NCBI RefSeq assembly: GCF_900109115.1
Contig: NZ_FNYV01000008.1
Span: 186,001 to 250,000, forward strand
DNA length: 64,000 nucleotides
DNA from: Micromonospora phaseoli
GTDB lineage: Bacteria; Actinomycetota; Actinomycetes; Mycobacteriales; Micromonosporaceae
Reading direction: 5' to 3'
The stretch's first letter is position 1; the number at the start of each line of letters is the position of its first letter. The notes under the pieces are model-generated. The model did no database searches and was not told the DNA's origin. It saw only the letters and a list, made by a program, of their open reading frames with translations. This document shows, one piece after another, positions 1 through 64,000 of the stretch. The translations under genes were made by a program, and so were the position numbers.

Positions 1-949
1 CCTCGGTGACGCCGTAGCCCAGCCTGCGCCACAGGTCGGCGTTGACCTGCTCGTGCGCGCCGAAGGGCGCGAGCAGCACGATCGGCGTGGCCGACCAGAG
101 CGAATCGATCAGTGTGCCCCCGCCGGTCTTGCAGAGCATCGCGACGCTTTGTCGGGCGAGATCGAACGAGTCATGGTACGACCTGCCCCTTCGGTACTCG
201 ACCGTCCCGTCGGGCCCGACCTCCCCGAACGGTGGGAACCCGTCGTCCTGCCAGGCCTCCCAGGTCGGGTCGATCATGAACGTCCGACAGCCGGCTGGCA
301 GGCCGGCCACATCGGCCGGGTCGTGCGCCACCACGTCGACCAGCAGCCCCGCCTGGGCGAATTCCGCCGCATGAGTCCGGTACGTACCCAACCCCCAGCC
401 GCCGCCGTGCGCCAACAGGCGGGGTTCCCGTCGCTGCCACGGCACCGGCTGCTCGTCCGTGACGCGGATACTCGTCGGCGCGGTGCCCCGCTCTGCGTCG
501 AACATCCACACATGGCGGTAGCGCTCCGTCCGCGCCCGGAACAGGTTGAAGGACGCGGTCGATGCGGCGTCGAGGTGACAGACGTCGACCCGGGGAGCCC
601 GAGCCGTCGATGCCTCGTACCGTTCGACGACCGGCACCCAGAAACCGGAGAAGATCACGAGGTGATCCACGTCCACGGCCCGCCAGCGGCGCAGCAGCTC
701 ACCGACCGCGGCTTCGTCCAGCGCCGGCAGTTGGTCGCGCACCATCCGCTGGGCGGCCACCGCGAGCTTGAAGTTGCTTCTGAAGGTCACCTTGGCAGCC
801 CTCAGCTTGTCAAGTTCGTCGGGTCGCAGCAGGCGCTCGAACACCTCGACGTGTACATCGATCCCGAGGGTCCGCAACCGGCCGGCCAGGATGAGGGCCG
901 GCACGTGGGTGCCGAGCGTCGCGCCCGACGTGAGCAGGACGACTGTCAT
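1..949 (-). CDS. Glycosyltransferase, cytosylglucuronic acid synthase-like (3' end outside window)
   Basis: Reading leftward from ATG at 949 gives an open frame to the window edge (about 316 residues), so the C-terminus is missing. A GGAG motif precedes the start, and the gene lies 14 bp after the ATP-grasp stop, so it is the fourth gene of the operon. The N-terminus (MTVVLLTSGATLGTHVPALI) has the Rossmann start of GT-B enzymes. HGGGWGLGTYR lies mid-protein, and the late TGGGTLIDSLWSATP and FGAHEQVNA motifs match the nucleotide-sugar-binding region of MurG/UGT-like transferases. From memory the whole pattern resembles the family annotated as cytosylglucuronic acid (CGA) synthase-related, which in blasticidin-type pathways joins UDP-glucuronate to a nucleobase. 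The sugar donor and acceptor here are unknown. A soluble cytoplasmic enzyme is expected, with no signal peptide or membrane segment. Confidence 0.82.
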   Translation of the reverse strand, partial: MTVVLLTSGATLGTHVPALILAGRLRTLGIDVHVEVFERLLRPDELDKLRAAKVTFRSNFKLAVAAQRMVRDQLPALDEAAVGELLRRWRAVDVDHLVIFSGFWVPVVERYEASTARAPRVDVCHLDAASTASFNLFRARTERYRHVWMFDAERGTAPTSIRVTDEQPVPWQRREPRLLAHGGGWGLGTYRTHAAEFAQAGLLVDVVAHDPADVAGLPAGCRTFMIDPTWEAWQDDGFPPFGEVGPDGTVEYRRGRSYHDSFDLARQSVAMLCKTGGGTLIDSLWSATPIVLLAPFGAHEQVNADLWRRLGYGVTE

Positions 950-963
950 CGATGCTCCGATCG

Positions 964-2241
964 TCAGGAGTCAGGCGACGAGACTCGAATCGGTCTCGTC
1001 GCGGAGAGCAGGTCGCCCACCTTCGCCTCGAGGGCGGCCCGCCCTGCGCCCGGTGACGCGAACACAGCGAAGAAGAGCCGCCCCCGGGGCGGGGTGAGCG
1101 TCCCCGACGCGAGCGGGAGCACCCCGGGACGGTCACCTCGGAACAGCAGATCTGCCTCGTCGAGCGCGGACAGCAGCCTGCCCAACGCGTCGCCGGCGAC
1201 CACTGGCGTCGTCCGGCAACGCAACCAGCAGCTCAGGCCGACGGCCCCGGCCCGCTGATCGAGCTGCAGGTTGAACAGACCCATCGATCGCCGGGCGTTG
1301 ACCTCCAGCACCGACACAACCGTGCCGTCGCGCAGCCACAACCCGTCCACGCAGACGGGACCGGTGTAGCCCTCTGCTGCCAGGGCCGCTCCGACCTGTG
1401 CGATCACCTCCCGGTGAGCAGGGGTGTCGAGGCTTGCGTGCTGCTCCGGCGAAAGCGGGCCGGAGCCCCGGTACGCGAACTCGGCGTTGTCGACGTGCCG
1501 CATACCCCGCCACCGGACGATGGCACCCGGACCGACCTCGATGTGGGTGGAGAAGCTGAGCGCCTCGTCGAAGAGAGGTTGCACCAACAGTTCCACCCTG
1601 GCCCCGCGTCCGGCCTGCCGCTCGAGGTGCCGAACGACGGTGTCCAGCATCCGAGGCGAGGTGACCCGCAGTGCGCCCAGGCCCGCCACTCCGTACGGGT
1701 CCTTGAGCACGACGTCGCCGTCCGCGTCCTCCACCAGCCGCCGTACCTGCCGGGGCGTGCTGGCGAGGACGGCAGCGCCGGGCAGGCCGGCGCCACGAAC
1801 CAGGTCGTTGGACCAGACCTTGGAGTTGACGCGCGCGGTCACCTCGGCGGTGGGGAGGGTGGCAACGAGTCCGAGTCGTTGGACGGCCGCGGAGGTTTCC
1901 GGCCGGACGGAGTACACCGCCGCGGCCCAGCCGCGCACCTGCGGTAACCCCACGTCGCCGAGCGTGGCCAGGCGCTCTTCCACCGTGGCGTCCTCCGGGC
2001 CCGGCACAGCCACGATTCGCGGCGCGATGCCGGCGGCTGCCAGTACCTCGACCAGGCCGTCGTCCATCGGCTCGGCGGTCAACAGCAGGTCACCCGGGGC
2101 ACAGCCGACCGCCAGGAGCTGGTCCAGGCAGCGGTTACCCCGGTTGCCGCCGACCGCCGGGCTGGCGGGCAACCGCGCGAGATCCGCGGGCCGCCACGCC
2201 GCCTCGGCGTCGAACGAGCCGAAGTGGACCGTTGCGGTCAC
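964..2241 (-). CDS. ATP-grasp domain ligase
   Basis: About 425 residues from GTG 2241, chosen because GGAG sits 5 nt upstream; an ATG at 2271 would overlap the ACP gene and has no Shine-Dalgarno. The middle third carries the ATP-grasp nucleotide-binding elements (VVLKDPYGVAGLGALRV, then ELLVQPLF) and the C-terminal part the Mg-binding SVLEVNARRSMG loop. ATP-grasp enzymes activate a carboxylate as acyl phosphate and couple it to an amine or thiol. Next to a free acyl carrier protein the likely role is loading an amino or other acid onto the carrier, as the BtrJ ligase does for the BtrI carrier in butirosin biosynthesis; this is inference. It could instead be an amide ligase acting on the released product. 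Confidence 0.85.
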   Translation of the reverse strand: MTATVHFGSFDAEAAWRPADLARLPASPAVGGNRGNRCLDQLLAVGCAPGDLLLTAEPMDDGLVEVLAAAGIAPRIVAVPGPEDATVEERLATLGDVGLPQVRGWAAAVYSVRPETSAAVQRLGLVATLPTAEVTARVNSKVWSNDLVRGAGLPGAAVLASTPRQVRRLVEDADGDVVLKDPYGVAGLGALRVTSPRMLDTVVRHLERQAGRGARVELLVQPLFDEALSFSTHIEVGPGAIVRWRGMRHVDNAEFAYRGSGPLSPEQHASLDTPAHREVIAQVGAALAAEGYTGPVCVDGLWLRDGTVVSVLEVNARRSMGLFNLQLDQRAGAVGLSCWLRCRTTPVVAGDALGRLLSALDEADLLFRGDRPGVLPLASGTLTPPRGRLFFAVFASPGAGRAALEAKVGDLLSATRPIRVSSPDS

Positions 2242-2260
2242 CGGAGCTCCGCGGCTCTCC

Positions 2261-2512
2261 TCACTGACCATCGGGGTCGAGAGCGAAGTGGCAGAATGCC
2301 TTCACCGACTCGAGATGAACGGCGTCCAACGACTCGAAGTCGATCTCGACGTCGAACTCCTCCTCGACGGCGAGCAGGAAAGTGATCATGTGCAACGAGT
2401 CGATGCCGATGTCCATCAACAGGTTGGTGTCCGCCGTTGTCTCGTGAGCGAGCGATGGCTCCTCCAGCACCCGCGCGAGCAGGGCCGCCATCCGGGTGAT
2501 CACCTCGTCCAC
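2261..2512 (-). CDS. Acyl carrier protein
   Basis: An 83-residue free-standing carrier protein starting at GTG 2512, with GGGGAG 7 nt upstream; the start lies 4 bp past the stop of the radical SAM gene. The phosphopantetheine attachment site is the DSL motif (GIDSLHM) with Ser39, and the helix II region is acidic, as usual for ACPs. The protein should need activation by a phosphopantetheinyl transferase, and none is encoded in this window. Its position between a radical SAM enzyme and an ATP-grasp ligase implies a carrier-tethered intermediate. No ketosynthase or condensation domain accompanies it in the visible part, so it does not look like a fatty-acid, polyketide or NRPS carrier. Confidence 0.93.
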   Translation of the reverse strand: MDEVITRMAALLARVLEEPSLAHETTADTNLLMDIGIDSLHMITFLLAVEEEFDVEIDFESLDAVHLESVKAFCHFALDPDGQ

Positions 2513-2516
2513 GCGT

Positions 2517-3695
2517 TCACTCCCCGCTCAGGTAGAGAAGGATGCACTTCGAACACACCGGCATGAGGCCGTTTTCTCGCAGCACGCTCCGGACCTGGGT
2601 GAACCGCTCGCTCTGCCAGATGTCCTGCATGGACTGCTCACCGAGATCACCGATGACGAACTCCGGAAAGAACTTGCATGAGCTGACCCGGCCATCGGCG
2701 TGGATCTCGATGCGATTGGACACCGCGAGACAGCGACTACGCCGCTGGGCCGGACGTGACGTGCCGCGGATGAAGTCGTCGATCTCGTCCTCTTCGACCT
2801 GCGGCTGGTAACGCACCCGCAGATCCCACACCCGGCCCGCCAGTCGCGCCATCGATTCCTTCAGTACCGGTAGGCACCTGTCGGGCAGCGCGTAGGTGTA
2901 CGAGTGCCACGTCGGCTTGTCGCCCGGCTCCGGCGGGTTCAGCCAGGAGAACGACTCCGCATAGAGCCGATCCATCGCCGACGCCGTCTCGGGGCTGATG
3001 TACCAGGGCAGCAGCCAATAGACCGAGTTGAAACCGGTCTGCTCAGCCCACTCGGTGAACTCGTACATGCGGCCCACCATGTCCTCGCTGACCATGCACG
3101 CGACGGACAGCTCGCCCTGGAACTCGCCGCGACGCTGAAGTTCGAGCATCGCCTCGACGTTCTTGAGCGTGCGCCGGAACGATCCCTTGCCCCGCAGGGC
3201 CTCGTGCTCCGGCTCGAAGCCATCGAGACTGACCAGCAAGTTGAGCCGCGGCCCGATGGCGAGCAGGTGCTCAGCGTTGCGTTCCATCAGCAGGCCGTTC
3301 GTGCACATGTTGACGACCCTTGGCACGGCGCCGAGCAACTTGGCGATCTCGCCGAACCGAGAGTGCATCAGGGGCTCACCGCCCCAGAGGAAGACCTTCG
3401 CCGCGTCGGGCGCGGTCGTCTCCAGCACGTCCCGGACGATGTCGAGGTCGAGCTCGGAGCGCTTGCGCTTACTGTCGTAGTTGTGGAAGAACCCCTGCTC
3501 GTTCCACTGAAAGCAGTGGTTGCACCGCAGATTGCACCGGTAGGTCAGCTGCATGCTGACCTCTTGCGGGAGGGTGGTGGCGTAGAGCGGATCGACCGCC
3601 AGGTTGCGGCGCGTCGCTGACCTGATCGCCACCGTCCGGCGAAGGTCGTGCAGCTCCCCCGGCGTGAAGACTTTTTTGGTGCGTGGGTAGGACAT
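2517..3695 (-). CDS. Radical SAM/SPASM domain enzyme
   Basis: 392 residues from ATG 3695, which has GGGGAG 5-6 nt upstream; a GTG 24 bases further out lacks this signal. The radical SAM cluster is Cys54-x3-Cys58-x2-Cys61 (CNLRCNHC), followed by the SAM-binding WGGEP at about 104-108. The C-terminal 80 residues form a SPASM-type auxiliary cluster region: a Cys near RCLAV, a Cys in VSSCKFF, and a terminal CSKC. Members of this superfamily use SAM and an auxiliary [4Fe-4S] cluster to oxidise, epimerise or crosslink peptides, amino acids or sugars. As the first gene of the operon with an ACP directly downstream, it may act on a carrier-bound or glycosylated substrate. No ribosomal precursor peptide was seen beside it. 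Confidence 0.9.
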   Translation of the reverse strand: MSYPRTKKVFTPGELHDLRRTVAIRSATRRNLAVDPLYATTLPQEVSMQLTYRCNLRCNHCFQWNEQGFFHNYDSKRKRSELDLDIVRDVLETTAPDAAKVFLWGGEPLMHSRFGEIAKLLGAVPRVVNMCTNGLLMERNAEHLLAIGPRLNLLVSLDGFEPEHEALRGKGSFRRTLKNVEAMLELQRRGEFQGELSVACMVSEDMVGRMYEFTEWAEQTGFNSVYWLLPWYISPETASAMDRLYAESFSWLNPPEPGDKPTWHSYTYALPDRCLPVLKESMARLAGRVWDLRVRYQPQVEEDEIDDFIRGTSRPAQRRSRCLAVSNRIEIHADGRVSSCKFFPEFVIGDLGEQSMQDIWQSERFTQVRSVLRENGLMPVCSKCILLYLSGE

Positions 3696-4157
3696 TCGGG
3701 CTCCCCGCTTGTCTGTCACGAAACGATCGCTCTCGCTCCAGGCAGGAGCCGTCGCTTCGCCAGATTCGTGATCGGATCCGGGACCGCACGCATCCCTACA
3801 TGCGCGCAGGCCCCGATACCACGCAGAGCCGGTGGCAGCCGTCCGACGCCGATGTGAGTGTCCTGCTCACGCTGCCACGGGTCAGTGAAAAGAGTGACAC
3901 ACGAGATCGTCGCCGTAAACCCCATCGATCGGCTTACGTATATCGCCAGCCGTCCAGTCGTGCTGCCGGCGTGGCGGGCCCGGCGCGCCAGCGGGTACTG
4001 CGTCGGGGCGGTTCGATCGACTGTCTTGGATGGACGAACTCGGGCCGTCAAGATTTCTTTCGCACAGCAGTCTGCTACGCGGTAGCATCCACGCACGGTC
4101 CGTTGTAGGCCGTTGCCCTAGCCCCCGGCATGAGTCGCGTCATGCCGAGGTGAGGCT
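3696..4157. other. Divergent intergenic region, comparatively AT-rich
   Basis: About 460 bases between the start of the radical SAM operon (minus) and the STAS gene (plus). Short open frames here have no recognisable homology or good start signals. The stretch around 3890-4060 is more AT-rich than its surroundings and probably holds divergent promoters. The only clear structure is the inverted repeat at 4127-4146. Confidence 0.5.
4127..4146. repeat. Inverted repeat upstream of the STAS gene
   Basis: GGCATGA, six bases (gtcgcg), then TCATGCC: a perfect 7-bp inverted repeat ending 11 bases before the ATG at 4158. It could be an operator or a small RNA hairpin just ahead of the ribosome-binding site (GAGGTGAGG). 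Confidence 0.4.
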
Positions 4158-4574
4158 ATGGATCAGCGATCCGGTGATAATTTCTCCATCACGCTGCTGG
4201 CCGCACCAGGGGCAACCACGGCCCTGGTGTGCCTCGCGGGTGAGATCGACCTGACGGCCAACTCGGCGTTGGCGGACGTGGTCGACCGCCTGTCCACCAT
4301 CGCACCGACCGAGGTCGTCGTCGACGTTGCTGAAGTCACCTTCGCCTGTTCCACCCTGCCCAACTTCCTTGCCCGAATGCACCTCAATCTTCCAAACCGC
4401 TCCGCGCTGGTCGTGTGCCGTCCTACCACCAACGTCCAGCGGCTGCTGGATCTCACAGACATGGGCCAGATCGTGACGCTGCGTGACGATCTGCCAACGT
4501 CTGGTTCCTGGGCACCACGCCGCACCTCACCCGCAACCACGGCCGCCCATGAGCCGTTGCTCGGCGGTCGATGA
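4158..4574 (+). CDS. STAS domain protein (anti-sigma factor antagonist type)
   Basis: 138 residues starting after a GAGGTGAGG Shine-Dalgarno. Residues about 10-110 form one STAS domain: VCLAGEIDLTANSAL, VVVDVAEVTFACSTLPNFL, then the LLDLTDMGQIVTL end. The place of the regulatory phosphoserine in SpoIIAA/RsbV proteins is occupied by the CST segment, so partner switching with an anti-sigma kinase is plausible but unproven. No anti-sigma kinase or sigma factor lies beside it; orphan STAS proteins are common in actinomycetes. The final 25 residues are low-complexity and probably disordered. Confidence 0.8.
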   Translation: MDQRSGDNFSITLLAAPGATTALVCLAGEIDLTANSALADVVDRLSTIAPTEVVVDVAEVTFACSTLPNFLARMHLNLPNRSALVVCRPTTNVQRLLDLTDMGQIVTLRDDLPTSGSWAPRRTSPATTAAHEPLLGGR

Positions 4575-4781
4575 TCACTTCGCAGAATCCGGCCGGGGTT
4601 GGGGCGCACCGCCTCCGGTCTCATCGGCTGACCTCACCTCTCTGCAGCACCCTTCTCACTGCCGGAGCCCCGGCCGGACGGTGGCCTACGGCAGTGTGTG
4701 TGGGCACTGTCGAGCTGAACCGTTGGTGCTATCACGCAGGGCTGGCCGACCAGCAAACGACGGCGGTCACCGCGCAACGGC

Positions 4782-4787
4782 TAGCCT
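4782..4787 (+). promoter_or_regulatory. -10 hexamer TAGCCT, leaderless start
   Basis: TAGCCT ends 6 nt before the ATG at 4794, and no Shine-Dalgarno is present between them. Confidence 0.45.
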
Positions 4788-4793
4788 GCCGTC

Positions 4794-5408
4794 ATGGCGA
4801 GTACCGAACTGGATGAGCTGATCGTCGCGGACGCCGAGGCGCTACGCGCGTGGTTGTCGGTCAACCACGCCACGTCGCCCGGTGTCTGGCTTGCCCTGAC
4901 CAAGAAGGGCGGCACAGTCACCACACTGACCTGGCAGCAGGCGGTTGACGAGGCCCTGTGCTTCGGCTGGATCGACGGGCAGGCCCGTAAGCGCGATCAG
5001 GAGACCTCCTGGATCCGGTTCACCCCGCGCCGGCCCCGCAGCTCATGGTCACAGCGCAATGTAGCCCACGTGGCCCGGCTGGAGGCCCAGGAGCGAATGC
5101 TGCCCCCGGGCCGCGCCGCAGTAGAAGCCGCGAAGGCGGACGGCAGGTGGGCGGCCGCCTACGCCCCGCCCTCGGAAGCCGAGGTGCCGGCCGACCTCCT
5201 CGCCGCGATCGCCGCCGACCCCGCCGCCCAGGCCATGTTCGACGTACTCACCAAGACCAACCGCTTCGCTCTCATCCACCGCGTCAATGCCGTCAAACGG
5301 GCGCAGACCCGGGAGCGGAAGATCAGCGAATTCGTCGCCATGCTCGCCCGTCACGAGACGATCTACCCGCAGAAGGCGGAGCCTCCGAACCCGCGGCCAA
5401 CCCCATGA
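4794..5408 (+). CDS. YdeI/OmpD-associated family protein
   Basis: 204 residues. The N-terminal half has the family signature LRAWLSVNHATSPGVWLAL and VDEALCFGWIDGQ, then the basic SWIRFTPRRPRSSWSQRN segment. The C-terminal half has the helical region ending in RVNAVKRAQTRERKISEFVAML. These cytoplasmic proteins of about 190-200 residues are linked by name to bacteriocin protection or stress, but no biochemical function is established. The gene stands alone and is probably transcribed without a leader from TAGCCT 6 nt upstream. Confidence 0.85.
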   Translation: MASTELDELIVADAEALRAWLSVNHATSPGVWLALTKKGGTVTTLTWQQAVDEALCFGWIDGQARKRDQETSWIRFTPRRPRSSWSQRNVAHVARLEAQERMLPPGRAAVEAAKADGRWAAAYAPPSEAEVPADLLAAIAADPAAQAMFDVLTKTNRFALIHRVNAVKRAQTRERKISEFVAMLARHETIYPQKAEPPNPRPTP

Positions 5409-5423
5409 CGTCACCGGCGACGA

Positions 5424-6161
5424 GTGCTGCCGAAGCCCGAACGCACCGCGTTGGTGAGCGGCTGGAATGGCCGCGCGGCCGGCCGCGGCCGGCGCGTAGG
5501 TGATCATGCCCGTACGCAATCCACGTTAGGGCGGGGCCGCGATCGCCACGATCCGATAGTCCGCACCCGGCGCGAAGGTCTGACTACGCAGCCTCGACCT
5601 TTCCTCGCTGGAGTCGGTAACGGCCCTGGGCGACGCCCTGCGGGATGAGGGCCGCCCGATCCACATCCTGATCAACAACGCGAGCGTGATGAGGCCGCCG
5701 CACCGGCAGACCACGGCCGACGGATTCGACATGCGTGCCTACCGCCAGTCGAAGATCGCATTCGGGCTGTTCGGCCTCGAACTGGACCGCCGCAGCAGGG
5801 CGCACGGTTGGGGCGTCACCAGCAACCTCGCCCACCCAGGAGTGGCCCCCACCAGCCTCCTCGCCGCCGACCGGATCTCGGCCGCAGCCAGGACACTCCC
5901 CAGTTCCGCCTGATCCGGGCCATGTCCGCACGCGGCATCCTGCTGGGCACCGTCGAGACGGCGAAGCTGCCCGCGCTCCTGGCCGCGACCGGCCCCCACG
6001 CCAAGCCTGGCCTGCTCTACGGACCCAGCGGCCCCGGCAACCTCGGGGGTCCACCCGCCGAACAGCGGATGTACCCGCCACTGCGCAGCGCGGAGGAGGC
6101 CGCCCGCATCTGGCAGGTCTCCGAAGAGCTCACCGGGACCGCATTCGTCGCGGCCACATGA
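5424..6161 (+). pseudogene. Decayed short-chain dehydrogenase/reductase
   Basis: Translating across frames recovers an SDR in order: RTALVSGWNG (degraded cofactor-binding start), VIMPVRNP, IATIR, LRSLDLSSLESV, HILINNASVM, then AYRQSKIAFGLFGLELDRR, and after another frame change ARGILLGTVETAKLPALLA and LYGPSGPGNLGG. In frame 1 stop codons interrupt the part before 5584. About 50 residues, including the catalytic Ser region, are missing between the ADGFD and MRAYRQSK segments near 5730. A frameshift near 5910 moves the C-terminus to frame 3. The Tyr-x3-Lys motif (YRQSK) survives. This is a clear non-functional relic of an NAD(P)-dependent oxidoreductase. Confidence 0.85.
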
Positions 6162-6318
6162 GCACCCTCACCGCTCGCACGTCGAAGCCCGCGCGGCCGT
6201 GCCGGCGTCGGTCAGCGGTCGACGGCGGCCATCTTTCTCCTCGAAGCGATTATCGGCCATGAGCGGTGGCCACCGCCGTTGATCGGGCCGTCGGCCGAAA
6301 GTCCCCGCCCGGACTCCG

Positions 6319-6324
6319 TAGCCT
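6319..6324 (+). promoter_or_regulatory. -10 hexamer TAGCCT, leaderless start
   Basis: TAGCCT ends 7 nt before the GTG at 6332 and supports that codon as start over upstream in-frame codons. Confidence 0.4.
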
Positions 6325-6331
6325 TGTGCTG

Positions 6332-7561
6332 GTGACATCTGTGCGGGAACGGATCAGGGCGGTTCTCGCCGGGGCGGTCGACTACGAGGCGGGGCTGGAC
6401 GCGCTGACCGTCACACCGTCGGCCGAGGTCGACCCGGAGTTGGTGGCCGCCAAGGACGAGGCGTGCGCGCGGCTGTGGCGGGGCGGGTGGCAGCCGGCCG
6501 AGCTGCACCGGGTGATCGCCCGGCGGGGCCGCCCGCACCAGGCCGACCTGGTCACCGACGCGGTCGCCGCGCACCTGCGACAGTTTCCCCGGGCCACGGT
6601 CGACGGGCGGTGGCTGGCGCAGGCGGACATCCTCGGCGCGCGGGTCTGGTGGACCGGCGACGCGACGTACGTCGACGAACTCGCGGCCCGCTGGCGGCTC
6701 GACCGGGTGGCCGTACTCGATCTGGTGTTGGGCCTGCTCGCCATCCTGGCCACGCTCCCGCCGATCGAGGTGCTCGTTGCCCCGCCGGGGTCCGCCGCCG
6801 CGCCGGCCGACCGGTCGGGCGCCGTCGGGTCGTCCCGGATCGACGCCCGCCTGCTCGACCGGGTACGCGCCCTGCTCGCCAAAGCGGAGTCAACGACCTT
6901 CCCGGCCGAGGCGGAGGCGTACACCGCCAAGGCCCAGGAGCTGGTCACCCGGCACAGCCTGGACGAGGCGCTGCTGGCCGCCCGGGGCGGTGACGCGGCG
7001 CCGGTGGTGCCGTACGCGCGGCGGATCGGCGTGGACCACCCGCACGAGAAGGAGAAGGCATCCCTGCTGGACGCCGTCGCCCGGGCCAACCGCTGCCACA
7101 CGGTCTCCTCACCGGAGCTGGCGTTCAGCACCGTCTTCGGGTTCGACACCGACATCGACGCGGTCGACCTGCTCTACACCTCCCTGCTGGTGCAGGCGCA
7201 CCGGGCGATGGCCCGGGCCGAGCCGCCGGGCGGCAAGGCCGGTCGCAGCCGCCTGAAAACGTTCCGCCGATCCTTCCTGGTGGCATTCGCGGACCGGATC
7301 GACGAACGACTGGCCGGCGCGGCACAGCTCGCGCTGGCGCAGGCCACCGGTCGGGGCGAGGGGAACGGGATGACCGACCCGGCCGACCTGCTGCCGGTGC
7401 TCGCCTCCCGAGACGAGCAGATCCGCGAGACCATGCGGCGGGTCTTCCCCCACACGGTCCGGGCCCGGGCCAGCCGGGTGGACAGCCGCGAGGGCTGGGA
7501 ATCCGGCCGGCAGGCCGCTGACCGCGCCGCCCTACCGACCGACACCACACGGCACCGGTAG
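6332..7561 (+). CDS. DUF2786 domain protein
   Basis: About 409 residues from GTG 6332; longer starts at 6266 or 6326 are possible. The DUF2786 motif lies near the middle: LLDRVRALLAKAESTTFPAEAEA with AKAQELVTRHSLDEALL, a helical segment found in actinobacterial and phage-related proteins of unknown function. The N-terminal half (LWRGGWQPAELHRVIARRG) is also typical of the actinobacterial members. The C-terminal part (KTFRRSFLVAFADRIDERL) is basic and helical, so nucleic-acid binding is possible but unproven. No membrane segment. It stands between the SDR relic and adhE and is probably a single-gene unit. Confidence 0.8.
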   Translation: MTSVRERIRAVLAGAVDYEAGLDALTVTPSAEVDPELVAAKDEACARLWRGGWQPAELHRVIARRGRPHQADLVTDAVAAHLRQFPRATVDGRWLAQADILGARVWWTGDATYVDELAARWRLDRVAVLDLVLGLLAILATLPPIEVLVAPPGSAAAPADRSGAVGSSRIDARLLDRVRALLAKAESTTFPAEAEAYTAKAQELVTRHSLDEALLAARGGDAAPVVPYARRIGVDHPHEKEKASLLDAVARANRCHTVSSPELAFSTVFGFDTDIDAVDLLYTSLLVQAHRAMARAEPPGGKAGRSRLKTFRRSFLVAFADRIDERLAGAAQLALAQATGRGEGNGMTDPADLLPVLASRDEQIRETMRRVFPHTVRARASRVDSREGWESGRQAADRAALPTDTTRHR

Positions 7562-7626
7562 TCCTGCCGCCGCACGGCACGGCAGAACTAGTGAACGGAT
7601 GCCATCAGCAGTCGGTGCCGCCCCGC

Positions 7627-7642
7627 TTGGGACCAAGGTCCT
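7627..7642 (+). promoter_or_regulatory. DosR/DevR-like palindrome upstream of adhE
   Basis: TTGGGACCAAGGTCCT at 7627-7642 contains the perfect inverted repeat GGACC-AA-GGTCC, about 105 bases ahead of the adhE start. It resembles the hypoxia regulator DosR consensus (TTSGGGACTWWAGTCCCSAA) known from mycobacteria. No dosR/dosS pair is in the window, so the regulator is inferred only from the site and the anaerobic function of the gene. Confidence 0.5.
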
Positions 7643-7745
7643 GTCGGTTCGGGTCGTTGCGATCAGGTACGACGACGCCCGAGTAACGAGAGTGGACAGT
7701 GGGCGAACAGTACAGCAGCCGGCTCCCGACCAGAAGGATGCTGCC

Positions 7746-10385
7746 ATGGCCGACACCGCCATCGTCAACCGAAGGCATACCGAGGCACCGGACGAGACCG
7801 ACAGCATGATCGCCACGCTGGTCGAACACGGCCTCGGCGCGCTGGCCACGTACGACAGCTTCACCCAGGAGCAGATCGACACGATCGTCGCCAAGGCGTC
7901 GGTCGCCGCGCTGAGCCGGCACACCGAACTGGCGCGGTTGGCCGTCGAGGAGACGGGCCGGGGAGTGTTCGAGGACAAGGCCGTGAAGAACATCTTCGCG
8001 TGTGAGCACGTCCCACACCACATGGCCGGGCTCAAGACCGTCGGGGTCGTCTCCCGGGACGAGATCAACGGCATCGTCGAGATCGCCGAGCCGGTCGGTG
8101 TCGTCTGCGCGGTCACCCCGGTCACCAATCCGACCTCCACCACGGTCTTCAAGGCGTTGCTCGCCCTCAAGACCCGTAACCCGGTCATCTTCGCCTTTCA
8201 CCCGGCCGCCCAGCAGTGCAGCGCCGAGGCGGCGCGCATCGTCCGCGACGCGGCGATCGCGGCGGGCGCGCCGGAGCACTGCATTCAGTGGATCGCGAAT
8301 CCGTCGGTCGCGGCGACCGGTGCCCTGATGCGGCATCCCGGCGTGTCGGTCATCCTCGCCACCGGTGGCAACGCCATGGTGAGGGCGGCCTACTCGGCAG
8401 GCAAGCCGGCGCTGGGCGTCGGTGCCGGCAACGTGCCCGCGTACCTGCACCGGCACGCGAAACTCTCCCGCGCGGTGCACGACGTCGTGCTGTCCAAGTC
8501 GTTCGACAACGGGATGGTGTGCGCCTCCGAACAGGCAGCCATCATCGACGCCGAGATTTTCGCCGCCGCGCTGGCCGAATTCACCCGGCTGCACGCCTAC
8601 CGGGCCACCGAGCAGGACAAGACCAAGCTCGAGAACCTCATCTTCGGTGCGGCGGCAGGCAGCGAGAACTGCGCCCAGGCGCGACTAAACGCGGAGGTAG
8701 TCGGTCAGAGCGCGGAGTGGATCGCGCAGCGGGCCGGCTTCACCGTGCCACCCGGTACCTCGATCATCCTTGCCGAGGTGCGCGGTGTGGGGCCGGCCGA
8801 GCCGCTGACCCGGGAGAAGCTGTGCCCGGTGCTCGCCGTGCTCCGGGCCGACTCCACCGAGCAGGGCTTCGACTACGCCGCGCGGATGGTGGAGTTCAAC
8901 GGACTTGGCCACAGTGCGGTCATCCACACCGAGGACGAAGCCGTGGCCGAGGCGTACGGCCGGCGGGTCAAGGCGGTCCGGATCATCTGGAACGCGCCGG
9001 CCTCGCAGGGCGGTATCGGCGACATGTACAACGCCTTCCTGCCATCTCTGACGCTCGGGTGTGGCAGCTATGGACGCAACTCGGTGTCCAACAACGTCAG
9101 CGCGATCGACCTGATCAACATCAAGCGGATCGGCCGGCGCAGCAACAACCTTCAGTGGTTCAAGGTGCCGCCGAAGATCTACTTCGAGCCGAACTCGATC
9201 CGCTACCTGACCGACATCTCCGATGTGCACCGGGTCACCATCGTCACCGACCACACCATGACCCGGCTCGGCTACGTGGACCGGATCATCACCGTCCTGC
9301 AACGCCGGCCGGAACGGGTCGCCCTGCAGATCATCGACGACGTCGAGCCGGAACCGAGCCTGGCCACCGTCGACCGCGGCGCGGAGCTGATGCGCTCCTT
9401 CCGACCGGACACCATCGTCGCGCTCGGCGGCGGGTCGGCGATGGACGCGGCCAAGGTGATGTGGCTGCGCTACGAGCACCCGGAGGTGGTCTTCTCCGAC
9501 ATGCGGGAGAAGTTCTTCGACGTGCGCAAGCGTGCCTTCACCTTCCCCACCCTCGGCGAGCGGGCCCGGCTCGTGTGCATCCCGACCACGTCGGGCACCG
9601 GCGCGGAGGTCACCCCGTTCGCGGTCATCACCGATGGCACAACCGGCAAGAAGTACCCTCTGGCCGACTACGCCCTCACGCCCAGCGTCGCCATCGTCGA
9701 CCCGGTACTGGCCGCCGACCTGCCACCGACGATCACCGCCGACAGTGGCTTCGACGCGCTGACCCACGCCATCGAGTCGTACGTCTCCGTCTACGCCAAC
9801 GACTTCACCGACGGACTCGCCCTGCAGGCCATCAAAATGATCTTCGCCTACCTCGCTCGGGCGACCACCAGCGGGGCGAACGACCCCGAGGCCCGGGAGA
9901 AGATGCACAACGCCGGCACCATCGCCGGGATGGCCTTCGGCAGCGCGTTCCTCGGCATCGTCCACGCCATGTCCCACACCCTGGGGGCGACCTTCCACAT
10001 CGCGCACGGCCGCACCAACGCCGTCCTGCTGCCGCGCGTTATCCGGTACAACGGCTCGGTACCCACCAAGCTCACCGGGTGGCCCAAGTACGAGAGCTAC
10101 CGGGCGCCGGAGAGGTTCCAGGAGATCGCCCAGATGCTCGGGCTGCCCGCCGCCACCGCGTCGGAAGGAGTGGAGTCCCTCGCCCACGCGGTCGAGCAAC
10201 TCCGCCGTGACGTCGGCATCGAGGAGTCCTTCCAGCAGCTTGGCGTCGACGAGCAGGCGTTCCTCGACGCCGTGCCGCAGCAGGCCCTGAACGCCTACCA
10301 GGATCAGTGCGCGCCGGCCAACCCCCGGATGCCGATGCTTGACGACATGCAGGACATCATGCGAGCCGCGTACTACGGCAAGTGA
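7746..10385 (+). CDS. adhE: Bifunctional acetaldehyde-CoA/alcohol dehydrogenase AdhE
   Basis: 879 residues from ATG 7746 (AAGGA upstream), close to the 891 of E. coli AdhE; an upstream in-frame start would only add a non-homologous leader. The N-terminal aldehyde dehydrogenase domain (about 1-440) has the catalytic Cys in SFDNGMVCASEQ. The C-terminal iron alcohol dehydrogenase domain (about 460-879) has the NAD-binding GGGSAMDAAKVMW and iron-ligand segments DALTHAIESY and HAMSHTLGATFHIAHGRTNA. It reduces acetyl-CoA to acetaldehyde and then ethanol, consuming two NADH; such proteins form long spirosomes. It converges on pflA/pflB, which make acetyl-CoA and formate, so together they form an ethanol-formate fermentation route for oxygen limitation. 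Confidence 0.96.
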   Translation: MADTAIVNRRHTEAPDETDSMIATLVEHGLGALATYDSFTQEQIDTIVAKASVAALSRHTELARLAVEETGRGVFEDKAVKNIFACEHVPHHMAGLKTVGVVSRDEINGIVEIAEPVGVVCAVTPVTNPTSTTVFKALLALKTRNPVIFAFHPAAQQCSAEAARIVRDAAIAAGAPEHCIQWIANPSVAATGALMRHPGVSVILATGGNAMVRAAYSAGKPALGVGAGNVPAYLHRHAKLSRAVHDVVLSKSFDNGMVCASEQAAIIDAEIFAAALAEFTRLHAYRATEQDKTKLENLIFGAAAGSENCAQARLNAEVVGQSAEWIAQRAGFTVPPGTSIILAEVRGVGPAEPLTREKLCPVLAVLRADSTEQGFDYAARMVEFNGLGHSAVIHTEDEAVAEAYGRRVKAVRIIWNAPASQGGIGDMYNAFLPSLTLGCGSYGRNSVSNNVSAIDLINIKRIGRRSNNLQWFKVPPKIYFEPNSIRYLTDISDVHRVTIVTDHTMTRLGYVDRIITVLQRRPERVALQIIDDVEPEPSLATVDRGAELMRSFRPDTIVALGGGSAMDAAKVMWLRYEHPEVVFSDMREKFFDVRKRAFTFPTLGERARLVCIPTTSGTGAEVTPFAVITDGTTGKKYPLADYALTPSVAIVDPVLAADLPPTITADSGFDALTHAIESYVSVYANDFTDGLALQAIKMIFAYLARATTSGANDPEAREKMHNAGTIAGMAFGSAFLGIVHAMSHTLGATFHIAHGRTNAVLLPRVIRYNGSVPTKLTGWPKYESYRAPERFQEIAQMLGLPAATASEGVESLAHAVEQLRRDVGIEESFQQLGVDEQAFLDAVPQQALNAYQDQCAPANPRMPMLDDMQDIMRAAYYGK

Positions 10386-10449
10386 TCGTCTCCGACAGGT
10401 GGGCCGGTGGTGACCGGTGTCGCCGCTGGCCGCAGCCGACGGGCGGCGG

Positions 10450-11193
10450 TCAGTACACGCTCAGACCCCGGTCGCGGAACTGACAACGAACCCGGTCGAG
10501 CAGCTCCGGTCCGGGCGGGTCGACGCCGGCGAGCGGGAAGTCGAGACCGAGGGCGGTGTACTTGGCGGTACCCAGCCGGTGAAACGGCAACACCTCGACC
10601 CGCTCGACGGTGTCCACACCGGCGACGAGGTCGGCGACCGCGTCGACGTTGGCCGGGTCGTCGGTCAGGCCCGGCACGAGCACGAAGCGGACCCAGACCG
10701 GCTTGCCGAGCATCGCGAGCCGGTGCGCGAAGCGTACGGTCGCCGCCAGGCTGCCGGTGCGGGTCACCTTGCGGTAGGTCGCCGAATCACCGGACTTGAT
10801 GTCGAGCAGCACCAGATCGACGTCGGCCAGCAGCACGTCATCCGCGCGGTCGCCCAGGAACCCGCTGGTGTCCAGGGCGGTGTGCAGGCCCATCTGCTTG
10901 CACCCGGCCAGCACCTCGCGCACGAAGCCGGGCTGTTGCAGGGGCTCGCCCCCGCTGAGGGTGACGCCGCCACCGGAGACCTTGATGAACCGCTCGTACC
11001 GGCGGATCTCGGTGAGCAGGTCCTCGACGCTGGTCGACTCGCCGCTGCGGCGGTACCAGGTGTCGGGGCTGTGGCAGTACTGACAGCGCAGCGGGCACCC
11101 GGCCAGAAAGGCCACGAAACGGGTGCCGGGCCCGTCCACACCCGTCGAGATGTCGAAGGAGTGGACGGACCCGACACAGGGACCTGCTGTCAC
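10450..11193 (-). CDS. pflA: Pyruvate formate-lyase activating enzyme
   Basis: 247 residues, standard for PflA. The radical SAM cysteines are Cys33-x3-Cys37-x2-Cys40 (CPLRCQYC) after [12 protein letters not shown], and SGGEPLQQ follows in the SAM-binding region. The enzyme uses SAM to create the glycyl radical on pyruvate formate-lyase. Its GTG start overlaps the pflB stop by 4 bp (GTGA), so it is translationally coupled to pflB. Its 3' end faces adhE across 64 bp. Confidence 0.96.
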
Positions 11194-13430
11194 AACGCAC
11201 CGTGGAATGTGCGGGAGATGACGTCGTGCTGCTGCTCGCGGGTGAGCCGTACGAAGTTGACCGCGTAGCCGGAGACCCGGATGGTCAGCTGCGGGTAGTT
11301 CTCCGGGTGCGCCATCGCGTCCTGAAGGGTGGCCCGGTCGAGCACGTTGACGTTGAGGTGGAAACCACCGGCGTCGGTGTAGCCGTCGAGCACGCCGGCC
11401 AGGTTGCCGATCCGTTCGTCGCGGGTGCGGCCCAGGCCGTTCGGGGTGACCGTGGTGGTCAGCGAGATGCCGTCGCGGGCGCAGTCGTAGGGCAGCTTCG
11501 CCACCGACAGCGCCGCCGCGACCAGCCCGTGCCGGTCACGCCCGTTCATCGGGTTGGCGCCCGGCGCGAACGGCTCGCCCGCGCGCCGGCCGTCCGGGGT
11601 GTTGCCGGTGTGCTTGCCGTAGACGACGTTCGACGTGATGGTCAGCACCGACAGCGACGGTTCGGCGTCGCGGTAGGCCGGCTGCCGGCGGATCTTGTCC
11701 ATGAACCGCCGCACCAGGTCCACGGCGATGGTGTCGGCGCGGTCGTCGTTGTTGCCGAAAGTCGGGAAGTCGCCGTCCACGGCGTAGTCGACGACCAGCC
11801 CGGTGCTGTCCCGCAGTGCCTTGACCTGGGCGTACCTGATGGCCGACAGGCTGTCGACGGCCACCGAGAGCCCGGCGACGCCGGTGGCCAGGAAGCGGTG
11901 CACCGGGTGGTCGTGCAGAGCCATCTCGAGACGTTCGTAGGCGTACTTGTCGTGCATGTAGTGGATGACGTTGAGCGCGTCCACATAGGTCTCTGCCAGC
12001 CAGTCCAGGGTGTTGTCGAAGGCGGCGAGCACCTGGTCGAAATCCAGCACGTCGCCGGTGACCGGCGGGCTCGCCGGTGCCACCTGGTCGCCGCTGATCT
12101 CGTCACGGCCGCCGTTGATCGCGTACAGCAGGGCCTTGGCCAGGTTGGCCCGCGCGCCGAAGAACTGCATGTCCTTGCCGACACGCATCGCCGACACACA
12201 GCAGGCGATCGCGGTGTCGTCGCTGTACACGGGCCGGATCAGGTCGTCGTTCTCGTACTGGATCGAGCTGGTGTCCATGGACACCTGGGCGCAGAAGCGC
12301 TTGAAGCCGTCCGGCAGCTGCGGTGACCACAGTACGGTGAGGTTCGGTTCCGGTGCGGGTCCGAGGTTGTAGAGAGTCTGCAGGTACCGGAAGCTGCTCC
12401 GGGTCACCAGCGGCCGGCCGTCGGCGCCGATGCCGCCGATCGCCTCGGTGACCCAGGTCGGGTCGCCGGAGAAAAGCTGGTCGTACTCCGGGGTGCGCAG
12501 GAACCGGATGATCCGCAGCTTGATGACGAAGTCGTCGACCAGCTCCTGCGCGGCCGACTCGGTGAGCGTGCCCTCGTCGATGTCGCGCTGCAGGAAGATG
12601 TCGACGAACGACGAGGTGCGCCCGAGCGACATGGCCGCGCCGTTCTGCTCCTTGGTCGCGGCGAGGTAGGCGAAGTACAGCCACTGGATCGCCTCGCGGC
12701 CCGTCGTGGCCGGTCGGGAGATGTCGGATCCGTAGGCGGCGGCCATCGTCTTGAGCTCGTCGAGCGCGCGGATCTGCTCGGCCAGCTCCTCACGGGCGCG
12801 GATGACATCCTCGGACGACAGCTGGGTGTCCAGCTCCGCCTTACGCTCCCGGCGCTCGTCGATCAGGCGGTCGATGCCGTACAGGGCCACCCGGCGGTAG
12901 TCGCCGATGATGCGACCCCGGCCGTAGGCGTCGGGTAGGCCGGTGATGATGTGCGAGCGCCGCGCGGACAGGACGTCCGCCGGGTACGCGTCGAAGACAC
13001 CGTCGTTGTGGGTCTTGCGGTACTGGGAGAAGATCGCCTGCACGGTCGGGTCCAGCGTGTAGCCGTACGCCGTCAGCCCCGCCTCGACCATCCGCAGGCC
13101 GCCGGCGGGCATGATGGCCCGGCGAAGCGGCGCGCTGGTCTGCAGCCCGACGATCAGCTCGTGCGATCGGTCGATGTAGCCCGGCGGGTGCGCGGTGATG
13201 CTCGACGGGGTACGCGCGTCGACGTCGTAGATTCCGCGCTTGCGCTCCTCGACGAACATGCGCTGCAGCTCGCTCCAGAGCCGCTGCGTGCGGTGCGTCG
13301 GCCCGGCCAGGAACGCCGCGTCACCGGTGTAGGGCGTGACGTTGTCCTGAACGAACGCGGCGAGGTCGATCGCCTCCCGCCAGGTCGCCCCGGTGAACCC
13401 CCGCCAGGCGTCTTTGCGTTCCTGCACCAT
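11190..13430 (-). CDS. pflB: Formate C-acetyltransferase (pyruvate formate-lyase)
   Basis: 746 residues with a strong GAGGAGGAG ribosome-binding site. The adjacent catalytic pair Cys410-Cys411 ([20 protein letters not shown]) and the glycyl radical loop RVSGYAVNF with Gly721 near the C-terminus are both intact, so it should be active once modified by PflA. It converts pyruvate and CoA to acetyl-CoA and formate without oxygen; the glycyl radical is cleaved by O2, so this implies anoxic or microaerobic expression. pflA follows with a 4-bp overlap, and adhE converges from the other side. A formate transporter (FocA) is not present nearby. Confidence 0.97.
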
Positions 13431-13487
13431 GGCTCCTCCTCGTCTCTGCCCTCAGTTTCGTCAGTGACCACAGAGCCGGGTCAGGGT

Positions 13488-13524
13488 CGAAGTGCCCGGG
13501 AGGCGGAGCCACCCGGGCACTTCG
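13488..13524. promoter_or_regulatory. Long palindrome upstream of pflB
   Basis: CGAAGTGCCCGGG (13488-13500) and CCCGGGCACTTCG (13512-13524) are perfect 13-base arms around an 11-base loop, whose own GGC/GCC can pair further. It lies 58 bp upstream of the pflB start and about 150 bp downstream of the DUF4139 gene, both on the minus strand. It could be a terminator of the upstream gene (no U tract is seen) or an operator for the pfl operon. Confidence 0.6.
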
Positions 13525-13673
13525 GGGCCGGGCCAGCGGCACCATGATCTCCGGTCGCGGGTCGGAGCTCAGGCATCCGACCGTGGCTGCACCGAGGCCG
13601 GGCCGGGCTGGAGCAGCTACCGGGTTTGCTCGCGGCGAGCTGTCGTTGCAGTCCATGGACCACGGCCCAGCAC

Positions 13674-15257
13674 CTACTCCCGCCAGCCGGTCAGCTCGAC
13701 CCCCTTGGCCAGTTCCACCCGGAAGCCCAGCGCGACCTCGCCGCTGTCGCCCGGCGCGAGCGACAGCCGCCAGGTCAGCTCCCCCAGCTCCGTACGCTCG
13801 ACCGGCGGCGGCACGACGGTCGTCTCCCGCACGACCACCGCCTCGTCGCGCGACACCGGCAGTTGATCACGCACCTCGACGGTCGCCGGGCGGGGCGTGT
13901 GGTTGGCGACGGTGATCCGGTACTCCACCTCCCGCCGCCGGGTCGAGGAGAGCGTGGTCTTGGTCTCGGCGCGCCGATGCAGCTTCCGCTCCACCCGCAG
14001 CCGGTCGTCCACCCCCAGAGCCAACTCGGTCTCCTCACCCGGCGCCCACATCGGCAGCCTGCTGGACGCGACGAAGTCGGCGTCGTGGAACACCGCGGCC
14101 GGCCCGGGAAGCAGCGTGTGCTCCGACGTGTTGCGCACCTTGGCCCGCAGGTACGCCTCCGCAGCGCGGACCGGCGCGGTGACGTGGTCCAGCCGGGCTG
14201 GCAGCTCCAGCACAGCGATGGTGGCCCGGTGCGCGCTGCCGTCGGCCGGCACCGCCACCGATCGGGCCGGCCGGTAGGTGGCCGCGCTGACCCCCTGCTC
14301 GACCTCGGCGACGCTCTCCCGCAGCCACGGACGGCCCGCCGCGGAACGGGCCGGACCGCCGCCGGCCGGAGCCGCGCCGGGCAGCGGCACCGGCAACCCG
14401 AGCGGCATGTCCACCGACACCGCGCGCGCGGGCGCCGGCCGGATCCGGTCGAGATACCAGGGCGACAGTTCGGGTACGCCGGTCGCCGCCGCCGGCCGGG
14501 CGGTGGAAAGTTGAAGTTCACACTCCGGCCAGTCCTCCCCGGTGCTCTGGCTGACCATCCCAAACCAGGTGACCGTCATGGTGTCGTCGACCAGCCGCAG
14601 GTCGTAGGAGGGTTGCCACCGGGCCCCCTCCACCAGGTAGGTCAGCTCCAGCTCGACATCGGCGTCGTCGACCTCCACCGCCACGATCACCTCGGCAGCC
14701 AGCCGGTCCGGCTCCCGCTTGCCGTGCGCGGCGTCGAGGTCGCGCCCAACCGCGGCCAACTCCTCCGCCAGCCCGGTACGCCGACGGGCCAGCCCGCGCC
14801 GACGGGCCCGCGAATCGACGAGCTGGGCGGCCACCGAGTCGGTGAAGGCGGCCACATCGCTCGACGCCACATCGCCAGCGGCCAGGGCGCGGGCATACGT
14901 GCCACTGGCCCGCCCGGCCAGCCGGGTGAGGAACTCCCCGCGCTGCTCCTCGATACCGTCCGCGTCGTCGACCTCGGCCAACTCGTCGGCCAGCTCGCGA
15001 CGACGCTGCTCCAAGCCGATGACCTGCACGTCGGTGCTGCGGGCCTGCCGCCAGGTGGTCACGTCCACGCCGAGCACGGTGGCCGGGCCCCGACCGCCGA
15101 CCCGGACCGAGTCCCGCCGCAGGCCGAGCGGGAGTGGCGCGACGCGTACCCGGTGCCGGCCGGCGGCCAGCTGAGCACCACCACGCCGGGTGACCCGGGC
15201 CCGGTCCGGATAGACGGTGACGCCGACGACGGGTGCATCGATCTCCGCAGTGTCCAC
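13674..15257 (-). CDS. DUF4139 / mucoidy inhibitor MuiA-like protein
   Basis: 527 residues. The N-terminal part has the family start (VTVYPDRARVTRRG), followed by a charged helical, probably coiled-coil stretch at about 80-180 (ELADELAEVDDADGIEEQRG). The C-terminal DUF4139 half is beta-rich: ARWQPSYDLRL, then VSQSTGEDWPECELQLSTARP, RRREVEYRITVANH and VEVRDQLPVSRDEAV. The family is named after an Azotobacter mucoidy suppressor; its function is unknown and it lacks enzyme motifs. No signal peptide is visible. TACCCT lies 7 nt before the GTG start, so the transcript is probably leaderless and the gene monocistronic. Confidence 0.85.
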   Translation of the reverse strand: MDTAEIDAPVVGVTVYPDRARVTRRGGAQLAAGRHRVRVAPLPLGLRRDSVRVGGRGPATVLGVDVTTWRQARSTDVQVIGLEQRRRELADELAEVDDADGIEEQRGEFLTRLAGRASGTYARALAAGDVASSDVAAFTDSVAAQLVDSRARRRGLARRRTGLAEELAAVGRDLDAAHGKREPDRLAAEVIVAVEVDDADVELELTYLVEGARWQPSYDLRLVDDTMTVTWFGMVSQSTGEDWPECELQLSTARPAAATGVPELSPWYLDRIRPAPARAVSVDMPLGLPVPLPGAAPAGGGPARSAAGRPWLRESVAEVEQGVSAATYRPARSVAVPADGSAHRATIAVLELPARLDHVTAPVRAAEAYLRAKVRNTSEHTLLPGPAAVFHDADFVASSRLPMWAPGEETELALGVDDRLRVERKLHRRAETKTTLSSTRRREVEYRITVANHTPRPATVEVRDQLPVSRDEAVVVRETTVVPPPVERTELGELTWRLSLAPGDSGEVALGFRVELAKGVELTGWRE

Positions 15258-15264
15258 GGCGGCG

Positions 15265-15270
15265 AGGGTA
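15265..15270 (-). promoter_or_regulatory. -10 hexamer TACCCT, leaderless start
   Basis: On the minus strand TACCCT ends 7 nt before the GTG at 15257. Confidence 0.4.
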
Positions 15271-15539
15271 GCCGAGCAGCGCTCACGTCCCCGCCGACGA
15301 CAAGCGGAGGACGGCGCGCCGCAACCCCGTCACCGGCCACCCAACCCCTCACCCTGCTGGGACCGCACCCTCTTCCTCGACCCCGGCGGCGACCTCTGGT
15401 TCGTGCGCCAGGCGCCCGGGACCATGTCCGGTACGCGATGCCACGCGCCGTCTGCGGCACGAGCGTGCGTGCGTCGCCGGCGGGCGGGGGTGCCTGCCGC
15501 CGAAGAGCCGTGTCGGTGGGCGGTGGCAGGGTAGGCGTC

Positions 15540-16112
15540 ATGGCGATTGAGGTACGCCCGGCGACGGTGTTCGAGGATGTCGCGGCTGTCGTGGGCCCGA
15601 AGCGGCCGGACGCCAACGTGTGCTGGTGCCTGAGCTACCGCATCGGGGCGAAAGCGAACCTGCAACTGCGCGGGCCGATGCGCGGCGACCGGGTACGCGA
15701 ACTCGTCGGGCTCGATCCCCCTCCCGGAGTGCTCGCCTACGACGGCGACGAAGTCGTCGGCTGGGCGGCGGTGCATCCGCGAGCCGACACGAGCTTCGCC
15801 CGCAACAAGCGCATCCCGCACCTCGACGATCTGCCCGTGTGGACCGTGTGGTGCTTCCGGGTACGGCCGGGCCACCGCAAGCGGGGCATCGTGCGCCACC
15901 TGCTTACCGGCGCCGTCGCCTTCGCCCGCGAGCGCGGCGCGCCGGCGATCGAGGGCTACCCCGTCGACAACCGCGGCGAGAAGGTGGACCTCACGATGGC
16001 CTACGTCGGTACCCGCGCGGTTTTCGAGCACGCCGGCTTCGTGAAGGCGGCCGACACCACCTCGGTGCTCGCCGGGTTCCCACGCGTGCTCATGCGGCTC
16101 GACCTGCGGTGA
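15540..16112 (+). CDS. GNAT family N-acetyltransferase
   Basis: 190 residues from ATG 15540; a long in-frame open stretch before it has no homology and is antisense to the DUF4139 gene. The N-terminus has the CWCLSYR segment found in actinobacterial GNATs of this subgroup. VVGWAAVHPRAD, WTVWCFRVRPGHRKRGI (the acetyl-CoA-binding motif A) and GAVAFARERGAPAIEGYPVD follow. The protein should transfer acetyl from acetyl-CoA to an unknown amine. Confidence 0.85.
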   Translation: MAIEVRPATVFEDVAAVVGPKRPDANVCWCLSYRIGAKANLQLRGPMRGDRVRELVGLDPPPGVLAYDGDEVVGWAAVHPRADTSFARNKRIPHLDDLPVWTVWCFRVRPGHRKRGIVRHLLTGAVAFARERGAPAIEGYPVDNRGEKVDLTMAYVGTRAVFEHAGFVKAADTTSVLAGFPRVLMRLDLR

Positions 16113-16189
16113 CGTCGATCGCCGTTGGCGGAATGCACCCGGATTCTCGGCGGATCGGACCGCCTCCACGGGTTACGCGAAGACCGCCC

Positions 16190-16600
16190 TCAGGCGAACT
16201 CGCGCGCGGTGGATTCCAGCGTCTCGCGGTAGGCGGCCCACCACGCCTCGTCGCCCTCGACCACGTTGTCGCCGGGGCGTCGCCAGCCGACCTGCCCGTC
16301 GATGAGTTCTCGCACGATGTCGGCGTGTCCGGCGTGCCGGTTCAGCTCGGCGAGCATGTGCACGAGGATGAGGTGCAGCGTCACCGGGGTGTGTTGCCAC
16401 CACCGCACCGTGCCGGTCGCGTCGATCGGGAGGGTCTCGATCGTGGTGTCCGCGTGTGCCCAGACTCGGTGCCACAGGCCGATGATGTCGTCACGGGACT
16501 CGTCGGCTGCGGCCCACACCCGGGGCGGTGGCTCTCGGTGTCCGTCAGGCTCCGGCCGCCAGCTGGCGACCCTCGCGGCCAGGGCCCGCCTTCAAGGTGT
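16190..16600 (-). pseudogene. Truncated DinB-like (DUF664) protein
   Basis: The C-terminal 110 residues of a DUF664/mini-DinB protein are intact: VWAAADESRDDIIGLWHRVWAHAD, LILVHMLAELNRHAGHADIVRELIDG and EGDEAWWAAYRETLE. In-frame reading upstream continues about 25 codons (ASWRPEPDGHREPPP) and then meets a stop; the usual first 60-70 residues, with the first helix and metal ligand, are not found in the expected place. Family members are 160-200 residues long and resemble thiol-dependent DinB hydrolases or transferases. A short GTG-initiated 109-residue product (16190-16519) is possible, but loss of the N-terminal helix makes function doubtful. Confidence 0.65.
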
Positions 16601-16788
16601 TCCTGCGCGACTCGTCGCCCATCTGATGACGGTGCTGCGGTCCTGAACTCATGCCCGAACTCGTGATCCTCAGCCCCCATCGCGGCCGGCAAGAACACCC
16701 CGCGGGCCGGCTCACCCACCTGCTGACCGAACGTGGCGAACACCGTCGTGGTTGACCTCAACCGCGCTTCAGCTTCTACCGTCTACGC

Positions 16789-17844
16789 ATGAGTGAACTC
16801 GACGAGGCTTACCAGCGGGTCCGGCTTTCCGGTCCGGAACGGGACGGGTGGCTGTCCAACCACGCGCCCATGGCGGTCGAGGCTCTGGCCCGGCACGGCC
16901 ACGGCGAGGCGGTGCACCGATGGTTGGACGGGTACGCCGACCGGTTGGAGGACCGACCACGGGGCATCGCGCCGATCGCCGCCGACGAGTGGCGAGACCC
17001 GCTCGGTGACCCGGTGCGCACCGGTGACTGGCTCGACTACTTCGACCGCGAAGTCGCCGGCGAGCCCTGGCGGCAGGTGCTCGCCCGATGGTGGCCCCGC
17101 CTGCTGCCCGGCATCGCCGCCGGCGCCACCCACGGCGTGATCCGGGTCGGCCACGCGGTACGCGCGCTGCTGGACCAGGAGACCGCACCCCGCGTCACCG
17201 AACTCGGCCATGGACTGGCCTACTGGGCGGCTCGCTGGCAACCCCTCGCACCACCCGGCGCCCGGCCGTACCTGGCCACCGATCCACGAAGCGCGCTCGA
17301 CGCGGTGCCGCGCGTACCCGACCAGCGCTTCGGAATCCGGGCCCGCCTCGCCCAGCTCGCCGACCTTCCCGGCTGGCCAGCGGTGGCCGGGACGGTGCCG
17401 CACGGCGAAGAAGACGTCGGGGAAACCGCCGCCGGTGAGGAAGCCGTCCCGGCCCGCCTGGCCGGCATCGTGCACGCGGCGGTCGTCCGGCACGGCACCC
17501 ACGGGTACGCCAATCCGGTCATGCTGGTACACGCCGCCACCGCGCCGAACGCAGTCCTGCGCACCCTGCCCGCCCTACCCGGGAGGCTCTGGGCGGCCAG
17601 CCTAGCCGCCGCCTGGGCCGCCACGGCGGCCGTCACCGCCGCGTACGCCCCGGCGACCGGACGCCCCGCTCCGCCAGCCGCACCCGATGTGGACCCCGGC
17701 GAGGTCATGCGGCACGCGGTGAACTCCGCCGGACCACACGCCATCAAGTTCGCCGACGCCGCGCTCGACACCTACGCCACCACCAGCGACACCACCGTCC
17801 TCGCCGCCTCGCTTCGCGCGACTGAACAGACCGGACGGTGGTGA
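16789..17844 (+). CDS. Questin oxidase family protein
   Basis: 351 residues. Features of the questin oxidase-like family are the substrate-region NHAPMAVEALARHGH near the N-terminus, GIAAGATHGVIRVGHAVRAL near 105-125 and HAATAPNAVLRTLPALP near 245-260. The archetype is a fungal Baeyer-Villiger-like oxidase opening the anthraquinone questin; bacterial members have no proven substrate. There is no Rossmann motif for FAD, as is normal for this family. The gene appears monocistronic, with no biosynthetic partners nearby. Confidence 0.8.
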   Translation: MSELDEAYQRVRLSGPERDGWLSNHAPMAVEALARHGHGEAVHRWLDGYADRLEDRPRGIAPIAADEWRDPLGDPVRTGDWLDYFDREVAGEPWRQVLARWWPRLLPGIAAGATHGVIRVGHAVRALLDQETAPRVTELGHGLAYWAARWQPLAPPGARPYLATDPRSALDAVPRVPDQRFGIRARLAQLADLPGWPAVAGTVPHGEEDVGETAAGEEAVPARLAGIVHAAVVRHGTHGYANPVMLVHAATAPNAVLRTLPALPGRLWAASLAAAWAATAAVTAAYAPATGRPAPPAAPDVDPGEVMRHAVNSAGPHAIKFADAALDTYATTSDTTVLAASLRATEQTGRW

Positions 17845-17908
17845 GCCCCCAGCCGTAGAGGCAATCTCCAGATCGCGTTTCCACGGCCGTTGCAGAGCAA
17901 CGGAGAGC

Positions 17909-18216
17909 TCAAGAGATCGACATATCAACGGCCCTGTCGATGGCTCGGACCACAGCCGGTGGCAGCGGGACGAGCGCGACCCTGCCACCCTTGCCGCGCA
18001 CGCGCAGCACCCGGTGGCCGTGCTCCTTGCCCCAGATAGGCGATGCTTGACCCGCAGGCTTCAAAGCTCCGCAGCCCGAGCAGGCCCGAGAGCGCGACCA
18101 GGGCGAAGTCGTTCGGGTTGGCCGACAGCCGGGCGGTAGTGATCAGAGCTTCGACCTGCAGGCGACCCAGCCCGAGGATTCGCGACTCGGCCGGCACCGT
18201 GCGGCACGTGCGGGTA
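17909..18216 (-). pseudogene. Tyrosine recombinase (integrase) remnant
   Basis: Reading minus strand across a frame change near 18026 recovers an integrase core: VPAESRILGLGRLQ, EALITTARLSANPNDFALVA, GLLGLRSFEACGSSIA, then in the next frame EHGHRVLRVRGKGGRVALVP and PPAVVRAIDRAVD. The first catalytic Arg (LGLR) and the Lys-containing beta hairpin (RGKGG) are recognisable. The HxxR and Tyr boxes are missing, because the frame stops at 17909. The N-terminal arm domain is also absent. It marks a past phage or integrative-element insertion next to the questin oxidase gene. Confidence 0.7.
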
Positions 18217-18453
18217 CGCCGTCCAGCGCCGTAACTCGCCGCGCTCTGGTCGCGATATCTTCCAGCGGGGCCGAGGCGTTCCCGACCGGCACTCCACCGC
18301 AATCGCGGAAACGCCGCCTTCGAAGACGCTGCGAACTTCGGTACTGGCGGTGGCGGAGGGGGAACGGACTGAAACCCACCGTCACCCGCCCAGCCGTGCT
18401 TGCCGAGGCGCTCTCTCGGCACGGCCGTTACTGAGTGGATGAAGAGGGTTCGG

Positions 18454-19191
18454 TCAGCCTGGCGCAAGGATGCAGAACTCGTTGCCTTCCGGGTCGGCGA
18501 GGACCGTCCAGGAGACATTGCCTTGACCTAGGTCGATGGCGGTGGCGCCGAGAGTCCGCAGTCTGGCCGCCTCAGCCTCCAGGTCGTCACCCGGGTATGG
18601 GCGAACGTCGAGATGGACGCGGTTCCACCCGGTCTTCACGTCGGGTGTGCGGATGAACTCCAGATATGGGCCAACGCCCTTGGCGGAACGCAGCACCGCG
18701 TAGTGGTCGGTCACCTCGTGCAGGGTCCAGTCCATGGCGTTGCCCCAGAAGCGGGCCATCGCTCGCGGATCAGCGCAGTCGACCACTACCGCGGCGATCG
18801 GTCCAGTGTCTCGGTAGAGCGGTCGGGGCTCCAGCACACAGAACTCGTTGCCCTCTGGGTCGGCCATGACCGTCCATGGCACGTCGCCCTGGCCTATGTC
18901 GGCGGGTGCTGCGCCGAGATCCTTCAGGCGCGTGACCACCTCCGCCTGGTGGGCCACCGAGGTGGTGGCGAGGTCGACGTGCACGCGATTCTTCACCGTC
19001 TTGGGTTCCGGGGAGGCGATGAGGTCAAGGCAGACGGCGGTGGGGTCGGGGTAGACGAAACCCTCAGGTTCGAGGTTCGTCACGCCCGGTCCCTCGCTGG
19101 AGACCCCCCAGCCGAGCGCCTCCGCCCAGAAACCGCCCAGCGCGGAGTCGTCCCGAGCCTTCATGTTGATTTGCACAAGCCGCGTCGCCAT
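18454..19191 (-). CDS. VOC family protein with two glyoxalase-like domains
   Basis: 245 residues from ATG 19191; TAGCAT 7 nt upstream supports a leaderless start. Two halves repeat one another: GQGDVPWTVMADPEGNEFCV in the first and GQGNVSWTVLADPEGNEFCI in the second, each closing one VOC domain (about 1-120 and 125-245). The protein is therefore a fused tandem able to form a complete VOC module alone. Such actinobacterial proteins are annotated as glyoxalase or bleomycin-resistance-like; metal binding and substrate are unknown. Confidence 0.85.
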   Translation of the reverse strand: MATRLVQINMKARDDSALGGFWAEALGWGVSSEGPGVTNLEPEGFVYPDPTAVCLDLIASPEPKTVKNRVHVDLATTSVAHQAEVVTRLKDLGAAPADIGQGDVPWTVMADPEGNEFCVLEPRPLYRDTGPIAAVVVDCADPRAMARFWGNAMDWTLHEVTDHYAVLRSAKGVGPYLEFIRTPDVKTGWNRVHLDVRPYPGDDLEAEAARLRTLGATAIDLGQGNVSWTVLADPEGNEFCILAPG

Positions 19192-19363
19192 GCCGATGAT
19201 GCTAGCGGCAGTTTGGCGTATCAAGATCAGCCGTACTGATCTCGGCGACCTGCGGACTGGACAGCAAGGGTGGAGCATCATCGGAACGCAGTGATCCCGG
19301 TATGTCCGTGCGCTGACGGCCCGTGCCGCAAACTGCGTAGCGCTCGGTGGGCGGCATTGGCGG

Positions 19364-19939
19364 ATGTCAGCAATGATGAGGTTCGGTCGGAATCTGGTGA
19401 TGATGAAGCAGCCAAAGCTGTTCCTGACGGTGGGACTTCCATGCACCGGGAAGACCACCGCTGCTCGGCGCATCGAGATCGAGCAGAGAGCACTTCGTCT
19501 CACGAAGGATGAATGGGTGAAGGCTCTCTACGGGCACGAGAATCCGCCATCGGCTGGGGACGTGATCGAGGGACGGCTCATCGAGATCGGGCTGCGCGCC
19601 CTCGAACTCGGCATCAACGTCGTGATCGACTACGGCCTCTGGGGCCGAGACGAACGCTCCGCTCTACGGCAGGCAGCAGCAGACCTCGGCGCGACGGTGG
19701 AGATGCGCTACTTCGAACTCACCCCAGCCGAGCAACGGAGACGACTTGATCAGCGCCAAGCCGAAGCGCCACACACGACCTGGCCCATGTCCGACGAGGA
19801 ACTCGCCCAGTGGGCTGCCAACATCGACATCCCAACGCCAGGCGAGCTCGACGGCAGCGAACCCATCGATGGCCCACCGGACGGGTTCGCGACCTGGAAT
19901 GAGTGGCGCGGACACCGCTGGCCGCCGTCGGTCTCCTGA
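19364..19939 (+). CDS. P-loop AAA/zeta-like kinase domain protein
   Basis: 191 residues. The Walker A motif is GLPCTGKTTAAR at about 26-37, followed by LRLTKDEWVKALYG and the Walker B-like INVVIDYGLWGRDERSALR. The DQRQAEAP segment resembles the lid of small P-loop kinases (AAA_33). The likely activity is ATP-dependent phosphorylation of a small molecule or nucleotide; antibiotic phosphotransferases and toxin zeta belong to the same broad group, but nothing here fixes the substrate. Several in-frame ATGs (19364, 19373, 19400) make the start uncertain. Confidence 0.75.
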   Translation: MSAMMRFGRNLVMMKQPKLFLTVGLPCTGKTTAARRIEIEQRALRLTKDEWVKALYGHENPPSAGDVIEGRLIEIGLRALELGINVVIDYGLWGRDERSALRQAAADLGATVEMRYFELTPAEQRRRLDQRQAEAPHTTWPMSDEELAQWAANIDIPTPGELDGSEPIDGPPDGFATWNEWRGHRWPPSVS

Positions 19940-19995
19940 CGCCTGCTCCTCGCTGCACCACCACGACCGCTCAGCGCCCGCAAGGGTGAAACCCG

Positions 19996-20080
19996 GCGAT
20001 GGTCTTGTCGTTCCAGTCGCTCATGCCTTCTCCTCGCCCGGCGCGCACCGGCTGCTTGGACACGATTCCGGCAGTCCCTG
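19996..20080 (-). repeat. Duplicated leader and 5' end of an F420-type reductase gene (copy A)
   Basis: Read on the minus strand, these 85 bases match 61547-61631 at 80 of 85 positions. The match covers the upstream region, the GAGGAGAAGG ribosome-binding site, the ATG (20024) and the first codons (MSDWNDK). Beyond this the copy diverges and stops after 17 codons. It is therefore a truncated duplicate of the 5' end of the gene at 61603 or of a relative. Confidence 0.85.
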
Positions 20081-20214
20081 TGGCGACAGGACACCGCGAC
20101 CGGTCGCCGGCCGCCGACCGATCGGACGTTCGCCACGCCCACGGCCCCAGCAGCAGGTCTGTGCCCCCTGGCGGCTCGACCCGGCGAGCCGCGCGATGCT
20201 TCTGGGCTGAACAG

Positions 20215-20568
20215 ATGATCAACGGCCGTAGGCGCTCGTCATGGCTCAGCGGATTCTGGACTTGCCTCGTCGGCGGCGCGGTCATCGCGACGCTGCTGAT
20301 GGTTCTCGACCCGATCATGCGCTACGAAGAATGCCCCAACTACGGCGGGAACGGAAACGCCAGCGCCTTCGACAACCCCGCCTGGGAGTTCTGGTTCCCG
20401 ATCGTCCTGCTCGGCTGGCTGGTCCTCGTGGTCCTGGAGCAGACGTTGCCCGTTACCCGGCGTCACCGGAGCGGCGCGGAAGTCGCTGTTCGGGCGGCGT
20501 CCGCGTTCACCTTGTCCGTCCTGATCTCGTGCTGCCTGTTCCTCAACGTGGCAGTCGTGTGTCGCTGA
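20215..20568 (+). CDS. Small hypothetical membrane protein
   Basis: 117 residues from ATG 20215. Three hydrophobic segments are visible: about 10-32 (GFWTCLVGGAVIATLLMVL), 60-80 (FWFPIVLLGWLVLVVLEQ) and 95-117 (AFTLSVLISCCLFLNVAVVC). A short polar loop with CPNYGGNGNASAF lies between the first two. I recognise no family. Codon use matches its neighbours. A longer in-frame start at 19999 would run over the duplicated fragment and is unlikely. Confidence 0.6.
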   Translation: MINGRRRSSWLSGFWTCLVGGAVIATLLMVLDPIMRYEECPNYGGNGNASAFDNPAWEFWFPIVLLGWLVLVVLEQTLPVTRRHRSGAEVAVRAASAFTLSVLISCCLFLNVAVVCR

Positions 20569-20571
20569 CGG

Positions 20572-21324
20572 TCAGGGCCGGAAGCTGGCCCGGTACTGCG
20601 TCGGTGTTCGGCCAGTCAGTTCCCGGAACGCGGCGTTGAACGCCGACAGTGAGGTGTAGCCGACCGTGTATGCAACCTTTGTCACCTGGGTGTCGCCGGC
20701 AGCGAGTTCCTCGATTGCCCGCAGCACCCGCATCCGGCGCAGTACCGCCCGCCAGGTCATGCCGGTCTCCTCCTCGAAGCGCCGTGCCAGCGACCGCGGC
20801 GCCAGGCCGACCTCGCCTGCCACGTCCTCGAACCGGACCTCACTGCCGAGCCGCTGCTCGGTCAACCGCAGCGCGCGGCGAAGTTCCGGTGATCGCCCGG
20901 CCGGCACCACGACTGGACTCGGCTGCTCAGCGAGCCGCCAGGTCACCGCCGCGAGCGCGGCGAACAGCGTCTCGGCGTACGTCGTGAGGGGTTCATCGCT
21001 CTCGCCCCACCTGCCGCACTCGGTCACCAGCGCGCGGGCCAGCGGGCTGAGGTCGAAGACGGTCAACGACGCCCGCGGGGCCTGGGTGAACCCGACGTCG
21101 AACAGGACCGACGCGGTCGTGACCGGATGTGGAATGCTCACCCGGATCGGCCGGCCTGCCTCGATCAGGGCAGCCCGGGCCGGCGGCAGCAACCATGCCT
21201 GATCCTGCGCCTCCAACCGGAGGACGCCAGCGGAGGCGCACAGCAGATAGTGGCGGTCCACACTGAGATCGCGAGCGGGTCCCGGCGCGAACGTACGGAC
21301 GAAGCTGTACGCCCTACGGGTCAT
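20572..21324 (-). CDS. AraC family transcriptional regulator
   Basis: 250 residues. The N-terminal part (1-140) is a cupin-like sensing domain (ARDLSVDRHYLLCASAGVLRLEA). The C-terminal 100 residues carry two AraC helix-turn-helix motifs: VRFEDVAGEVGLAPRSLARRFEEE and TKVAYTVGYTSLSAFNAAFRELTGRTP. It lies 46 bp downstream of the antibiotic-monooxygenase-domain gene on the same strand and may be co-transcribed with it and regulate it. Its effector is unknown. Confidence 0.88.
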   Translation of the reverse strand: MTRRAYSFVRTFAPGPARDLSVDRHYLLCASAGVLRLEAQDQAWLLPPARAALIEAGRPIRVSIPHPVTTASVLFDVGFTQAPRASLTVFDLSPLARALVTECGRWGESDEPLTTYAETLFAALAAVTWRLAEQPSPVVVPAGRSPELRRALRLTEQRLGSEVRFEDVAGEVGLAPRSLARRFEEETGMTWRAVLRRMRVLRAIEELAAGDTQVTKVAYTVGYTSLSAFNAAFRELTGRTPTQYRASFRP

Positions 21325-21370
21325 CGGTGGCCTCCCACCCGCTGATCGTAGAAGTCAGCCGCGACGCCGG

Positions 21371-21673
21371 TCAGACGACCGTCGCCAACAGCTGCGCCCG
21401 GAAGCGCCGGCTCACCGCAGCCCCGCTCATGATCGGCGCAAGTACCTCGCCGGTGCGCGCAAAGGAGTCCGACCCCAGATAGCCGACGAACGACGCCTCG
21501 TCATCCCACTCGTGCACCACCGTGATGCCGGTCTCGTCCTCACGCGACGCGTAGACCCGGAAGGCGATGTTGCCCGGCATGGCGCGTACCTGGTCCCGCA
21601 CGCCGTCGAGCTGACCGAGGGCGACCGGCCGATCCGCGGCAGCAGTGCTGAAGTCGAGGATGGCGATGAGCAC
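21371..21673 (-). CDS. Antibiotic biosynthesis monooxygenase (ABM) domain protein
   Basis: 100 residues, the normal size of an ABM ferredoxin-like fold protein. It shows the N-terminal strand (MLIAILDF), AMPGNIAFRVYASREDETGITVV and the HEWDDEASFVGYL segment. Members include quinol monooxygenases (YgiN type) and heme-degrading enzymes. The His and Trp are shared with the former, so quinone or ROS handling is possible. It is probably the first gene of a pair with the AraC regulator. Confidence 0.82.
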   Translation of the reverse strand: MLIAILDFSTAAADRPVALGQLDGVRDQVRAMPGNIAFRVYASREDETGITVVHEWDDEASFVGYLGSDSFARTGEVLAPIMSGAAVSRRFRAQLLATVV

Positions 21674-21885
21674 GAGAGACCTCCTGAAACCGGCGGCGAC
21701 TGCCGCGAGTGGGATGCCCCGATCCTCCCGCGGTGCCCGCCCAGCCGGCCTCCGTCAGTCGGACGCGTTCACACCCACAGCGGACAGGCCCCACGCGTGC
21801 GGCAGAGCCCAGACATGCGGGCCGCCACAGGGCCGGACAGGTCGCGGGGTTTCGCCGGCTGTCGCTTCCGGGTAGCGGATGGCTC

Positions 21886-22455
21886 ATGAACCGCAATCTC
21901 GCGAAGGGCCTGCAGGCGGCGTGGGGGCTGCCGGAGTTTCGCGGCGGGGTGCGTCACCTCATCGACCTCGACGAGGTGACGGGGCTGCTGGCCACGCTGT
22001 CCGTTGCAGATCATGACCGCGAGGTGGAGGGCAGCCTGCTGGATCTGCTGCGCTCCGGCCTGGACACGGTCGAGATTCGGGAGGCCGTGTTGCTGCTGCT
22101 GGAGCGGGACGAGGTGCGCCGGCCGCTCGTCGCCGCGGTGGTGGAGCCCCTCGCGGACCGGCCGGGTCAGGCGGCCGCCATCGCCTCGGCCGCCGAGGAT
22201 CCTGCGGTGCGGTGTGAGGTACGTGCGGTGCTGGACAGCGCCAAGGTGCGCGAGCTGATCTGGCAGGCGATCGACCACCAGTTGCGCGACAACCGGTTCG
22301 GCTTGATCCGCCGGGCGGCGGTGCTGTTCGTGCGGCACCCGAGCGTCCGGCGCCTCGCGTGGGCCCTGCGCCGACACGGCGTACTCCGCGAACTACGCCG
22401 CAAGCCGCCGATGACCTCTGTCGACGCCGAGGGCCGCGGACAGTCAGGCGCGTAG
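21886..22455 (+). CDS. Hypothetical helical protein
   Basis: 189 residues from ATG 21886, preceded at 7 nt by TAGCGG. The sequence is rich in Leu, Ala, Arg and Glu and looks wholly alpha-helical, with repeating units such as LLDLLRSGLDTVEIREAVLLLLERDEVRRPLV and VLDSAKVRELIWQAI that resemble HEAT-like or armadillo-type packing. No membrane segment, signal peptide or catalytic motif is visible. I do not recognise the family. Confidence 0.6.
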   Translation: MNRNLAKGLQAAWGLPEFRGGVRHLIDLDEVTGLLATLSVADHDREVEGSLLDLLRSGLDTVEIREAVLLLLERDEVRRPLVAAVVEPLADRPGQAAAIASAAEDPAVRCEVRAVLDSAKVRELIWQAIDHQLRDNRFGLIRRAAVLFVRHPSVRRLAWALRRHGVLRELRRKPPMTSVDAEGRGQSGA

Positions 22456-22484
22456 ATCACGGACGCTGGCCGATGGTTCGGGTG

Positions 22485-23018
22485 TCACGGCCGCAAGACC
22501 CGCTGCGCGTCGCGGATGACCTGCTCAGAGGCGAGTGGGGCCCACGAGGCGAACAGCTCCCGCAGGTAGGCACCGTGCCGGTCCGCCACCGCAGGATCAT
22601 GCTCGATGACGTCCAGTTCGTTGACGATGCTCAGGTTCACGAGCGACCGAAGCTGCGCCGTACTCGGCGTCCGCACCTCACCTACGAAGCGGTCGAACAC
22701 CCGGCCGGTCTCTGCCAGCTCCCGCCAGCTGCGGCTACGGTCGCAGGCGCCGTACAGATAGACGAGTTTCTCGGCTTCGGCACCAACGAGATCCCGCAGC
22801 ACGCCACGATCGGCCCGATTCAGCAGGGCGAGGTCGAACCCGTCGGTGCCGTAGACGGCGTGGGTAAGGCCCGCGGCCTGCACGTCACTGCCGCAGCCAA
22901 GCACGGCGAGTCGCTCGCTGACGCGACACAGGTGGGCGTACAGGGTGCCCCCGGGATGCGCGATCTGCTCAGCGCCATGCCGACGGAGCCAGACCCGCAC
23001 GCCCCTGTCGGTGCTCAT
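22485..23018 (-). CDS. DUF6817-like protein
   Basis: 177 residues from ATG 23018, chosen because TACAGT lies 6 nt upstream (leaderless); a longer frame to 23078 lacks signals. HPGGTLYAHLCRVSERLAVLG and VQAAGLTHAVYGTDGFDLALL give His residues spaced as in HD-type metal-binding helical domains. The enzyme type is unknown. It is followed 66 bp upstream on the same strand by a GNAT gene with its own leaderless promoter. Confidence 0.7.
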   Translation of the reverse strand: MSTDRGVRVWLRRHGAEQIAHPGGTLYAHLCRVSERLAVLGCGSDVQAAGLTHAVYGTDGFDLALLNRADRGVLRDLVGAEAEKLVYLYGACDRSRSWRELAETGRVFDRFVGEVRTPSTAQLRSLVNLSIVNELDVIEHDPAVADRHGAYLRELFASWAPLASEQVIRDAQRVLRP

Positions 23019-23024
23019 GGCCCG

Positions 23025-23030
23025 ACTGTA
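23025..23030 (-). promoter_or_regulatory. -10 hexamer TACAGT, leaderless start
   Basis: On the minus strand TACAGT ends 6 nt before the ATG at 23018. Confidence 0.45.
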
Positions 23031-23087
23031 GGTGTCGGTCGTCGGATCCGCCGGCCCTGCGTCTGGGCAATACGTCACAGCGGTTCG

Positions 23088-23546
23088 TCAACGGCCACAT
23101 CGGTCCGGGCGTACCCACGGCCAGTCGGTGGCGATCCAGTTCGCGACGGCGGTGGCCAGCGGCACGTCGAGGCCCGCCCGGTCGGCCCGCACCCAGGACT
23201 GGACCGTCACGTCGTACTCCTCGGAGGCCGGCGGGTAGAGGTAGACGCAACCGATGACGTCGCCGTCGACCGGATCGAGGACGGTGAAGGTGAACCCTCT
23301 GCCACTGGTGAAGTCGTCAGCATGACGACGCAGATCGGCGAGATTCGCCTCCAGCGACATGCCGCCCGGTGGCGGCCAGTCGCCGTCCGGGTAACCCGGC
23401 GTGGCGCGGATGTGCTCGATGCTCGACATCCAGGCGGCGTGATCCGCCACGTTGTGCTGCGGGCCCAGCGGTTCGAGGCGAAACCGGTCGGTGACCAGCG
23501 ACGTCGGCGGATCGAAGTCGGGTGGCACGAAAGCGTCCGAGGTCAT
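23088..23546 (-). CDS. GNAT-like N-acetyltransferase
   Basis: 152 residues from ATG 23546 (TAGCGT at 23554-23559, 7 nt upstream). RFRLEPLGPQHNVADHAAWM opens the fold, then GFTFTVLDPVDGDVIGCVYLYPP and VQSWVRADRAGLDVPLATAVANWI, where the usual acetyl-CoA-binding loop RxxGxG is poorly conserved. The protein could be a catalytically reduced GNAT. Substrate unknown. Confidence 0.7.
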   Translation of the reverse strand: MTSDAFVPPDFDPPTSLVTDRFRLEPLGPQHNVADHAAWMSSIEHIRATPGYPDGDWPPPGGMSLEANLADLRRHADDFTSGRGFTFTVLDPVDGDVIGCVYLYPPASEEYDVTVQSWVRADRAGLDVPLATAVANWIATDWPWVRPDRCGR

Positions 23547-23606
23547 GGCCGGGACGCTACTGCTCCTGCCGGCCTTCACGCACGCGACTTGTGGTCGACT
23601 TCGAGA

Positions 23607-24485
23607 TCAGCCCCGGGCGTCCGCCCCGCCCGGGTCCATTGGCCGCCACAGCCAGCGCAGGGCGTCCGGCAGCAGCACGCCGCCGTGGTTGGGGCTGTGG
23701 CCCCCGTCGCCGAGCACGAGACGGAAGTCGTAGCCCGCCTCTGCCAGGGCAGCGGCGACGTGCAGGTTGCTGGCCAGCCAGTTGCGTTCCCGCTCGTTCC
23801 AGCGCAGGTCCCGGTGACCGGCCTGCATGAAGATGCGCAGCGGCTTGCGGGGGACGCTGCGGATGAGTTCGGGGTAGGGGTTCCCGTCCGGCATCTGCAC
23901 GAAGCTGGAAAGGCAGCAGATCACTCGGCGGAACGTGTCCGGGCGCAGCCACGCGGCGGTGAACGCGCAGTTGCCGCCGCTACTGCCCCCACAGATGCCC
24001 CATCCGTTGGAATTCTGGGTGATCGAGTAGCGGTCCGTGACCTGCGGGATGATCTCGGTCAGCAGGAAGGTGGCATAGCGGTCGTCGAACGCGTCGTACT
24101 CGACGTTTCGACACCTCGGCTCGCCGGCACCGGCATGGACGCCAGGATCGACGAACACGCCTACGGTGACCGGGATGTCGCCACGGTGCACGAGGTTGTC
24201 CAGCACGATCGCGGCACGAACCTCACCGTCCGGATCCAGGTACCACCGCCCATCCTGGAACACCATCAGTGCCGCAGGGCACGACGGGTCGTACTGAGCT
24301 GGCAGGTGGACCCAGAACTTCCGCGACGTACCCGGATAGACAACGCTGTCATTCCAGTCGAACTCGACGGTCCGACCGACCGGCACGCCCGGCTGCCGTG
24401 CCGAATCGGGGCCGTGGGCGTAGCGAACGTCCGACTGGTCGACGGCAAGGGGACGGAAGGGCACCTCGACGATCACCCCAGGCAC
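23607..24485 (-). CDS. Esterase, enterochelin esterase/EsteraseD-like
   Basis: 292 residues of an alpha/beta hydrolase of the putative-esterase (Fes/antigen 85-like) group. KFWVHLPAQYDPSCPAALMVF opens the core, and DGRWYLDPDGEVRAA and RNVEYDAFDDRYATFLLTEIIP are typical. The nucleophile elbow is GICGGSSGGNCAF, and the late GDGGHSPNHGG supplies the catalytic His. No signal peptide is seen, so it is probably cytoplasmic; substrates could be siderophore, feruloyl or other esters. It is transcribed toward the GNAT gene and diverges from the secreted glucanase. Confidence 0.83.
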   Translation of the reverse strand: MPGVIVEVPFRPLAVDQSDVRYAHGPDSARQPGVPVGRTVEFDWNDSVVYPGTSRKFWVHLPAQYDPSCPAALMVFQDGRWYLDPDGEVRAAIVLDNLVHRGDIPVTVGVFVDPGVHAGAGEPRCRNVEYDAFDDRYATFLLTEIIPQVTDRYSITQNSNGWGICGGSSGGNCAFTAAWLRPDTFRRVICCLSSFVQMPDGNPYPELIRSVPRKPLRIFMQAGHRDLRWNERERNWLASNLHVAAALAEAGYDFRLVLGDGGHSPNHGGVLLPDALRWLWRPMDPGGADARG

Positions 24486-24599
24486 CCTATGCGCAGAAGC
24501 TCGCGCCCGAGTGCTCGAAAGAAGTCACGCGGCGGTGAACCATGGCCGGCTGCGCGCCGTGGTACCCGCAACCAGCCACGGATTTCGAGGAGCACCTTC

Positions 24600-25841
24600 A
24601 TGACCTCACCTGATGTGAGCCGCAGGCGGCTTGTGCGGGCTATCGCGACCCTCACCTGCTCGGCGGCCATCGCCGGCCTGGCCGCCGAACCGTCGGCGAT
24701 GGCCGACTCCAGCGCGCGGATCGTCGGTGTGGCCGGAAAGTGCGTCGACGTCCAGTGGTCCGGCACCGCGAACGGCACGACCGTGCAGCTGTGGGACTGC
24801 AACGGCACCCACGCGCAGAACTGGGCCGGGGTCGGGAATCGGGGCACGCTCCGCGCGTTCGGCAAATGCCTGGACGTGGCCGGCGGCTCCCACCGGGACG
24901 GCACCCGGGTGCAGCTGTGGGACTGTAACGGCACCGCCGCGCAGAGCTGGCTACCGAAGAACGGACGACTGGTCAACACCGGGTCCGGCAAGTGCCTGGA
25001 CGCGTTCGGTGGGGCGGAGACTGGGACGGCGTTACAGATCCGCAGCTGCTCCGACGCCACCACGCAGGCATGGGCGCCGCGCGGCGCTCCGGCAGTTGCC
25101 GGGCCGGCCGCGAAGAAGGGCGTCGCCACGTGGGCGTTTCCGCCCGGCGCCGACGCAATCCGCGACGCCGGTGCGTCCTGGTACCACGACTGGTCCGCGT
25201 CGAACAGCGACGTGCCGGCGACGGCCGAGTTCGTACCGATGATCTGGGGTGCCGCGTTCGTCAACGACGCCGATCTGGCCACCGCCCAACAGTCCGGCCG
25301 CACCCTGCTCGGCTTCAACGAGCCGGACCTGCCGTCGCAGGCGAACATGTCGGTCGACCACGCACTGGACCTCTGGCCCCGGCTCCAGGGCACGGGCATG
25401 CGGCTGGGCAGCCCGGCCGTCGCCTTCGGCGCCGACACCCCCGGCGGCTGGCTGGACCAGTTCCTCGCCGGCACCCGTCAGCGAGGGCTGCGGGTCGACT
25501 TCATCACCCTGCACTGGTACGGCTCGGACTTCGGCGACGACGCCGCAAACCACCTGATGCAGTACGTGCACGCGGTCCACGAGCGCTACCGGCTACCGAT
25601 CTGGGTCACCGAGTTCGGTCTGATCGACTTCAGTCGGGACCCGCACCGCTACCCGACGCCGCAGCAACTCGTCACGTTCATCAGCAAGGCGACCGCCGCA
25701 TTGCAGGCCACGCCCTACGTCGAGCGGTACGCCTGGTTCGCCCTACCGGCCAACGGCAAGCACGCGGCGCACGGTCTGTACCGCGAGAACGGCACCGCCA
25801 CCGAGGCGGGCGCGGCCTACCGGTCGGCGGGCCGGTCATAG
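24600..25841 (+). CDS. Secreted ricin-type lectin / GH128 glucan hydrolase
   Basis: 413 residues from ATG 24600 with GGAG upstream. An Arg-rich signal peptide (SRRRLVRAIATLTCSAAIAG) directs export. Residues about 38-165 are a ricin B / CBM13 beta-trefoil with three repeats of the QLWDCNGT type (KCVDVQW, KCLDVAG, KCLDAFG). Residues about 175-413 are a glycosyl hydrolase of the Asl1-like/GH128 family: LLGFNEPDLPSQ supplies the acid/base Glu and IWVTEFGLIDF the nucleophile Glu. GH128 enzymes cut beta-1,3-glucan, so fungal cell wall attack is a reasonable role. A hairpin terminator follows the stop. Confidence 0.88.
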   Translation: MTSPDVSRRRLVRAIATLTCSAAIAGLAAEPSAMADSSARIVGVAGKCVDVQWSGTANGTTVQLWDCNGTHAQNWAGVGNRGTLRAFGKCLDVAGGSHRDGTRVQLWDCNGTAAQSWLPKNGRLVNTGSGKCLDAFGGAETGTALQIRSCSDATTQAWAPRGAPAVAGPAAKKGVATWAFPPGADAIRDAGASWYHDWSASNSDVPATAEFVPMIWGAAFVNDADLATAQQSGRTLLGFNEPDLPSQANMSVDHALDLWPRLQGTGMRLGSPAVAFGADTPGGWLDQFLAGTRQRGLRVDFITLHWYGSDFGDDAANHLMQYVHAVHERYRLPIWVTEFGLIDFSRDPHRYPTPQQLVTFISKATAALQATPYVERYAWFALPANGKHAAHGLYRENGTATEAGAAYRSAGRS

Positions 25842-25850
25842 CTCTCCAGA

Positions 25851-25884
25851 GTCGACGGCCGTCTCTGCCGGGGCGGCCGTCGAC
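25851..25884 (+). terminator. Hairpin after the GH128 gene
   Basis: GTCGACGGCCG (25851-25861) pairs perfectly with CGGCCGTCGAC (25874-25884) across a 12-base loop, 10 bases after the glucanase stop. No T tract follows, as is common in high-GC actinobacteria. Confidence 0.65.
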
Positions 25885-26077
25885 AGCCCCTGGCCCAACC
25901 ACCGCTCCAGGTGCTGCGCATCGGTGCGGGTTGGTGACGCTCGCCTTCGTCGCAGCAACGTGACGCCCGCAGGGCGTGTTCGGCGAGATGACGGCGCTGC
26001 GGCGGCGTCGGATTGCCTTCCGCGACACGGCCGCCAAACCGCGCGGACGAGGTCGCCGGCACCGGCAGGGTCGGGGC

Positions 26078-26881
26078 TCAGGGCAGCTCGAACGGGAGCT
26101 TCATGCCGTCCAGGCTGTGTGGACAGGGGCAGTCCCGCTCGGCCGGGAGCGCGGCGATCGCGTCGAGTAGCAGCCCGCGCAGCCGCTCGGTGTTCTCGCC
26201 GAAGACCCGGAACACCTCCTCCTGGGTCACCCCGTGCCCCTTCTCCACCCCGGCATCCAGATCGGTCACCAGGGCGACCGCGCTGTAGCAGAGGGCCAGT
26301 TCCCGCGCGAGCACCGCCTCCGGGTGACCGGTCATGTTGATGACGGCGCCGCCGATCGCCGTGTACCACCGGGATTCGGCGCGGGTGGAGAACCGCGGCC
26401 CCTCCACCACCACCATCGTCCCGCCGTCGTGCGCGTCCACACCCCGGCCGGTGGCAGCCGCCAGCAGGGTCCGCCGCCCGAGGGGGCAGTACGGGTCGGC
26501 AAAGGAGAGGTGCACCGCACCCTGCTCGTAGTACGTCTGTACCCGGCCACTGGTCCGGTCGACGAGCTGGTCAGGTACCACGAACGTGCCAGGCCCGAAC
26601 TCCGGCCGCAGACCACCCACGGCACATGGCGCGAGCACCTGGCGTACCCCGAGGGACCGCAACGCCCACAGGTTGGCCCGGTAGGGGATCCGGTGCGCAG
26701 GGTGCCGGTGGTCCCGGCCGTGCCGTGGCAGGAAGGCCACCGTACGGCCGCCGACGTCGGCGATCGTCACCGCATCGGAGGGAGCACCGTACGGTGTCTG
26801 GACCATGTGTTCGGTGGCGCCGTCGAGCAGCGTGTAGAGACCTGAACCGCCGATGACGGCAAGTTCCGCGGATGGGGACAC
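26078..26881 (-). CDS. mtnP: S-methyl-5'-thioadenosine phosphorylase
   Basis: 267 residues from GTG 26881, which has GGAAGG at ideal spacing; the longer frame upstream is not homologous. The phosphate-binding LAVIGGSGLYTL, PRHGRDHRHPAHRIPYRANLWALRSLG, EGPRFSTRAESRWY and NMTGHPEAVLARELALCYSAVALVTDLDAG are hallmarks of MTAP. It splits methylthioadenosine from polyamine synthesis and other SAM-dependent reactions into adenine and methylthioribose-1-phosphate. Radical SAM enzymes that cleave SAM give 5'-deoxyadenosine, so a link to the operon at 1-3695 is not implied. It is the last gene on the minus strand before the glycan cluster. Confidence 0.92.
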   Translation of the reverse strand: MSPSAELAVIGGSGLYTLLDGATEHMVQTPYGAPSDAVTIADVGGRTVAFLPRHGRDHRHPAHRIPYRANLWALRSLGVRQVLAPCAVGGLRPEFGPGTFVVPDQLVDRTSGRVQTYYEQGAVHLSFADPYCPLGRRTLLAAATGRGVDAHDGGTMVVVEGPRFSTRAESRWYTAIGGAVINMTGHPEAVLARELALCYSAVALVTDLDAGVEKGHGVTQEEVFRVFGENTERLRGLLLDAIAALPAERDCPCPHSLDGMKLPFELP

Positions 26882-26918
26882 GGTCACCTTCCAATTGTCG
26901 AAGCCTCCGGTCAGGGAG

Positions 26919-27008
26919 TCATGAGCAGTTCCTGCCCTTGTTGATGCAGGTGACGACGCGTTGCATGGTGTGGGTGGAGTTGACGTTGAGGAAGTCGATC
27001 CGTCGCCG
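26919..27008 (-). pseudogene. C-terminal fragment of an unidentified protein
   Basis: Between mtnP and the membrane protein gene, one minus-strand frame reads IDFLNVNSTHTMQRVVTCIN followed by KGRNCS and a stop at 26919. It looks like the tail of a secreted protein with paired cysteines, but has no start of its own. I cannot name the family; it may be a deletion scar. Confidence 0.3.
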
Positions 27009-27019
27009 GTGAGCACGCC

Positions 27020-28405
27020 CTACCACGCCGTCAGGAGCAGGTGGTTTACCGTGAGGGCCACCGCTGCCTGCGCGGTGAGCCACGTGCGGCGGCCGGTCGA
27101 CGGAATCAGGGCGGCGCCCGCCATGAGCCACCAGGTGAACGGCAGCCAGATGCGTTCGACCTCGGCCTTGCTGTAGCCGGACAGGTCCGCGGCGACGATC
27201 GCCGCCGCAGCAGCAAGGGGCAACAGCCATGCGGCGTACCCGGGGCCGCCGCCGTACAGCTCGATGATGCCGGCCCGCCGCCGCAGCGACGAGATTGCCT
27301 GCCATCCGGCGACTGCCGCCCGGCGAAGGACGACGGCGGCCGCCGGGCCCGCGGCGACGGTGAGGATCGCCAGGTTGGCCCACACCCAGTAGCCGTACCC
27401 GCGCCGGCTGGCGATGCCCTGGTAGTAGCGCTCGATGACCAGGTGATAGCCGGCCAGCCAGTCGAAGCCGGCAGCCGTGAACGCGCCCACGACCAGCGCC
27501 GCACCCCCGAGCGCCCACCATGCGGCAGGCCGGTGCCGGTGCCCCAGGAACACGACTGCCAGCGCGATCGGGACCATCAGCACCAGCCCGTAGGAGAGGT
27601 AACAGCCGAAACCCAGCAGCGCGCCACCGGCGAGCGCACCGAGCGCGCTGCCCCGGGTGACGCCGTAGGCCAGCAGCGCGACGCCGGTGGCGCTCACGCC
27701 GGCGAACAGGCCGTCGGCGGACACTCCGGACCACACCGCCCCCGGGAACAACGCCGCGAACGGCAGCACGGCACGTGCCGCGTCGTCGGTGCCGAGCAGC
27801 TGCACGGTGTGCGGCACGGCGACGGCGGTGAGCGCCGCCATCAGGATGCACAGCGCCCCGGCCCAGCCACCGCCGCTCAACCCGACCCGGTCGAGCCAGA
27901 CGAACACCAGCAGCGCCCCGGGCGGATGGCCGGCCACGTGGGTGGTCCAGGAGTCCGGTTGGAAGTCGAGGATCCGGGTGGTGAAAGCGCTCAGCATGGC
28001 GGAGATGTCGGTGACGCCGGGGACCTCGTGCAGGTATTCGTGGCGGGTGGTCAGCCGACCGGCGATGCCGCGCCGCCAGCCGTCGATCAGAGCCAGTGAC
28101 AGCGTCCAGGCCACCGCGGTGGCGTACGACAGCACGAGCAGCCACCGCCAGGGCAGGCGGGCTGCCAGCGCGGGTCCGCGCCAGCAGACCAGTACGGCCA
28201 CTGCCACCGCCAGCGGGGTGCCGAGGCCGACGTGCGGCCGCCAGTGCGCGAACAGCGGCGCCGCGCTGGCGTGCACCGGACGTCCCAGCAGGTAGAGCAG
28301 ACCGCCGACAGCGGCAGCAACGGCGAACAGCCCGACGGCGACCAGGACGGCGATCAGGTCGGCACGTCCGGTGTCGCGCCGCAGTCGGACGAGGACCGCC
28401 ATCAT
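27020..28405 (-). CDS. Polytopic membrane protein, probable lipid-linked glycosyltransferase
   Basis: 461 residues with about 10-12 hydrophobic helices from IAVLVAVGLFAVAAAVGGLLY to the C-terminal VALTVNHLLLTAW. A polar region near 115-165 (TTRHEYLHEVPGVTDISAML, HVAGHPPGALLVFVW) sits outside the helices and resembles the first periplasmic loop of GT-C membrane transferases, though a clear DxD or DE motif is not obvious. The ATG overlaps the stop of the epimerase gene by 4 bp, so both are one operon. The role suggested by context is transfer of a lipid-linked sugar in the cell envelope; this is inference. Confidence 0.75.
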   Translation of the reverse strand: MMAVLVRLRRDTGRADLIAVLVAVGLFAVAAAVGGLLYLLGRPVHASAAPLFAHWRPHVGLGTPLAVAVAVLVCWRGPALAARLPWRWLLVLSYATAVAWTLSLALIDGWRRGIAGRLTTRHEYLHEVPGVTDISAMLSAFTTRILDFQPDSWTTHVAGHPPGALLVFVWLDRVGLSGGGWAGALCILMAALTAVAVPHTVQLLGTDDAARAVLPFAALFPGAVWSGVSADGLFAGVSATGVALLAYGVTRGSALGALAGGALLGFGCYLSYGLVLMVPIALAVVFLGHRHRPAAWWALGGAALVVGAFTAAGFDWLAGYHLVIERYYQGIASRRGYGYWVWANLAILTVAAGPAAAVVLRRAAVAGWQAISSLRRRAGIIELYGGGPGYAAWLLPLAAAAAIVAADLSGYSKAEVERIWLPFTWWLMAGAALIPSTGRRTWLTAQAAVALTVNHLLLTAW

Positions 28406-29451
28406 CCGCGCAGTGGCGCGTGGGCGAACTGCCTGACTCCGTCGGCGAGGCGGATCGCCGCACGGAACCCGAGTTCGGCCTGGGCACGGGCCGGTGAGGC
28501 GATCACGTGGCGTACGTCGCCGAGCCGGAACTCGCCGGTCACCACCGGCGCCGGCCCACCGGCGGCCCGCGCGAGTTCGGCGGCCATTTCGCCGATGCTT
28601 GCCGGGCGGCCGGAGGCGATGTTGTAGGCCCGCCAGCCGGTGCCGCCTCCGGTCGCGGCCACCGCCGCGAGATTGGCCGCCGCCACGTCGTCGACGTGCA
28701 CGAAGTCCCGTCGCTGACCGCCGTCCTCGAACACCCGCGGCGCCCGTCCGGCCGCCAACGCGGACCGGAATATCGCCGCGACCCCGCTGTACGGCGTGTC
28801 ACGCGGCATGCCGGGCCCGTACACGTTGTGGTACCGCAACGCCACCACGGTGCCACCGGTCTGCCGGCACCAGGCCGCCGTGAGGTGCTCCTGGGCGACC
28901 TTGGTGGCGGCGTACACGCTGCGCGGGTCCACCGGCGCCTCCTCGTCGATGAGCCCCGGCTCCAGGACGGCGCCACAGGCGGAGCAGGCGGGCTCGAACC
29001 GCCCGGCGGTCAGGTCCACGGCAGCGCGTGGGGCAGGGCGTACCGCACCGTGCCGGGCGCACGTGTAGGCACCCTCGCCGTAGACGACCATCGAGCTGGC
29101 CAGCACGAGCCGGTGGATGCCCACGCGGGCCATCTCGGCGAGGAGCACGGCGGTGCCGAGGTCGTTGCAGCCGACGTACTCGGGAAGGTCGTCGAGGTCC
29201 ACGCCGAGCCCGACCATGGCCGCCTGGTGCACCACCACGTCGACACCGGCCAGGGCGTCGGCGACGGCGGCCCGGTCCCGCAGGTCGACGCGGCGCAGCG
29301 CAATGCCGGCCACAGTGTCCGGCAGCGGCGCGCGGTGCGCGCCCGGGTGGCCGGCGTCCACGACGGCCACCTGATGACCGGCCCGGTGCAGCGCGGCGAC
29401 GACATGGGTCCCGATGAAGCCGGCTCCGCCGGTGACGAGTACGTGAGTCAC
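28402..29451 (-). CDS. NAD-dependent epimerase/dehydratase with CxxH-CxxC insertion
   Basis: 349 residues of an extended SDR. The N-terminal VTGGAGFIGTHV binds NAD, SSMVVYGEG supplies the Ser region and Tyr180-x3-Lys184 (YAATK) the catalytic pair; QRRDFVHVDDVA and FRLGDVRHVIASPARAQAELGF complete the sugar-epimerase fold. Unusually, residues about 128-165 form an insertion with Cys131-x2-His134 and Cys156-x2-Cys159, a zinc-knuckle-like pattern between the Ser and Tyr catalytic elements. It probably makes a nucleotide sugar for the adjacent glycosyltransferases. The GTG start is leaderless behind TAGCGT and is divergent from the GT2 gene. Confidence 0.88.
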   Translation of the reverse strand: MTHVLVTGGAGFIGTHVVAALHRAGHQVAVVDAGHPGAHRAPLPDTVAGIALRRVDLRDRAAVADALAGVDVVVHQAAMVGLGVDLDDLPEYVGCNDLGTAVLLAEMARVGIHRLVLASSMVVYGEGAYTCARHGAVRPAPRAAVDLTAGRFEPACSACGAVLEPGLIDEEAPVDPRSVYAATKVAQEHLTAAWCRQTGGTVVALRYHNVYGPGMPRDTPYSGVAAIFRSALAAGRAPRVFEDGGQRRDFVHVDDVAAANLAAVAATGGGTGWRAYNIASGRPASIGEMAAELARAAGGPAPVVTGEFRLGDVRHVIASPARAQAELGFRAAIRLADGVRQFAHAPLRG

Positions 29452-29457
29452 GCACTG

Positions 29458-29463
29458 ACGCTA
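29458..29463 (-). promoter_or_regulatory. -10 hexamer TAGCGT for the epimerase operon
   Basis: On the minus strand TAGCGT ends 6 nt before the GTG at 29451. It mirrors an identical hexamer serving the plus-strand operon 99 bases away. Confidence 0.5.
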
Positions 29464-29561
29464 GAACCAGCCAGGCGCTGGAGGCGGCCGTGATGGGCAG
29501 CCGTCAGCGGTTCGTAAGACTTCATCATCGGCCGGTAATACCTCACCCACCCGATCCTGAT

Positions 29562-29567
29562 TAGCGT
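29562..29567 (+). promoter_or_regulatory. -10 hexamer TAGCGT for the GT2 operon
   Basis: TAGCGT ends 7 nt before the ATG at 29575, and no Shine-Dalgarno is present. Confidence 0.5.
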
Positions 29568-29574
29568 CCGCGAC

Positions 29575-30234
29575 ATGACCGATGTGGTTCTTCCCTGCCG
29601 GAACGAGGCTCCGGCCCTGCCCGGCCTGCTGGCCCGGATACCGGCCGGCTACCGGCCGATCGTGGTGGACAACGGCTCGACCGACGACTCGGCCGAGGTG
29701 GCTCACGCCCACGGCGCGGAGGTGATCAGCGTGGCCGACCCCGGCTACGGTGCCGCCGTGCACGCCGGTGTCCTGGCGGCCGACCCCGCCGACGGGGTGG
29801 TGTGCGTGATGGACGCCGACGGCTCCTTCGACCCGGCGCAGCTGCCCCGGCTGGCCGGTTGCGTCCTCAGCGGGCAGGCGCAGCTGGCCACCGGCCGGCG
29901 CCGACCGGTCGGGCGCGGGGTGTGGCCGCTGCACGCCAGGGCCGCCAACGCCGTCCTCGCGCACCGGCTGCGCCGCACGACCGGCCTGGACGTCCACGAC
30001 ATCGGGCCGATGCGGGCCGTGCGCCGCGATGACCTGCTGGCTCTGGGGCTGCGCGACCGGCGCTTCGGGTACCCGCTGGAGCTGCTGATCGCAGCCGACC
30101 GGGCCGGCTGGCGGGTGGTCGAGATCGACGTCGACTACCACCCGAGGGCGGCCGGCACCCGCTCGAAGGTGACCGGCACCCTGCTCGGCACCGCCCGTGC
30201 CGTCCGCGACATGAGCGCGGTACTGGCCCGGTGA
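29575..30234 (+). CDS. Family 2 glycosyltransferase
   Basis: 219 residues of a GT-A fold: TDVVLPCRNEAPALPGLLARI at the N-terminus, PIVVDNGSTDDSAEVA, and the metal-binding VVCVMDADGSFDP. DIGPMRAVRRDDLLAL and FGYPLELLIAADRAGWRVVEI are typical of dolichol-phosphate-mannose-synthase-like enzymes. There are no C-terminal membrane helices, so it is likely a soluble or peripheral polyprenyl-phosphate glycosyltransferase. It is the first gene of a five-gene run in which every junction is a 4-bp overlap. Confidence 0.87.
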   Translation: MTDVVLPCRNEAPALPGLLARIPAGYRPIVVDNGSTDDSAEVAHAHGAEVISVADPGYGAAVHAGVLAADPADGVVCVMDADGSFDPAQLPRLAGCVLSGQAQLATGRRRPVGRGVWPLHARAANAVLAHRLRRTTGLDVHDIGPMRAVRRDDLLALGLRDRRFGYPLELLIAADRAGWRVVEIDVDYHPRAAGTRSKVTGTLLGTARAVRDMSAVLAR

Positions 30235-30890
30235 GCGCCCCTCAGGTCCTGGTGCTGGCCAAGGCGCCCGTGCCCGGTCGGGTCAAGACGCGGCTGTGCC
30301 CACCCTGCACCCCCGAGCAGGCGGCCCGGATCGCCGCCGCCGCCCTGGCCGACACCCTCGACACCGTCACCACCGCCGCAGCCGGCCCCCGGGTCCTCGT
30401 CCTGGACGGCGACTACCCCGCCCCGGCAGGTTGGGCGACGCTCGCCCAGCGGGGCGACTCCCTCGGCGACCGCCTCGCCAACGCGTTCGTGGACACCCGG
30501 ACACCCGGCACGCCCGCCGTGCTGATCGGCATGGACACCCCGCAGCTCGTCGCCGACCACCTCGACACGGCCCGAGGGCTGCTCGGCACGGCGGACGGTC
30601 CAGACGCGGTGCTCGGCCCCGCCACCGACGGCGGCTGGTGGATGTTGGGCCTACGCGATCCCCGCCACGCCACGGTGCTGCGCACCATCGCGACCTCCAC
30701 CGCCTCCACGGGCCGGCGCACCCTGATCGCGTTGCGCCGTCGCGGACTGCGGGTGCACCTGATGCCTCAACTGTCCGACGTGGACACCACAGCCGACGCC
30801 CATTCCGTGGCCGCACTGTGCCCGCCGGAGAGCCGATTCGCCCGTGCCGTCGCCGCCGAGGTGTCGCTTCCCGCACCGGTTGCCCGGTGA
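30231..30890 (+). CDS. TIGR04282/DUF2064 family nucleotidyl- or glycosyltransferase
   Basis: 219 residues. The signature LVLAKAPVPGRVKTRLCPPCTPEQAARIA resembles the nucleotide-binding loop of GT-A nucleotidyltransferases (CofC/MobA-like). LIGMDTPQLVADHL contains the acidic residue of the active site, and LGPATDGGWWMLGLRDP is invariant in DUF2064 proteins. The family is named arsenosugar biosynthesis glycosyltransferase or rSAM/selenodomain-associated transferase in databases; its true substrate is unknown. Starts overlap on both sides (GTGA) show tight coupling with the GT2 and methyltransferase. Confidence 0.83.
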   Translation: MSAPQVLVLAKAPVPGRVKTRLCPPCTPEQAARIAAAALADTLDTVTTAAAGPRVLVLDGDYPAPAGWATLAQRGDSLGDRLANAFVDTRTPGTPAVLIGMDTPQLVADHLDTARGLLGTADGPDAVLGPATDGGWWMLGLRDPRHATVLRTIATSTASTGRRTLIALRRRGLRVHLMPQLSDVDTTADAHSVAALCPPESRFARAVAAEVSLPAPVAR

Positions 30891-31528
30891 ACGCCGTCGC
30901 GGTCTTCGACACCGCGATCGACCGGGCCGCGGCGGGCATCCCGGCCGGGTTCACCGCCCGGCACGCCAGCGGTGCCGTGTACCGATTCGACCCGGCCGCC
31001 TGGTGCCGCGACGTGATCGCCGGAGACGGCGCGCTGCTCGCCGCCTGCACCGGCCACACCCTCGACGTCGGCTGCGGTCCCGGCCGGCTCACCAGCGCAC
31101 TCGTCGAGGCCGGCCGGACGGCCCTCGGCATCGACCTCAGCGCCAGCGCGGTCCGCCTGGCCCGCCGACGCGGCGCGCCCGCCCTGCAACGCGACGTCTT
31201 CGGTCCGGTGCCCGGTGCCGGCCGCTGGCGCCACCTGCTGCTCGCCGACGGCAACATCGGCATCGGTGGTGACCCGCGCCGGCTGCTGCACCGCTGCCGG
31301 CAACTGCTGGCCACCGAGGGTCTCCTCCATGCGGAGTTGGCGCCGGCCGGCACGCCCGCCTGGTCCGGCACGGCCACGGTGCAGACCCCGGAAGGTGCCG
31401 ACCGCGCGCTGCGCTGGGCCTGCGTCCCCCTCGACGACCTTCCCGGGCTGGCCGAGGCCACGGCGATGCGCGTCCTCGACACCTGGACGGAGGCGGGCCG
31501 GTGGTTCGCCACACTGACCCCCCGGTGA
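30887..31528 (+). CDS. Class I SAM-dependent methyltransferase
   Basis: 213 residues from GTG 30887, which overlaps the preceding stop; the longer open frame upstream is a shadow of the DUF2064 gene. HTLDVGCGPGRLTSALVEAG is motif I, LGIDLSASAVRLARRRG motif II, and WRHLLLADGNIGIGGDPRRLL follows. The acceptor is unknown, and context suggests a sugar, lipid or small molecule made by this cluster. Cytoplasmic. Confidence 0.85.
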   Translation: MNAVAVFDTAIDRAAAGIPAGFTARHASGAVYRFDPAAWCRDVIAGDGALLAACTGHTLDVGCGPGRLTSALVEAGRTALGIDLSASAVRLARRRGAPALQRDVFGPVPGAGRWRHLLLADGNIGIGGDPRRLLHRCRQLLATEGLLHAELAPAGTPAWSGTATVQTPEGADRALRWACVPLDDLPGLAEATAMRVLDTWTEAGRWFATLTPR

Positions 31529-32739
31529 CCGGCCCCACGAGGGTGCTGCGGCGGCTCACCCAATGGTGTCTGGCACCACTGCCGGCACCGCCTGCGGCAC
31601 TGCGGCGCGGGCCGATGCGCCCCGAGGTGTTCCGGTCCCGGTTACGGTCGCCCCGGCTGACCAGTCAGCTCGGCGTTGCCCTCGGCGTGGCGTTCGGCGT
31701 CTGCTTCATCACCGGTCTGCTCAGCCACCTGATCCAGCACCCGCCGGGCTGGTTCTGGTGGCCGGCCCGCCCGGTAGGGCTCTACCGGTTCACCCAGGGT
31801 GTGCACGTGGCGACCGGTCTCGCCTCGATACCGCTGCTCGGCGCCAAGCTGTGGTCGGTCTACCCGCACCTGTTCAGCTGGCCGCCGGCCCGCTCGATCG
31901 CCCACGCGGCCGAACGTGCCGGCACCGGCGTGCTGGTCGCCTCGGCACTGTTCCTGCTGGTCAGCGGGGTCCTCAACATCTCCCGCTGGTACGCGCCGAT
32001 GCCGTTCTTCTTCACCGCCGGACACTACTGGGTGGCCTGGCTGGCGGTCGGTGGGCTGCTGGTGCACATCGGCGTGCACCTGCCAGCCGTCCGCGCCGCG
32101 CTCACCCGCCCCACCCGCGAGCCGCGGCAGGACGGGCTGAGCCGGCGCGGTCTGCTCGGCGGCGTCGCCGCCGCGTCCGGGCTGATCACCCTGACCACGG
32201 TCGGGCAGACGATCCGACCGTTGACCGGTCTCGCGGTGCTCGCCCCCCGCCACCCCGACACGGGACCGCAGGGGCTACCGGTGAACCGGACCGCCGACGG
32301 CGCCGGAGTACGAGCCACAGCCCTCGATCCGGCGTACCGGCTGCGGGTCACCGGACCCGACCGCAGCGTCAGCCTGGACCTCGCCGCCCTCAACGGACTT
32401 CCGCAGTACACCGCAGACCTACCGATCGCCTGCGTGGAGGGCTGGAGTGCCACCGGGACGTGGACCGGCGTGCGGCTACGCGACCTGATCGCGCTCGTGG
32501 ACGCCGACCCCGGACACTCCACGGCCCTGGTCGAGTCGTTGCAGACGGGCGGTAGATACCGGGCCTGCACCGTAGCGCCGGAGCACGTTGTTGACCCGCT
32601 GACCCTGGTCGCGCTGCGGCTGGGCGGCGAACCCCTGCACATCGACCACGGCTATCCGGCGCGGTTGATCGCGCCGAACCGACCCGGCGTGCTGCAGACC
32701 AAGTGGATCAGCCGGATCACCGTACGGGAGCCACGATGA
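31525..32739 (+). CDS. Molybdopterin-dependent oxidoreductase with N-terminal membrane domain
   Basis: 404 residues from GTG 31525 (GTGA overlap with the methyltransferase). Residues about 45-200 hold four hydrophobic helices with conserved His (LSHLIQHPPGW, QGVHVATGLASIP, GHYWVAWLAVGGLLVHIGVH), resembling a cytochrome b561-like heme domain. An SRRGLLGGVAAASG twin-arginine-like segment precedes the catalytic part. Residues about 260-404 are a sulfite-oxidase-type Moco fold with the expected Cys in DLPIACVEGWS and a late GYPARLIAPNRPGVLQTKW. The catalytic part should face outside the membrane and exchange electrons through the heme domain. Substrate unknown. Confidence 0.86.
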   Translation: MTGPTRVLRRLTQWCLAPLPAPPAALRRGPMRPEVFRSRLRSPRLTSQLGVALGVAFGVCFITGLLSHLIQHPPGWFWWPARPVGLYRFTQGVHVATGLASIPLLGAKLWSVYPHLFSWPPARSIAHAAERAGTGVLVASALFLLVSGVLNISRWYAPMPFFFTAGHYWVAWLAVGGLLVHIGVHLPAVRAALTRPTREPRQDGLSRRGLLGGVAAASGLITLTTVGQTIRPLTGLAVLAPRHPDTGPQGLPVNRTADGAGVRATALDPAYRLRVTGPDRSVSLDLAALNGLPQYTADLPIACVEGWSATGTWTGVRLRDLIALVDADPGHSTALVESLQTGGRYRACTVAPEHVVDPLTLVALRLGGEPLHIDHGYPARLIAPNRPGVLQTKWISRITVREPR

Positions 32740-33179
32740 AGACCCGGACCGGGTTGGTCATCGGCGGCTGCCTGCTCATGGCGTACGCCGTCGTCGGCGC
32801 CACCACCGATGCCGACCTGGCTCCGGCCGGGGTGCTGCTCTTCCTGGCCGCCGTGCTGGTGGGCCACGACGCCGTCTGGATGGTGGCAGTCCTTGCCGTC
32901 GGCGCCGCGCTGACCCGCGTCCCGCCCCGGTGCCGGACGACCGTTCGGATTGCCGCGATCACCGCCGCAGCGGTCACCGTGGTCGGACTCCCCCTCGCCC
33001 TGGGATTCGGGCGCGCGGCCGACAACGCGTCGGTGCTGCCGCTGCCGTATGGCCGCAACCTTCTCGCCGTCCTGCTGGTCATCGCCGGCACGACGCTGCT
33101 GGCATGCGTGTCGCCGCTCCGGCGGCCCAGGGCGGCAGACCGTAAGGAATCCGAAAGACCCGGCGGGGGCAGTCCGTGA
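32736..33179 (+). CDS. Small membrane protein
   Basis: 147 residues from ATG 32736, overlapping the oxidoreductase stop (ATGA). Four hydrophobic stretches are visible: TGLVIGGCLLMAYAVVGA, AGVLLFLAAVLVGHDAVWMVAVLAVGAAL, VRIAAITAAAVTVVGLPLAL and NLLAVLLVIAGTTLLACV. The C-terminus is charged. I recognise no family, but conserved placement at the end of the coupled operon makes a membrane partner or assembly role for the Mo-oxidoreductase plausible. Confidence 0.7.
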   Translation: MKTRTGLVIGGCLLMAYAVVGATTDADLAPAGVLLFLAAVLVGHDAVWMVAVLAVGAALTRVPPRCRTTVRIAAITAAAVTVVGLPLALGFGRAADNASVLPLPYGRNLLAVLLVIAGTTLLACVSPLRRPRAADRKESERPGGGSP

Positions 33180-33190
33180 CCCCCGGTCGA

Positions 33191-33196
33191 TAGCGT
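33191..33196 (+). promoter_or_regulatory. -10 hexamer TAGCGT for the two-component system
   Basis: TAGCGT ends 7 nt before ATG 33204, giving the regulator its own leaderless promoter separate from the operon before it. Confidence 0.45.
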
Positions 33197-33203
33197 GGCG
33201 GGG

Positions 33204-33910
<707 letters not shown>

Positions 33911-33914
<4 letters not shown>

Positions 33915-34954
33915 CCGATACGCTGCTCATCGGGCTCTACGCCCTCGCCGCCGGCGGCGTCGTCGGCCTGGTCGGCGCCGCAGCGCTACGGCTGCTCCGT
34001 GGCCGCTCGATCCTCGTCCACGTCCTGGTACTGCTCGCCGTCACCGTACTCGCCGTGGTCGCCGGAGTCGCCACGGTCGCGCAGGCCATGTTCCTGTCAC
34101 GGCACGACCTGTGGGTCGTCCTCGTCACGGTCAGCGCCTCCGCGGTGATCAGCCTCGCGGTCGGCGCCGTTTTCGGCAGCCGGCTGGCCGCCTCCGCGGT
34201 CTGGGCCCAGACCGCCCGGGAACGCGAACGGCGGCTGGAGGCCGGCCGCCGGGAACTCGTCGCGTGGGTGTCACACGACCTGCGCACCCCCCTGGCCGGG
34301 CTGCGGGCCATGGCCGAGGCCCTCGAGGACGGCATCATCCACGACCCGGCCATCGTCGACGAATACCACCGGCGTATCCGGGTGGAGACCGACCGCATGA
34401 CCCAGCTCGTCGACGACCTGTTCGAGCTGTCCCGGATCAACGCCGGCGCGCTGCGGCTCATGCCCACCACCGTGCCGTTACGCGACGTGGTGTCCGACGC
34501 GATCGCCGGTGTCGCGCCGCTCGCCGCCCGCCGCCGGATCCACCTGGTCGCCGCAGACAGCGGCTGGCCCAACGTCCGGGCGGGCGAACGCGAACTCGCC
34601 CGGATCGTCAGCAACCTACTGATCAACTCCGTCCGCTACACACCCGAGGACGGCACCGTGCACATCGCCGCCGGCCACGAACCCGACAACGTGTGGCTGG
34701 CCGTCTCCGACACCTGCGGCGGCATCCCCGGCGAAGACCTGGACCGGGTCTTCGACGTCGCGTTCCGAGGTGAACGCGCCCGCACACCCGGAGCGGCCGG
34801 CTCCGGCGGTGGAGGAGGACTCGGCCTGGCCATCGTGCGCGGCCTCGTCGAGGCACACGGCGGCCGGGTGGACGTACGCAACACCGACCGTGGGTGCCGA
34901 TTCGAGGTACGGCTGCCCGCGCCGGCGGCCCCTGGATCCCGTACGTCAGGATGA
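33911..34954 (+). CDS. Sensor histidine kinase
   Basis: 347 residues. Two or three N-terminal membrane helices (about 1-90) carry almost no extracellular domain, so sensing is likely within the membrane or by a partner. His122 in [14 protein letters not shown] is the phosphorylation site; the ATPase domain shows [20 protein letters not shown] and [19 protein letters not shown]. It is the cognate kinase of the preceding regulator (GTGA overlap). Confidence 0.94.
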
Positions 34955-35044
34955 TCGGGCTGCCCCTCGCTCGTACCGCAGCGGGAGCCGAATCTCCCGC
35001 CTGAGCAGGATGCGGTCAGCCAGTTACTCCACGAACATGCAAAT

Positions 35045-36298
35045 ATGTCTAGTAATCTTCGGACACTCAAAATGGTCGCCACCGGCGTCGCACTGGTGGC
35101 CACGATCGCTGTCGTACCCGCATCCGCCACAGCGCAGCCGGGTCCGTCCGCCGGCGGGCTCGATCGCGCCGAGTTGCGTGCCGCCCTCGCCGCGGTACCC
35201 AGATCCGGCGCCCCAGGCGTGCTGGTCGCTGTGCGCGACGACCGCCGTGACTGGCGCGACGCCGCCGGCCAGGCGGTTCTGACCACACCCCGGCCGATGC
35301 AGCCGCAGATGCGGCACCGCATCGGCAGCATCACCAAGACGTTCGTCGCCACCACCGTGCTGCAACTCGTCGACGAGGGCCGGCTCGGCCTCGACGACCC
35401 GATCGGTCAATGGCTGCCCGACACCGTGCCGGGTGAGCTCGGCGCCCAGGTCACCGTCCGGATGCTGCTGAACCACACCAGCGGCATCGGCAACTACACC
35501 AACGCGATGATCGACTCATACGCGGCGATCAACCAGATGCAGGTCACCACGTACGCTCCGGCGGACCTGGTCGCCACCGGCCTGGCCATGCCGCCGACAA
35601 ACGCTCCCGGCGCCGGGTTCAACTACTCGAACACCAACTACGTGCTGGCCGGACTGTTGATCGAAACGGTCACCGGCAACGATGCGGCGACCGAAGTGCA
35701 GCGACGCATCCTGCGGCCACTGAGGCTCACCGGAACATCCTTCGCCGGCACCGACCCGAAGATCCGCGGCACCCACAGTGGCGCCTACTTCGCCCCGTTC
35801 GGAGTCCGCGACCTCAGCGAGTTCAACATGAGCTGGGCGTGGACGGCGGGCGAGATGATCGCCACCACCGCGGACCTGAACACCTTCTTCCGGGCGCTGC
35901 TCGGCGGTGACCTGCTCAGCCCGGCCACCCTCGATGAGATGCTCACCGGGGTGCCGATGCGGCCGGAACTGCCCGAAGCCGGCGGCTACGGTCTCGGCAT
36001 CTACTCGCTGCCCACCCCGTGCGGCGAGTTCTGGGGCCACGACGGCGCGGTCATCGGTCACCTGACGTTCTCGCTGCACAGCCGGGACGGTGCCCGACAG
36101 GTGTCGTCCGGGATCAACATCAGCCACTACCAGGCCGGCCTGCCCGATGCACACCCGATCGACATCGCCTGGAACACGTTGCTGGGTACCGCGATATGCC
36201 CGGCCAGCGAGGTGGGTAGCCGCTCGGCAGAGACCCTGCCGCAGCTGCCCCGCGTGACCCGGATGCCGGGCAACGACGCGGCGGTGGCGGTGCCCTGA
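35045..36298 (+). CDS. Secreted serine hydrolase, class C beta-lactamase/D-Ala carboxypeptidase family
   Basis: 417 residues. The signal peptide is about residues 1-30 (MVATGVALVATIAVVPASATA). The active site has Ser95-x2-Lys98 (SITK), Tyr194-Ser-Asn (YSN in FNYSNTNYV) and a late GHDGAV box in place of KTG. These penicillin-binding-protein-like enzymes act on D-Ala peptides, esters or beta-lactams; the Streptomyces R61 DD-carboxypeptidase is a known relative. The extracellular location and full length suggest an active enzyme. The gene stands alone, and resistance should not be assumed. Confidence 0.88.
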   Translation: MSSNLRTLKMVATGVALVATIAVVPASATAQPGPSAGGLDRAELRAALAAVPRSGAPGVLVAVRDDRRDWRDAAGQAVLTTPRPMQPQMRHRIGSITKTFVATTVLQLVDEGRLGLDDPIGQWLPDTVPGELGAQVTVRMLLNHTSGIGNYTNAMIDSYAAINQMQVTTYAPADLVATGLAMPPTNAPGAGFNYSNTNYVLAGLLIETVTGNDAATEVQRRILRPLRLTGTSFAGTDPKIRGTHSGAYFAPFGVRDLSEFNMSWAWTAGEMIATTADLNTFFRALLGGDLLSPATLDEMLTGVPMRPELPEAGGYGLGIYSLPTPCGEFWGHDGAVIGHLTFSLHSRDGARQVSSGINISHYQAGLPDAHPIDIAWNTLLGTAICPASEVGSRSAETLPQLPRVTRMPGNDAAVAVP

Positions 36299-36356
36299 CC
36301 CAAGGCCCGACCGCCGGAAGTGAGCGTTCGTCGGGGGTCCTGTCGGGGGTGGGCGA

Positions 36357-36362
36357 TACCGT
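36357..36362 (+). promoter_or_regulatory. -10 hexamer TACCGT, leaderless start
   Basis: TACCGT ends 7 nt before ATG 36370 and favours that start over an upstream in-frame codon at 36349. Confidence 0.4.
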
Positions 36363-36369
36363 CGTCGCC

Positions 36370-37464
36370 ATGAGCGTGCTCGACCGCCGTGCCCTCAATC
36401 GGGCGTTGCTGGCCCGTCAGCTTCTGCTGCAGCGGCACGACATGCCGGTCGCCGACGCCGTTGAGCATCTGGTGGGGTTGCAGGCGCAGGAGCCCTTGGA
36501 GCCGTATGTCGGGTTGTGGAGCCGGCTGGCCGGCTTTCAGCCGTCGGCGCTGGTCGAGTTGCTGCTGAGCCGTCGGGCGGTCCGCACCCTGCTGATGCGT
36601 CGCACCCTGCACCTGGTGACCGCACGCGACTGCGTCGCGCTGCGGCCGGTGCACCAGGCGATGCTGGTCTCCCGCATGTGGTCGACGCTGCGCCGGGCGC
36701 TGCCCGGTGTCGACCTGGACGAGCTGACGAAACTGGGCAGGCCGCTGTTCGAGCAGCGGCCACGCATGCTGACCGAGGCGGCCCGCGCAATCGCCGACCG
36801 CTGGCCGGGTGTGGAACCGCGCTCGTTGGGCGACGCGCTCAGCACGCTCCTGCCGCTCGTGCAGGTGCCGCCCCGGGGTGTCTGGGGCGAGCGCGGCGCC
36901 GCGTACAACACCACGATCGAGACGTGGCTGGGCCGCCCGTTGGAGCCGACGTCGCCAGCCACCGTCGACGCGCTGGTCCTGCGTTACCTCGCCGCCTACG
37001 GCCCGGCGGCCACCGCTGACCTTCGTGCCTGGTCAGGGTTGAGTGGGCTACGGGAGTCCGTCCACCGGTTGCGGCCGTCGTTGCGGACGTTCCGCGACGA
37101 GCGGGGCCGCGAGCTGCTCGACGTGCCCGACGGCGCGCTGCCCGACCCGCAGACCCCGGCGCCACCGCGCTTCCTGCCGGCGTTCGACAACGCGGTGCTC
37201 GGCTACGACGACCGCAGCCGCGTCATCGACGCCGAGCATCGCGGGCTGAGCGTCACCGGGGCGCGCTTCCTGCTGGTCGACGGCCGCGTCTCGGGCACCT
37301 GGGCGGTCACCGTCGACGACGGCGCGGCGACGTTGCGGATCACGCCGCTGCGCGCGCTCACGACCGACGAACGCGACGCCGTCCTCACCGAGGGCGACAG
37401 CCTGCTGGCCATGTTTGAACCCGAGCCACGAAACCCCAACACCGTCTCGATCACGGACGTCTGA
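36370..37464 (+). CDS. Winged-helix DNA-binding protein, AlkZ (HTH_42) family
   Basis: 364 residues from ATG 36370. The hallmark GLQAQEP, the QxQ motif of AlkZ-type DNA glycosylases, lies near residue 40, followed by RRAVRTLLMRRTLHLVTARDC and three tandem winged-helix segments typical of the family. AlkZ of Streptomyces sahachiroi unhooks azinomycin-induced DNA crosslinks; paralogs (YcaQ) act on other bulky lesions. A DNA-repair role is therefore reasonable. No genotoxin biosynthesis genes are visible nearby. Confidence 0.85.
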   Translation: MSVLDRRALNRALLARQLLLQRHDMPVADAVEHLVGLQAQEPLEPYVGLWSRLAGFQPSALVELLLSRRAVRTLLMRRTLHLVTARDCVALRPVHQAMLVSRMWSTLRRALPGVDLDELTKLGRPLFEQRPRMLTEAARAIADRWPGVEPRSLGDALSTLLPLVQVPPRGVWGERGAAYNTTIETWLGRPLEPTSPATVDALVLRYLAAYGPAATADLRAWSGLSGLRESVHRLRPSLRTFRDERGRELLDVPDGALPDPQTPAPPRFLPAFDNAVLGYDDRSRVIDAEHRGLSVTGARFLLVDGRVSGTWAVTVDDGAATLRITPLRALTTDERDAVLTEGDSLLAMFEPEPRNPNTVSITDV

Positions 37465-37506
37465 CGCAGGTGAGCGGATGGTCGACCATGTGGGCATCAG
37501 CTGTCG

Positions 37507-38109
37507 TCAGGTCTTGACCGCCTCGCCGGGGAGGGCGGGGAGTTGCCGTACGGTGTCGCCGACCCCGATTGTTGCGCCGACGAGCACGCGGGCGTTGAGG
37601 CCACGCAGGCGCAGTCGCTGGCCTTCCTCGGTCCAGACGATCTTGTGGGCGTACCGTCCGAACCGGGCGGCGAACTTGGCGCATCCGGTGTGTGGCTGGT
37701 CAGTCACTTCGATCACGGCCCGGTCGCCGATCGCCAGGCGGGTACCGGCTGGCATGGCGTCGATGCTCAGGTCGAGATCGACGTAGAGCTGGTCCCCGGC
37801 AAGCGCCCAGGCGTCACGATCGGGACCGGCGATCAGCTCGACGAAGCGCGAGTTGATGACGTTCAACTGCATGTCGGGGTGCGGCGAACGGTCGCTCGTT
37901 CGTGAGCTGGGTCGCTGACTCCAGCTGTCGCCGAGCAGCCCGGCCTCCGGATCCAGTTCGGCCAGGGACAGCACCTCCCGGACGTCAACGGCCGGCCGGC
38001 GTACGGCCAACGCCAGGGTGCCGATACCCCGCGGGGACTGCCGCACGCGATGCAGCCCTTCCATGATCTCGTCCATCGAGCGCTGACGTACGGTGACGGA
38101 ATTCTCCAT
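37507..38109 (-). CDS. MOSC domain protein
   Basis: 200 residues from ATG 38109, preceded by GGAG. The C-terminal MOSC domain has DMQLNVINSRFVELIAG, LAGDQLYVDLDL, and the conserved Cys in DQPHTGCAKFAARFG. MOSC domains bind or transfer sulfur for molybdenum-cofactor enzymes such as YiiM/mARC. Its place about 5 kb from the Mo-oxidoreductase at 31525 may be coincidence. It diverges from the GNAT at 38273. Confidence 0.85.
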   Translation of the reverse strand: MENSVTVRQRSMDEIMEGLHRVRQSPRGIGTLALAVRRPAVDVREVLSLAELDPEAGLLGDSWSQRPSSRTSDRSPHPDMQLNVINSRFVELIAGPDRDAWALAGDQLYVDLDLSIDAMPAGTRLAIGDRAVIEVTDQPHTGCAKFAARFGRYAHKIVWTEEGQRLRLRGLNARVLVGATIGVGDTVRQLPALPGEAVKT

Positions 38110-38272
38110 GCTCCGACTGTGCTCCACGCACATCCGTGGCGTCCAAACAGTTCTCGAAACCCGAGACCGGAATGAGGGCTGCTCCACTCCAGCGGTGTGT
38201 GGCGGATCCGGTTGCTGCCTACCGGAGCGGAATCGAGTAGCGTGGCCGACTCTCTCGTGGAATTGTCGCCGG

Positions 38273-38890
38273 GTGCGTCAACCGATCCTGCTTACCGCCC
38301 GTATGTTGTTGGTTCCGCTCGAAGACCGGCACTTCGACCTGGAGGTCGAGCTCGATTCCGACCCGGAGGTGCTTCGCTACATCACCGGGCGGGCGCGGTC
38401 CAGGCACGAGGTGGCCGCGTCTCACTCGCAGAGGTTGGCTCTGTCCGGCAAGGTCGACGGCCTGGGTTACTGGATGGCGTTCGGTTCCGATGGCGGCGCG
38501 CGTGGCACGGTGCCGCCCGAGCACGAGGACGAAGGCGATTTCATCGGGCTCATGATGCTTCCGCCGGCACACGGCCCCGACCAACCTGACGATCCAACCG
38601 TCGCGGAGTTGGGCTACCGGATCACCCGCCGCTACTGGCGCAGAGGTTTGGCCAGCGAGGCATCCCACGCCTTGCTGGGGCATGCCTTCGACACCGTCGG
38701 GCAGCACCGGGTGCTCGCGCAGACAATGACGGTGAACGTTGGATCTCAAGGCGTCATGAAGGCCGTCGGCATGCGGTACGTTCGCACATACTTCCCTTCC
38801 TGGGACGATCCGCTACCAGGGGCAGACTCGGGTGAGGTGGAGTACGAGATGACCCGGGAGATGTGGGAGACACGTCGCGATACGCGCTGA
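38273..38890 (+). CDS. GNAT family N-acetyltransferase (RimJ-like)
   Basis: 205 residues from GTG 38273, with a TAGCGT hexamer 30 nt upstream. TARMLLVPLEDRHFDLEVEL opens the fold; TVAELGYRITRRYWRRGLASEASHALL is the acetyl-CoA-binding region (motif A), and AQTMTVNVGSQGVMKAVGMRYVRTY closes it. The subgroup resembles ribosomal-protein acetyltransferases, but small-molecule acetylation is equally possible. Confidence 0.85.
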   Translation: MRQPILLTARMLLVPLEDRHFDLEVELDSDPEVLRYITGRARSRHEVAASHSQRLALSGKVDGLGYWMAFGSDGGARGTVPPEHEDEGDFIGLMMLPPAHGPDQPDDPTVAELGYRITRRYWRRGLASEASHALLGHAFDTVGQHRVLAQTMTVNVGSQGVMKAVGMRYVRTYFPSWDDPLPGADSGEVEYEMTREMWETRRDTR

Positions 38891-39093
38891 GACACACGGC
38901 TCGCTGACCTCGGACGTGCGTGCACCGGCATCATCATCGACATCGGCGTCATCGATGTCCACAGGTTCGGCCTGAGCGGGTCGACGCGCTGGCTCGTCGG
39001 TGGACGGTCGAGGTGGCAGCGGAGGTGCTTGCCGACTCTGGTCACCTCACACCGCCGAGGAGGTGGCGTCTACCCGCACGCCGCCAGATTCGG

Positions 39094-40056
39094 TCATCCT
39101 CGCGAAGCCGGGTGGACATGGCTACGCAGGAAGGTGAGAATCTCACGCCGCGCCGGTCGAGCGGCCGGCACGAGACTCGGGGTGCTCAGGAAGGTGTGGG
39201 TGGCCCTCGGGTAGCAGGTCAGGCGAGCGTCGGTGCCGTCCTCGCGGAGTCGTTCGGCGTAGCATCGTCCCTGGTCGGCCAGCGGATCCAGCGCGGCCGT
39301 GACGACCAGTGTCGGTGGCAGCCCGGCGAGGCTGTCGAACTTGAGGGGTGACACGCTACGAGCGTCGAGGCCCGGTGGGACGCCCAACTTGCGGGCTGTG
39401 CGCAACCGGGACAGCGGCAAGGTAGGATTGTCGGCGTTCTCCTCGATCGACGAGTACTCGGTCATGGTCTCGGTCCAGTCCGTCGCGGGATAGTTCAACA
39501 CCTGGGCGCGGAGCGGCGGGCCGTCCTTGCGGGCGTGCAGGGCGATGAGCGCGGCGATCGTGCCGCCGGCGCTTTCACCCACGAGCGCGACCGCATCAGG
39601 ATCGATGCCCCAACCGGCGGCGTCCTCGACGAGCCGGACGACGGTGTCGTAGCCGTCCTCGATCGGCTGGGGCAGCGGGTGCTCTGGGGCGAGACGGTAC
39701 TCGACCGATACGACCACCGCGGGGCACCGGGCCGCGAGGTGGCTGTTGAGCCAGTCGTTCTGCGCCGCCGTCCCCGCGAAGAACCCCCCACCGTGAAACG
39801 ACACGATCAGCGGCAGTCTCCGATCTGTTTCCTTCGGGCGGTGTACCCGCAGCATCAGGCGGCGGCCCGGAAGATCGATGCTGGCCTCCTTGACGTGCGC
39901 GCGACGGTCGGGCAGGCCCGTAACGATCCGTGCGACACGGGACATTGCTGCGCGATTGGCCTTCTCACGAGCGGCGATCACCTGATCCCCGGTCAGGGCC
40001 TCCCAGTCCTGGGTATCCCTGAGGATGCGAGTACCTAGTGGAGCTCTGCTTCTCAT
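39094..40056 (-). CDS. Alpha/beta hydrolase, hormone-sensitive-lipase (esterase IV) family
   Basis: 320 residues. The oxyanion-hole HGGGFFAG, nucleophile elbow GESAGG and late CYPRATHTFLS supply the HSL-type catalytic set; PLADQGRCYAERL is also typical. These are cytoplasmic carboxylesterases for short acyl esters. An AraC regulator (40167-41009) lies upstream on the same strand and may control it, with 110 bp between them. Confidence 0.9.
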   Translation of the reverse strand: MRSRAPLGTRILRDTQDWEALTGDQVIAAREKANRAAMSRVARIVTGLPDRRAHVKEASIDLPGRRLMLRVHRPKETDRRLPLIVSFHGGGFFAGTAAQNDWLNSHLAARCPAVVVSVEYRLAPEHPLPQPIEDGYDTVVRLVEDAAGWGIDPDAVALVGESAGGTIAALIALHARKDGPPLRAQVLNYPATDWTETMTEYSSIEENADNPTLPLSRLRTARKLGVPPGLDARSVSPLKFDSLAGLPPTLVVTAALDPLADQGRCYAERLREDGTDARLTCYPRATHTFLSTPSLVPAARPARREILTFLRSHVHPASRG

Positions 40057-40166
40057 CTGTCCTCCGGGTGCAAAGACGCTATGAGCCCACTGTCACAGCC
40101 AGTGCCCGCCGTTGGATTGGACGAATGTTCCGGGCCAGCGGCCACGGATTCCGATCGAATACTGCG

Positions 40167-41009
40167 TCACGGCCGAGCAGGCCACGCGACATCGTCGACG
40201 GCGAGGAACGGGGCGCTCGCCACTGTCGCAGGCGTGACCCCGGTGAAGGTCATGACGTCGCGATGAAGGTGGGACTGGTCAGCGTAGCCGCTGTCCACCG
40301 CCACCGCGGCGGCCGCCTGACCGGCTGCGAGGCGATGGGCCGCGTGATCAAACCGGATGAGCTGGGCGGCGCGTTTCGGGGTGATGCCTATCTGCGACCG
40401 GAACCGGGCCCACAACCGTTTGCGGCTCCATCCGACTTCAGCCGCCAACCGCTCGACCTGTGTCTGCCCCCGCCCGTTCATCATCCGTCCCCAACAGAAT
40501 GCAACCTCCGGATCGACCTCGCGACCTGCGTCGAGACGCCGGGCGAACGCGACTTCCGCGATCGCGAACCGGTCGTCCCACGACCTGGCGGCGCGCAGCC
40601 GCTCCTGGGTCCGCACGGCCTCGTCTCCCCAGAGGTCCTCGAGGTTCAGTACCGCCCCGCTCAGCTCCGACGCAGCACCTAGAACCGCCCGTGCGATCAG
40701 GGGCGACAGACGCACCTGAAGGCACGTGAAGCTGCCAGCCTGACCCTGCCCTCTCACGCGGTTGGGCGCGAGTCCGGCGACGACACTCCCCCGTTGTTCC
40801 TGCCCATTGCCGTCATCGACGGCCAGCGCCTGGTCGCCGAGGTCGAAGAGCACCATGACGGCCGGATGCGGCACCACCTCAACGTCGATGAGGCTGTCCG
40901 CCCGATCAGTGAAGCCGGCCATGGTGGCACCCGCCAACCGACCCGGCCGCAACGGGACCGCGATGTCCCAAGCAGGTACACCGACACGGACCGGCCCGGC
41001 AGATGGCAC
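40167..41009 (-). CDS. AraC family transcriptional regulator
   Basis: 280 residues from GTG 41009; TAGGAT lies 6 nt upstream. The N-terminal 160 residues form a ligand-sensing part (VEVVPHPAVMVLFDLGDQAL, SFTCLQVRLSPLIARAVLG). The C-terminal domain has two helix-turn-helix units, QVERLAAEVGWSRKRLWARFR and AVAVDSGYADQSHLHRDVMTFTG. It probably regulates the downstream esterase. The effector is unknown. Confidence 0.88.
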   Translation of the reverse strand: MPSAGPVRVGVPAWDIAVPLRPGRLAGATMAGFTDRADSLIDVEVVPHPAVMVLFDLGDQALAVDDGNGQEQRGSVVAGLAPNRVRGQGQAGSFTCLQVRLSPLIARAVLGAASELSGAVLNLEDLWGDEAVRTQERLRAARSWDDRFAIAEVAFARRLDAGREVDPEVAFCWGRMMNGRGQTQVERLAAEVGWSRKRLWARFRSQIGITPKRAAQLIRFDHAAHRLAAGQAAAAVAVDSGYADQSHLHRDVMTFTGVTPATVASAPFLAVDDVAWPARP

Positions 41010-41015
41010 CTCACG

Positions 41016-41021
41016 ATCCTA
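41016..41021 (-). promoter_or_regulatory. -10 hexamer TAGGAT, leaderless start
   Basis: On the minus strand TAGGAT ends 6 nt before GTG 41009. Confidence 0.4.
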
Positions 41022-41305
41022 CGTGCCGATGCAAACGATCCCGGGCCAGCACACCGCACATCGCCCGTCCGGATACGAGCGCCAGCGAGCCGGCCGGAAA
41101 CCCTCTTTGATCGAAACCCGGCCGGGGACTCCACGACCACGTCGGCGCCGATCGCCGTCGGGCAACCGGACGACATGGAGGTCGGCTCGCTCACCATCCG
41201 CCCGAGTGTGCAGAGCTGACGCCGGGAGGGGCTTGACGCACCGGCGTCCATCGAGCATGGTCGATTTACATCGATAACCTCGAATGCCTTGACATGGGAG
41301 GACTG

Positions 41306-41860
41306 ATGAGAGCCTTCGTCACCACCGCCACGGCTGCGGCCCTGCTGCTCCTGGCCACGGGCAGCGCGCCCCACGGCCGGCCGGCCACCGACGCGCCCTG
41401 CACCGGTCAACTCCACCCGAACCCGGGGTTCGAGCGCGGCGCCACCGGCTGGACCGCCGGCCCTCGCATGGTCGTGCTCGGCGACGCGACCCGGCCCGCA
41501 CACACCGGCCGCGCCCACGCCACCTTCGCCGGGCTGGACGTGACCCGTGGCGACCTGCTGCGCACCACCGTCACGGTGCCGGCCGACTGTGACCTGACGG
41601 TCCGCTTCTGGGTCCGCACCACCACCACGGAAACCAGCCGCGGCGATTACCTGAACGTCGGGCTGGCCGTCACCGGCATACCCCCGAAGACGAGGTTCTC
41701 GCTGGCCTTCGACGGCGGGCCGCAGTGGCGGCAGTACACCATGTCGACCGGGACGGCGACGACCGAGCGCACCGCGACGGTCAGCTTCGTCGCCAACGAG
41801 ACGGCCGGCAACGGCGTCACGGCCTTCGACCTCGACGACACGACCTTCACGCTGAGCTGA
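41306..41860 (+). CDS. Secreted carbohydrate-binding-like beta-sandwich protein
   Basis: 184 residues from ATG 41306, just after GGGAGG; an ATG 12 bases earlier is poorly placed. A signal peptide (MRAFVTTATAAALLLLATGS) is followed by a single domain with LHPNPGFERGATGWTAGP, a start typical of CBM4/9-like modules, alternating strands (VTVPADCDLTVRFWVRT) and a closing FDLDDTTFTLS. No enzyme domain is attached. Binding to sugars is inferred from the fold only. Confidence 0.65.
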   Translation: MRAFVTTATAAALLLLATGSAPHGRPATDAPCTGQLHPNPGFERGATGWTAGPRMVVLGDATRPAHTGRAHATFAGLDVTRGDLLRTTVTVPADCDLTVRFWVRTTTTETSRGDYLNVGLAVTGIPPKTRFSLAFDGGPQWRQYTMSTGTATTERTATVSFVANETAGNGVTAFDLDDTTFTLS

Positions 41861-41928
41861 CGACGGCTCAGGTCGCCCGGAGCCTGCACGACCACCGGCG
41901 GACGGGCACCCGGCTCTGGTGGAGCTAC

Positions 41929-42897
41929 TCAGCCGCCCGCGGCTCGGGCCCGCCGCTCGCGCAGCCAGACCAGCACCACCATGCCGACGTTCACGGCACC
42001 GAGGATCAGCAGGGACGCGTCACCGGAATCGGTGGACCGGTCGATCGCGAAGGCCTCGCCATCCGCCATCACCGTGTTGACGGTCGTAAACAGGACGTTG
42101 TTGGCGACGTGGAAAGCAACCGGCGCCTCGACGCCACGGCTGATGATCGCCATCAGGCCGGTACTGACGCCGAACACGGCGTAGTAACCGAACAGCCAGG
42201 GATCGGTCGACCCATGGAGCACAGCGAAGCCCAGGCTGGAGACCACGAGCCCGACGACCAGAGCCGGACGTACCGCACGCACCCAGGACGCGGCCGCGGG
42301 CAGCACGGCGCTTCGGAACATCAACTCCTCGCCCACGGCCTGCACCGGGGTGCTCAACACGACGATCACCAGCATGCCGATCGTCGTGCCGGTCACACCG
42401 AAGGCGGTCCAGCCCGGCGAATCGGGTGCCACCAGCGCCACGACGCCGATTCCCGCACCCACCAACAGCGCCGCGCCCCCGAGGTAGTACCTCAGACGGC
42501 GTACGTCGAAGGCTCGTGGTGAACTGATCAGGCTGCGCCACGGCACCTCGGCGATCCACCCGAGGAGCAGGATCGCCAGGACGCCCGCCGCACCCACGCT
42601 CAGGTTGACGGCCAGGAACTTCAACGGCGTGAAGGTAGCTGCCATCGGGTCGTCGCTGCCCTCGATGACACCCACGATCTGATAGAGCAGCACCTGCAGA
42701 ACCACCATCGCCAGCGGCGGCACCAGAATGACCACCAGCGGCTTCCACCAGCTCATCCGCAGGTGGGCGCCGAACGGCCGGGAGCTGTCGACGGCCAGCC
42801 GGGAACGCCCCGGAGCCAGCAGTCGCGATCCTCCCGCGTCAGAAGGACCCGGGCGACCTGCCGTCTCCCGAGGTCTGTCGGATCTTGGAGCGTTCAT
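41929..42897 (-). CDS. CPBP family intramembrane metalloprotease
   Basis: 322 residues with about eight hydrophobic helices after a polar N-terminal 45 residues. The active-site motifs are all present: VGEELMFRS (EExxxR), LGFAVLHGS (FxxxH) and VAFHVANNVLF (HxxxN). CPBP/ABI proteases act in CAAX-like processing, bacteriocin immunity or regulated proteolysis. Its target is unknown. No bacteriocin genes were seen beside it. Confidence 0.88.
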   Translation of the reverse strand: MNAPRSDRPRETAGRPGPSDAGGSRLLAPGRSRLAVDSSRPFGAHLRMSWWKPLVVILVPPLAMVVLQVLLYQIVGVIEGSDDPMAATFTPLKFLAVNLSVGAAGVLAILLLGWIAEVPWRSLISSPRAFDVRRLRYYLGGAALLVGAGIGVVALVAPDSPGWTAFGVTGTTIGMLVIVVLSTPVQAVGEELMFRSAVLPAAASWVRAVRPALVVGLVVSSLGFAVLHGSTDPWLFGYYAVFGVSTGLMAIISRGVEAPVAFHVANNVLFTTVNTVMADGEAFAIDRSTDSGDASLLILGAVNVGMVVLVWLRERRARAAGG

Positions 42898-42926
42898 CGG
42901 TGAGGGTTCCCTTCGACCGCGGCCGG

Positions 42927-43883
42927 TCAGGAGCTACGGTCCGCGAAGGGACCGTCAGCGGTGAACGCCTGCTTGGCGAAGCGTTCGGCGATGCGTCGGT
43001 GGGTGGCGGTGTCCGGGTGGAGCTGGTCGGGCAGCGGCAGCTCGGCGAAGTCGGCCTCGCCGTAGAGGTCGAGGCCGTCGAGGTGGTGCAGGTCCGGATC
43101 GTCGGCCGCACGCTGGGCGGTGATCCGCGCCAGCTCGTCGCGGATTACGCCGAGCGTGAGTTTCCCGCTCGCCCGCTCCGCCGGGTCGCTGATGAGGTCG
43201 GCCGACGTGTCCCGCATGGTGCGGGCGGTGAACGGGTCGAGCAGCGCGCTCCCACCGAAGCCCAGGTTGACCAGGTCGACGCCGCCGAGAGCGGCGGCGA
43301 CGGCCGGCCAGGTGGCGGTGGGGCTGGTGGCGTTGGAGCCCTGACTGATGGAGCTGCCGTGGTGCAGCCACACACGGCGTCCCGGTTCCGGTGTGGGTGC
43401 CACCGGGGCGTCGGTGCGCAGGGCGACGAGTTCCGTGGTCTCGTTGTGCGGCAGCCAGATCTCGAGGTCCTTCACCCGGTCGGGCAGGCCGGTGAAGCGG
43501 ATGGTGCCGGGTGGACCGGTCCGATGCTCGGCGGTACCGCTGGTCATGTCGATGGTCACCGTGTCGCCTCCGGTCACCCTGGCCTGGTCGGTCAGCTGCC
43601 CGTCGACGAGCAGGTCGTAGACGCCGTCGGGGCGGGACGGCAGGCCGGTGTAGGTCCGTCGGGTGGGCAGCGTGTCCAGCTCGACCGCGGTGGCGCGGGT
43701 GCGGAATGCCAGCCGTACGCCGGCGGGCTGAGCTTCCACCATGGCGAGCTGGCCGTCGGTGTTCTGGGCGCGGGCCCAGGCGGGCAGCCGGTGCGGCAGC
43801 ACCCCGCGAGCGGTGTGCTGCAGGTCGAGCGCACCGCGCAGGAGGTCCGTGCTGATCGGGGTGGTGATCCAGGTGGCAGGCAT
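42927..43883 (-). CDS. SGNH/GDSL hydrolase with internal deletion
   Basis: 318 residues from ATG 43883; the longer frame toward 44120 overlaps the response regulator and is a shadow. The N-terminal beta-sandwich (1-150) and block I WLHHGSSISQGSNA with the nucleophile Ser are intact, as is the C-terminal DQLHPDTATHRRI with Asp and His. Relative to the family as I know it, about 65 residues are missing in frame at DTSADLIS/DPAERASG (DNA near 43190), removing the block III Asn region (usually like GINxVN). The product may be folded but catalytically impaired. It lies downstream of the NarL-type two-component genes. Confidence 0.75.
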   Translation of the reverse strand: MPATWITTPISTDLLRGALDLQHTARGVLPHRLPAWARAQNTDGQLAMVEAQPAGVRLAFRTRATAVELDTLPTRRTYTGLPSRPDGVYDLLVDGQLTDQARVTGGDTVTIDMTSGTAEHRTGPPGTIRFTGLPDRVKDLEIWLPHNETTELVALRTDAPVAPTPEPGRRVWLHHGSSISQGSNATSPTATWPAVAAALGGVDLVNLGFGGSALLDPFTARTMRDTSADLISDPAERASGKLTLGVIRDELARITAQRAADDPDLHHLDGLDLYGEADFAELPLPDQLHPDTATHRRIAERFAKQAFTADGPFADRSS

Positions 43884-43944
43884 GCTCTCAGTCCATCGAT
43901 CGGTGTTCAGTGGCCGCGCACGGCGAGGACGACCGGACCGTCGG

Positions 43945-44547
43945 CTACAGCCAGTCGTGTTCGCGGGCGTAGCGGGCCGCTTCGTGGCGGGTCCGGGTCT
44001 GGGTCTTGCGCATGGCGTTGGAGAGGTAGTTGCGTACGGTGCCCGGGGCGAGGTGGAGCCGGGCGGCGATGTCGGCGACCGAGTAGCCCTCGCCGGTGAC
44101 CCGCAGGACGTCGGCTTCACGGTCGGTGAGGGGGCAGTCCTCGGTGACGGCGAGCGCGGAGACGTCCGGGTCGATCCAGCGTTTGCCCGCGTGCAGGGTG
44201 GTGATGACCGAGGTGATGTGGGCCGGCTCGGCGGACTTGCTGACGAAACCCTGGACGCCGAGCTTCAACGCCTTCCGCAGCACGCCGGGACGGGCGTGCC
44301 GGGTCAGCATGAGGACCACCTGCTCCGGGCGCGCGCGCCGGATCTCCGCAACCGCGCCGAGGCCGTCCACCCCGGGCATCTCCAGGTCGATGACCAGCAC
44401 GTCGGGCCGGTGCCGCAGGGTGGCGTCGACGGCCGTCTGCCCGTCCTGCGCCTCGGCCAGCACGGTGATGTCCCCCTCCAGGGGCAGCAGCGCGGCCAGG
44501 GCCGTACGGAGCAGCACCTCGTCGTCGGCGAGCACGATTGTGGTCAC
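43945..44547 (-). CDS. NarL/LuxR-family response regulator
   Basis: 200 residues. The receiver domain has Asp8-Asp9, phospho-acceptor Asp54 (LVIDLEMPG) and Lys in FVSKSAEP. The C-terminal LuxR helix-turn-helix is LTDREADVLRVTGEGYSVADIAARLHLAPGTVRNYLS in two segments. Its GTG start overlaps the kinase stop by 4 bp. Systems of this DesR-like type often control a neighbouring ABC transporter, here reduced to a stump at 45803. Confidence 0.93.
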   Translation of the reverse strand: MTTIVLADDEVLLRTALAALLPLEGDITVLAEAQDGQTAVDATLRHRPDVLVIDLEMPGVDGLGAVAEIRRARPEQVVLMLTRHARPGVLRKALKLGVQGFVSKSAEPAHITSVITTLHAGKRWIDPDVSALAVTEDCPLTDREADVLRVTGEGYSVADIAARLHLAPGTVRNYLSNAMRKTQTRTRHEAARYAREHDWL

Positions 44548-45695
44548 TGGTCGTCCCTTCGCGCGGCCGGAGTCGTGCCGGTATGGGCCGGCGGGAACAC
44601 CGCGGCGGTCCGGAAGCGCCCATCGTGCTGTTGCACGGTCAGTTCGCCCCCGTCACCTGCCACACGTTGCTTGAGAACGGACAGCCCGCTGAGTTCGGCG
44701 GGCGCGTCCGCGGTCACCCCGTCGTTGACGATGGTGATGCCTGACTCGGAGAGCGTGATCTGCACCTGGGTGGCCTGCGCGTGGCGCAGGATGTTGGTGG
44801 TGGTCTCGCGCAGCACCTGGCCGAGCAGTTCGCTGACCCGGGAGTCGACCTCGGCCTCCCGGGTCACCCGGACCCGGATGCCGGCGGCCTCGAACAGGTT
44901 CTTCGCGTTCTCGATCTCGGCGGTGAGGTTGAGCCGCCGTTGGGCGTACGCGAGTTCCTTGGTCTGCACGATGGTGTCGCTGACCAGCGCGTAGGTCTCC
45001 CGCAGCTCCTTCTCCGCCCGTCCGGCGTCGCTGAGCAGCAGCTTCTGCGCCAGCGCGATCTTCAGCTTCACCACGTGCAGGGTGTGGCCCTGGATGTCGT
45101 GCAGGTCGCTGGCGAACCGGACCCGTTCCCGCACGACCGCCAGCTCCGCCTCGCGTTCCCGGGTCTGCTCGAGTTCCCGGATGAGGTCGTAGAACCGCTC
45201 ACCCACCATCGTCAGGACCGTCACGACGACGGTGAGGACAGTCGGGACCAGGACATAGGCGACCAGGACGTCGCCGATGTCGTCCCGCTGCACCAGCAGC
45301 CGCGCCGCGCCGACCACGGCGACGTAGGCGAACAGCCCGGCCACCGCCAGGGTCCGTCGCCGCCGCACCTCGCGCAGCGCGAGCGAACCCGCGGCGCAGA
45401 TACCCCAGTACGCGTTGGGACTGCCGGTCACCAGGACCCCCACCGGCCACACCGCTCCCGCCACAACCACGCAGGGCAGCGCGAACCGGGACAGGTCGTT
45501 GGCCGTCCACCGCTCGAAGGCCACCACAGCCGCCACCGCCCCCGGCGCCAGGACGACGACGTGCCACCAGGTACGCGCGTCGATGTAGAGCAGGATCACG
45601 GCGGCGAACACCACCGGCGGCAGTGAGGTGGCAAGGTTGAGCCGACGCAGCCTTCTCTGCGTCGAAGCGGTGAAGCGCGGCGATGGTCCGGTCAC
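44544..45695 (-). CDS. Sensor histidine kinase, DesK/NarL type
   Basis: 383 residues. About five to six membrane helices occupy residues 20-175, without a sizeable external domain. A coiled linker (YDLIRELEQTREREAELAVV) leads to the HisKA_3 box FASDLHDIQGHTL with His199. The ATPase domain is short (LRETTTNILRHAQATQV, ITIVNDGV) and its G boxes are reduced, as in this kinase group. Co-expressed with the LuxR-type regulator. Confidence 0.92.
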   Translation of the reverse strand: MTGPSPRFTASTQRRLRRLNLATSLPPVVFAAVILLYIDARTWWHVVVLAPGAVAAVVAFERWTANDLSRFALPCVVVAGAVWPVGVLVTGSPNAYWGICAAGSLALREVRRRRTLAVAGLFAYVAVVGAARLLVQRDDIGDVLVAYVLVPTVLTVVVTVLTMVGERFYDLIRELEQTREREAELAVVRERVRFASDLHDIQGHTLHVVKLKIALAQKLLLSDAGRAEKELRETYALVSDTIVQTKELAYAQRRLNLTAEIENAKNLFEAAGIRVRVTREAEVDSRVSELLGQVLRETTTNILRHAQATQVQITLSESGITIVNDGVTADAPAELSGLSVLKQRVAGDGGELTVQQHDGRFRTAAVFPPAHTGTTPAARRDDQ

Positions 45696-45802
45696 CTTCC
45701 CAGTATCCGGCGGCCACCGGCCACGGCCAGTGACACCGCGTCACTTGTAACCGTGACGTGGTCTCACTGACGAGTGGCCGCAACCGATGCTGTCATGGGT
45801 GC

Positions 45803-45961
45803 ATGTCCACCACACCCGTCATCGAAATCGACCGGCTGAACCTCACCTACGGCGACTTTCACGCCGTCCAGGACCTCTCCTTCGAGGCGCTCCGGCGAGC
45901 TGTACGCGCTGCTCGCCATCCGTCTGACGCGGATCCCGTCCTGGAAAGGAGGCCGGCGTGA
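45803..45961 (+). pseudogene. ABC transporter ATPase stump
   Basis: From ATG 45803 the sequence STTPVIEIDRLNLTYGDFHA with VQDLSFEA is the first 27 residues of an ABC ATPase, up to just before Walker A. A frame change then gives RRAVRAARHPSDADP; in the alternate frame GELYALLA continues the ATPase for a few residues. The Walker motifs and everything after are deleted, and the PHA-depolymerase-like gene begins at 45958. The stump probably marks the lost transporter once controlled by the adjacent two-component system. Confidence 0.75.
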
Positions 45962-47022
45962 CCTCCCCGCCGTCCCCGCTGGGCGCCGACATCGAGCCCA
46001 CCCCACCCTCGCGACGGCGGTGGCTCCGGATCGTCTCCGGCACCCTCGCCGCCGTCGTGGCCGCCGTCAGCCTCGGCGTCGCCGCCCTTCAACTCGGCCT
46101 GCCCTGGCAGATGGGCGAGGGTGACCGCAACCACGTCTACGAAGGCGACGCCGGGTCGCAGCGCTACCAGGTCCACCTTCCGCCCCAGCACGACGGGACA
46201 GTCCGGCTGCCGGTCGTGATGGCGATCCACGGCTGCGGAATGACCGGCTACGGGTGGAACTCCATGAAGTCCACGACGCAGCTCAACCGCCTGGCCGACC
46301 GGGAAGGCTTCATCGTCGTCTACCCCACGCAACTGATCTCCCGCAACGTGATCGCCTGCTGGAACTCCACCGACCCCCGGGAGCAGCAGCGGCACACCGG
46401 CGAACCGGCGCTGCTCGCCGGGGTCGCCCGCCAGGTGGTCGAGGACTACCACGCGGATCCCGCGCGGGTGCACGTGGCCGGCGCCTCGTCGGGCGCGGGG
46501 ACCGCCGTCATCCTCGCCGCGACCCACCCCGACGTGTTCGCCACGGTGACCTCGGTCGCCGGCGGCGAGTACGGGCTCAACCAGGTCGACCCGGACGACC
46601 CGGACGCGACCCCGCCGCTGCACACGGCCTGGCAGGCCCGGGGACAGATGGGCGAGCGGGCCCGGCGGGTGCCGCTGCTGGTCATCCAGGGCGAGCAGGA
46701 CGAGGTCGTGCCGCCGCTGGTCGCCACCCGACTCGTCGAACACTGGACCGCGTTGAGCGATCTCGTCGACGACGGCCTGCCCAACGACAGCCTTGACCTG
46801 ACCGAGGAGACCGTGTCGGTGCCGGCCGAGGCGGGGCGGCACGCGTACACGCATTCGACCATCACGGCGTCTGACGGCTTGTCGGTCGTCGAGGCGTACC
46901 GCATCCAGGACATGGGGCACGCCTGGCCGGGCCCGGACGGTGACGGCCGCTACACCGATCACGCAGGCCCCGACGCCAGCGAGATCGTGTGGGAGTTCGC
47001 CGAGCGCCACCCGATGCGATGA
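45958..47022 (+). CDS. PHA/PHB depolymerase-like esterase (LpqC type)
   Basis: 354 residues from GTG 45958 behind AAGGAGG. A single N-terminal membrane anchor or uncleaved signal (WLRIVSGTLAAVVAAVSLGVA) puts the enzyme outside the membrane. YQVHLPPQHDG, VVMAIHGCGMTGYGWNSM (oxyanion region) and the lipase box GASSGAGTA with the nucleophile Ser are typical of type 1 extracellular poly(3-hydroxybutyrate) depolymerase and feruloyl-esterase-like enzymes. IQGEQDEVVPP and MGHAWPG supply the acid and His. Polymer binding domains are absent, so oligomer or ester hydrolysis is more likely. Confidence 0.87.
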   Translation: MTSPPSPLGADIEPTPPSRRRWLRIVSGTLAAVVAAVSLGVAALQLGLPWQMGEGDRNHVYEGDAGSQRYQVHLPPQHDGTVRLPVVMAIHGCGMTGYGWNSMKSTTQLNRLADREGFIVVYPTQLISRNVIACWNSTDPREQQRHTGEPALLAGVARQVVEDYHADPARVHVAGASSGAGTAVILAATHPDVFATVTSVAGGEYGLNQVDPDDPDATPPLHTAWQARGQMGERARRVPLLVIQGEQDEVVPPLVATRLVEHWTALSDLVDDGLPNDSLDLTEETVSVPAEAGRHAYTHSTITASDGLSVVEAYRIQDMGHAWPGPDGDGRYTDHAGPDASEIVWEFAERHPMR

Positions 47023-47040
47023 GGCCCCGGCCCCCGGCGG

Positions 47041-47565
47041 CTACGGCGCGGACGGCCCGGACGGCGCCGCTGCGCGGTTGACGGCGGCCGCGACGGCGGT
47101 GCCGATGCGCGTCAACGTTGCCAGCTCGTGGGGTTCGAGCTGGTCGATCAGGTACTCACGGACCGCCGCGACATGTCCCGGCGCCGCGGCCACGACAACC
47201 TCGTAACCGGCCTCGGTCAGGATCGCGTTGGTGGCTCTGCCTGCGCCGGGGATCCGGGCCCGCGCGAGCAGTCCGCGTTTCTCCAGCCGTCCGACGACGT
47301 GCGACAGGCGGGACAGCGACGCCGCCGTTCGTGCGGCGAGACGACTCATCTGCATCGTTCGTTCCGGCTCCTCGGAGAGCACCGAGAGCACCATGTACTC
47401 GAAGAAGCTCAGCTGGGACTCGCGTTGCATCCGCGCGTCCAGGGCAGCCGGCAGGCTGATCATGATCGCGGAGTTGGCCAGCCATGCCGCCCGCTCGTCG
47501 TCACTCAACCACCGCGCCTCGGCAACGGGTCCGGTGGACCTGCCTGCCGCCTCCTTCTTGACCAT
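47041..47565 (-). CDS. MarR family transcriptional regulator
   Basis: 174 residues from ATG 47565; TACCGT 7 nt upstream fixes this start, while a longer frame to 47607 would begin inside the operator. The winged helix spans about 40-130: LSFFEYMVLSVLSEEPERTMQMSRLA, RTAASLSRLSHVVGRLEKRGLL and ATNAILTEAGYEVV. It diverges from an aldo/keto reductase gene with a large palindrome between them, so autorepression and control of the reductase are likely. The ligand is unknown. Confidence 0.92.
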   Translation of the reverse strand: MVKKEAAGRSTGPVAEARWLSDDERAAWLANSAIMISLPAALDARMQRESQLSFFEYMVLSVLSEEPERTMQMSRLAARTAASLSRLSHVVGRLEKRGLLARARIPGAGRATNAILTEAGYEVVVAAAPGHVAAVREYLIDQLEPHELATLTRIGTAVAAAVNRAAAPSGPSAP

Positions 47566-47572
47566 GAGCGTC

Positions 47573-47578
47573 ACGGTA
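47573..47578 (-). promoter_or_regulatory. -10 hexamer TACCGT for the marR gene
   Basis: On the minus strand TACCGT ends 7 nt before ATG 47565; its -35 position would fall within the left arm of the palindrome at 47590-47630. Confidence 0.45.
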
Positions 47579-47589
47579 CTAGCGACTTG

Positions 47590-47630
47590 TTGACGCTTCA
47601 AGTTCAAGGGGGTAGAACTTGAAACGTCAA
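47590..47630. promoter_or_regulatory. MarR operator palindrome
   Basis: TTGACG-c-TTCAAGTTC (47590-47605) and GAACTTGAA-a-CGTCAA (47615-47630) form 16-base arms with a single mismatch around a 9-base centre. The site lies between the divergent marR and aldo/keto reductase genes and overlaps the expected promoter of marR. Size and symmetry fit one or two MarR dimers. Confidence 0.75.
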
Positions 47631-47674
47631 GTTTGCCGGAGGGACCGACAAACCGGATGAGGAAGGACTACCGG

Positions 47675-48646
47675 ATGCACACCACATCGCTGGGCGGCCT
47701 CAATGTCTCGCGCATCGGTCTCGGAGCCATGGGAATGTCGGCCTACTACACCGGCGCCGGCCATGACGAAGCTGAGTCGATCCGCACCATCCGGCGCGCT
47801 CTGGACCTCGGCGCCACGCACCTGGACACCGCCGAGGTGTACGGGCCGTACGTCAACGAGGAACTGGTGGGTCGCGCGATCAGAGGCCGCCGGGACGAAG
47901 TCGTCCTGGCCACCAAGTTCGGCCTCGTCTCGCACACCGGCGGACCAGGTCCGGACAGCACCCCCGCCAACATCCGCGCCGCGGTGGACGGGTCGCTGCG
48001 GCGGCTCGGCACCGATCACATCGATCTGTACTACCAGCACCGGGTCGACCGAGGCACCCCCATCGAGGAGACGGTGGCAGCGTTGAGCGACCTGGTGGCC
48101 ACGGGCAAGGTGCGCCACATCGGGCTCTCCGAGGCGTCCGCGACGACGATTCGACGGGCTCACGCGGTCCATCCGGTCGCCGCCGTCCAGACGGAGTACT
48201 CGCTGTGGACCCGCGACCCCGAGGTCGACGTGCTGCCCACGCTGCGGGAACTTGGCATCGGTCTCGTGCCCTACTCGCCGCTCGGGCACGGCTTTCTCAC
48301 CGGTGACATCCGCTCTCTCGACGGCCTGGACGCCACCGACTGGCGGCGCACCAATCCCCGGTTCACCGGCGACAACCTCACGCGCAACCTCCGCATCGTC
48401 GACGAGGTCCGTGACGTCGCCGACGAAGCAGGGGCCACGCCCGCGCAGATCGCCCTGGCCTGGATCCTCGCGCAGGGCGAGGGCATCGCGCCGATCCCGG
48501 GCACCAAGCGCGTCCACCGACTCGAGGAGAACTGCGCCACCGACAGCATCCGACTCACCGCCGGTCAGATCGCCCGACTGAACGCCCTGACCCCGGCGTC
48601 CGGCGACCGCCACGCCGAGCCCGACATGGCCGCCATCGACGGTTGA
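47675..48646 (+). CDS. Aldo/keto reductase
   Basis: 323 residues from ATG 47675 behind GAGGAAGGA. The catalytic Asp-Tyr-Lys-His set is visible: [26 protein letters not shown] and [23 protein letters not shown] near the C-terminus binds the NADPH phosphate. It belongs to the YajO/AKR13-like group that reduces aldehydes and ketones. It is followed by a SnoaL-like gene 21 bp downstream; both are probably induced when MarR is released. Confidence 0.92.
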
Positions 48647-48667
48647 GCAGAGCATCTTGAGGAGAAC

Positions 48668-49054
48668 ATGACGATGAACGATCGAGAGCAAGCAGGGCGT
48701 ACCGGTGTCCTGCGGCGCATGGAGACGGCGATGAACGGCCACGACCTGGACGCGCTGGCCGACTGCTTCACCGACGACTTCCACTCGGATCTGCCAATCC
48801 ACCCCCGCCGTTCCTTCACCGGCCGCGAGCAGATGCGGAACAACTGGGCCTTCCTGTTCGCACATGTCCCCGACCTGGCGGCAGAGGTCCTGCAGTCGGT
48901 CACGGGCGGCGACCAGGTGTGGAGCGAGTGGGAGATCCACGGCACCACGGTCGACGGCACCCGGTACCTGTCGCGCGGCGTGGCCATCATGTGGCTGCAC
49001 GAGGAACGGGTCGCCTCGGTCCGGTTCTACCTCGACGACGTCGACCCGGACTGA
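48668..49054 (+). CDS. SnoaL-like/NTF2-fold protein
   Basis: 128 residues from ATG 48668 (GAGGAGA upstream). An NTF2-like fold is indicated by VLRRMETAMNGHDLDALADCF, RRSFTGREQMRNNWAFLFA and the closing RVASVRFYLDDVDPD. Polyketide cyclases and small-molecule isomerases share the fold, and many members have unknown substrates. It is likely co-transcribed with the aldo/keto reductase. Confidence 0.83.
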   Translation: MTMNDREQAGRTGVLRRMETAMNGHDLDALADCFTDDFHSDLPIHPRRSFTGREQMRNNWAFLFAHVPDLAAEVLQSVTGGDQVWSEWEIHGTTVDGTRYLSRGVAIMWLHEERVASVRFYLDDVDPD

Positions 49055-49189
49055 CGTCGAACGCAGCCCACCCTTCTCGGCGCACGGCGCGATGCCCGCA
49101 TGTCACCAGCCGCTGCAGCCGGCGCCGTGTCACCTCCGACGCGTGACGTGACGTCACTGTTCGCCACGCCGGTCAGCGCGGACAGTGGG

Positions 49190-49952
49190 ATGGTGACCAC
49201 GACAACCGCCTCCCTCGCCCATGACGTCAACGGGACCGGGCCCCTGCTCCTCGCGATCCACGGCATGACCGAGGACCGCCATTTCTGGGATCGCGTGCCG
49301 CTGGCCACGCACTTCCGCACCGTCCGCGTCGACCTGCGCGGCCACGGGGACTCCCCTCGCGCGGCGCCGTACGACCCGCCTGACCATGGCCGGAGACGTG
49401 CACGAGGTCGTCCGCGCACTGGGGATCCAGCAACGCCCCCTGGTCCTGGGGCACTCCTACGGCGGAGTGGTGGCCACCGCCTACGCCTCGCATTTCCCGG
49501 CGCGCGGCGTGGTCAACATCGACCAGACCCTCGACGTGACGCCCCTGCCGGCACGGATGGCCCGGGCCCTGCGGGGGGAGGGCTACGAGGACGTCATGGC
49601 GGCGGCCTTCACCCAGATGTACGGTCAGCTCGACCCCGCCGTCGCCGAAGACCTCCACGTACGCCGGAAGGTACGCCAGGACGTCCTGCTCGGAATGTGG
49701 GCTCCCCTGCTCGACCTAGGACCGCAGGATCTGACCGCGTTCATGACCGACCTGATGCCGACGCGGCGACCCACGCCGTACCTGTCACTGCACGGCCTAC
49801 CCGTGCCCGACGACTACCCGGACTGGCTACGCAGCCGCGTTCCCGGTGCGCTCGTCGAATCAGCGCCGGCCGTCACCCACTATCCCCACCTGGCCGACCC
49901 CGCCTGGTTCATGGGGCGGCTGATCGCCTTCGACGAAGCTGACCTCCGGTAA
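49190..49952 (+). pseudogene. Alpha/beta hydrolase interrupted by a frameshift
   Basis: Frame 2 from ATG 49190 gives [18 protein letters not shown] and [19 protein letters not shown]. At about 49378 one extra C (ACCCGCCTGACC) shifts the frame; frame 3 then continues [16 protein letters not shown], the nucleophile elbow [16 protein letters not shown], and on to the His region [15 protein letters not shown] at the stop 49952. Without the extra base the protein would be about 253 residues and complete. Either a recent mutation or a sequence error explains it; all catalytic residues remain. Confidence 0.8.
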
Positions 49953-50054
49953 CGGCGCAAAGAGATGCCACCGCCGACCTATCCTCTGCTCTAGGCCATC
50001 CGGCGACGGGAAGACCCACCAATGTCCCTGACCGACATCGAGGTGTGAGATGCC

Positions 50055-50513
50055 ATGCCATATCTGAGCCCGGTCGCAGCGCAGCGCGTCGAGGCCGCCG
50101 TCGTCGCGGCCCTCGCCGTCGTCGTAACCGTCACCGCCGGGTACCCGTGGTGGTCGCTGCTTGCCCTCTTCCTCGTCTTCGACCTGTCCATGCTCGGCTA
50201 CCTGCACGGGCCACGCTTTGGCGCCTTCTGCTACAACCTGGCGCACTCCTACACGCTGCCGGCGGCGCTCGGCGTGGTGGCCGTGGCCGAAGCCGGGTTC
50301 GGCGACCAGAACCGCTGGCTCGGAGTGCTGGCCATCGCGTGGGTGTTCCACATCGCCATCGACCGCGCCCTCGGTTACGGCCTCAAAACGGCCGAAGGAT
50401 TCGAACATACTCACCTCGGTCCGATCGGGAAGGCCCGTCGTGCCCGGTCGACCGTCGACACCGCGGCGTCCGGTGGGCCCGGCACTCGCGACGAGAACGA
50501 CCATCTGCGGTGA
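50055..50513 (+). CDS. DUF4260 family membrane protein
   Basis: 152 residues. Hydrophobic helices at about 10-30, 33-48 (WWSLLALFLVFDLSMLGYL), 60-80 and 90-103. The family motif HIAIDRALGYGLKTAEGFEHTHLG is intact near 98-121. DUF4260 proteins are small integral membrane proteins of unknown function. The last 25 residues are polar and extend beyond the usual end. It stands between the broken hydrolase and the LamG gene. Confidence 0.8.
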   Translation: MPYLSPVAAQRVEAAVVAALAVVVTVTAGYPWWSLLALFLVFDLSMLGYLHGPRFGAFCYNLAHSYTLPAALGVVAVAEAGFGDQNRWLGVLAIAWVFHIAIDRALGYGLKTAEGFEHTHLGPIGKARRARSTVDTAASGGPGTRDENDHLR

Positions 50514-50558
50514 GCCCGCACCAGCGCCGATGCGCCAGCCGACTTCCCAACGTACCTG

Positions 50559-52613
50559 CTAGGCGGGACAGCCTTCGCCGGGAGACTCGCCGTTCGGGAA
50601 CAGATAGACGTCCCAGTAGTCGCCCTGCCCGCTGATCGAGATCGGATCGCTGGCCGAGAGACCGCAGTGTGTGGTGGAAATGGTGTACATGCCGGAGGGC
50701 ACGTCAACGAAGGTGTAGTTGCCGTCCGCCCCGGCCGTGGTCTGGAATCCCCCCGGCTCCAAGGTGACGACGGCACCGGCCGCCGGTTGCCACGTCGTCG
50801 TGTCGATCACCATGCCGGTAAGGCTCCACTTCGCCACGACCGTGTACTCCGCCTGCGCCAAACCACTGCGTCGGCCTCCGTCGTCGACCGAGGCCGCCAG
50901 CAGCAATCGGGAGCCGGCGACGTTCCCGGCTTCGATGGTCACCACGGCCGTGCCGCCCGGTTCCGTGGCGGCTACATCCGCACCGAGGCTGATTGCCCGG
51001 GAGTCGTACCGGAATGTGGTGACGTTGGTGTCGCCGCCCGCATCGAACCGCACCGTGATCGTGCTTCCGGTCGTAGTCTGCTCCCCGTCCGGGAAGGAGA
51101 TGACCGGTGGAAGCGGCGCAGCCATCTCGGCGAACCTGCTGGGACTCTCGAGGTAGTTGTAGATTTGCACGTCGTCGACGGCGCCGTCGAGGAACGAGTC
51201 GGGGGAGCCGTCCCACATGCGTCGGCCGATCGTGAGCCCACCGCTGGCGTTGAACGCGCTGGGCAGGGTGGCGGTGGTCGACTGTGGTTCGCCGTTGACA
51301 TAGAGCCGGAGCGTGCCGGTGGGCGCCTCGTAGGCAGCTGCCAGGTGGGTCCAGCGTCCCGCGACGGCGGAGCCGTCGGAGTACGCGTGCCGCGACTCGG
51401 CGGTCTCAGTGTCCGCCGCTGTCATGCTGAACCGCCACTTCCCCACCTCCGCGTCGTAGCCGAGGGTAAACGGCGAACGGCGGGTCGCGTCAGCGCCGAC
51501 AGCGGTCTGGAAGCCGGTCGTACTCGCACCGGTGAGCTTGACCCGGGCGGTCACCGTGAAACTGGTGTCGGTCCGCACCGGCGTCGGGAGGCCGGTGTCC
51601 GGGTTCTCGATGAGGACCGGTCCGGCCGTGCCCGCCCAGGCGGTCGAGCCGTTGAGCGCGAGGGCGTTGCCGACGCCGCCCCGGCCCGTCGTCCGGTCCG
51701 CGCCACCGTCCAACGTGATGGTGTTCCCGTGCGCGGTCACGTCGGAGGCGGGTCCGTCCGCCTCGTCGAAGTTCCACCCACCCGCCGGCCCGGCTGGCCC
51801 CCGTACGCGGAATGTGTAGGTGCTCGGACTCTGCGAGCGGCGACCGGCGGCGTCCTTCGACCAGACCGACAGGGTGTTGACCCCATCGCGCGGCGGCGCG
51901 ACCGTTATCGAGGCGCCATGGTCGGATGCGCGAGGTTGCACCGACCACGTAAGGGCGGAGCTCGAGTCGAAGGTGTAGATGTACTCCACGACCTCGTGCG
52001 GGCGTTCCGCCGGAGGCGCCACCTCGAACACCCCGGCAATTCCGACTCCGCCACGTGGACCGGCGTCGTTCGGGTAGTCGGTCGACGTCACCGCACCCGG
52101 CGGTGGCGGCGGAGTGAGGTCGACGGTGAACTCGCAGGTCTCCGACCAGGCCCCGTATCTGGCGCCGTCATGGGTGCGGGCCTGCCAGGCGTACGTCTGG
52201 CCGTCGCTGAGCTCGCCCTCGGGCACCGCCGCGGAGACCGACGACGAATTCCCTGCCGACTGGGCAACCCGGTCGGTTCCGTTACGTACGCCGTCCGACG
52301 GCCACCAGTGGAACCAGGTCGTCAGCGACTGCTGGCCCTGGTCCGGGTCGCTCTGCATGGCTGAGAGATACGGGGTCGCCGTCAACACGTACGGTCGTGA
52401 CGTGCCGGCGGCGCAGGTCTTGCCGTCGGACCGAAGGTCCGTCGGCGGACTCGGCTTGCGGTTTTGGGCACCGGCGGACCCGGTCTTGGGACCGGCCGCG
52501 GCCGGAGAGGTCACCACGAGCAGTGCGGCCACAGCCACCGCAGCCAACGACCCGAGTCGGGCGAGCGTGCCGCCTGGGCGCGCCGATGCGGTCAGTCTCT
52601 GGTTCCAGCTCAA
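50559..52613 (-). CDS. Secreted LamG-domain protein
   Basis: 684 residues. Signal peptide about 1-40 (LGSLAAVAVAALLVVTSPAAA). Fibronectin/Ig-like repeats follow (YAWQARTHDGARYGAWSETC). A LamG/concanavalin-like domain at about 290-490 has TVTARVKLTG, WTHLAAAYEAPTGTLRLYVNG and GAVDDVQIYNYL. The C-terminal 80 residues are a carboxypeptidase-regulatory/Cna-B-like fold (GMVIDTTTWQPAAGAVVTLE, GNYTFVDVPSGMYTI). It should be an exported, multi-domain binding protein, with no catalytic motif seen. Similar proteins in Streptomyces are large and of unknown role. Confidence 0.82.
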   Translation of the reverse strand: MSWNQRLTASARPGGTLARLGSLAAVAVAALLVVTSPAAAGPKTGSAGAQNRKPSPPTDLRSDGKTCAAGTSRPYVLTATPYLSAMQSDPDQGQQSLTTWFHWWPSDGVRNGTDRVAQSAGNSSSVSAAVPEGELSDGQTYAWQARTHDGARYGAWSETCEFTVDLTPPPPPGAVTSTDYPNDAGPRGGVGIAGVFEVAPPAERPHEVVEYIYTFDSSSALTWSVQPRASDHGASITVAPPRDGVNTLSVWSKDAAGRRSQSPSTYTFRVRGPAGPAGGWNFDEADGPASDVTAHGNTITLDGGADRTTGRGGVGNALALNGSTAWAGTAGPVLIENPDTGLPTPVRTDTSFTVTARVKLTGASTTGFQTAVGADATRRSPFTLGYDAEVGKWRFSMTAADTETAESRHAYSDGSAVAGRWTHLAAAYEAPTGTLRLYVNGEPQSTTATLPSAFNASGGLTIGRRMWDGSPDSFLDGAVDDVQIYNYLESPSRFAEMAAPLPPVISFPDGEQTTTGSTITVRFDAGGDTNVTTFRYDSRAISLGADVAATEPGGTAVVTIEAGNVAGSRLLLAASVDDGGRRSGLAQAEYTVVAKWSLTGMVIDTTTWQPAAGAVVTLEPGGFQTTAGADGNYTFVDVPSGMYTISTTHCGLSASDPISISGQGDYWDVYLFPNGESPGEGCPA

Positions 52614-52734
52614 CGCAGCCCCCGTGGATTCGTTCCATCACCGCGCGCTCAAGCTAGAGCAGCAATATCAGCGCCGTCAATGTGAGTCTCTCTCGGTGGC
52701 TACAAGCGATGCGGAGGTTCCCTCAGCGGCTCGG

Positions 52735-53628
52735 TTACTGGGCCGGCGTGGTGATGAGCTCGTCGGCGACCCACTGGGCGACGTTGGCGGGATAGGGCGC
52801 CGGCAGTCCGAGGACGATGTGCTGCAAGCCGGCGTCGATCGCTTTGCCGATCGCGTCCTGGGTGATGCTGGGCTGGTCGTAGGAGACCTGCAGGACGATG
52901 GATCGGGTGATCGAGGCGGGGTCGCGACCGATCTCGGTGCAGTAGCGGTCCAGCAGTGCGCTGCGCCTGACGGCGTCGTCGATGTCGGCGCCGGGGATGT
53001 TCCACAGGTCGGCGTGCTCGGCGGCCACGCGCAGCACGGGGGCCGAGCGTCCGCCGATGAGAATCGGCGGGTGGGGGCGCTGGATGGGTTTGGGGTTGCA
53101 GAACGCTCCGGTGAGACGGTGGTAGGTCCCGTGGAAGTCGAATGGTTCCGTCCCGGTCCACAACCGCCGGATGACGGTGCACGCCTCGGCGAGGCTTCCC
53201 ACGGCGTGTGCCGAGTCGTGGAAGGGCAGGCCGTGTGCCTCGTACTCTCGCCGGGCCAGTGGGTGGCTGGGTCGTGAACCCGCACCGATACCGAAGTCGA
53301 GCCGTCCGCCGGAGACGATGTCGACGGTCGCGGCGATCTTGGCCAGCATCGCGGGCGGGCGGATGCGGTTGCTGGTCACGAGCAGGCCGAGTCGCAGTCG
53401 CCGGGTCTGTGCGGCGAGGGCCGAGAGCAGGGTCCAGCCTTCGTAGGTCGGCCCGTTCGGGTCGCCGCCGATCGGCATGAGGTGATCGAACAGCCACGCG
53501 TGCTCGATCTCCGGGATCGTGTCCGCCTCGCGCCAGACCCGCAGGACGTCGTGGTAGTCGACCTGTGAGGGGGCGGTCATGATCCCGAAGCGGGCCCGGC
53601 TCCTGGGATTGAGCCCGCTCGCCGCCAC
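52735..53628 (-). CDS. LLM class flavin/F420-dependent oxidoreductase
   Basis: 297 residues from GTG 53628, the start that retains the first strand (RARFGIMTAPSQ); ATG 53580 would cut it. It is a TIM-barrel luciferase-like protein with EIEHAWLFDHLMPIGGD, LGLLVTSNRIRPPAMLAKIAATVD, LDFGIGAGSRPSHPLARREYEA and PPILIGGRSAPVLRVAAEHADLWN. F420 use is likely in this lineage but not provable by sequence. An SDR gene lies upstream on the same strand (178 bp gap). Confidence 0.88.
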   Translation of the reverse strand: MAASGLNPRSRARFGIMTAPSQVDYHDVLRVWREADTIPEIEHAWLFDHLMPIGGDPNGPTYEGWTLLSALAAQTRRLRLGLLVTSNRIRPPAMLAKIAATVDIVSGGRLDFGIGAGSRPSHPLARREYEAHGLPFHDSAHAVGSLAEACTVIRRLWTGTEPFDFHGTYHRLTGAFCNPKPIQRPHPPILIGGRSAPVLRVAAEHADLWNIPGADIDDAVRRSALLDRYCTEIGRDPASITRSIVLQVSYDQPSITQDAIGKAIDAGLQHIVLGLPAPYPANVAQWVADELITTPAQ

Positions 53629-53806
53629 GCCATCATCTCCGGCGCCGACCCATGCCGCCTCGCCCCGGTCGAATCCCCGGGGCACCGCCTGGATCTCGAT
53701 GAGCGGAGCCCTGGTGCCACTCGATCCACAGCCAGGTCCTGATATCCGGTCATGACTTGTGTGCATCGGTGTCATCGCGTCCATCGTTTGTCTAGCGGCG
53801 GCGGAG

Positions 53807-54541
53807 TCACCAGGGGATGACGCCGTCGTCGTTGAAGAATGAGCCGGTCGGGCCGCCATCGGGCAGTGTGGCGAGCCGGATCGCGGTTGCCGCTGCCTGC
53901 TGAGCAGGTCGGCCCTGGTGGCCGGTGAAGTCGGTCGCGACCAGGCCTGGGCAGGCGGCGTTGATGAGGATGTCGGTGCCAGCGAACTGTCGTGCGTAGT
54001 GCAGGGTGATGGCGTTGAGGTACGACTTCGTCGGCGAGTAGGCCGCCATGACCGGGCCGACGTCGATGTTCGGGTCCGCCTGCCAGGTCACCGACCCGAC
54101 GCTGCTGGAGATGTTGACGATGCGTGGGGAGGCCGAGCGCCGCAACAACGGCAGCAGGGCGTTGGTCACCCGGATCACGCCGTAGACGTTGGTGTCCACG
54201 ACGGTGCGGACGACGTCGAGGTCGAGGGTGGTCGGGTCCTGTATCCAGCCTGGTCCTGTCTCTCCCGAGATGCCGGCGTTGTTGACGAGAACGTCCAGGC
54301 GTCCACCCTGGCGTTCGGTCAGCTCCGCGGCCTCGCTGACGCTGCGGTCGCTGGTGACGTCCAGTGGGACCGCGAACGCGTCTACTCCGGCGGCGTGCAG
54401 CATCTTCACGGCCGTCTCGCCACGGGCCTCGTCGCGGGCTCCCACCGCCACGCGGTAGCCGCGTGCGCCCAGCCCGGCCGCGATCTCGTATCCCAGTCCC
54501 TTGTTCGCGCCGGTGACCAGCGCGGTCTTCTTGTCGCTCAT
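53807..54541 (-). CDS. Short-chain dehydrogenase/reductase
   Basis: 244 residues from ATG 54541; the extension to 54949 is antisense to the LysR gene. TALVTGANKGLGYEIAAGL binds NADP, VLVNNAGISG and the Ser in VNISSSVGSVT follow, and Tyr-x3-Lys is AYSPTKSYLN. It belongs to the carbonyl-reductase-like SDRs. It diverges from the LysR regulator gene, 93 bp away, which probably controls it. Confidence 0.92.
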   Translation of the reverse strand: MSDKKTALVTGANKGLGYEIAAGLGARGYRVAVGARDEARGETAVKMLHAAGVDAFAVPLDVTSDRSVSEAAELTERQGGRLDVLVNNAGISGETGPGWIQDPTTLDLDVVRTVVDTNVYGVIRVTNALLPLLRRSASPRIVNISSSVGSVTWQADPNIDVGPVMAAYSPTKSYLNAITLHYARQFAGTDILINAACPGLVATDFTGHQGRPAQQAAATAIRLATLPDGGPTGSFFNDDGVIPW

Positions 54542-54621
54542 GACGCCGATGTTGGCTCGGCGGCGAGTGCTTTCGTTACACCGTTTGGGTGCGCTGTCAT
54601 ACCCGGCCGGTATCACCGCGG

Positions 54622-54627
54622 TATCGT
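54622..54627 (+). promoter_or_regulatory. -10 hexamer TATCGT, leaderless start
   Basis: TATCGT ends 7 nt before GTG 54635, two codons ahead of the ATG at 54641. Confidence 0.4.
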
Positions 54628-54634
54628 GGGGCCG

Positions 54635-55519
54635 GTGGACATGCTCGAGACCCGCGAACTCAGGTACTTCGTCGCCGTCGCCGAGGAACTGCACTTCAGC
54701 CGGGCGGCCGAGCGCCTCGGCATCGCTCAGCCGCCGCTGTCCCGGGCGATTCAGCAGCTCGAACGACGTCTCGATGTCGCCCTGCTCGAACGCAACCGCC
54801 GCGGCGTCACCCTCACCGGCGCGGGTCAGGTGCTGCTCGATGAGGCCCGTGCCATCCTCGACGCCACCGCCGCGGCCGCACGCCGCACCCGACGCGCCGC
54901 GGCTGGCACGAATCGGCTGACGCTGGCGACGAAGGCCGGCGCGAATCATAAGCTGCTACGGAAACTCCTCGACACCCACGCCGCCGAACCTGACGCCGCC
55001 GAGATTGAGGTACTGCTGTGCGGCATGGGAGAACAGGCGCGGATGTTGCGCGATGGCCGGGCCGACGTGGCGCTCATGCAACGCCCTTTCGACGCCCTCG
55101 CCGGGTTCGACACCGAGGAGCTGCTGACCGAACAACAGGTCGCCATCCTGCCCGCCGGGCATCCCCTCGCCGCGCGTACCTCGCTGACCATGGCTGACAT
55201 CAGCAACGTGCCAGATCTGCCGGTCGCCCGCTGGCCCCGTCAAGACGGCAGCTACGAACCCGGCCCGGGCCCCGAGATCCACGACCAGTCGCAGCTGGCC
55301 CAGCTGATCGCCCTCGGGCGCACCATGGCCGTCCTCTGCGCCTCCTCCCGATCGTGGCTGTGGAACGCGCACGCCGCCGCCCCCCTGACCGACGCACCCC
55401 ACGTCACCACCGTTCTCGCCTGGCCACCGCACAGCCGCTCCCGGGCCGTCGCCGCGCTCGTACGCACCGCAACCCAGCTGCAACAAGAACCCACCAAGAC
55501 CCGCAACGCGCAGCCGTAG
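54635..55519 (+). CDS. LysR family transcriptional regulator
   Basis: 294 residues from GTG 54635. The N-terminal winged helix is classical: LRYFVAVAEELHFSRAAERLG, PPLSRAIQQLERRLDVALLERNRRGVTLT. The effector-binding domain begins near residue 95 (NRLTLATKAGANHKLLRKLL). It is transcribed divergently from an SDR gene, the usual LysR arrangement, so the SDR is the expected target. The effector may be a substrate of that SDR. Confidence 0.92.
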   Translation: MDMLETRELRYFVAVAEELHFSRAAERLGIAQPPLSRAIQQLERRLDVALLERNRRGVTLTGAGQVLLDEARAILDATAAAARRTRRAAAGTNRLTLATKAGANHKLLRKLLDTHAAEPDAAEIEVLLCGMGEQARMLRDGRADVALMQRPFDALAGFDTEELLTEQQVAILPAGHPLAARTSLTMADISNVPDLPVARWPRQDGSYEPGPGPEIHDQSQLAQLIALGRTMAVLCASSRSWLWNAHAAAPLTDAPHVTTVLAWPPHSRSRAVAALVRTATQLQQEPTKTRNAQP

Positions 55520-55534
55520 CGGTGCGCACGTGCC

Positions 55535-55556
55535 ATCACCCCACCGTGGCGGTGAT
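55535..55556. terminator. Hairpin between convergent genes
   Basis: ATCACCCCAC and GTGGcGGTGAT form an imperfect stem with a minimal loop between the LysR stop (55519) and the stop of the convergent reductase (55569). It may serve as a bidirectional terminator. Confidence 0.4.
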
Positions 55557-55568
55557 CCCGATGTACCG

Positions 55569-56078
55569 TCAGCGTCCGTCGTCAGCGCCAGGGCCGCGCT
55601 CATCGATCGGGAGGAGTTCGAACACCGGGTGGCGGTCGGCCTCGGCCACGAAGTCCTCGACCGGTGCGTCCTTGTCCGCGCTGAAGTACGGCCGGGTAGC
55701 CGCGGCAACGGCGACGTAGCGCTTGAGTACCGGTCCGGCCTCCGCCGCCGGGATCTCGCGGACGGCATAGTCACGCCGATCCCCGCGTCGGGCCAGGCTG
55801 ACCCGTGGAGCAGCGCGGACGTTGTGCACCCATGACACCGCTCCGTACGGCGCGACCAGCCACCGCCGTCCCCCGGTCTCGACCACCGTCGCCGGGTGCG
55901 TGAGTGACCGGCCGGTCTTCCGGCCGATAGTGGTGAGTAGGTAGGTGCCGGGCACGAGGCCCGCTCGGACGAACACGCTGATGATGGCGTCACCGATGCG
56001 GCGCCCTCGGCTGGAGCGGAACTGTCGGGCGCCGCGTGGGCTTCCCGGCTCTGGTTGGCTGGGTGTCGGGTCAGTCAC
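55569..56078 (-). CDS. Nitroreductase/deazaflavin (F420)-dependent oxidoreductase family
   Basis: About 169 residues from GTG 56078 (GAGGCGG upstream). The split-barrel core includes PGTYLLTTIGRKTGRSLTHPATVVE, GRRWLVAPYGAVSWVHNVRAAPRVSLARRG and PYFSADKDAPVEDFVAEADRHPVFEL. The family (Ddn-like) binds F420 and reduces diverse acceptors. A proline-rich N-terminal tail of about 25 residues is variable. A second member is at 61603. Confidence 0.85.
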   Translation of the reverse strand: MTDPTPSQPEPGSPRGARQFRSSRGRRIGDAIISVFVRAGLVPGTYLLTTIGRKTGRSLTHPATVVETGGRRWLVAPYGAVSWVHNVRAAPRVSLARRGDRRDYAVREIPAAEAGPVLKRYVAVAAATRPYFSADKDAPVEDFVAEADRHPVFELLPIDERGPGADDGR

Positions 56079-56144
56079 CGCTGCCGCCTCACTCGATGTC
56101 GGGGTTGGCTCGGAGAACTCGACCAGCCTGTTCCCTCCGAGTGA

Positions 56145-56339
56145 GCGGGTCAAGGCGAGTCAACCCGCTCAGCCCGCACCGACCAGGATGACCGAGGCAC
56201 GGCCGGGGTACTGGTGTGGTGGCGCGACGAGCGCGATCCCGCCACCCTGCCCAACCGGGTCGGCCTCGGTGGCTACTCGAACCGCACGGGTCGCCGCCTG
56301 ACGCAACGCTCCTGGCAGACACGGGCCGGCCGAAGCTAG
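56145..56339 (+). pseudogene. C-terminal fragment of an unidentified gene
   Basis: An open frame without a start, from after the stop at 56142 to TAG 56337-56339, reads GVLVWWRDERDPATLPNRVG then LGGYSNRTGRRLTQRSWQ. The composition is gene-like (third-position GC) and it ends 21 bp before the TOPRIM gene, but no family is recognised. It may be the tail of another element-encoded gene. Confidence 0.35.
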
Positions 56340-56360
56340 CCTGGATGTCGGAGGTAGGCG

Positions 56361-57533
56361 ATGGGCGCACCTCGACTCAACCAACCGACATCTCCGGTAC
56401 GCGGCACCGGGATTGAACCCGGGCGGCTGCTGGCGGCCGTCGACGCCTCGGTGACGTACTACCGTGCTCAGCTCGAACACGCCGACGGCCCTCGCGCGTA
56501 TCTCGCCGAACGCGGTCTGGGTGTCCTCGTGCACCGCGAGTGGCCGTGGCGGGTCGGGTACGCCCCACCTGGATGGAGTTCGCTGACCGGCCACTTGCGC
56601 GCCGCGGGCTTCACGGCAGAGGAGTTGGTCGGCGCAGGCTTGGCGACCCGTACCCGAGGCGAGCCGGACCGACTCGTCGACGTGTTCCGGGACCGGATCG
56701 TCTTCCCGGTGCGCACACCGGTCGGGCATGCTGTGGCGTTCCTCGGCCGCGCCGGCCCTGGCGCCGCGGACGGTATGCCGAAGTACATCAACACTCCAGA
56801 AACGGCGATCTACCAGAAGCGGCGACTGTTGTTCGGTGTCGCGGAGCAGCAGGATCGCCTCAACGACCGGTGGACGCCGGTCCTGGTCGAGGGGCCTGCT
56901 GATGTCCTCGCGGTGTGGCTGTCCTACTCCCGGTCGCGCCGGGCAGGCGCGGTGGCTCTCGCGCCGTGCGGCACCATGCTGACCGACGACCAGGCCGCGA
57001 TCCTGCCAGCGCTGCCCGGTGCCGGTCGTGGCATCGTGGCGGCATTCGATGCGGACCCGGCCGGCCGTGGCGCAGTGGACCGGGCCTGGCAACTACTCCG
57101 GCAGCAACGCCTGCCCGGCCCGCTGCTGACGGCTGAGTTCACCGCCGGCGCCGACCCGGCGGACCTGCTACGCCGACCGAACGGCAGGGCTCAGCTGCGG
57201 GCCGCCCTGCAACGGCGAGCGCGACCCATGCTCGACACGGTGGTCGACCACCGCTTCGCCCGACTCGTTCAACGCCATCCCAGACTGCTGGAGGACATCG
57301 ACGGCAGAAGCGCGGCAGTGCGCCTACTGGTGCCGCTGCTGTACGAGGCGACGAGCCCGGCTGAGGCGATCCGAGTCGCCCGGCGCATCGTCGCCCACAC
57401 CGGCACCGGGGTCGACACCGTCGCGATCGCCGCGATCGCGCACCTTGAAGACGCGCTACCCGACCTCCGCCTGCCTACCGGGGTCGCTGCCAGCAGCGCG
57501 GTCACGACCTCATTGCGACCACCACGAGGCTGA
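56361..57533 (+). CDS. TOPRIM-domain DNA primase-like protein
   Basis: 390 residues. The N-terminal part matches the DnaG catalytic core: ASVTYYRAQLEHADGPRAYLAERGL, WRVGYAPPGWSSLTGHLRAAGF, VDVFRDRIVFPVRTPVGHAVAFLGRA and YINTPETAIYQKRRLLFG. The TOPRIM fold follows with VLVEGPADVLAVWL (catalytic Glu) and GIVAAFDADPAGRGAVDRA (DxD-like). The N-terminal zinc finger of DnaG is absent, and the C-terminus has no DnaB-binding helix of the classical type. Such stand-alone primases are common on actinomycete plasmids and integrative conjugative elements, so this is likely an element relic. Confidence 0.82.
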   Translation: MGAPRLNQPTSPVRGTGIEPGRLLAAVDASVTYYRAQLEHADGPRAYLAERGLGVLVHREWPWRVGYAPPGWSSLTGHLRAAGFTAEELVGAGLATRTRGEPDRLVDVFRDRIVFPVRTPVGHAVAFLGRAGPGAADGMPKYINTPETAIYQKRRLLFGVAEQQDRLNDRWTPVLVEGPADVLAVWLSYSRSRRAGAVALAPCGTMLTDDQAAILPALPGAGRGIVAAFDADPAGRGAVDRAWQLLRQQRLPGPLLTAEFTAGADPADLLRRPNGRAQLRAALQRRARPMLDTVVDHRFARLVQRHPRLLEDIDGRSAAVRLLVPLLYEATSPAEAIRVARRIVAHTGTGVDTVAIAAIAHLEDALPDLRLPTGVAASSAVTTSLRPPRG

Positions 57534-57748
57534 ACCTCGATCCGACCAGCGAGCCGCCGCCACGAGCAGCCCGATCCGGCCATCGGCACAACCGGTGTTT
57601 GAAGTGACCCGGGCCTGGCGGGCATTCAAGTTTTGTAGCGGTGCGTTGAGTGCGTCCCGCCTCGTCTCGCCGGTGGCAGTGATGGCGGTCGGGCGGTACG
57701 CGGAATTGCGCTGGCAAAAGGAACGGCGGTGGTTCAGGATCTCGTGTT

Positions 57749-58240
57749 GTGATCAAGGTGCGTGTGCTCAGCCCCGACGATTGGCAGGTCTGGCGACGAT
57801 TGCGGCTTGCGGCCCTGGCCGAGGCGCCGTACGCGTTCGGTTCGCGGTTGGCGGACTGGCTGGGCGAGGGCGACCGTGCCGAGCGGTGGCGCGACCGGCT
57901 AGCGCTGCCCGGTTCGTACAACGTCGTCGCCGTGCTGGACGAACAGCCCGTGGGGATGGCTAGCGGTGTGCCCGCCGATGAGCCAGGCGTGGTCGAGTTG
58001 ATCTCGATGTGGGTCAGTCCGACGGCTCGGGGCTGTGGCGTCGGCGGTCGGTTGGTTCAGGAGGTCGAGAAATGGGCCACGCAGGGGCAGGCCAGGGTTC
58101 TCCGGCTATCCGTCGTACAAGGCAACGAGGCTGCCGAGAGGCTCTACCAGCGTTGTGGGTTCGTCGGCACCGGAGCCCGGGGTGACGTGATGCTCGATGG
58201 AGTGCGCCACGAAGACGTCATGGAAAAGATGCTTGGCTGA
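57749..58240 (+). CDS. GNAT family N-acetyltransferase
   Basis: 163 residues. VRVLSPDDWQVWRRLRLAAL starts the fold; VELISMWVSPTARGCGVGGRLVQEV carries the acetyl-CoA-binding RGCGVG loop; LRLSVVQGNEAAERLYQRCGFVGTG is the usual motif B end. Substrate unknown. A GTG at 57749 starts the frame. Confidence 0.88.
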   Translation: MIKVRVLSPDDWQVWRRLRLAALAEAPYAFGSRLADWLGEGDRAERWRDRLALPGSYNVVAVLDEQPVGMASGVPADEPGVVELISMWVSPTARGCGVGGRLVQEVEKWATQGQARVLRLSVVQGNEAAERLYQRCGFVGTGARGDVMLDGVRHEDVMEKMLG

Positions 58241-58364
58241 ACGCCATCCGGAGGCGAATGCTGCGTCAGCACGCGGGAAGAGATGCTGCCGCAGCGATGC
58301 CGATCGCCGTCCTCATTTGGCCGCCAATGGCGTGTCGTTGGCCATCTGTCCTTGTGGCGCTCGC

Positions 58365-59171
58365 TCAGGTGGTCGGGCTCCATACCCATGGGGTGGTGGT
58401 AGTGACCGGTTGTAGACCCAGGCGTTGGAGGATGGGTCGGCTGTCTTTGGACGCGTCGACCAGGAGGTAGGTGATGCCCCGGTCGGCGACGATCTGCGCG
58501 CGGCGGGCGACCAGCGCGCGGTAGATGCCCTTGCCTCGCCACGGTCTGAGGGTCGAGCCGCCCCACAGCGCGGCGAACGCCGTACCGGGGAGTATGACCA
58601 GCCAGGCCGCCGATACGACTTCGCCTGCGGCCTCTGCGAGGAGCACGACGATGTTCTCCGGGGCCGAGGAGATGCGGTCGGCCAGGTCGTCGGCCAGCCA
58701 GGACCAGTCGGCGTCCCAGACCTCGGACTCCATGGCCGCGATGCGATGCAGGTCGGTCAGTTCCGTCGTCGCGCGGACCGTGATGCCATCGGGGGCTTCA
58801 CCGGCAGCAATCAGGTTGGATGTCACCCCGATAACGACGGTTTCCTCGTCCTCCGGCGCAAATCCGGCCAGCCGTAGCCGCTCGGTGAGATCCCGCCGGT
58901 CGTGGCCGTACGTCTTCCACTCGACCGCTTGGCCGCGCGCGGCGCTGCGGTCACGCACCCGACCGATGAGCGCGTCCAGTTCCCCGACCGTGAGTCCATC
59001 GAGGTCCTGAGCGAAGGCGAACCCTCGGCCGGGGGTGGCGACCTGCAGGACCGGTCCGTCCCACGACGGCTTCCACCTGCTCGGCAGCCGCGAAGCGATG
59101 GTGCCCCGCACCTGCTGATCATGCAAGGCGAGAAGTTCACTGCGAGTCAGCATCACGCCGAACGATCCCAT
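58365..59171 (-). CDS. GNAT family protein, tandem-type
   Basis: 268 residues from ATG 59171 (GGAGCG upstream); an inner start at 59153 is possible. The N-terminal 130 residues (LALHDQQVRGTIASRLPSRW) are a degenerate first domain. The C-terminal half is a standard GNAT: DGITVRATTELTDLHRIAAM, AAWLVILPGTAFAALWGGSTLRPWRGKGIYRALVARRA and LVDASKDSRPILQRLGLQPV. Substrate unknown. It diverges from the truncated thioredoxin-like gene, only 31 bp apart. Confidence 0.83.
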   Translation of the reverse strand: MGSFGVMLTRSELLALHDQQVRGTIASRLPSRWKPSWDGPVLQVATPGRGFAFAQDLDGLTVGELDALIGRVRDRSAARGQAVEWKTYGHDRRDLTERLRLAGFAPEDEETVVIGVTSNLIAAGEAPDGITVRATTELTDLHRIAAMESEVWDADWSWLADDLADRISSAPENIVVLLAEAAGEVVSAAWLVILPGTAFAALWGGSTLRPWRGKGIYRALVARRAQIVADRGITYLLVDASKDSRPILQRLGLQPVTTTTPWVWSPTT

Positions 59172-59202
59172 CGGCGCTCCTTGTCGACAAGGCCCGATTC
59201 CG

Positions 59203-59844
59203 GTGCTGATGGTGTTCGGATCACGCACCTGCCCGGTCACCGAAAGCGCCGGCCCGATCCTGCGCACCCTGCACGCCGAGTTCGCCGGGCAGGTACGGTT
59301 CGTGCTGGTCAATACCCGCGAGGCACATCCCGGCGACGTGCTCACCCAGCCGCAATCCGAGCAGGACAAGTGGGCGCACGCCCAGGAGCTGCGCGCCCAC
59401 CACGACTTCACCTTCGAGGTCGCCGTCGACGACATCGACGGACAGCTTCACCGCGCCATGACGCCGAAGCCCAATTCGGCCTACCTCATCAGCTCCAGCG
59501 GGATCATCGTCTACCGCGCGCACTGGGCCAACGACGAACTTGGCCTGCGCTCCGCGCTGACTCAAGCCGCAGCCGGACATCAACCCGCCCGACGCGCCAG
59601 CAAGGGCATGATCGGGCCACTGCTGCGCGCGGTCGGCCACCTTCCAGGAGTAGTCGCGTTCGCCGGAGGGAAGGTCGAACGCGACGTCTGGCTTGCCGCG
59701 CCGCCACTGGCCGTCCTCGGCCGCCTGTCACGGCTGTTCGGCAGGCTGCCCGCCGACCAGCGCGGCACAGCCGCCACCGCACTGCTCCTTCTGGCCGTGG
59801 ACGCCCCGTTGCCCGATATGGCTTGCACGGTAAGGCAACGGTAA
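59203..59844 (+). CDS. Truncated thioredoxin-like/redoxin protein
   Basis: 213 residues. VLMVFGSRTCPVTESAGPIL is a redox or deiodinase-like active site with one Cys, then VRFVLVNTREAHPG and FEVAVDDIDGQLHRAMTPKPNSAYLIS. Relatives have about 30 more residues ahead of VLMVFGS, so the N-terminal strand region is missing; the 59171 gene starts right there. The C-terminal part is atypical after ADQRGTAATALLLL (the expected membrane helix is replaced by a polar tail), suggesting a second lesion. Function is doubtful. Confidence 0.65.
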   Translation: MLMVFGSRTCPVTESAGPILRTLHAEFAGQVRFVLVNTREAHPGDVLTQPQSEQDKWAHAQELRAHHDFTFEVAVDDIDGQLHRAMTPKPNSAYLISSSGIIVYRAHWANDELGLRSALTQAAAGHQPARRASKGMIGPLLRAVGHLPGVVAFAGGKVERDVWLAAPPLAVLGRLSRLFGRLPADQRGTAATALLLLAVDAPLPDMACTVRQR

Positions 59845-59880
59845 GAACTGCTGGCTCCGACTGCCGGTAGCCTCTGGCGC

Positions 59881-60459
59881 ATGAGCGGTGGAACGAGAAC
59901 GAGATCCGGCTTCGCTGTTGGCCTGCTGACGGTGGCGGCTCTGGCCGCCGGGTGTGGCAGCACACCCTCTCCGCAGGCTCAGCCGGTTCCGGTGGCAACC
60001 AGCGGCCTGGCGTCCGCGCCGCCGTCGCCGACTGCCGCGCCACCGGCAACGCCTGCCGAGGCGTTGAGGTTCTCGGGCACCACCGTCGACGGCAAGCCGT
60101 TCGACGCCGCCGCGCTGGCGGGAAGGCCGGTGGTGTTGTGGTTCTGGGCCGCCTGGTGCCCGAAATGCCGAGCCAAAGCCGGTGACGTGGCCGCCGTCCA
60201 GCGCGACCTATCCGGAAGAGTGCACGTCATCGGGGTGGCCGGCCTTCGCAGCGGCGACGCGGCCATGGACCGGTTCGTCGCCGACGCCGGCATCACCGGC
60301 TTCCCCAACCTGGCCGACGACAAAGGCGACGTGTGGAAGAAGTTCGGCGTCACCACCCAGGAGCACTTCATCATCATCGACAAGGCCGGAACGATCGTCC
60401 ACGACGGGCCGCTGTCCGGCGAAGATCTGCGCCAGCGCGCCACCGCCCTCGCCGGCTGA
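59881..60459 (+). CDS. TlpA-like thioredoxin lipoprotein
   Basis: 192 residues. A lipoprotein signal with lipobox LAAGC (GLLTVAALAAGCGS) anchors it outside the membrane, followed by a Pro/Ala-rich linker. The thioredoxin domain (about 60-192) has VVLWFWAAWCPKCRAKAGDV with the CPKC redox pair, and a cis-Pro-like ITGFPNLADDKGDV. It is 6 bp upstream of ccdA, which can supply electrons from the cytoplasm. Likely roles are disulfide reduction or cytochrome c maturation. Confidence 0.9.
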   Translation: MSGGTRTRSGFAVGLLTVAALAAGCGSTPSPQAQPVPVATSGLASAPPSPTAAPPATPAEALRFSGTTVDGKPFDAAALAGRPVVLWFWAAWCPKCRAKAGDVAAVQRDLSGRVHVIGVAGLRSGDAAMDRFVADAGITGFPNLADDKGDVWKKFGVTTQEHFIIIDKAGTIVHDGPLSGEDLRQRATALAG

Positions 60460-60465
60460 CCAGCC

Positions 60466-61329
60466 ATGTTCGACGCTCCGTACCTCCTGGCGTTGTCAGC
60501 TGGCGTCCTCGCTGCGGTCAACCCGTGCGGATTCGCGATGCTGCCCGCGTACGTGTCGCTGCTCATCACCGGCGAAAACAGCCCCGCGACCCCGCTGTCA
60601 TTCTGGGTGCGGCTGCGCCGAGCCCTCGCCCTGACCGGTGCCATGACTCTCGGGTTCGCCACCTTCTTCGGCGCGTTCGGGCTGCTCGCCGCCCCCGCCG
60701 CCGACTGGCTCGCCACCCGGCTGCCGTGGCTCACCATCATCATCGGCCTGATCCTGGCAGCTCTCGGCATCTGGCTGCTGGCAGGCAAAGACCTACCGTC
60801 CCCGGTAGCGAAAGCCGCCACCGCTCCCGAACTGCGACAACGATTCTGGCCCATGTTCAGCTTCGGGATCTCGTTCGCGATCGCGTCACTGGGATGCACG
60901 ATCGGCCCGTTCCTGGCCGTCGTCATAACCAGCTTCACCACCGACTCCCCCGCCGCCGGAATCGGGCTGTTCATCGCCTACGCCGCCGGAATGGCCCTCA
61001 TCGTCGGCGCCGTCTCCATCGCCGTAGCAGCCGCACAGCAGTCAATGATCCGCTGGATGCGCCGCGCCGCGCCATTGATCACCCGCACCGCCGGCGCCCT
61101 CATGGCCATCGCCGGAGCCTACGTCGCCTGGTACGGCTGGTACGAAATCCGCATCTTCAACGGCGCCATCACCAGCGACCCCATCATCGACACCGCCGCA
61201 ACCGCACAAACCTGGCTCGCCACCACCGTCAACGCCATCGGCCCCGCCACCTTGGCCATCTTCCTGCTCACAGTCACCGTCACCGCCGCAACGATCACAT
61301 GGTGGCGCAGCCGCCGCTCCAACCACTGA
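60466..61329 (+). CDS. ccdA: CcdA-like cytochrome c biogenesis/thiol-disulfide transporter
   Basis: 287 residues with six or more membrane helices. AAVNPCGFAMLPAYVSLLITG and IASLGCTIGPFLAVVITS each contribute one of the two conserved membrane Cys (NPC and GCT) typical of CcdA/DsbD-core proteins. The protein passes reducing equivalents from cytoplasmic thioredoxin to extracytoplasmic partners, here almost certainly the TlpA-like lipoprotein encoded 6 bp upstream. The C-terminal extension (TVTVTAATITWWRSR) adds another helix. Confidence 0.9.
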   Translation: MFDAPYLLALSAGVLAAVNPCGFAMLPAYVSLLITGENSPATPLSFWVRLRRALALTGAMTLGFATFFGAFGLLAAPAADWLATRLPWLTIIIGLILAALGIWLLAGKDLPSPVAKAATAPELRQRFWPMFSFGISFAIASLGCTIGPFLAVVITSFTTDSPAAGIGLFIAYAAGMALIVGAVSIAVAAAQQSMIRWMRRAAPLITRTAGALMAIAGAYVAWYGWYEIRIFNGAITSDPIIDTAATAQTWLATTVNAIGPATLAIFLLTVTVTAATITWWRSRRSNH

Positions 61330-61497
61330 CCGCCGGCTACTCGCCCTTACGAGGTGAACTGGTCTGGGCGAGTACCTGGATGGACGGGGCGAACGAGGTG
61401 GTGGCACCTCGGCTCGGGCTGTCCGCTCTGCCCGTGGTCGACTGGATCGACGGTGACGAAGAACCACCAGGCGGCGTGCTCTGGAAGACCGCATCGT
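61326..61497 (+). pseudogene. Fragment of a HAD-like hypothetical gene
   Basis: The frame reads LTAGYSPLRGELVWASTWMD, ANEVVAPRLGLSALPVVDWI, GDEEPPGGVLWKT. These match a stretch of actinobacterial HAD-like proteins as I know them; both the beginning and the end (catalytic parts) are missing. It overlaps the ccdA stop and ends in a scar beside the duplicated leader at 61547. Confidence 0.55.
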
Positions 61498-61546
61498 TAC
61501 TGTCGGGCTCGTTGTTGCTTGGCCGCCTCGCAGTGCCACGCCGCGG

Positions 61547-61631
61547 CAGGGACTGCCAGAATCGTGTCCAAGCATCTGGTACGCGCCGGGCGAGGAGAAG
61601 GCATGAGCGACTGGAACGACAAGATCATCGC
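61547..61631 (+). repeat. Duplicated leader and 5' end (copy B)
   Basis: These 85 bases match the minus-strand copy at 19996-20080 at 80 of 85 positions. This copy continues into the complete gene at 61603. Confidence 0.85.
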
Positions 61632-62010
61632 TGAGTTCCGTGCCAACGGTGGGCAGGTGGGCGGTCAGTTCGTTGGCGCTCCGCTGCTGCTGTTGCACAC
61701 GGTCGGTGCCAAGAGCGGCCAGCTTCGCGTGAACCCGATGATGTACCAGAAGGTAGACAGCGGCTACGCCGTCTTCGCGTCCAAGGCCGGTGCGCCCACC
61801 AATCCCGACTGGTACCACAACCTGCTCGCACACCCGCAGGCCCAAGCGGAGATCGGGACGGACAAGGTCGAGTTGGTCGCCAGAGTGACCGCCGGCGACG
61901 AACGGGAACGGATCTGGAGCGCCCAGAAGGCCGCGTATCCAGGCTTTGCCGACTACGAGCGGAAGACCACCCGCCAGATCCCAGTCGTCGTACTGGAACC
62001 TGCGCCGTAG
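61603..62010 (+). CDS. Nitroreductase/deazaflavin-dependent oxidoreductase
   Basis: 135 residues from ATG 61603 behind GAGGAGAAGG. FVGAPLLLLHTVGAKSGQLRVNPMMYQ and GYAVFASKAGAPTNPDWYHNLLAHPQAQAEIG are the F420-binding split-barrel core of the Ddn-like family. Its 5' end with the leader is duplicated at 19996-20080. It is the complete member of this family at this locus, while the gene at 55569 is a more distant relative. Confidence 0.88.
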   Translation: MSDWNDKIIAEFRANGGQVGGQFVGAPLLLLHTVGAKSGQLRVNPMMYQKVDSGYAVFASKAGAPTNPDWYHNLLAHPQAQAEIGTDKVELVARVTAGDERERIWSAQKAAYPGFADYERKTTRQIPVVVLEPAP

Positions 62011-62082
62011 CAAGCGACGGCAACCACCCCAGTGCCCGCCGGTGCCGGCCGCCGCCGGTTCGATGCATATCCGCACATCCCG

Positions 62083-62276
62083 CCAGCAGTGGGCGGCCGG
62101 AATCACTGGATCAGCCGGGCTGCGGCTGCCTCGGATCACGGCTTCGTCCGGCTCGACCCCCAGCCGGGCGGTGATCTCCGACGCGGGCATGCTCGTTGAT
62201 CAGGCGGCGGACCTCGTTGACCGTGAGCTTGACCAGTCCGGTGTCGGCCGGGTCCTGGTCGGCGGCGTCGCGGTAT
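62083..62276 (-). pseudogene. Fused gene scar (possible transposase tail and DUF4279 fragment)
   Basis: On the minus strand the frame at about 62272-62186 reads YRDAADQDPADTGLVKLTVN then EVRRLINEH, resembling the tail of a DDE transposase; a different frame from 62190 reads PASEITARLGVEPDEAVIRG, the N-terminal motif of DUF4279 proteins, and breaks down within 40 residues. Both are recalled resemblances only. The stretch seems to be a recombination scar next to the GNAT stop. Confidence 0.4.
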
Positions 62277-63164
62277 TCACCGGGAACCGCGGCGCAGATC
62301 GGCCACCTCGTCTGACGGCGTGAAGCCGGCCGAGGCGTAGGTAGCTACGGCGCCGACGTTGGAACTCTCCACGCACACACTCGCGCTGGACGAACCCATG
62401 TCGCGAAGGGCCGCAGCGGCGGCAAGCGTGATCGCCGTGCCGTAACCATGGCCTCGGTGACCGCGGTGGACGCCCATCGGTTCCAGCAGTCCTGGCCGCC
62501 CCGGGCCGGCTGACCACACAGCCGCGACTGCCACGGCTTCGTCGTTCTGATCGAATGCGGCGAGGCAGCGTGCATCAGCGTAGAACGGGCCACCGGCCAT
62601 GGCGAGCCAACGCCCGACCGTGCGGCGCCGGTCGGCATCGCTGAAGGGCGAGCCGCGGAACGCGGACCAGTGGACGCCGACCCACACCTCGGCGCGATCG
62701 GGCTCGATCGTCTCGATGCGCAGACCGCAGTCCTTCACCGGGTCCGAGAGACCGCGGTGGAACGATGTCCACGGCTCAGCCCGCTCCCAACCCCGCTCCA
62801 GCAGCAACTGGGTGAGACGCTCCGCACCTCGGGCTTCGACGGTCGCACCGTCGGGATCCAGGACCCGCCCTGGGGCGTCCAGATCAGCGGCGAGCCGGCG
62901 GGCCAGTGCCTCGTCATCACGCCAGTCGGGAGCGACGGCCATGCGCACCAGTTCGGGGCCGTCCAGCAGCCCGATCGCGAGAACCTCCCCGTCGCGCAAC
63001 CACATCCGGATGGCAGCCGCCGTAGCCTCGGCACCACGTAACGAGTGCCAGCCGAGATCGCCGGAGTGCAGATGCAGCGGTCCCCCGTCGTACTGCCACC
63101 GCTTGAGCGCGTCCACCGCTGGTGACAGCTCGTCAACGCTCGGGGTGCTCAGAATGATGCCCAT
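62277..63164 (-). CDS. GNAT family N-acetyltransferase (two-domain)
   Basis: 295 residues. The N-terminal half (LHLHSGDLGWHSLRGAEATAAAIRMW) is a degenerate GNAT; the C-terminal half has AVAVAAVWSAGPGRPGLLEPM, VHRGHRGHGYGTAITLAAAA (acetyl-CoA loop) and VCVESSNVGAVATYASAGFTP. The pairing resembles MshD-like and other tandem GNATs, but mycothiol synthase itself is not indicated. Substrate unknown. Confidence 0.85.
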   Translation of the reverse strand: MGIILSTPSVDELSPAVDALKRWQYDGGPLHLHSGDLGWHSLRGAEATAAAIRMWLRDGEVLAIGLLDGPELVRMAVAPDWRDDEALARRLAADLDAPGRVLDPDGATVEARGAERLTQLLLERGWERAEPWTSFHRGLSDPVKDCGLRIETIEPDRAEVWVGVHWSAFRGSPFSDADRRRTVGRWLAMAGGPFYADARCLAAFDQNDEAVAVAAVWSAGPGRPGLLEPMGVHRGHRGHGYGTAITLAAAAALRDMGSSSASVCVESSNVGAVATYASAGFTPSDEVADLRRGSR

Positions 63165-63224
63165 GGTGCACCCAAACCCACAGAGCGGCCTGGCACCATC
63201 GATTTTCGAAGCAGCCGGCGCTCG

Positions 63225-63521
63225 TCACGGTTCGCCGAATGTCTGTATCCGGGTCGTCACCAGGCCGTCGGAAGCCGATCCGGAACGACGAAGGACAACC
63301 ACTGGTGACGAGGTTGAGGCGGCCTGTGTTGTGGGATCGTCGGGCTCGGGCTTGATGCCGGCGCCGCCACTGTGGCTGCTCAGCCCAGCCGTGAATGCCT
63401 CGGCATCGACCGGGCGGCCGTCGACGAAGGCGTTTGTCTCGACAGTGCCACTTAGCTCTCGGACCGAGACCGGCGCGGTAATGGCGATGCGATGAAACCC
63501 GCTGCTGCCGGAGACTCGCAC
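63225..63521 (-). CDS. Small hypothetical protein
   Basis: 98 residues from the 63521 end. The first 55 residues (HRIAITAPVSVRELSGTVET, DGRPVDAEAFTAG) look protein-like and balanced; the Ser/Thr-rich rest (DDPTTQAASTSSPVVVLRR) is low-complexity. I do not recognise a family. Opposite strand to and 2 bp from the NADAR gene start at 63524, so the two starts are divergent. Confidence 0.45.
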   Translation of the reverse strand: MRVSGSSGFHRIAITAPVSVRELSGTVETNAFVDGRPVDAEAFTAGLSSHSGGAGIKPEPDDPTTQAASTSSPVVVLRRSGSASDGLVTTRIQTFGEP

Positions 63522-63523
63522 GC

Positions 63524-64000
63524 ATGGTCACGTCAGTAAACAGCGTGGACGGCCTGACCGGCGCAGTGCGTGCGGGTACCCGGGTGAAGTTTTTGTTCTT
63601 CTGGGGTCACCAGCCGCAGCGCGACGGCAGCATCGGGCCCGGATGCCTCAGCCAGTGGTGGCCGGCACCGTTCACCATCGACGGGCAGCGCTTCGCCACG
63701 GCCGAGCACTACATGATGTGGCGCAAGGCCACCCTCTTCGACGACCACGCCACGGCCGCCCGGATCCTGACGGCGTCGCACCCGCATGCAGCGAAAACGC
63801 TGGGCCGGCAGGTCGCCGGCTTCGACCAGCAGGTGTGGGAGCAGCACCGCTACGACATCGTGGTGGCCGGCAGCGTGGCGAAGTTCGGCCAGCATCCTGC
63901 GCTGCACACCTACCTGCTCGGTACCGGCGAGCGGGTGCTCGTAGAGGCCAGCCCTCTGGACCGAGTCTGGGGCATCGGTCTGGCCGCCGACCACCCGCAC
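63524..64000 (+). CDS. NADAR domain protein (YbiA-like), cut by window edge
   Basis: An open frame from ATG 63524 to the window end (159 codons visible; GTG 63584 is an alternative start). The NADAR motifs are clear: VKFLFFWGHQPQRDG, LSQWWPAPFTIDGQRFATAEHYMMWRKA and VWEQHRYDIVVAGSVAKFGQ. It would end shortly after ASPLDRVWGIGLAADH, the usual C-terminal region. NADAR proteins (YbiA, RibX-type) hydrolyse the N-glycosidic bond of early riboflavin intermediates or remove ADP-ribose from DNA guanines. In actinomycetes they often occur singly. Confidence 0.85.
   Translation, partial: MVTSVNSVDGLTGAVRAGTRVKFLFFWGHQPQRDGSIGPGCLSQWWPAPFTIDGQRFATAEHYMMWRKATLFDDHATAARILTASHPHAAKTLGRQVAGFDQQVWEQHRYDIVVAGSVAKFGQHPALHTYLLGTGERVLVEASPLDRVWGIGLAADHPH

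Follow-up and report, generated by a model that had tools for sequence, protein, structure and literature searches.

Butirosin biosynthesis employs an ATP-grasp enzyme (BtrJ), a decarboxylase (BtrK) and a carrier protein (BtrI), which act together. The side chain is transferred by enzymes other than a condensation (C) domain. Pactamycin is a second precedent, besides mitomycin, for glycosylation of a carrier-bound molecule; among the literature matches listed, the genes for this step in pactamycin were not named, and it is not drawn on here. For the early mitomycin pathway, the passages available describe a loader (MitE), a carrier (MmcB), a glycosyltransferase (MitB) and a radical SAM enzyme (MitD). 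MitB has been shown in these passages to glycosylate MmcB-AHBA using UDP-GlcNAc, and MitD is proposed for C-C bond formation (PMC8621148).

The DNA analysed here is a stretch of 64,000 nucleotides from the soil bacterium Micromonospora phaseoli (the window). At its left edge lies a minus-strand group of radical SAM, carrier, ATP-grasp and glycosyltransferase genes (Table 1); all four open reading frames were found where an earlier note on this DNA had placed them. The radical SAM and carrier genes are 4 bases apart, the carrier and ATP-grasp genes overlap by 11 bases, and 14 bases separate the latter from the glycosyltransferase gene. The full glycosyltransferase gene spans C13:185867-186949, with the remainder (C13:185867-186000) left of the window. 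A scan of window positions 2200-4600 found no promoter or terminator. The cluster had been expected to run on past the left edge, and it does: the leftward genes encode an SDR, an MFS exporter, a C domain, a flavin monooxygenase and an APH-type, aminoglycoside-kinase-like protein. Judged from its sequence, the resulting nine-gene set (C13:179432-189695) is best explained as a dedicated specialised-metabolite cluster, and its make-up suggests stepwise assembly of a small molecule that derives from an amino acid and carries a sugar.

Table 1. Features at the left edge of the window (positions within the window)
Feature	Position	Strand	Basis
GT-B glycosyltransferase (predicted), N-terminal 316 of 360 aa	1..949	-	Open reading frame; GT-B structure model
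ATP-grasp enzyme, 435 aa, proposed amino acid:carrier ligase	964..2271	-	Profile matches to solved ATP-grasp ligases
Free-standing acyl/peptidyl carrier protein, 83 aa	2261..2512	-	PF00550, E=4.7e-9
Radical SAM enzyme, 392 aa	2517..3695	-	Open reading frame and Pfam; ATG at 3695
GGGGAG, ribosome-binding-like sequence preceding the radical SAM ATG	3701..3706	-	Read directly from the sequence

The earlier note is partly supported as a whole. A carrier-based cluster lacking ketosynthase and precursor peptide, conserved elsewhere and extending leftward, has stood; a plain butirosin logic has lost ground, and the absence of NRPS components needs correction. The latter holds inside the window only, because a C domain sits about 2.4 kb past the left edge, and such an NRPS-type domain occurs in 15 of 16 loci. 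Neither an adenylation domain or module nor an AMP-binding enzyme was detected by Pfam among the nine source-locus genes.

Matches to the radical SAM or the ATP-grasp enzyme yielded 16 loci, the source locus and 15 others, on 14 genomes and 2 plasmids. The other hosts are further actinobacteria and two Streptomyces plasmids. Radical SAM, carrier and ATP-grasp genes are adjacent in this order in all 16 loci, with the glycosyltransferase gene nearby on the same strand in each. The four genes thus co-occur outside this strain, and their recurrence in every locus argues that the grouping is not due to chance. Among 30 junctions between radical SAM, carrier and ATP-grasp genes in 15 loci, 28 fall within -11 to +4 bases (the others are +29 and +176). 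Searches of 354 Micromonosporaceae genomes with the radical SAM enzyme and with the glycosyltransferase matched the identical 8 genomes; at E<=1e-20 the glycosyltransferase was found solely beside the radical SAM gene of this cluster. In plasmids, both searches matched the same 2 records. Radical SAM and glycosyltransferase identities are correlated across 14 loci (rho 0.82, reached in 0 of 2000 permutations). For carrier and kinase the correlation is weak (rho 0.30, reached in 21 of 2000 permutations). The gene set moves as a unit, plasmids included. It was present in 1 of 396 genomes of a phylum sample, the source genome only, and in 2 of 394 of a class sample; the cluster is therefore rare and patchy.

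The chances are about even that synthesis proceeds on the carrier, with loading by the ATP-grasp enzyme, glycosylation and radical SAM oxidation or cross-linking of the tethered unit, release by the C domain, and protection by kinase and exporter. Gene content, order, conservation and active-site residues are the observed part of this model; the enzyme steps are proposed. The ATP-grasp enzyme would turn an amino acid, or a similar acid, into its acyl phosphate for loading onto the phosphopantetheine arm of the carrier. The GT-B enzyme would add a sugar to the tethered unit or to its partner, and the SDR or a Gfo/Idh/MocA oxidoreductase may adjust this sugar. A two-electron oxidation or a C-C/C-X bond formation on the tethered intermediate is assigned to the radical SAM enzyme, whose single auxiliary cluster could accept electrons. 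The free-standing C domain would free the product by transferring the acyl group to either an amine or a hydroxyl, while the kinase and the MFS pump may provide self-protection and export. With four to six proteins, the cluster offers a compact test bed for ATP-grasp carrier loading, on-carrier glycosylation and radical SAM chemistry on tethered substrates.

The best match to this arrangement in published logic appears to be mitomycin, ahead of butirosin, by described roles and not by sequence. In the passages on mitomycin a loader, a free carrier, a glycosyltransferase and a radical SAM enzyme belong to one pathway, and the cluster has a candidate for each. However, the loader MitE is a CoA ligase, whereas the candidate loader here is an ATP-grasp enzyme; the cluster has a C domain and a kinase, neither of which these passages name. 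MitB is given there as a protein of about 33 kDa (tagged), compared with 360 aa for the cluster glycosyltransferase (PMC8621148).

The fourth gene product is a GT-B glycosyltransferase according to the AlphaFold2 model of its Micromonospora lupini orthologue (pLDDT 78.7), which shows the GT-B fold and, among the matches listed, aligned with MurG (Z 19.6, rmsd 3.3 over 280 residues). Short, weak profile matches to MurG and diglucosyl-diacylglycerol synthase were found in the C-terminal part. The predicted fold is shared with these enzymes, but none of the 5 glycosyltransferase members scanned matched Pfam at E<=0.05. The enzyme could act on a free molecule rather than on a carrier-bound unit.

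The radical SAM enzyme carries the core motif CX3CX2C (C54/58/61) and two auxiliary cysteine pairs, C322-x17-C340 and C381-x2-C384, with the spacing of BtrN. All seven cysteines are kept in 16 of 16 loci. Pfam returned a radical SAM domain and a SPASM-type C-terminus (PF13186), SPASM being the type named in the earlier note. A full SPASM domain has about seven further conserved cysteines in the C-terminal part. Only four are invariant here (16 of 16 loci), and a two-cluster SPASM was rejected despite the PF13186 match; the pattern indicates a one-cluster, BtrN-like 'twitch' type. The suggested parallel to blasticidin is weak. The match to the cytosylglucuronate decarboxylase BlsE (E=2e-6, profile positions 66-182) is confined to the radical SAM core.

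The free-standing C domain of the source locus (PF00668, E=2.8e-18) contains the motif HHMAADG, and all 16 C-domain proteins, which come from 15 loci, retain HxxxD; the one of locus L033 is assigned by profile kinship only, with no Pfam match at E<=0.001. C domain and kinase each occur in 15 of 16 loci, L058 lacking both. A Gfo/Idh/MocA oxidoreductase is encoded in 9 of 16. The neighbourhood of L034 includes a DegT-type aminotransferase and an AMP-binding ligase.

Part of this inventory would also suit a butirosin-like route, in which ATP-grasp enzyme, carrier and C domain serve to make an aminoacyl side chain and transfer it, while glycosyltransferase, radical SAM enzyme and SDR or Gfo/Idh/MocA oxidoreductase assemble a sugar or cyclitol core separately. 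Both halves would be joined by the C domain, and the APH-type kinase would confer self-resistance as for aminoglycosides. The radical SAM enzyme matches BtrN in its auxiliary-cluster region, where all four cysteines align and a sulfatase-maturating enzyme matches more weakly. For the Gfo/Idh/MocA protein of L031 the nearest model is that of an inositol 2-dehydrogenase, though the score lies far under the cut-off, the best solved relative of the kinase is hygromycin-B 4-O-kinase (E=1.5e-7), and the aminotransferase near L034 fits as well. In seven loci with distant ATP-grasp relatives, an Orn/DAP-type decarboxylase and a carrier are paired with the ATP-grasp enzyme, like BtrJ, BtrK and BtrI. 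However, a phmmer search with the L039 decarboxylase found no BtrK-like decarboxylase in the source region and the 15 other loci, while the positive control matched in 7 of 8 comparison loci. No aminocyclitol synthase occurs among the Pfam-scanned genes, which cover part of each locus. Butirosin had been named as the closest logic; the ATP-grasp enzyme beside a carrier (16 of 16) and the BtrN-like cysteines agree with it, but the missing decarboxylase in all 16 loci lowers it, and a C domain stands where butirosin uses other transfer enzymes. The butirosin-like route is rather unlikely.

The phosphopantetheine site of the carrier is Ser39 in GIDSLHM, as the earlier note had read from the DSL motif, and the serine is kept in 16 of 16 loci. 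Source-locus ATP-grasp enzyme and glycosyltransferase gave no Pfam match at E<=0.001. In the core members scanned, these two of the six most conserved proteins stay below every Pfam cut-off. A 17-member ATP-grasp profile matched the solved structures 8ynd (ATP-grasp peptide ligase, 4e-20), PGM1 (1.2e-13) and 8yi6 (2.5e-11). Lys190, Glu323, Asn325 and Arg327 are invariant in 17 of 17 aligned sequences; the AlphaFold2 model of the source-locus enzyme (pLDDT 54) was too poor for a structure search. The closest solved relatives bear names of peptide or amino-acid ligases, none that of a carrier ligase, and PGM1, 8ynd and 8yi6 are not known to work with a carrier. An ATP-grasp enzyme that joins two free small molecules in the manner of PGM1 or BesA, with the carrier loaded otherwise, e.g. 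by an acyl ligase such as the AMP-binding one near L034, would be in line with this kinship. It is doubtful, for no other loader was found among the nine source-locus genes, and ATP-grasp and carrier genes adjoin in 16 of 16 loci. A Pfam-type carrier also accompanies distant ATP-grasp relatives in 7 of 8 comparison loci; in L035, a same-subfamily ATP-grasp enzyme adjoins a small protein with no Pfam carrier match.

Equally doubtful is that the cluster makes an already known compound, its genes published outside the searched literature or deposited under other names. Some producer among the 16 loci may have been studied, but full-text literature searches on the gene set or its hosts showed no such cluster among the matches listed (MIBiG and most subscription papers lie outside this scope), and record NZ_CP134205 labels both ATP-grasp enzyme and glycosyltransferase 'hypothetical protein'. 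A peptide-modifying (RiPP) system is highly improbable and was rejected: the radical SAM core has SkfB as best solved match (E=1.2e-12) and several NCBIfam peptide-maturase models match, but the 25 of 67 rows listed are all far under their cut-offs, the conserved partners are carrier and C domain and not a precursor, and 30 small window ORFs compared with those of six related loci gave three weak matches, none convincing, all lying between the monooxygenase and C-domain genes.

The cluster would also point the way to an antibiotic-like compound not yet described, against which the kinase may protect the producer. Only tentatively, it may represent a new pathway class, in which an ATP-grasp enzyme charges the carrier with an amino acid, a GT-B enzyme nameless in Pfam glycosylates the thioester-bound unit, a twitch radical SAM enzyme joins the sugar to the amino acid, or oxidises them, still on the carrier, and a free-standing C domain frees a new antibiotic scaffold, whose target in the L058 lineage is perhaps D-Ala-D-Ala ligase. 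The L058 cluster contains a second D-Ala-D-Ala ligase, which hints at this enzyme as target of the product.

In the host genome (6.5 Mb, 30 contigs), the window covers C13:186001-250000. The operon described in the earlier note is real. All four of its genes lie closely spaced on the minus strand in the gene calls, and the radical SAM enzyme (rSAM) and the carrier are matched by Pfam. Gene calls and Pfam searches over 36 kb beyond the left window edge added five genes, which bears out the leftward continuation (Table). The statement that NRPS components are absent has to be amended, as a free-standing condensation (C) domain lies beyond the edge and recurs in 15 of 16 loci. The observation is confirmed and its interpretation is right in part.

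Table. Genes of the cluster, with positions on contig C13
Gene	Position (C13)	Strand	Length	Basis
rSAM		-	392 aa	PF04055 E=2.3e-17, PF13186 9.5e-14
Carrier (ACP)		-	83 aa	PF00550 4.7e-9
ATP-grasp		-	435 aa	Pfam: none at E<=0.001
Glycosyltransferase (GT)		-	360 aa	Pfam: none at E<=0.001
SDR/epimerase, directly beyond GT	184956-185840	-		gene calls, Pfam
MFS exporter	183554-184843	+		gene calls, Pfam
Free-standing C domain	182289-183557	+		PF00668 2.8e-18; HHMAADG
FAD monooxygenase	180421-181626	-		gene calls, Pfam
Kinase	179432-180478	+		Fructosamin_kin 6.5e-5

The cluster family is rare, patchy and conserved. A profile of four rSAM proteins (E<=1e-40) matched 8 of the 354 family genomes; in the phylum sample, a single genome out of 396 was matched, the host's own. 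A nine-member profile (E<=1e-90) matched 11/397 genomes of the order sample and 2/394 of the class sample; the four samples overlap, and four to five candidates were scored per genome. Among 72,556 plasmid records, tblastn with the rSAM (E<=1e-60) yielded two matches, both from Streptomyces. All rSAM matches, together with Saccharothrix yanglingensis (L019, located via its ATP-grasp enzyme), constitute 16 distinct loci: the window, L017, L018, L029, L031-L034, L019, L058-L062, L066 and L067. L028 and L030, second copies of L018 and L017, were left out of the count. The complete nine-gene set occurs again in Micromonospora sp. MH99 (L017), M. lupini (L018) and a further genome of the genus (L029). 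The four genes co-occur outside the strain as well: rSAM, ACP and ATP-grasp adjoin in that order in 16/16 loci, and the GT follows on the same strand, one to three genes further on, in all of them. Kinase and C domain are each present in 15/16 loci, L058 having neither; the L033 C-domain protein was assigned through profile kinship only, with no Pfam match. A Gfo/Idh/MocA gene is found in 9/16 loci, the window-type SDR and FAD monooxygenase in 4/16 each. Because rSAM or ATP-grasp served to locate the loci, finding both of them is in part built into the search, which does not apply to the gene order or to the occurrence of carrier, GT, kinase and C domain.

The GT profile (E<=1e-20) retrieved the identical eight of 354 family genomes and, on plasmids, the same two records. 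Pairwise identities across 14 loci correlated between rSAM and GT (rho 0.82), ACP (0.73) and ATP-grasp (0.55), each reached in 0/2000 permutations; the weakest pair was ACP-kinase (rho 0.30, 21/2000). Such correlation would be expected of a unit inherited or transferred whole, and host relatedness contributes to it. Independent annotation of NZ_CP134205 (L067) lists MFS, radical SAM, ACP, hypothetical, Gfo/Idh/MocA, aminoglycoside phosphotransferase, hypothetical and condensation domain; ATP-grasp and GT are labelled 'hypothetical protein'. L066 and L067 (NZ_CP108509, NZ_CP134205) lie on large linear Streptomyces plasmids of PLSDB type non-mobilizable. Location on plasmids could aid spread of the cluster. 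Terpene synthase and squalene-hopene-cyclase-like genes adjoin the cluster in one genome (L060:15360-17831), a linkage that may be accidental.

Nine Cys residues (C54, C58, C61, C131, C200, C322, C340, C381, C384) are conserved in 14/14 rSAMs from genome loci, and Cys likewise occupies the corresponding positions in the two plasmid proteins. The likeness to BtrN lies in the four C-terminal residues C322/C340/C381/C384 (spacing x17, x2), which align with those of BtrN. According to a review, BtrN is a twitch enzyme whose single auxiliary cluster is bound via four Cys and which catalyzes a two-electron oxidation (PMC9012708). Whole-profile ranking against solved structures placed the peptide enzyme SkfB first and BtrN sixth. 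The L033 cluster contains a second twitch-type rSAM (10670-11767; 26% identical, same Cys spacing) beside a luciferase-like monooxygenase (14677-15786), together spanning L033:10670-15786.

The ATP-grasp enzyme is proposed as candidate carrier loader from its gene context, mainly because it stays linked with the carrier; its kinship with peptide ligases argues against this role. The closest named relatives are from Micromonospora sp. MH99 (78%) and M. lupini Lupac 08 (77%), on which basis the host is assigned to Micromonospora. Five members from conserved loci (window, L019, L066, L031, L060) gave 0/5 matches at the Pfam cut-off, with matches below it in L031 (PreAtp-grasp, 3e-4) and L066 (ATP-grasp_3, 0.04). 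A 17-member profile, including eight more distant loci (L035-L042), matched the solved structures 8ynd ('ATP-grasp peptide ligase', 4e-20), PGM1 (1.2e-13) and L-propargylglycine-L-glutamate ligase 8yi6 (2.5e-11). Seven of these eight (L036-L042, from the host and six same-genus genomes; Pfam basis given for L039) combine ATP-grasp with an Orn/DAP-type decarboxylase, a carrier, and KASIII-like and acyl-CoA dehydrogenase-like proteins. The host's own second, distant ATP-grasp gene is located within L039:8249-17454 (G000:C24), where a C-domain gene also occurs; L036-L038 and L040-L042 share with L039 the five genes other than that for the C domain. L035:9010-11227 carries a same-subfamily ATP-grasp (41%), a small carrier-sized protein without Pfam match, a nitronate monooxygenase and a methyltransferase; searches of L035 found no decarboxylase, rSAM or GT.

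Five GT members had no Pfam match at E<=0.05 (5/5), and NCBIfam matches were short and weak only, to diglucosyl-diacylglycerol synthase. For the M. lupini protein, the top-scoring of five AlphaFold2 models built from a four-sequence alignment (pLDDT 78.7, pTM 0.83; other four pLDDT 58-72) gave 220 PDB matches at E<=0.001. The best re-aligned structure was MurG (Z 19.6, rmsd 3.3 over 280 residues), and the predicted fold is GT-B. RfbA (glucose-1-phosphate thymidylyltransferase) upstream in L067 and a nucleotidyl transferase 50% identical to it in L066 hint at a dTDP-sugar in these two loci.

Full-text literature searches aimed at gene set, hosts and precedents gave, among the matches listed, no cluster with this gene set and no product assigned to it. 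The nearest published logic among them is that of mitomycin. Work on that pathway reports mitE, mmcB, mitB and mitF as essential, glycosylation of MmcB-AHBA by MitB using UDP-GlcNAc as shown, and MitD as proposed radical SAM enzyme forming a C-C bond (PMC8621148). The mitomycin loading enzyme is of another type and the likeness is drawn from the pathway description, not from sequence, so that a parallel rather than membership is suggested.

HxxxD is conserved in 16/16 C-domain proteins from 15 loci, and a search with the Micromonospora profile retrieves C domains of solved structure. The best solved relative of the kinase is hygromycin-B 4-O-kinase (E=1.5e-7). HxD...N is present in 14/15 kinases, the His being absent in L033, where a MatE exporter follows the kinase. 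A LuxR-type regulator is located near the kinase in L060, L061 and L062. A role of the kinase in self-protection is inferred. An additional drug-target copy in a cluster is a usual sign of self-resistance. In L058, the locus of a more distant relative, positions 13412-14479 encode an extra D-Ala-D-Ala ligase, whose gene begins before the GT gene has ended; another ligase, 60% identical, is encoded elsewhere in that genome. The L058 enzyme, found in 1/16 loci, may be a self-resistance copy or equally a biosynthetic ligase.
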